From: Clostridiales bacterium
Lineage (GTDB): Bacteria > Bacillota_A > Clostridia > Oscillospirales > Oscillospiraceae
Assembly: GCA_022777455.1 (NCBI GenBank)
Contig: JALFGI010000024.1
Location: 1 to 18,695 of the forward strand
Direction: 5' to 3'
DNA: 18,695 bases
Part shown: positions 1 through 18,695 of the stretch, piece by piece
Position numbering within the stretch: position 1 is the stretch's first letter
How the letters are laid out: every line of letters begins with the position of its first letter
The notes under the pieces: model-generated
Databases searched by the model: none
The model's input: only the letters and a program-made list of their open reading frames with translations
Told to the model about the DNA's origin: nothing
Translations under genes and position numbers: made by a program

Positions 1-50
1 AGATAAATTGTAATTTATCGGTGCGTTGAATGGAACCAGGTTCCGTCCTA

Positions 51-124
51 ACTGTAGGGGAGGCTCTTAGCCTCCCGCGCAGTATAACCCACAAATATAA
101 ACCCGGTTGGGCGAATTCGTACGA
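51..124 (+). repeat. Hairpin repeat unit, type A
   Basis: The unit begins ACTGTAGGGG, forms a perfect 8-bp stem GGGAGGCT/AGCCTCCC (58-65 and 69-76, loop CTT), continues with GCGCAGTAT and ends near GGCGAATTCG. Two further copies of the same layout and length lie at 9125-9199 and 9211-9285, with different but still complementary stems. Confidence 0.7.
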
Positions 125-137
125 TGTCAGACACGAT

Positions 138-206
138 ACCATTCAACGGAACATCCAGTTCCGTTACGTTGCGGGCGGCTGCGAGCCGCCCCTACAGTGA
201 GTTGGG
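138..206 (+). repeat. Hairpin repeat unit, type B
   Basis: The unit begins ACCATTCAACGGAAC, then has a stem GGGCGGCT/AGCCGCCC (173-180 and 184-191, loop GCG) and ends CCTACAGTG. Copies with the same order of blocks lie at 9299-9366, 9384-9450 and 12161-12226. It reads roughly as the reverse complement of the type A hairpin core, so the two units here face each other. Confidence 0.7.
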
Positions 207-340
207 AAGCGATCCAGCCCGCCAAATTACAATTTATCGTCCGGTGGTTATTGATATGATGTATTATACACCCGGTTGGTGGAATCGTAAAGGGTGTTCA
301 GCGCCGGGAAAATGTTAATGAATAATTCAAAAACGGGGGG

Positions 341-369
341 TTGACTTTTTTAGCACTCTCTGGTATAGT
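341..369 (+). promoter_or_regulatory. Sigma-A type promoter of the hrcA operon
   Basis: A -35 box TTGACT (341-346) and a -10 box TATAGT (364-369) are separated by exactly 17 bp. The expected transcription start falls at about 375-377, inside the perfect CIRCE operator. This fits repression of the heat-shock operon by HrcA in unstressed cells. Confidence 0.85.
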
Positions 370-376
370 GTGCTTA
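350..376 (+). promoter_or_regulatory. Second, imperfect CIRCE-like operator
   Basis: A perfect left half-site TTAGCACTC (350-358) is followed after 9 bp by GTGTGCTTA (368-376), which matches the consensus right half GAGTGCTAA at 7 of 9 positions. The -10 box lies in its spacer, and its last three bases are shared with the perfect CIRCE at 374-400. Occupancy by HrcA is inferred. Confidence 0.6.
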
Positions 377-400
377 GCACTCAGAGAGAATGAGTGCTAA
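374..400 (+). promoter_or_regulatory. CIRCE operator (HrcA binding site)
   Basis: The sequence is TTAGCACTC-N9-GAGTGCTAA, an exact match to the CIRCE consensus with the standard 9-bp spacer. It lies over the predicted transcription start, just upstream of the hrcA ribosome binding site. In Firmicutes this operator is bound by HrcA, giving autoregulation of the dnaK operon. Confidence 0.97.
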
Positions 401-416
401 GGAAAGGAGGATGTTC

Positions 417-1508
417 ATGGAACTGTCCGAACGGAAAAAGAAAGTCCTGCGCAGCGTGGTTGACCTCTATATCCGTACCGCCGAGCCTGTTGGCTCCAAG
501 GCCATCACGGAGCTTCCGGATATGAACTACTCCTCCGCCACCATTCGCAACGAAATGGCAGAGCTCACCAACATGGGTTATCTGGAGCAGCCCCATACCA
601 GCGCCGGGCGGGTTCCCTCCGCCGCGGGCTACCGGCTGTATGTGGATGAGCTGATGCTTGACTACCGCCTCAGCGTGGACGAAACCAAGTCCATCACCAA
701 TGCCATTGAGGAGAAGATGAACCGGGTGGACAAAATGGTGGAAAAGGTGGCAAAGCTGGTATCCCAGGCCACCAATCTTCCCGCCATCAGCGCCGCCTCC
801 CGCCAGGGAGGGGCCACGGTCCTGAAGTTCAACCTGCTGCTCTCCGGTACCGGCAGCTTTATCCTGGTGCTCACCCTCCCGGGTGACCAGGTGGTGAACA
901 AGCTCATCAAGCTGCCGCTCCACATCACGGAGACGGAGCTGAATCTGCTCACCGCCCTGCTCAATGCCACCATGACGGAGATTCCTCTGGAGGAATTCAC
1001 CGCCGAGTTGATGGACAGGGTGATGCGCTCCGCCGGAGCCGCCGCCAGTCTCGTGCCGGTGATCGTGGACTTCACCACCGAGGCCCTGAAAAACCACAGC
1101 TCTACCAATATGGTGGTGGCCGGTCAGGCGAGGCTTCTGGGCCTGCCGGAATACCGGGATGTGGACAAGGCCCAGCGGGTGCTGTCCAGCATCGACGAGG
1201 ACGCGCTGAGCAATTTGCCCGCCGTGATGGAGGGCGCCAACGGCACCAAGGTCATCGTGGGTCCTGAAAATGTGGCCGACGAATTGAAGGATACTTCCGT
1301 GGTCATGACCAAGTTTGACATCGGCGACGGAATGCAGGGCGTGATCGGCGTGGTTGGTCCCACCAGAATGGACTATGCCAAGGTCACCGCCCGGCTGAGC
1401 TGCTTCGCAGAAAATCTGAGCAAGATGTTTGCCAAACCCGAAGCCCCCCAGCTGCCAGGCGCCGTGGAGCACGATGCCCTGGCCCATGACGAGAAAGCAC
1501 CGAAATAA
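417..1508 (+). CDS. hrcA: Heat-inducible transcription repressor HrcA
   Basis: HrcA is the cytoplasmic repressor that binds CIRCE; in the family its activity depends on GroEL. The N-terminal winged-helix domain (about residues 1-75) includes SSATIRNEMAEL, followed by the family signature QPHTSAGRVPS and GYRLYVDEL. The rest is the regulatory region. The protein is 363 aa, slightly long for the family because of a roughly 20-residue Pro/Ala/His-rich C-terminal tail. An in-frame ATG at 390 lies inside CIRCE; I chose the ATG at 417 because AGGAGG (405-410) sits 6 nt before it, whereas the ATG at 411 directly abuts that site. It is the first gene of the hrcA-grpE-dnaK-dnaJ operon and is autoregulated through the operators directly upstream. 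Confidence 0.96.
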   Translation: MELSERKKKVLRSVVDLYIRTAEPVGSKAITELPDMNYSSATIRNEMAELTNMGYLEQPHTSAGRVPSAAGYRLYVDELMLDYRLSVDETKSITNAIEEKMNRVDKMVEKVAKLVSQATNLPAISAASRQGGATVLKFNLLLSGTGSFILVLTLPGDQVVNKLIKLPLHITETELNLLTALLNATMTEIPLEEFTAELMDRVMRSAGAAASLVPVIVDFTTEALKNHSSTNMVVAGQARLLGLPEYRDVDKAQRVLSSIDEDALSNLPAVMEGANGTKVIVGPENVADELKDTSVVMTKFDIGDGMQGVIGVVGPTRMDYAKVTARLSCFAENLSKMFAKPEAPQLPGAVEHDALAHDEKAPK

Positions 1509-1523
1509 AGGAGAGACCTGCAT

Positions 1524-2087
1524 ATGTCGAAAAAGGAAAAGCAGCAGCAGCAGGAGCCGGAGCTGGAAGCCCAGCCCACCCAGGAAACGGAAACCGCCGA
1601 AACCCCCGAGGCCGCCCAGGAGGCCGCCCCTGAGGTGACGGTGGAGGAAGCTCCCCAGATCAACTGGGAGGAAAAATATAACGCGGAACACGATACCTAC
1701 CTGCGTCTGGCTGCAGAGTTTGATAATTTCCGCAAGCGCACCATCAAGGAGAAGGAAGCCTCCTACGGCAACGGCAAGGCCGATGCCGTGAGTAAGCTGC
1801 TTCCCATCTATGACATCCTGGAGCGGGCCGTGAACCAGCCCACCGAGGATGCCGCCTACAAAAAGGGCGTGGAGCTGACCATGACCGAACTGGTGAAGAT
1901 CTTCACCGGCCTGGGCGTGGAAATCTTCGGCCAGCCCGGAGACAGCTTCGATCCCGCCCTTCACAATGCGGTGATGCACGTGGAGGATGAAAGCCTGGGA
2001 GAGAACACCATCACCCAGGTGTTCCAGAAGGGCTTCAAGCTGGGCGATAAAATCGTCCGGTTTGCTATGGTTCAGGTTGCAAACTAA
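1524..2087 (+). CDS. grpE: Nucleotide exchange factor GrpE
   Basis: GrpE is a homodimeric cochaperone that releases ADP from DnaK. The 187-aa protein has a low-complexity Gln/Glu/Pro-rich N-terminus (about residues 1-45), a region expected to form the long dimer helix (NAEHDTYLRLAAEFDNFRKR), and the C-terminal beta domain with PGDSFDPALHNAVMH and GFKLGDKIVRFAMVQV, all typical of the family. A ribosome binding site AAAGGAGA (1507-1514) precedes the ATG, and only 15 nt separate it from hrcA, so the two genes are co-transcribed. A large inverted repeat starts immediately after its stop codon and separates it from dnaK. Confidence 0.96.
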   Translation: MSKKEKQQQQEPELEAQPTQETETAETPEAAQEAAPEVTVEEAPQINWEEKYNAEHDTYLRLAAEFDNFRKRTIKEKEASYGNGKADAVSKLLPIYDILERAVNQPTEDAAYKKGVELTMTELVKIFTGLGVEIFGQPGDSFDPALHNAVMHVEDESLGENTITQVFQKGFKLGDKIVRFAMVQVAN

Positions 2088-4049
<1,962 letters not shown>

Positions 4050-4068
4050 TCCAATCGTTATCCCCCAA

Positions 4069-4093
4069 AAGGGGCGGCGCACAGCCGCCCCTT
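4069..4093 (+). other. GC-rich hairpin between dnaK and dnaJ
   Basis: The stem GGGGCGGC/GCCGCCCC (4071-4078 and 4084-4091, loop GCACA) extends by two A-T pairs at its base. It is followed by only TTCTT, with no long U tract. It may act as a weak terminator, a processing site or an RNA stabiliser that sets dnaK above dnaJ. No promoter separates the two genes, so dnaJ is presumably reached by read-through. Confidence 0.7.
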
Positions 4094-4123
4094 CTTGGAG
4101 TATTGTGGAGAGGTACTTAACCT

Positions 4124-5287
4124 ATGGCAGATAAACGCGATTACTATGAGGTGCTGGGCCTGCAGAAGGGGGCCAGCGCGGAGGATATCAAGAAGGCCTA
4201 CCGGAAGGCGGCCATGAAATACCATCCCGACCGGAACCCCGGCGACAAGGAAGCCGAGGAGAAGTTCAAGGAAGTGGGCGAGGCCTACGAGGTGCTGTCC
4301 GACGACGAAAAGCGGGCCCGGTATGATCAGTACGGCTTTGCCGGCGTGGATCCCAACTACGCGGCCGGCGGTGCCGGTGGCTACGGCGGCTTCGATGGCT
4401 TTGGCGGGTTCGGCGGCTTCGGTGACTTGGGTGACATCTTCGGTGACCTGTTCGGCGGCGGCAGCGGCAGAAGAAGCGGCGGCCAGAGCAGCGCCCGCCG
4501 GGGTGAGAACATCATGTCCCGGCTGGACCTGACTTTCGAGGAAGCGGCCTTCGGCTGCGACAAGGAGATCAGTGTCCCCAGAATTGAAAACTGTGTGGCC
4601 TGCAACGGCACCGGCAGTGCCGACGGCAATATTGAAACCTGTTCCAAGTGCCGGGGTACCGGTCAGGAGCGGGTGATTCAGAACTTCATGGGCATGCAGA
4701 TGCAGTCCACCACCACCTGTTCCCAGTGCGGCGGCAGGGGCAAAATCATCAAGACCCCCTGCAATACCTGCAAGGGCAAGGGCAAGGTCCGCCGCACCAA
4801 CAAGGTGAGCGTGAAGGTTCCCGCCGGTGTGAACGACGGACAGAGTGTCCGGGTCCGGGGGGAGGGCAATGTGGGCACCGGCGGCGCACCCAACGGCGAC
4901 CTGCTGGCGGAAGTGCACATCAAGCCCCATAAGCTCTTCAAGCGCCGGGAGTTCGACGTGTACTGCGAAGTGCCTATCTCCTTTGCCCAGGCGGCTCTGG
5001 GCGCGGAGATCGAAGTACCCACTCTGGACGGCAAGGTGAGCTACACCATCCCCGAGGGAACTCAGACCGGCCGGGAGTTTATCCTCCGGGGCAAGGGCAT
5101 CCCCCAGGTGGGCAACCCCAAGCTCCGGGGCGATCACCACTTCAGCGTGGTGGTGGAGACGCCCACAAGGTTGACCAACGAGCAGAAGGAGCTGCTGCGC
5201 CAGTTCGACGGCACCGTCAGCCGCAGCGTCACCCCCAAGCGCAAGGGCTTCCAGGATATCCTCAACGATTTCTTCAAGGAGAAATAA
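4124..5287 (+). CDS. dnaJ: Chaperone protein DnaJ (Hsp40)
   Basis: DnaJ delivers substrates to DnaK and stimulates its ATPase. This 387-aa protein has every type I domain in order: a J domain (residues 1-70) with the HPD motif at 34-36, a Gly/Phe-rich segment (about 75-125), a zinc region (about 155-225) with four CxxCxGxG repeats ([32 protein letters not shown]), and the C-terminal substrate-binding domains. GGAGAGG (4107-4113) lies 10 nt before the ATG. It is the last gene of the heat-shock operon and is followed by a clear terminator. Confidence 0.98.
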
Positions 5288-5301
5288 GAAATATTTAAGT
5301 T

Positions 5302-5341
5302 CAAAACCCAAGTCCGGTACTTGTTCTGGGCTTGGGTTTTG
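5302..5341 (+). terminator. Intrinsic terminator of the heat-shock operon
   Basis: CAAAACCCAAG pairs with CTTGGGTTTTG in an 11-bp stem, and inner pairs (TCC with GGG) shorten the loop. The stem starts 14 nt after the dnaJ stop. The U run is formed mainly by the 3' arm itself. It marks the end of the hrcA-grpE-dnaK-dnaJ transcript. Confidence 0.8.
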
Positions 5342-5349
5342 TGTATAAT
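5321..5349 (+). promoter_or_regulatory. Candidate promoter for the ymfF-ymfH-lgt operon
   Basis: A perfect -10 box TATAAT (5344-5349) lies 17 bp after TTGTTC (5321-5326). The -35 box lies within the loop of the dnaJ terminator. If used, it would give a leader of about 360 nt that contains a long inverted repeat. No other good promoter is visible before ymfF. Confidence 0.45.
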
Positions 5350-5381
5350 AAGAGCAAATTTTTTTCGGACCATTCCCATTC

Positions 5382-5675
5382 GGCAAAGAGATAATCGATA
5401 TTTGGCGGTGAGGTGAATGGCACCATGTTCCGGTTTCTGAGCGCATGCCCCCCTTGTGTAAAGGGGGGGAGGGGGGATTGGGCAGCAGGGAGTAAAGAAG
5501 TAGTACAAGCCAATGCGGAAAGGTACAATGGCGTTACACGAATTCGCATTGGATTTCATGAAACCAAACCACCTACCGCCCAATCCCTCCGCCCCAGTGT
5601 GCGCACTGGGGCACCTCCCTTTACACAAGGGAGGCATGAGGCGCTGCCGCGCCAATGCGATAAATTACAATTTTC
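5382..5675. repeat. Composite intergenic element with long inverted repeat
   Basis: The core is a pair of inverted arms at 5444-5483 and 5578-5638; both contain CTTGTGTAAAGGG or its complement and end in GGGATTGGGC or GCCCAATCCC. The right arm is about 21 bp longer because it carries an extra perfect 9-bp hairpin, GCCCCAGTG/CACTGGGGC (5591-5599 and 5604-5612). Between the arms is a further pair, CCAATGCG (5510-5517) and CGCATTGG (5545-5552). The outer flanks (GAATGG and GTTCCG near 5416-5432, AAATTACAATTT near 5662-5673) match the element at 1-240. No gene is supported here. Confidence 0.7.
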
Positions 5676-5715
5676 CGCGATGGATTGAAACAATTGTGTA
5701 TTAGGAGCTTATGAT

Positions 5716-7002
5716 ATGATTGAAACCCATTCCCTTCTGCCCGGTGTGGTTCTGCGCTGCTGCCGGGATGCCCGGTTTAAGCAGGGCTGCCTCAGCGTGC
5801 AGCTGGTGCGGCCTATGGCGGAGTCCGAGGCGGCCATGAATGCCCTGATCCCCACGGTGCTGCTCCGGGGAACGGTGAGCCACCCGGACCTGCGCAGCAT
5901 CACCATGGCCCTGGACGACCTGTACGGCGCGGCGGTGAGCCCACTGGTGCGCCGGGTGGGGGACTACCAGACCACGGGGCTGTACTGCAGCTTCATGGAC
6001 CAGCGTTTCGCCCTGCCCGGGGACCGGGTGCTGGAGCCCATGGCCCGGTTTCTCCGGGAGCTGCTGCTGGAATCCCCCCTGGAGGATGGGGGCTTCCGGA
6101 GGGAATTTGTGGAGAGCGAGAAACGCAACCTGATCTCCTCCATCGAATGCGAGCTCAACGACAAGCAGGTTTACGCCATGGGCCGCCTGCTGAAAACCAT
6201 GTGCCGGGAGGACAGCTTCGGCCTGCCCCGGCTGGGAGACAAGGAGCAGGTGGAGCAAATCGACCCGGTGACCCTTTACCGCCATTATCAGAAAATCCTG
6301 CGGGAAAGCCAGATTCAGCTGTTCTATGTGGGCAGCGCGGAAGGCGCCCGGGTGGCGCAGCTCCTAAAGCCCCTGTTTGATTTGCCCGGCCGGGATCCCC
6401 AGCCCCTGGCGCCCCAGACGGACCTGCGCCTAAGCCCCGACGGGGAGCTGACCGAGACGATGGAGGTGACCCAGGGCAAGCTGTGCCTGGGCTTTATCAC
6501 CCCCATCACCAACCGGACCCCGGAATTTGCCGCCATGCAGCTGTTAAACACCCTGTTCGGCGCAGGGATGACCTCCAAGCTCTTTTTGAACATCCGGGAG
6601 AAGCAGTCCCTTTGCTACAGCATTTCCTCCAATTACTATGGCTCCAAGGGCATCGTCACCGTGTCCGCCGGCATCGACTGCGACAAGATGGAGCTGGTAC
6701 GCAGCGAGGTCCTCCGGCAGCTGGAGCTGTGCGCCAAGGGGGAATTCACGGACCGGGAGCTGAACGCCGCCAAGCAGGCCCTGATCTCCGGCCTGCGGGC
6801 CACCCACGATTCCCCCGGCGCCATCGAAGGCTACTATGCCACCGCCGCCCTCAGTGACCTGAAGCTGACTCCGGAGGCGTATATGCAGGCCGTGGAAGCG
6901 GTCACCGCCCCGGAGGTTTCCCGGGCGGCCCGGACGCTGAAGCTGCACACCACCTATTTCCTGCGGGAGCAGGAAGCGGAAAGGACACTTCCTGATGACT
7001 GA
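5716..7002 (+). CDS. ymfF: M16-family peptidase-like protein YmfF (inactive type)
   Basis: This 428-aa protein is related to M16 (pitrilysin) peptidases but lacks the zinc-binding HxxEH motif: the equivalent N-terminal region reads RPMAESEAAMNALIPTVL. The C-terminal M16-like half is recognisable in MQLLNTLFGAGMTSKLFLNI and REKQSLCYSISSNYYGSKG. It matches the B. subtilis YmfF type (called YfmF in some annotations), a partner of YmfH linked to 5-aminopentanol modification of elongation factor P. I infer that it forms a heterodimer with the next gene product, in which only the partner binds zinc. TTAGGAGC (5701-5708) precedes the ATG at 5716; the ATG at 5711 runs into a stop at once. Its stop overlaps the ymfH start by 8 nt. 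Confidence 0.88.
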   Translation: MIETHSLLPGVVLRCCRDARFKQGCLSVQLVRPMAESEAAMNALIPTVLLRGTVSHPDLRSITMALDDLYGAAVSPLVRRVGDYQTTGLYCSFMDQRFALPGDRVLEPMARFLRELLLESPLEDGGFRREFVESEKRNLISSIECELNDKQVYAMGRLLKTMCREDSFGLPRLGDKEQVEQIDPVTLYRHYQKILRESQIQLFYVGSAEGARVAQLLKPLFDLPGRDPQPLAPQTDLRLSPDGELTETMEVTQGKLCLGFITPITNRTPEFAAMQLLNTLFGAGMTSKLFLNIREKQSLCYSISSNYYGSKGIVTVSAGIDCDKMELVRSEVLRQLELCAKGEFTDRELNAAKQALISGLRATHDSPGAIEGYYATAALSDLKLTPEAYMQAVEAVTAPEVSRAARTLKLHTTYFLREQEAERTLPDD

Positions 7003-8296
7003 GTATCAATACCCGGAGCTGGATGAAAAGCTCTTTAAAGAGGTTCTGCCCAACGGGCTCACCCTGGCGGTGGTGCCCCGGAAGGGCTTTGCCAGAAGCA
7101 TCGCTTATTTTGTTACCGATTTCGGCTCCATCCACACGGATTTCACCCTGGATGGGGTAAACCATACCACCCCCGCCGGGGTGGCCCATTATCTGGAGCA
7201 TAAAATGTTCGAGCTGCCGGGAGACCGGGATGTGACGGCGGAATTTGCCGCCCTGGGGGCCTCCGTCAACGCCTTCACCAGCTACGACATGACCGCCTAT
7301 TACTTTTCCTGCACCCAGGCCTTCGAGCAGTGTTTGCACCTTCTGCTGGAATTCGTGTCCACCCCTTATTTTACCCAGGAAAGCGTGGAACGGGAGCGGG
7401 GCATCATCGACCAGGAGATCGGCATGAACCTGGATGCCCCGGACAGCGTGATTTTTGACAACCTCATGGCCGCCCTCTATGAAAACCACCCCATCCGTGT
7501 GCCCATTCTGGGAACCCGGGAGTCCATCCGGGAGATTACCCCGGAAATTCTGGAGCTGTGCCACCGGGCCTTTTATCACCCGGGGAATATGCTGCTGTGC
7601 GTCATCGGCGACGTGGACCCGGAGGCGGTGAAGCGCATCGCCCTGGAGGTGCTGGGAACGGAAAAGACGCCCATGGGAGAAAAGCAAACCCATTGGCCGG
7701 AAGCCATGGTTCCCGTGAAGGAAGAAACCCTCTGCGCCATGGAGGTGGCCATGCCCACCTTCAGCCTGGCCTTCAAGTGCGAGCCCATTGGCCTGGGGAG
7801 CCAGGCCATCCGCCGGGAGATGGTGGCGGATCTGGCGGCGGAAGCCCTGTTCGGCGAGTCTTCGGAGTTGTACCTGCGGCTGTATGAGCAGGGGCTGATT
7901 GACAGCTCCTTCGGCGGCGGCTTTGAAACCTTGCAGGGCTGCGCCATGCTCTGCGTGGGGGGCGACAGTGAGGACCCCTGGGCGGTCCGGGACGCCATCA
8001 TTGCCCAGGCGGAAAAGCTGACCCGCACCGGCATCGGTCAGGAGGAATTCCTTCGGTTGAAACGAAGCGCCCTGGGCCGGAGAATCCGGGGGCTGGACAG
8101 CCTGGATGGCACCTGCTTCCGGGTGTGCGCCTATCATTTCTCGGATTTTGACTATTTCCGCTTCCCGGAGGTGTACCGGGGCATTGAAAAGCAGGAAATT
8201 CTGGAATTTCTGGCCCGGGTGGTGCGCCGGGAGCGGTGTGCCATCTCCGTCATCAATCCCCTGTCGGAGGATGGGGACGAAGGAGCGATTGTATGA
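6995..8296 (+). CDS. ymfH: M16-family zinc metallopeptidase YmfH
   Basis: This 433-aa M16 peptidase carries the inverted zinc motif HYLEH (residues 65-69), with a likely third ligand at E141 in ERGIIDQEIGMNLD about 72 residues later, as the family requires. It is the active-type partner of YmfF. The B. subtilis pair is named in EF-P aminopentanol modification, though the exact substrate of the peptidase is not evident from sequence. The ATG lies inside the last codons of ymfF, and its TGA overlaps the ATG of lgt as ATGA, so translation of all three genes is probably coupled. No signal peptide is visible, so it should be cytoplasmic. Confidence 0.92.
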   Translation: MTEYQYPELDEKLFKEVLPNGLTLAVVPRKGFARSIAYFVTDFGSIHTDFTLDGVNHTTPAGVAHYLEHKMFELPGDRDVTAEFAALGASVNAFTSYDMTAYYFSCTQAFEQCLHLLLEFVSTPYFTQESVERERGIIDQEIGMNLDAPDSVIFDNLMAALYENHPIRVPILGTRESIREITPEILELCHRAFYHPGNMLLCVIGDVDPEAVKRIALEVLGTEKTPMGEKQTHWPEAMVPVKEETLCAMEVAMPTFSLAFKCEPIGLGSQAIRREMVADLAAEALFGESSELYLRLYEQGLIDSSFGGGFETLQGCAMLCVGGDSEDPWAVRDAIIAQAEKLTRTGIGQEEFLRLKRSALGRRIRGLDSLDGTCFRVCAYHFSDFDYFRFPEVYRGIEKQEILEFLARVVRRERCAISVINPLSEDGDEGAIV

Positions 8297-9114
8297 ACCC
8301 CGCGAATTACTCTGTGATTTCTTTCCCCTTTCTGGGGCTGGAGGTGAATCCGGGCCGGAGCTTTTCCATCGGGCCTGTGGAAATTCATTATTATGGTCTG
8401 GTGATCGCCCTGGGACTGCTGCTGGCGGTGCTGTATGCCGAAAAACGCTGCCATTACGCAGGACTGTCCAAGGATGATCTGCTGGACGGGGTACTGTGGA
8501 TCACGCCTTTGGCCATTGTCTGCGCCCGGATTTACTACTGCGCCTTTTCCTGGGCGGATTACCGGGACAATCCCATCTCCGTGCTCTATATCTGGAACGG
8601 CGGCATTGCCATTTACGGCAGCGTCATCGGCGCGGTGATCGGCGTGATCATTTTCTGCAGGATCAAAAAGACCAATCTGCCCGCCCTGCTGGATCTGGTG
8701 CTGTGCAGCTTCCTCATCGGCCAGTTCATCGGCCGCTGGGGCAATTTCTTCAACCGGGAGGCCTTCGGCGCTGCCACGGACTCTTTCTTCCGCATGGGCC
8801 TACTCAACACCGTCACCGGGGAATTTGAGTATTACCATCCCACCTTTTTGTATGAATCGGTGTGGAATCTGGCGGGGTTTTTGATTCTGAATTACTGCTA
8901 CCCCCGCCGCCGCTACAACGGCCAGATCGCCCTGGGCTACTGCGCCTGGTACGGCCTGGGAAGATCCTGGATCGAGGGATTGCGGGTGGACAGCCTCTAT
9001 TGGGGCAGCCTCCGGGTCAGCCAGGTGCTGGCCATCGTCACCTGCCTCACCGCCTCCGCCCTCCTCATCTGGCAGCACTTCCGCGCCCACGACCCGGAAA
9101 AATTGCTGAAATAA
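8293..9114 (+). CDS. lgt: Prolipoprotein diacylglyceryl transferase
   Basis: Lgt transfers a diacylglyceryl group from phosphatidylglycerol to the lipobox cysteine of prolipoproteins at the cytoplasmic membrane. The 273-aa protein is polytopic and has the Lgt signature GRWGNFFNREAFG (residues 147-159), the HYYGL motif (32-36) and the GLRVDSL segment (229-235). I chose the ATG at 8293 because AAGGAG (8280-8285) lies 7 nt upstream and the start overlaps the ymfH stop as ATGA; an upstream in-frame ATG at 8236 lies within ymfH and would add a non-family N-terminus. It closes the ymfF-ymfH-lgt operon. No clear terminator follows, only hairpin repeats. Confidence 0.96.
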   Translation: MNPANYSVISFPFLGLEVNPGRSFSIGPVEIHYYGLVIALGLLLAVLYAEKRCHYAGLSKDDLLDGVLWITPLAIVCARIYYCAFSWADYRDNPISVLYIWNGGIAIYGSVIGAVIGVIIFCRIKKTNLPALLDLVLCSFLIGQFIGRWGNFFNREAFGAATDSFFRMGLLNTVTGEFEYYHPTFLYESVWNLAGFLILNYCYPRRRYNGQIALGYCAWYGLGRSWIEGLRVDSLYWGSLRVSQVLAIVTCLTASALLIWQHFRAHDPEKLLK

Positions 9115-9124
9115 CAAACGGCCC

Positions 9125-9199
9125 ACTGTAGGGGCGGATATTATCCGCCCGCGCAGTATCAGCCAACGATCATAAACCAGCCCAGGCGAATTCGCACTA
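9125..9199 (+). repeat. Hairpin repeat unit, type A (tandem copy 1)
   Basis: This 75-bp unit has the order ACTGTAGGGG, stem GGCGGATA/TATCCGCC, GCGCAGTATC, AGCCAACGATC and GGCGAATTCG. It starts 10 nt after the lgt stop and so would lie in the lgt 3' untranslated region. The next 75-bp unit is a direct repeat apart from a changed stem. Confidence 0.75.
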
Positions 9200-9210
9200 C
9201 CCCCGACCAA

Positions 9211-9285
9211 ATTGTAGGGGAGGCTCGTAGCCTCCCGCACAGTATCAGCCAACGATCAAAAACCAGGCCGGGCGAATTCGCACCA
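9211..9285 (+). repeat. Hairpin repeat unit, type A (tandem copy 2)
   Basis: This 75-bp unit is directly repeated relative to 9125-9199, sharing GTAGGGG, CAGTATCAGCCAACGATC and GGCGAATTCGCAC. Its stem is GGGAGGCT/AGCCTCCC, different from copy 1 but fully complementary. Confidence 0.75.
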
Positions 9286-9298
9286 TTTTGGGCATAAT

Positions 9299-9366
9299 AC
9301 CATTCAACCAAATACTCAAGTTCGCAAGCTGGCGGGAGGATACGATCCTCCCCCACAGTGGCTGGG
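9299..9366 (+). repeat. Hairpin repeat unit, type B
   Basis: The unit starts ACCATTCAACC, has the stem GGGAGGAT/ATCCTCCC (9334-9341 and 9345-9352, loop ACG) and ends CACAGTGGCTGGG. It is oriented opposite to the two preceding type A units. Confidence 0.7.
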
Positions 9367-9383
9367 CGGTTTCGGAACCCGAT

Positions 9384-9450
9384 ACCATCCAACCGAACAC
9401 GCAGTTGCGTTACCTGGCGTGCGGCTAATAGCCGCCCCTACGGTGGCTGA
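9384..9450 (+). repeat. Hairpin repeat unit, type B
   Basis: The unit starts ACCATCCAACCGAACACGCA, has the stem GCGGCTA/TAGCCGC (9421-9427 and 9429-9435) and ends CCTACGGTGGCTG. A further partial copy of the ATTCAACGGAACG end block lies at 9472-9485. The whole gap 9115-9519 is explained by these units; I see no gene or promoter in it. Confidence 0.7.
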
Positions 9451-9519
9451 TCCATCATCGGGAGCCGGTTCCATTCAACGGAACGCCCATTCAACAAGAT
9501 AAAAATGGAGGAAAACACC

Positions 9520-10011
9520 ATGAAACGGGAAGACTACATCAGTTGGGATGAATATTTCATGGGCATCGCCATGCTGGCGGCCCGGCGGAGCAAGGACCCC
9601 AATACCCAGGTGGGCGCCTGCATCGTCTCGCCGGAGAACATCATCATCTCCACCGGCTACAACGGCATGCCCAAGGGCTGCAGTGACGATGAATACCCCT
9701 GGGAGCGGGAGGGGGCCGAGACCAAGTACCCCTACGTGGTCCACGCGGAGCTGAATGCCATCCTCAATGCCAACGGGCGGGACCTGCGGGGCAGCCGGCT
9801 GTATGTGGCACTGTTTCCCTGCAACGAGTGCGCCAAGGCCATCATCCAGAGCGGCGTGAAGGAGGTCATCTATCTGTCGGACAAATACTGCGACAGTATG
9901 ATGAACCTGGCCTCCAAACGGATGCTCCAGTCTGCCGGGGTGAAATTCACCCAATTGACACCCACCCGGCAGACCATCGTACTGGATTTCGTGCCGGAGG
10001 AGCAGCGGTAG
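9520..10011 (+). CDS. dCMP deaminase (deoxycytidylate deaminase family)
   Basis: This 163-aa zinc-dependent deaminase has the HAE motif (H75, E77, in [12 protein letters not shown]) and PCNEC (C101, C104), the zinc ligands and proton shuttle of the cytidine/deoxycytidylate deaminase superfamily. The segment [21 protein letters not shown] and the following acidic [11 protein letters not shown] are typical of dCMP deaminases, including ComEB-type proteins. The expected reaction is dCMP to dUMP, which feeds dTMP synthesis. An ATG at 9505 lies within the ribosome binding site ATGGAGGA, so I placed the start at 9520. It stands alone between a repeat array and the promoter of the debranching enzyme; its own promoter is not evident. 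Confidence 0.93.
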
Positions 10012-10069
10012 GCCAACTTTGGACAAAAAATGTGGCGAACTTTGCCGGTTCTTCTTCTATTCTGGGGGA

Positions 10070-10098
10070 TTGACGAACGGGGCAAAAATGAATATACT
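10070..10098 (+). promoter_or_regulatory. Promoter of the glycogen debranching enzyme gene
   Basis: TTGACG (10070-10075) and TATACT (10093-10098) are spaced by 17 bp, a near-consensus sigma-A promoter. The coding sequence starts 59 nt after the -10 box. A perfect palindrome overlaps the -10 box. Confidence 0.8.
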
Positions 10099-10110
10099 TT
10101 TTGTATATTC
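10090..10110 (+). promoter_or_regulatory. Palindromic operator candidate over the -10 box
   Basis: GAATATAC (10090-10097) and GTATATTC (10103-10110) form a perfect 8-bp inverted repeat around TTTTT. It covers the -10 box and the expected start site, the usual place for a repressor operator. The cognate regulator is not identifiable and no regulator gene lies nearby. An alternative is an RNA hairpin near the 5' end of the transcript, but it lies partly upstream of the start. Confidence 0.55.
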
Positions 10111-10156
10111 GTTTGGGAGAAGATCCCTCAATCAATTGACGCAATGGAGGAATAGT

Positions 10157-12100
10157 ATGCGGTTTCTTTACGGCAAACAGGAGATGCGGGACCTGACCCG
10201 CAGCCAGGAAAGCTGCTTTCTGCTCACCAATGGCCTGGGCGGCTATGCTTCCCTCACCGCCGCCTATTCGGTCAACCGCTGCGATCAGGGCCTGCTGATT
10301 TCCGCGGTGAAGGCCCCCAATGAACGGGTGACCCTGGTGCACCGGATGAGCGAACGGCTCAATGTGGAGGGAAAGGATTGCTACCTGTCCACCCAGGAAT
10401 TTGCCGACGGCACCGCCCCGGAGGAGGGCTACCGGCACCTGAGCTTCTTCCTCTATGACAATGTTCCCCACTGGCGCTATCACATCGGCGGCGTCCGGGT
10501 CACCCGGAGCATGGCCATGACCTACGGCCAGAACACCACCGCCGTGCTGTACAAGGTGGAAAATCAGTCCGCCTCTCCCTGCGTTCTCACCGTGGAGCCC
10601 TTTGTCAAATTCGGCCCCAAGGAGCAGGCCATCCAGGCAGAGCCGGCAATCAGCTATTCCGCCGGGAAGATCAGCTGCGGCCCCCATGCCCTGCACATCA
10701 CCACCAACGGCACCCTGCGGGAAACCCCCAAGCGCACCCAGCGCCTTTCCTACCGGGAGGATGCCAAGGACGGCCGCCCCGGTCAGGGCGTCGTGTCCTC
10801 CATCTGCGTGGCGGAGATCACCGTGGGAGCCGGGGAGAACGTGGAATTCAGCGTGATCTTCTCCGCCCGGCGGCAGTTCCTCACCGCCGAGGAGATTCTC
10901 ACCACTCAGCTGCGCCATCAGGGCGAGCTGGAGAGCCGGGCCGGCTTCCGGGACCCGGTGGCCCGCCAACTGACGGTGAGCGCCGATGCCTTTGTGGTCC
11001 GCCGGGCCTCCACCAACGGCATGACCATTCTGGCCGGCTACCCGCTGTTCAGCGACTGGGGCCGGGATACCATGATCGCCCTCACCGGCTGCGCCCTGGT
11101 CACGGGCCGTTTTGTGGATGCCGCCAGCATTCTGCGCACCTTCCTGGCCTACGAAAAGGACGGCCTGGTTCCCAACCTCTTCCCCGAGGGAGGACATGAC
11201 CCTGCATACAACACCGTGGATGCCGCCCTGCTGCTCATCGATTCCGTGTGGCAGTTTGTCCGCCGCTGCGGCAACTGGGATTTCGTTCGGGAGGCCTATC
11301 CCACCCTGGAGCGGATCATCGCCGCCTACCGCAAGGGCACCCACCACGCCATCTACATGGATACCGACGGCCTGATCCACGCCGGCGAAGGCCTGGACCA
11401 GGTGACCTGGATGGATGTGTGCGTCCAGGGCATCCTGCCCACCCCCCGCCACGGCAAGCCCGTGGAGATCAACGCCTACTGGTACAATGCCCTGAAAATC
11501 ATGGAGGAATTTGCCCAGCGGCTGGGGCTTGACGGGAAGGATTACGGCGAACTGGCGGAAAAAGTCAAAAAATCCTTTGTGGAAAAATTCTATATGGAGG
11601 ACAAGGGCTACCTGCGGGACGTGCTTTCCGGCACTTCCGCGGACGAGCAGCTGCGCTGCAACCAGATCTGGGCCCTGAGTCTGCCCTACACCATGCTCAC
11701 CCATGAGCAGGAGTGTAATGTGCTGCACGTCGTGGAGCGCAATCTCTACACCCCCTGCGGCCTGCGCACCCTGGCCCCCTCCGACCGGGAGTTCCGGGCC
11801 ACCTACGGCGGCGATCAGGTCACCCGGGATATGGCCTATCACCAGGGCTCCGTGTGGGTGTTCCCCCTGGGGGCTTTCTACATGGCTTATCTCAAGGTCC
11901 GGGGCAACTCCCCCGAGGCCAAGGCGGATGTCCGGGCCCAGCTGGCGGCTCTGGAGCCCATGCTGAGAGAGGGCTGCGTGGGTCAGCTGCCCGAGCTCTA
12001 CGACGGCCTCTGCCCCAGCACCGGCAAGGGCTGCTTCGCCCAGGCCTGGAGCGTGGGCGAAATCCTGAAGGTTTACGAGGCCATCGATAAAAACGGTTGA
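10157..12100 (+). CDS. Glycogen debranching enzyme (amylo-alpha-1,6-glucosidase, GH133-like)
   Basis: This 647-aa protein is the bacterial/archaeal type of glycogen debranching enzyme. The N-terminal domain begins with SCFLLTNGLGGYASLT (about residues 19-34) and the C-terminal (alpha/alpha)6-barrel domain has AGYPLFSDWGRDTMIALTG (about 293-311), then LRTFLAYEKDGLVPNLFPEG, TVDAALLLIDSVWQF and late QGSVWVFPLGAFY. The family hydrolyses the alpha-1,6-linked glucose left at branch points of glycogen or limit dextrin. No signal peptide is seen, so it acts in the cytoplasm. An in-frame ORF extends upstream to 10019, but GGAGG (10146-10150) places the start at 10157, and the upstream part contains the promoter. 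The next gene, a GH13 glucosidase, fits a shared role in glycogen/maltodextrin breakdown. Confidence 0.94.
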   Translation: MRFLYGKQEMRDLTRSQESCFLLTNGLGGYASLTAAYSVNRCDQGLLISAVKAPNERVTLVHRMSERLNVEGKDCYLSTQEFADGTAPEEGYRHLSFFLYDNVPHWRYHIGGVRVTRSMAMTYGQNTTAVLYKVENQSASPCVLTVEPFVKFGPKEQAIQAEPAISYSAGKISCGPHALHITTNGTLRETPKRTQRLSYREDAKDGRPGQGVVSSICVAEITVGAGENVEFSVIFSARRQFLTAEEILTTQLRHQGELESRAGFRDPVARQLTVSADAFVVRRASTNGMTILAGYPLFSDWGRDTMIALTGCALVTGRFVDAASILRTFLAYEKDGLVPNLFPEGGHDPAYNTVDAALLLIDSVWQFVRRCGNWDFVREAYPTLERIIAAYRKGTHHAIYMDTDGLIHAGEGLDQVTWMDVCVQGILPTPRHGKPVEINAYWYNALKIMEEFAQRLGLDGKDYGELAEKVKKSFVEKFYMEDKGYLRDVLSGTSADEQLRCNQIWALSLPYTMLTHEQECNVLHVVERNLYTPCGLRTLAPSDREFRATYGGDQVTRDMAYHQGSVWVFPLGAFYMAYLKVRGNSPEAKADVRAQLAALEPMLREGCVGQLPELYDGLCPSTGKGCFAQAWSVGEILKVYEAIDKNG

Positions 12101-12112
12101 TTCATCTATTTC

Positions 12113-12226
12113 GTAGGGAACGGCCTATGTGCCGTTCCCCACGGTGTGGACAAACCGTGTGCCATTCAACCAAACACGCAGGCCCGTTGCGTTGCGGGAG
12201 GCGAAACGCCTCCCATACAGTGGGTG
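12113..12226 (+). repeat. Two hairpin repeat units between carbohydrate genes
   Basis: The first unit (12113-12147) has GTAGGG and a 9-bp stem GGGAACGGC/GCCGTTCCC (12116-12124 and 12131-12139, loop CTATGT), ending CACGGTG. The second (12161-12226) is a type B copy: GCCATTCAACCAAACACGCA, stem GGGAGGCG/CGCCTCCC (12196-12203 and 12207-12214, loop AAA), ending ATACAGTGGGTG. Both belong to the family at 1-240 and 9125-9450. Confidence 0.7.
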
Positions 12227-12252
12227 CGGCGGCATTATTCATCAATCAGAGG

Positions 12253-12280
12253 AAACCCGTCGTATGGCGGGTTTATTTTC
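12253..12280 (+). terminator. Terminator-like hairpin just upstream of the GH13 gene
   Basis: AAACCCGTC (12253-12261) pairs with GGCGGGTTT (12266-12274) in a 9-bp stem with one G-U pair and a GTAT loop, followed by ATTTTC. It resembles a short intrinsic terminator for the debranching enzyme transcript. It lies only 28 nt before the GH13 start, with no room for a promoter after it, so it could also work as an attenuator. Confidence 0.5.
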
Positions 12281-12302
12281 AATGAAAAGGCAGGAATTCA
12301 CA

Positions 12303-13940
12303 ATGGAGCAGATTTTATTGGACAAAACCCGCTGGGGCTGGTGGCAGTCGGCGGTATTTTATCAGATTTACCCCAAGAGCTTTCAGGACACCACCGGCAG
12401 CGGCGTCGGAGATTTGAAGGGCATCCTCTCCCGGCTGGACTATTTGCAGAAACTGGGCATCGACGGCATCTGGATGTCTCCGGTGTGCGCCTCCCCTCAG
12501 GTGGACAATGGCTACGACATCTCTGACTACTGCGCCATTGACCCCATGTTCGGCACCATGGAGGACATGGATACCCTGATCGCCGAGGCGAAAAAGCGGC
12601 ACATCTCCATCATTCTGGACCTGGTGCTGAACCACTGCTCCAGTCGGCACCCCTGGTTCCTGGAGGCGCTGAAGGGAAAGGACAATCCCTACCACGATTA
12701 TTTCCTCTGGAAGGACGGGGACGGCATCACGCCCCCCAATGAAATGAAGGCCTGTTTCGGCGGCCCGGCCTGGACCTATGTGCCGGAGCTGGGGCAGTAT
12801 TATTTCCACCAGTTCGCCCCGGAGCAGCCCGACCTGAACTGGGAGAATCCTGCCATGCGCGCCGAGCTCTACAAGTCCATTCGCTTCTGGGTGGACAAGG
12901 GGGTGGAGGGCTTCCGGCTGGATGTCATCGACCAGATCGGCAAGGACCCGGATTTGCAGGTCACCGGCAACGGCCCCCGTCTCCACGACTTCCTGCGTGA
13001 GCTGTCCGCCAACGCCTTCCCGGAGGCGGGGCTGGTCACCGTGGGGGAGGCCTGGGGCGCGGACGTGGAGCGGGCCAAGCTGTACAGTGCCCCGGACTGC
13101 AGTGAGCTTTCCATGGTATTTCAGTTCCAGCACATCTGCCTGGACCAGCAGCCCGGCGGGGAGAAGTGGGATTTGAAGAAGCTGTACCTGCCGGACCTGA
13201 AGCGCTGCCTGGCCCGGTGGCAGAACGGTCTCCACGGCAAGGGCTGGAACAGCCTGTTTCTGAACAATCACGACCTGCCCCGGATCGTCTCCCGCTGGGG
13301 CAATGACAAGGAGTATCGGGTTCAGTCCGCCAAAATGCTGGCCACCATGCTCCATGGCCTGGAGGGCACCCCCTACATCTTCCAGGGGGAAGAGCTGGGT
13401 ATGACCAATATCCGGCTGAAGATCGAGGAATACGTGGACCTGGAGATTCAAAACCTCTACGCCGAGCGCACCGCCAAGGGCTACGCTGAGGATGCCGTGA
13501 TGGAATCCATCTACGCCCGGGGCCGGGACAATGCCCGCACCCCCATGCAGTGGGACGACGGCCCCAACGCCGGCTTCACCACCGGAAAGCCCTGGATGCC
13601 GTTGAACCCAAATTACCGGGAAATCAACGCCAAGGCCGCGCTGGCGGACCCGGATTCCGTGTTCTATTACTATCAGAAGCTGATCCGCTTGCGCAAAACT
13701 ACCCCGGTAATCAGCCACGGCAGCTTTACCCTGCTGGATGATGAAAATGAGGATGTGTTTGCCTACCTCCGGGAGGATGAAACACATCAGCTGCTGGTGG
13801 TGTGCAATTTCACGGACCGGGAGCTGAACTATGAAATTCCCGCCGAATTCCAAACTGCCAGCTGTCTGATTTCCAATTACCCCGATTCCGCCCCCACCCT
13901 CCGCCCCTACGAGGCTTATATGCTCCTGATCGGAAAATAG
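12303..13940 (+). CDS. GH13 alpha-glucosidase (oligo-1,6-glucosidase type)
   Basis: This 545-aa protein is a GH13 retaining glucosidase. It starts with the family-typical WWQSAVFYQIYPKSFQD and has conserved region I DLVLNH (106-111), region II GFRLDVI with the nucleophile D207, region III VGEAW with the acid/base E249, and region IV NNHDLPR with D324. The residue after the nucleophile is Val (V208), which in oligo-1,6-glucosidases is associated with alpha-1,6 specificity; alpha-1,4 enzymes usually have Ala or Thr there. It probably releases glucose from isomalto-oligosaccharides or limit dextrins in the cytoplasm. In-frame ATGs at 12264 and 12282 and an ORF opening at 12129 in the repeat are less likely, because AGGCAGGA (12288-12295) lies 7 nt before 12303 and the protein then has normal length. 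Confidence 0.93.
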   Translation: MEQILLDKTRWGWWQSAVFYQIYPKSFQDTTGSGVGDLKGILSRLDYLQKLGIDGIWMSPVCASPQVDNGYDISDYCAIDPMFGTMEDMDTLIAEAKKRHISIILDLVLNHCSSRHPWFLEALKGKDNPYHDYFLWKDGDGITPPNEMKACFGGPAWTYVPELGQYYFHQFAPEQPDLNWENPAMRAELYKSIRFWVDKGVEGFRLDVIDQIGKDPDLQVTGNGPRLHDFLRELSANAFPEAGLVTVGEAWGADVERAKLYSAPDCSELSMVFQFQHICLDQQPGGEKWDLKKLYLPDLKRCLARWQNGLHGKGWNSLFLNNHDLPRIVSRWGNDKEYRVQSAKMLATMLHGLEGTPYIFQGEELGMTNIRLKIEEYVDLEIQNLYAERTAKGYAEDAVMESIYARGRDNARTPMQWDDGPNAGFTTGKPWMPLNPNYREINAKAALADPDSVFYYYQKLIRLRKTTPVISHGSFTLLDDENEDVFAYLREDETHQLLVVCNFTDRELNYEIPAEFQTASCLISNYPDSAPTLRPYEAYMLLIGK

Positions 13941-13957
13941 GCCTACAATCGAATAGT

Positions 13958-14178
13958 CAAATTGGTATTTGGCGAACCGGAATTGCCGCACCCCTTGGCT
14001 CCCCCTCTGGGGGAGCTGGCTGCCCCGTTAGGGGCAGACTGAGAGGGCAACACGCAGCATATTAAGATGGTATTTCCTTCTCTACGGTAACCCTCTCAGT
14101 CAGCCTGACGGCTGACAGCTCTCCCAAAGGGAGAGCCAAGGGGTGCTACCGTATCTGCCCGCCAAATTACAATTTACC
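13958..14178. repeat. Large composite inverted repeat after the GH13 gene
   Basis: The arms 13988-14047 and 14087-14146 are imperfect reverse complements: GCACCCCTTGGCTC pairs with GAGCCAAGGGGTGC, and ACTGAGAGGG with CCCTCTCAGT. Each arm contains its own smaller hairpins (CTCCCCCTCTGGGGGAG, TGCCCCGTTAGGGGCA; CTCTCCCAAAGGGAGAG, CAGCCTGACGGCTG), so the whole can fold as a branched structure. Outer flanks AAATTGGTATTTGGCG (about 13959-13974) and CGCCAAATTACAATTT (14160-14175) are again inverted. No ORF is supported. It looks like a non-autonomous, MITE-like or BIME-like element. Confidence 0.75.
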
Positions 14179-14204
14179 GTTCCGCTGAAAATGCGTATAA
14201 CAGC

Positions 14205-14243
14205 ACAGCACCGCACCCCGATATGAGGTGCGGTGCTGTTTTT
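14205..14243 (+). terminator. Intrinsic terminator for the rightward transcript
   Basis: ACAGCACCGCACC (14205-14217) pairs perfectly with GGTGCGGTGCTGT (14227-14239), a 13-bp stem followed by a run of five T ending at 14243. It ends the transcript from the glucosidase gene before it runs into the opposing operon. On the minus strand the hairpin is followed by GCTGTTATAC, without a U tract, so it is at best a weak terminator for the leftward operon that ends at 14246. Confidence 0.88.
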
Positions 14244-14245
14244 GT

Positions 14246-14785
14246 TCAGATGAAGGTTTTCGGGAGCAGCTGTATCAGTGCGATGCCGGCAAGGACGACC
14301 AGGGTGAGGATCAGCAGGGCCAGCAAAAAGGGAATCCACTCGTTTTCCTTTTTCCTCTGGGGCTGGGCTTCGGGCGGTGGGGAGGGCTGATTTGGCTGGC
14401 AGATGGTGTAAACGGTGCCGTTTTCCGGGAAGCTGTCCTGGATTGCCTCCTGGGGGAGGTGCCGGTGGGCCTGGGCCAGCAGTGCCTGACGGTCCTCCGG
14501 GGGCTGGGCCACCCAGACCAGGCTTCCGTCGGGGGCGCGCCCTGCCTGAGCGGAAGGGAAGAATTCCCGGATCACAACCTGCCGGTTTTCCGCCAGATCC
14601 ATTCCCTTGTAGATGATCTCAATGGCATTCTTTTCCAGCACCCGGCCGGTGAGATACCGGCCGTGGAGAATACACTGGTCCAGGGCATGGTGCACCACCG
14701 GGGCGGCCCCGGGGTCATACCCGCACAGGGGGCAGGGATAGGCCGGGGTTTGATGCAGACAGTTCATGCAGTAGAGTTGCTCCAT
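14246..14785 (-). CDS. Zinc-ribbon pseudokinase fragment with C-terminal membrane anchor
   Basis: This 179-aa protein begins with a zinc ribbon (C6, C9, C18, C21: CMNC and CPLC). The next part aligns by eye with the N-lobe of clostridial Ser/Thr kinases that have a zinc ribbon: ILHGRYLTGRVL (39-50) is strand beta1, and VVIREFFPSA (70-79) corresponds to the usual VAIKEYFP. The glycine-rich loop is replaced by EKNAIE and the catalytic lysine is Arg (R73). A segment FPENGTVYTICQ (119-130) resembles beta4-beta5 and the hinge. No C-lobe, HRD or DFG motif follows; instead come a Pro-rich linker and one membrane helix (about 150-174). It cannot be an active kinase. The ORF is intact, with AAGGGG 6 nt before the ATG, 24 nt after the VWA gene. 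The kinase comparison rests on pattern recognition and needs a profile search. Confidence 0.72.
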   Translation of the reverse strand: MEQLYCMNCLHQTPAYPCPLCGYDPGAAPVVHHALDQCILHGRYLTGRVLEKNAIEIIYKGMDLAENRQVVIREFFPSAQAGRAPDGSLVWVAQPPEDRQALLAQAHRHLPQEAIQDSFPENGTVYTICQPNQPSPPPEAQPQRKKENEWIPFLLALLILTLVVLAGIALIQLLPKTFI

Positions 14786-14809
14786 AGACAGCCCCTTCCT
14801 CCGGGAGGA

Positions 14810-16534
14810 TTACTTCTTTTCCACAGTCACGGTATAGCGGTCGGAGCCGGCCTGAATCACGGCATTGCCCGTCACCCGCACCCAGCCTTCGGGGCGCAGG
14901 GGCACGCCGTTCAGGGCGGTGCCGTTGGTGGATTTTCGGTCCCGCAGGTGCAGCACCCGGCTGTCCCACTGCAGTTCAAAGTGCAGACCGGACAGGGCGG
15001 TGTCCGTTTCGTTCAGGGTGATGTCGGACCGTTTGTTCCGGCCCAGGGTCACGCTTTCGTTTACGCCAATGAAAAATTCGATGGCGTCCTCGGGGTGATC
15101 CGCCGGCACCAGCCGCACTCTGCAGCCGGGTGTGGTGTCCCGTTTGGGAAGCTCCTTCCCGGGCTGGGGTCCGGGGGATTTGCGGTCGGGCTCATTTTGG
15201 AGTTCCGGTTTGGGCTGCTGTTCGGACTCCGGTTTGTTTTTTTGCACTGTTAGCTCGGAGATATCCAGCTTTTCCCAATCCTCTTCTTCGGAGGCGGGGG
15301 CTTTGTCCCGGCGGCGCTCCTTTTTGGGCTTGGACTTGGGCTCCGGCTCTTCCAGGCTGCGCTGGTTGTACCGCAGCAGCACCGCCAGGACGATGAGGAA
15401 CAGCAGCAGTCCGGTGCCGATCACCAGGAGAATCAGAAGCATCCGGGGATTTCCACCGGGGGAGGGGCTGTGTACCGGCGGGGTGGTTTCTGTGGGTGCG
15501 GTGGTCTCGGGCTGGGTGGTTTCCGGAGGAAGGGTTTGGGTGGTCTCGGGCTGGGTGGTCTCCGGCGGCAGGGTTTCCGGCGGCAGGGTTTCCGACTGGG
15601 TGGGCTCTGTGGGAGCCGGGATCAGGGCGCCGTCTACGCTGCATTTGTCACTCACCCGGGTGTCGCCCTGCTGCCAGGTCACTTCAATCTCCAGTGCACC
15701 CATTCCGGAGGGAAGCTGGGACAGGTCCAGGGAGAGGACGGCACCGGAGAGCACATGGTCGACCACCTGGTTCAGGGCGTCCTCCACATAGGTGGCGGAG
15801 CCGAAATCATTCCGGGAGGGGATGACGCTGAAGCCGCCGATGGACTGGTTGGCATATTCTTCCATCCGGTTGGCGTTTTTCTGGGCAGATTTGTCGGCCC
15901 AGGGGTCCACCACAGCAAGGGTGCACAGACTCAGACCGCTGCTGCGAATGGCCTGGTTCACCTCCTCCTGGCTTACCGCAATGCGGGCGTTGTCCAGCCC
16001 GTCGGTGATCAGCAGGATGCAGCCCAGGCTTTCGTCATCCCGGGCCGCCGTGATGGTCTCCAAAGCGGAGACAATGGAAGCATTGAGGTTGGTAAATCTG
16101 GCGGGATACACGCAGGCCTGGTCGATGCCCTGCTGACGTTCTTCCGCAGTGGCCAGGGGCTCGCCGAAGGACAGCTCTTCACCCATGAGCACCAGAACCA
16201 TGCGGTCAATGGGGCGCATGGCGTCGCTCAATGCGGTGAGAGCCCGGTACTGCTGCTCCTTTTGGGAGTTGCTGAGGGAACTGGACTGGTCTACGATGCA
16301 GTAGTAGGTGATGGGCAGCCCCGCATCCTGCACTGCGGTGATGGTGTAATTGTCGAAGCTCTGGCCGTTCACCCCGACGGTGATGGTTCCGTCTCCGGCG
16401 GGGGCACCGGCCAGATACAGAGCCGAATCATCCACCCGGGTAAAGGGGTGGAGAAATACCGGATCCGCTCCGGCGGAAGCAGCCAGGGCTGCCAGCATGA
16501 CAAGACTCAGAAATACCGCGATCACTTTTTTCAT
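14810..16534 (-). CDS. Membrane protein with extracellular VWA domain and cytoplasmic FHA domain
   Basis: This 574-aa protein has a signal peptide (about residues 1-23) and a VWA domain (about 75-265) with the MIDAS motif DQSSS (D82, S84, S86) and TDG (177-179). A Thr/Pro/Glu stalk follows (306-358) with repeated TLPPET and TTQPET units, then a membrane helix (364-388) and a charged linker. The C-terminal FHA domain (about 471-572) keeps G498-R499, S515, H518, the STNGT stretch (535-539) and N542-G543; the usual Arg after the Ser is Gly. The predicted topology puts the metal-binding VWA domain outside and the phospho-threonine-binding FHA domain inside. The ATG at 16534 overlaps the stop of the upstream gene as ATGA, with GAGG 8 nt before; a GTG at 16543 is an alternative. 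Function is not known; a sensory or adhesive role is inferred. Confidence 0.88.
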   Translation of the reverse strand: MKKVIAVFLSLVMLAALAASAGADPVFLHPFTRVDDSALYLAGAPAGDGTITVGVNGQSFDNYTITAVQDAGLPITYYCIVDQSSSLSNSQKEQQYRALTALSDAMRPIDRMVLVLMGEELSFGEPLATAEERQQGIDQACVYPARFTNLNASIVSALETITAARDDESLGCILLITDGLDNARIAVSQEEVNQAIRSSGLSLCTLAVVDPWADKSAQKNANRMEEYANQSIGGFSVIPSRNDFGSATYVEDALNQVVDHVLSGAVLSLDLSQLPSGMGALEIEVTWQQGDTRVSDKCSVDGALIPAPTEPTQSETLPPETLPPETTQPETTQTLPPETTQPETTAPTETTPPVHSPSPGGNPRMLLILLVIGTGLLLFLIVLAVLLRYNQRSLEEPEPKSKPKKERRRDKAPASEEEDWEKLDISELTVQKNKPESEQQPKPELQNEPDRKSPGPQPGKELPKRDTTPGCRVRLVPADHPEDAIEFFIGVNESVTLGRNKRSDITLNETDTALSGLHFELQWDSRVLHLRDRKSTNGTALNGVPLRPEGWVRVTGNAVIQAGSDRYTVTVEKK

Positions 16535-17001
16535 GATGTACACCTCAATTCTCTCTCGTCCCTGGTACTATTCCAGGAGAAGTCAGGTCCGCACAGGGGG
16601 ATGAACAGCAGTGCCGTGCTGCCTGCCGTCAACCGGTCGCCGGGGTTCAGAACCACCGCGTCCAGGATCATTTTCCCGTTCACCCGCACCGGCAGCCCTT
16701 TGCCCCGGGGGCCGAAGGAATACAGCTTCAATTGCTCGTCGTAGCAGAGGATCCCACCTGCCTCCGGGCCCAATTGGGGATCCCAGGGGATGGAGATATC
16801 CGCCCGTGGGCCGCTGCCGATGTAATTGTAACCGGCATGGAGCCGGAAATCCAGACCCCGATAGGGTTCTTCGGTGCATACCAGCCAGCCCACCGTGGGG
16901 CGGAATTCCGGTGCGGACGCCTCCTGGCTGGGACACAGGGGACAGGTTTCGTACCGGTCGCCGTCGAAGAAATGTCCTTCGGGGCAGCGTTCAATCTTCA
17001 T
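16531..17001 (-). CDS. Small protein with N-terminal Cys/His knuckle and degenerate FHA domain
   Basis: This 156-aa protein begins with RCPEGHFFDGDRYETCPLC, a likely zinc-binding knuckle (C6, H10, C20, C23) found at the start of many clostridial FHA proteins. Residues about 36-134 follow the FHA pattern of that family (TVGWLVCTEEPYRG, then DFRLHAGYNYIG, ending LLFIPLCGPDFSW). The phospho-threonine-binding residues are eroded: the usual IGR is IGS (62-63) and the Ser-Arg-x-x-His motif is replaced by GPEAGGI. It therefore may not bind phosphopeptides. I chose the ATG at 17001 because AGGAGG lies 9 nt upstream and the protein then starts at the knuckle; the longer ORF to 17124 lies inside the protease gene. 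It overlaps the protease gene by 11 nt and the VWA gene by 4 nt, so its translation is coupled to both. Confidence 0.85.
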   Translation of the reverse strand: MKIERCPEGHFFDGDRYETCPLCPSQEASAPEFRPTVGWLVCTEEPYRGLDFRLHAGYNYIGSGPRADISIPWDPQLGPEAGGILCYDEQLKLYSFGPRGKGLPVRVNGKMILDAVVLNPGDRLTAGSTALLFIPLCGPDFSWNSTRDERELRCTS

Positions 17002-17989
17002 GATGCCCATCCTCCTTTTCTGACCGGCGGGCAGTGAGCTTTTCCTTCCCTTCTGCCACAGCCCCCCGGGCGGTTTTGATAAAATACAGTACAAAGGCCG
17101 CAAGCGCTGCCACGCCCGCCGCAAAAATCACGGATGCCAGGGTGGGGCTGATGTGGGGCTGGTGAAAAAGATTTGCCGCCAGGACGGTAATCACCGAGGG
17201 GCCTTCGGCGGTGGCGTAGGGGATGTTCAGCCGGTCCAGCAGTTCCATGCCGTAGTCGATATACACAGCGCAGAACAGGTCTGTGGACACGTCCGCTTCA
17301 AAGCCGTAAGTGTTCTGGGCCACCACGGCGCCTTGCTCATTTACCAGGGGTCCGCCGGAAAAGCCGTGCTGGATGGCGGCGGTGTGGATCAGGGACTTGG
17401 TATTTCCGGCCCGGGCCATCGCCAGATGGTCCCGGATTTCGCCGGAGGTGACGGATACATCCTCCGCCCCGGAGTCGGCTCCGTAGCGGGAACCCTTCAG
17501 GCCGGGAAAGCCAAGGGCGTAAACCCCGGTGCCGTTCACTGCCCGGCGGGAGGACAGCAGGGGAAGGGCCTTGTATCCTTCCACCGGTTCCATGGCCTGG
17601 ATCACTGCCACGTCGGGGCAGCCGTCGGTGGTGATCAGCACCCGGCACTTCACGGCGGAGCCGGGCAGGGGCCGCTGATGGTCGTCAAATTTGGCATTGT
17701 CCCGCAGCAGCCACAGCTCCACCTGGCTGTCGGCATATTTTCCGCTGCCGGTGGCCACATGCCAATTGGTGAGGAAAATATCCGAGTCCTCCCCGGCCGT
17801 GCCCACGGCAAAGCCGGTGCCCGTCCAGCGGGAGCGCACTCCGGTTTCGGCGTCGATGCCCATGCCGTACAGGTGTACCACACTCTGACAGGCCTGCTCC
17901 ACCGCGGATGTCTCCGCCTGAGCCCGGGGGAGGGGAAGCAGCATCAGACACATAAGCACCGCCGGAAGCAGAAAACATTTCCTTCTCAA
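16991..17989 (-). CDS. Secreted, membrane-anchored trypsin-like serine protease
   Basis: This 332-aa protein has a signal peptide (about residues 1-25, ending AQA) and a chymotrypsin-fold protease domain with the catalytic triad in family context: H77 in LTNWHVAT, D126 in GCPDVAVIQ and S211 in GFSGGPLV. A membrane helix (about 283-304) and a short charged cytoplasmic tail follow. There is no PDZ domain, unlike HtrA/DegP. The protease should act outside the membrane, tethered by its C-terminus. I chose the TTG at 17989 as start because AGGAGG (18001-17996) lies 6 nt upstream and a complete signal peptide follows; the next in-frame ATG lies inside the signal peptide. It is the second gene of the operon, with 79 nt between it and the upstream FHA gene, and overlaps the next gene by 11 nt. 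Substrate unknown. Confidence 0.88.
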   Translation of the reverse strand: MRRKCFLLPAVLMCLMLLPLPRAQAETSAVEQACQSVVHLYGMGIDAETGVRSRWTGTGFAVGTAGEDSDIFLTNWHVATGSGKYADSQVELWLLRDNAKFDDHQRPLPGSAVKCRVLITTDGCPDVAVIQAMEPVEGYKALPLLSSRRAVNGTGVYALGFPGLKGSRYGADSGAEDVSVTSGEIRDHLAMARAGNTKSLIHTAAIQHGFSGGPLVNEQGAVVAQNTYGFEADVSTDLFCAVYIDYGMELLDRLNIPYATAEGPSVITVLAANLFHQPHISPTLASVIFAAGVAALAAFVLYFIKTARGAVAEGKEKLTARRSEKEDGHHED

Positions 17990-18068
17990 AGGAATCCTCC
18001 TCGTTTTTGGATGCCCAGGGTCGGACGCCGGCGGACACCCCGGCCTCCCTCGCGGTGGCGGGATTGGG

Positions 18069-18626
18069 TTATTGCATCACAATCCGGAATTCGTGGCGTT
18101 TTTCTCCCAGGAAGAAGGGGGTATCCGGTTCCAGGGGCGTTTCTTCCGCCAGGGCTTCCTCCCCCAGCCAGGTGTCTGCCAGAGGGGTCAGGGTAAAGGT
18201 ATCTCCCTGCCGGGTCAGACGGCAGTGCCGGGGCCGGATGCTTCGGGTGTCCTTGGGATAGCGGACGGAGCAGGTTTCCTCCCGGCCGATGGTCAGGCTC
18301 CCTTCCTCCAGCGGCCAGGCCTTTCCGCCCAGGGGACCGCTGCGGCAGACCAGGGTGGGGCGGGGGACATGCCTGCCTTCGGATTTCACATGGATCGCCT
18401 GGGGCACATCGGTGCGGTCCTTTTCCGCCCGGGCAGAGATGAACCGGGTGGTGACCAGGGCGATGAGAAAGCCCAGGGCAATTCCCAGAAACCGCACCAC
18501 ATTCACGATTGCGCTGCCGCTGCTGTCCGCCTCTGCCGGGCTCTGGGCCCAGGCGGTCACGGAAAAGAAAGCCGGTGCTGTCAGAATGCTGACCGCCAGA
18601 GCGGCGGCCCGGGTGCCGAATTTCAT
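18069..18626 (-). CDS. Membrane-anchored FHA-domain protein
   Basis: This 185-aa protein has an apparent signal peptide (residues 1-28, ending AWAQ), a short outer segment, a membrane helix (about 39-61) and a C-terminal FHA domain (about 90-183) predicted to be cytoplasmic. The FHA domain keeps LTIGREE (G114, R115) and a SIRPRH stretch (S129 to H134), so phospho-threonine binding is plausible, but the usual NG turn near the end is replaced by ADTWLGEEAL. It is the first gene of the leftward operon; a good promoter lies 37-65 nt upstream of the ATG. Its ribosome binding site is poor (AGAAGG about 13 nt before the ATG), which may keep its level low. Probably a membrane adaptor; function unknown. 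Confidence 0.85.
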   Translation of the reverse strand: MKFGTRAAALAVSILTAPAFFSVTAWAQSPAEADSSGSAIVNVVRFLGIALGFLIALVTTRFISARAEKDRTDVPQAIHVKSEGRHVPRPTLVCRSGPLGGKAWPLEEGSLTIGREETCSVRYPKDTRSIRPRHCRLTRQGDTFTLTPLADTWLGEEALAEETPLEPDTPFFLGEKRHEFRIVMQ

Positions 18627-18662
18627 GGGGATAAGCGCCTTCTTTCTTTGTTATGTGAATCT

Positions 18663-18691
18663 ATCATACCATACCCCTTCCCGGGAATCAA
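18663..18691 (-). promoter_or_regulatory. Promoter of the FHA/protease/VWA operon
   Basis: Read on the minus strand, TTGATT (18691-18686) and TATGAT (18668-18663) are spaced by exactly 17 bp, a good sigma-A type promoter. The first start codon lies 36 nt after the -10 box. This suggests that the five leftward genes form a complete operon beginning inside the window. Confidence 0.75.
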
Positions 18692-18695
18692 GGCC

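Follow-up and report, generated by a model that had tools for sequence, protein, structure and literature searches.

The window analysed here is a stretch of 18,695 nucleotides from a contig of a gut bacterium of the Clostridiales. Between positions 14246 and 18626 its minus strand carries five open reading frames, P0001 to P0005, which are real genes and lie where the preliminary description had placed them. In the direction of transcription the region contains:

18663..18691, minus strand: candidate sigma-70-like promoter TTGATT-17-TATGAT, 9/12 matches, the second hexamer being preceded by TG.
18069..18626, minus strand: P0001, two N-terminal hydrophobic segments and an FHA domain; an optional gene.
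16991..17989, minus strand: P0002, signal peptide, trypsin/HtrA-like protease, transmembrane (TM) segment near 295 and a short cytoplasmic tail.
16531..17001, minus strand: P0003, zinc ribbon and FHA fold, with the pocket Arg replaced by Ser.
14810..16534, minus strand: P0004, signal peptide, VWA domain, Pro/Thr-rich stalk, TM segment near 376 and a cytoplasmic FHA domain.
14246..14785, minus strand: P0005, zinc ribbon (4 Cys), kinase N-lobe and C-terminal TM segment; a conserved N-lobe-only pseudokinase.
14199..14246, minus strand: strong stem-loop, a possible terminator (-36 kcal/mol, z -7.3).

Reading frames and junctions agree with the tight order of five genes claimed earlier for 14246..18691. 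According to the coordinates a gap of 79 nt separates P0001 from P0002, P0002 overlaps P0003 by 11 nt, P0003 overlaps P0004 by 4 nt and a gap of 24 nt lies between P0004 and P0005. The last four genes (P0002-P0005) overlap or nearly touch. The promoter proposed at 18691-18663 is there as a sequence, but its evidential weight is low, since two such sites were found in the region 14000-18695 and 0.9 are expected by chance. The stem-loop after P0005 has a poor T-run and is absent from the list produced by the terminator scan; Rfam at gathering thresholds gave no match anywhere in the window. On a simple scale hydrophobic segments were registered at 16 and 49 in P0001, at 14 and 295 in P0002, at 13 and 376 in P0004 and at 162 in P0005, with none in P0003. 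The predicted topology puts the protease and the VWA domain on the outer side of the membrane and the FHA domains, the zinc ribbons and the N-lobe on its inner side; for the protease, VWA and FHA domains it coincides with that suggested before. Kinase and PP2C queries found zero matches among the reading frames of the window, which bears out the earlier statement that neither enzyme is encoded in it.

Besides the window 38 stretches of related genomes were read. Two of them (L245 of G016 and L286 of G114) were hrcA stretches and are free of the P0002 protease family, two (L281 and L282) have the same short form of the cluster as the window, and 34 have a full form. The short form consists of the protease, the zinc-ribbon FHA-like protein, the VWA-TM-FHA protein and the N-lobe protein in fixed order. 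By comparison of HrcA, G114 was the best of 130 genomes (73%), and 25 of the 121 genomes of its genus gave a protease match at 1e-3; close matches were confined to G1262 and G1293 (67-68%), other long partial ones being at most 42%. The order P0002-P0003-P0004-P0005 is kept in both of these genomes. In L282 P0004 and P0005 are about 280 nt apart, and the tblastn match to P0004 covers only its first half, the frame being whole in the gene calls. Judging by position, length and first residues, L281 has the neighbours amylase, deaminase and lgt in common with the window. Of G1262 and the genomes drawn as its relatives (107 in all), the P0005 profile matched 25, with a close short form in G1262 alone; in the genus of G016 protease matches were obtained in 11 of 42 genomes, none of them close. 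Several metagenomic homologues of P0002, P0004 and P0005 also appear to be linked, though by the indirect sign of a shared longest-contig size (for instance, 3958 for P0052, P0184 and P0012), and P0212 and P0015 of Faecousia sp. have near tags (ACI3XG_09090 and 09080). A tblastn search with P0001 found nothing in L281 or L282, and this gene is optional. Thus the co-occurrence that the preliminary description offered as a check is conserved in relatives, with P0001 outside the conserved core.

Full-form and short-form clusters are both found within one genus-level group. The adjacent zinc-ribbon kinase and PP2C phosphatase, which had been suggested as companions to look for, were matched (PP2C at least once) in six-frame reading frames of all 34 full-form loci and in 0/3 short-form loci. 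The contigs of 21 full-form loci were chosen with a kinase match already known, and the other 13 (L236-L242, L246-L248, L283-L285) by the protease alone; kinase and PP2C were present in all 13. The P0003 family is represented in 31 of the 34 (not in L218, L239 and L284), a VWA-FHA-type protein in 13 and a stand-alone FHA protein like P0001 in 9. In one full-form cluster read by Pfam there are two PP2C, a Trypsin_2+FHA protein and two kinases; after the TM segment one kinase has LRR_5 over the cut-off and the other only sub-threshold matches; the VWA+FHA proteins of L224 and L247 are also over the cut-off. Thirty-two aligned cluster kinases mostly retain the Lys, HRD and DFG. At the level of genomes, kinase matches (threshold 1e-3) occurred in 29 of 35 protease-positive (1e-6) against 17 of 315 other genomes of the family (p 1e-24), membership of these 350 genomes being inferred and 8 of 43 protease-positive genomes lying outside them and left out. 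The kinase lies within 5 kb of the protease on the same contig in 22 of the 29 and on a different contig in the other 7, and 6 of the 35 are without any kinase match. E-values of the genome searches are those for single genomes.

The membrane-anchored trypsin-like protease of the preliminary description was confirmed: the Pfam family Trypsin_2 scores 68.4 bits in P0002 against a cut-off of 27.6, and the TM segment follows near 295. The His-Asp-Ser triad characteristic of trypsin/HtrA-like serine proteases (H77, D126, S211) is invariant in 22 aligned rows, of 120 listed homologues. As an HtrA (DegP/DegS) equivalog P0002 falls short, with 34.9 bits for the Do family against a cut-off of 416.2, and Pfam gives only Trypsin_2 and Trypsin, without PDZ. 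PADLOC matches of P0002 look like general trypsin-domain matches. In a genome-contig scan with A2 none of the at least 80 loci listed was close (best listed E 2e-27, 35%), a scan of viral contigs found no relative, and tblastn against plasmids gave one match, 33% over 57% of the query. P0002 is without the C-terminal FHA domain found in distant relatives, where it is registered in the precomputed domains of P0153, P0155, P0156 and P0158-P0163, in the alignment and by Pfam on L217. It has 332 aa versus 399-508 aa in full-form proteases, which are FHA-fused where tested. In a quick tree of 52 chosen rows, with fused and unfused forms distinguished by length and precomputed domains, 16 unfused proteases made up one clade (SH-aLRT 100), for only some members of which the short-form operon context is known, and a branch with 99 united this clade with five fused rows. 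The root and the direction of change are less sure, because long branches meet at the root.

Three proteins with FHA or FHA-like domains had been counted, and this part stands: P0001 (26.7 against the Pfam cut-off of 20.7) and P0004 (42.5) exceed the cut-off, and P0003, which shows in Pfam only sub-threshold Yop-YscD_cpl (18.1 against 33.2), has a predicted FHA fold (pLDDT 88) whose model matches FHA structures. The expectation that all three recognise phosphothreonine fared worse. P0001 keeps the GR of the pocket, and the Ser of SxxH is replaced by Arg; this Ser is retained in 9/9 stand-alone FHA relatives from the full form. The GR Arg is Thr or Lys in three of these nine (L233, L236, L285), so that losses from the pocket also occur outside the short form. 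In P0003 the GR Arg is Ser in 3/3 short-form sequences, whereas 27/27 full-form sequences have kept Arg. L246, a full-form relative of P0003, is without the pocket Ser. Since residues of the phosphothreonine pocket have been lost, P0001 and P0003 are probably blind to phosphorylation. In P0004 the phosphothreonine residues (Arg, Ser and Asn of GR, LSxxH and NG) are intact in 36/36 rows reaching the domain, a count that leaves out 14 near-copies (P0164-P0177) and the cut-short P0181 and P0212. The more distant P0213 and P0214 likewise retain GR. The VWA domain of P0004 is under the Pfam cut-off (18.2 against 23.8); many homologues have a precomputed VWA_2 and the DxSxS motif is kept in most aligned rows, which backs the extracellular VWA domain proposed before.

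P0005 had been described as a truncated fragment of a dead kinase. Pfam gives no kinase match and no domain over the cut-off in this protein, and its assignment as a kinase N-lobe comes from profile and fold comparison, with PpkA as the nearest solved fold; the five strands with alphaC typical of such a lobe are present. The family comprises 38 homologues with a zinc ribbon, the N-lobe and a single membrane helix. In 37 aligned rows the VAIK Lys is never found, the first and second Gly of the GxGxxG loop are missing from all and the third is kept in 2. The kinase part stops after beta5 and passes into a Pro-rich linker and the TM segment, without a C-lobe, HRD or DFG. In the region of alphaC, where the alignment is unsure, about ten residues are missing relative to full-length kinases, and in each of the columns 98 to 111 Glu is found in at most 17 of the 37 rows. 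Judging by these residues, P0005 cannot catalyse phosphorylation. Uniform length, invariant Cys, purifying selection and a confident fold characterize the family, and the idea of a pseudogene or a decay truncation was therefore rejected. The missing catalytic parts would fit a decaying kinase relic that persists through linkage to its neighbours; against these signs of conservation, such a relic is the least probable of the explanations considered.

Searches with P0005 gave matches in 68 of 295 genomes of the order and in 46 of 350 genomes of the family, none above 45% identity, the matched frames being mostly of at least 500 aa. Short frames were checked at three places: in G160 and G975 (C5, C37) the frame is cut by the end of the contig, and in G1155 it belongs to a kinase copy that breaks off inside the C-lobe. 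In G1267 (L342) two kinases, PP2Cs and a relative of P0003 are followed by a zinc-ribbon protein of 146 aa, which also has a kinase N-lobe without the Gly-loop and VAIK Lys, ends at the hinge and has no TM helix. This suggests more than one origin for N-lobe-only forms, although L342 could be a product of decay, because it is a single sequence. A pseudokinase of 334 aa with both lobes is present in L222.

Kinase and PP2C absence in the source strain refers to the window, and a zinc-ribbon kinase may lie elsewhere in the genome of that strain; the genomes of its relatives, of unstated completeness, offer a possible source of phosphorylation. In each of G1262 and G1293, both tested for PASTA domains, PF00069 detects a single PASTA kinase and, more weakly, another kinase-like protein of about 1,030 aa; G114, in which no cluster was found, has two matches of this latter kind. 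Thus the PASTA kinase is the clearest kinase remaining in both short-form relatives, and it is encoded on a different contig from the operon. PP2C is present there in one copy each, adjoining the PASTA kinase, and full-form G1213 and G1240 have more copies, some at the cluster. According to the preliminary description the operon makes a transmembrane complex, all FHA domains of which read phosphorylation by a kinase encoded elsewhere. Such a kinase is plausible, and the PASTA kinases together with the intact FHA domain of P0004 speak for this model; the pockets lost in P0003 and P0001, the lack of P0001 in 2/3 loci and of cluster PP2C in the short form make it unlikely. Alternatively, P0005 might regulate the PASTA kinase in a dominant manner, the lone N-lobe pairing with the kinase N-lobe at the membrane and damping or recruiting it. 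The back-to-back dimer of the MviN pseudokinase, which passages of PMC12599244 liken to that of some canonical bacterial kinases, is in line with this possibility, as is the prominence of the PASTA kinase itself. However, P0005 is PpkA-like and is grouped with protease and VWA genes, apart from the PASTA kinase, so that we regard such regulation as unlikely.

Several known systems resemble the cluster in part. PpkA, from the T6SS threonine phosphorylation pathway PpkA-PppA-Fha, is the nearest solved kinase to P0005 and also to the single full-length kinase from a cluster that was searched. Of the set of PpkA-type kinase, PP2C and FHA protein encoded together, the kinase and PP2C were found in all 34 full-form loci and in neither the window nor L281 and L282. 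In the passages of PMC3224232 on Fha1-PppA-PpkA the Pseudomonas PpkA bears an extracellular VWA domain, whereas here VWA and FHA share one separate protein, a trypsin-like protease and zinc ribbons are added, and the short form has neither kinase nor phosphatase. YukC/EssB and YukB/EssC of T7SSb also set a membrane pseudokinase beside FHA domains: as presented in parts of PMC9600267, the pseudokinase domain of YukC copurifies with the FHA region of YukB, and a passage of PMC4925161 describes FHA domains of EssC without phosphothreonine residues. YukC differs in that its pseudokinase domain is whole and is accompanied by an extracellular domain, while P0005 has the N-lobe only, a zinc ribbon and almost nothing outside. 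Both likenesses might indicate that the operon belongs to a T7SSb- or T6SS-like secretion machine, which we consider very unlikely, as secretion genes are not evident among the called genes of L281 and L282, a weak argument in itself. GAP1-N2 neighbourhoods with zinc-ribbon kinase, PP2C and vWA are described for actinobacteria, together with GTPase systems, and the parts of their description consulted have no membrane protease-FHA protein. MviN is a lipid II flippase, and we know of no protease or VWA protein in the MviN-FhaA-PknB system of mycobacteria. Passages of PMC12599244 present this system as a pseudokinase, an FHA protein and PknB that act on the cell wall, with phosphorylated MviN recruiting FhaA; the phosphorylated site of MviN is, in distinction from the cluster studied here, in its C-terminal tail.

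An inactive piece of a kinase conserved beside a protease, a VWA and an FHA domain suggests that signalling parts became a scaffold. The best reading, with a probability of roughly 0.55, is that a module of the PpkA/PP2C/FHA type was pared down to a scaffold of protease and VWA protein at the membrane, with one phospho-input remaining. Its ancestor would be a receptor-kinase module, of a kind present in many related genomes, with PpkA-like zinc-ribbon membrane kinases, PP2Cs, zinc-ribbon FHA and protease-TM-FHA proteins and sometimes a VWA-TM-FHA protein. By comparison, the short-form lineage lacks the kinase C-lobe with the extracellular part, the PP2Cs of the cluster and the FHA domain of the protease; that the change was a loss we infer from one tree. 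The kinase N-lobe survives as a small membrane protein that is non-catalytic by its sequence. P0005 and FHA-like P0003, together with P0001 where it is present, may dock independently of phosphorylation at the inner face of the membrane and so tether the extracellular protease and the VWA protein as one complex. The FHA domain of P0004 would be the sole phospho-reader left; it would recognise a phosphothreonine made by the PASTA kinase, and in this way stress on the wall could control where the protease is held or how active it is. The complete sequence of events, in which the N-lobe turned into a conserved docking domain, writer and eraser were lost, two of three readers were blinded, protease and VWA were scaffolded and the live FHA domain hears the PASTA kinase, is tentative, its chances being somewhat below even.

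In the open-licence literature searched we recognised no description of a receptor-kinase module in Clostridia that includes a membrane protease of its own, and no N-lobe-only family was seen in the pseudokinase review PMC12599244 (outline and passages). Here a kinase-derived domain is retained alone, without the catalytic half, and the absence of kinase and phosphatase is matched by loss of residues of the phosphothreonine pocket in P0003. The pair of full and short forms provides a natural before-and-after comparison of the roles that FHA domains and pseudokinases take once phosphorylation has been removed.

Besides P0005, the N-lobe-only pseudokinase that ends the operon in the window, truncated or altered zinc-ribbon kinases occur in stretches (L numbers) from related genomes:

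L342 7532-7972, plus strand: N-lobe-only zinc-ribbon protein of 146 aa, lacking a TM helix
L222 8184-9188, minus strand: zinc-ribbon pseudokinase of 334 aa with both lobes present
L341 5983-6663 (genome G1155), minus strand: copy of a zinc-ribbon kinase with a break inside the C-lobe

The 146 aa protein, located next to two kinases, PP2Cs and a relative of the zinc ribbon/FHA-fold protein P0003, is a second N-lobe-only case, distinct from P0005. In the 334 aa protein the Lys, HRD and DFG motifs are all altered; it is a further instance of kinase death, found in a full-form cluster alongside intact kinases.

Repeated sequences were also detected in the window itself:

43-199, 9117-9489 and 12154-12222: repeated elements of 62-71 nt (D1, D2, D5), with cores like GGGGAGGCT..AGCCTCCC
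13959-14175: imperfect inverted repeat (66 nt, 76%), immediately downstream of the operon stem-loop

The former look like small dispersed repeats; they are mostly intergenic, but the long ORF called at 12129 contains one in its 5′ portion. The inverted repeat may be a further dispersed element.

Two other loci concern kinases or kinase-like proteins with additional domains:

L295 12-1175, minus strand, and 1231-3567, plus strand (short-form relative G1262): kinase-like protein with an fn3 match, and the adjoining zinc-ribbon protein with a Big_2 domain
L217 8817-11654, plus strand: cluster kinase with LRR_5 repeats following the TM helix

Kinase-like proteins resembling that of G1262 were found in G1293, another short-form relative, and in G114, which showed no cluster. 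With lengths of 700-1,200 aa and a single TM helix around residue 350-500, many of the cluster kinases look like receptors.
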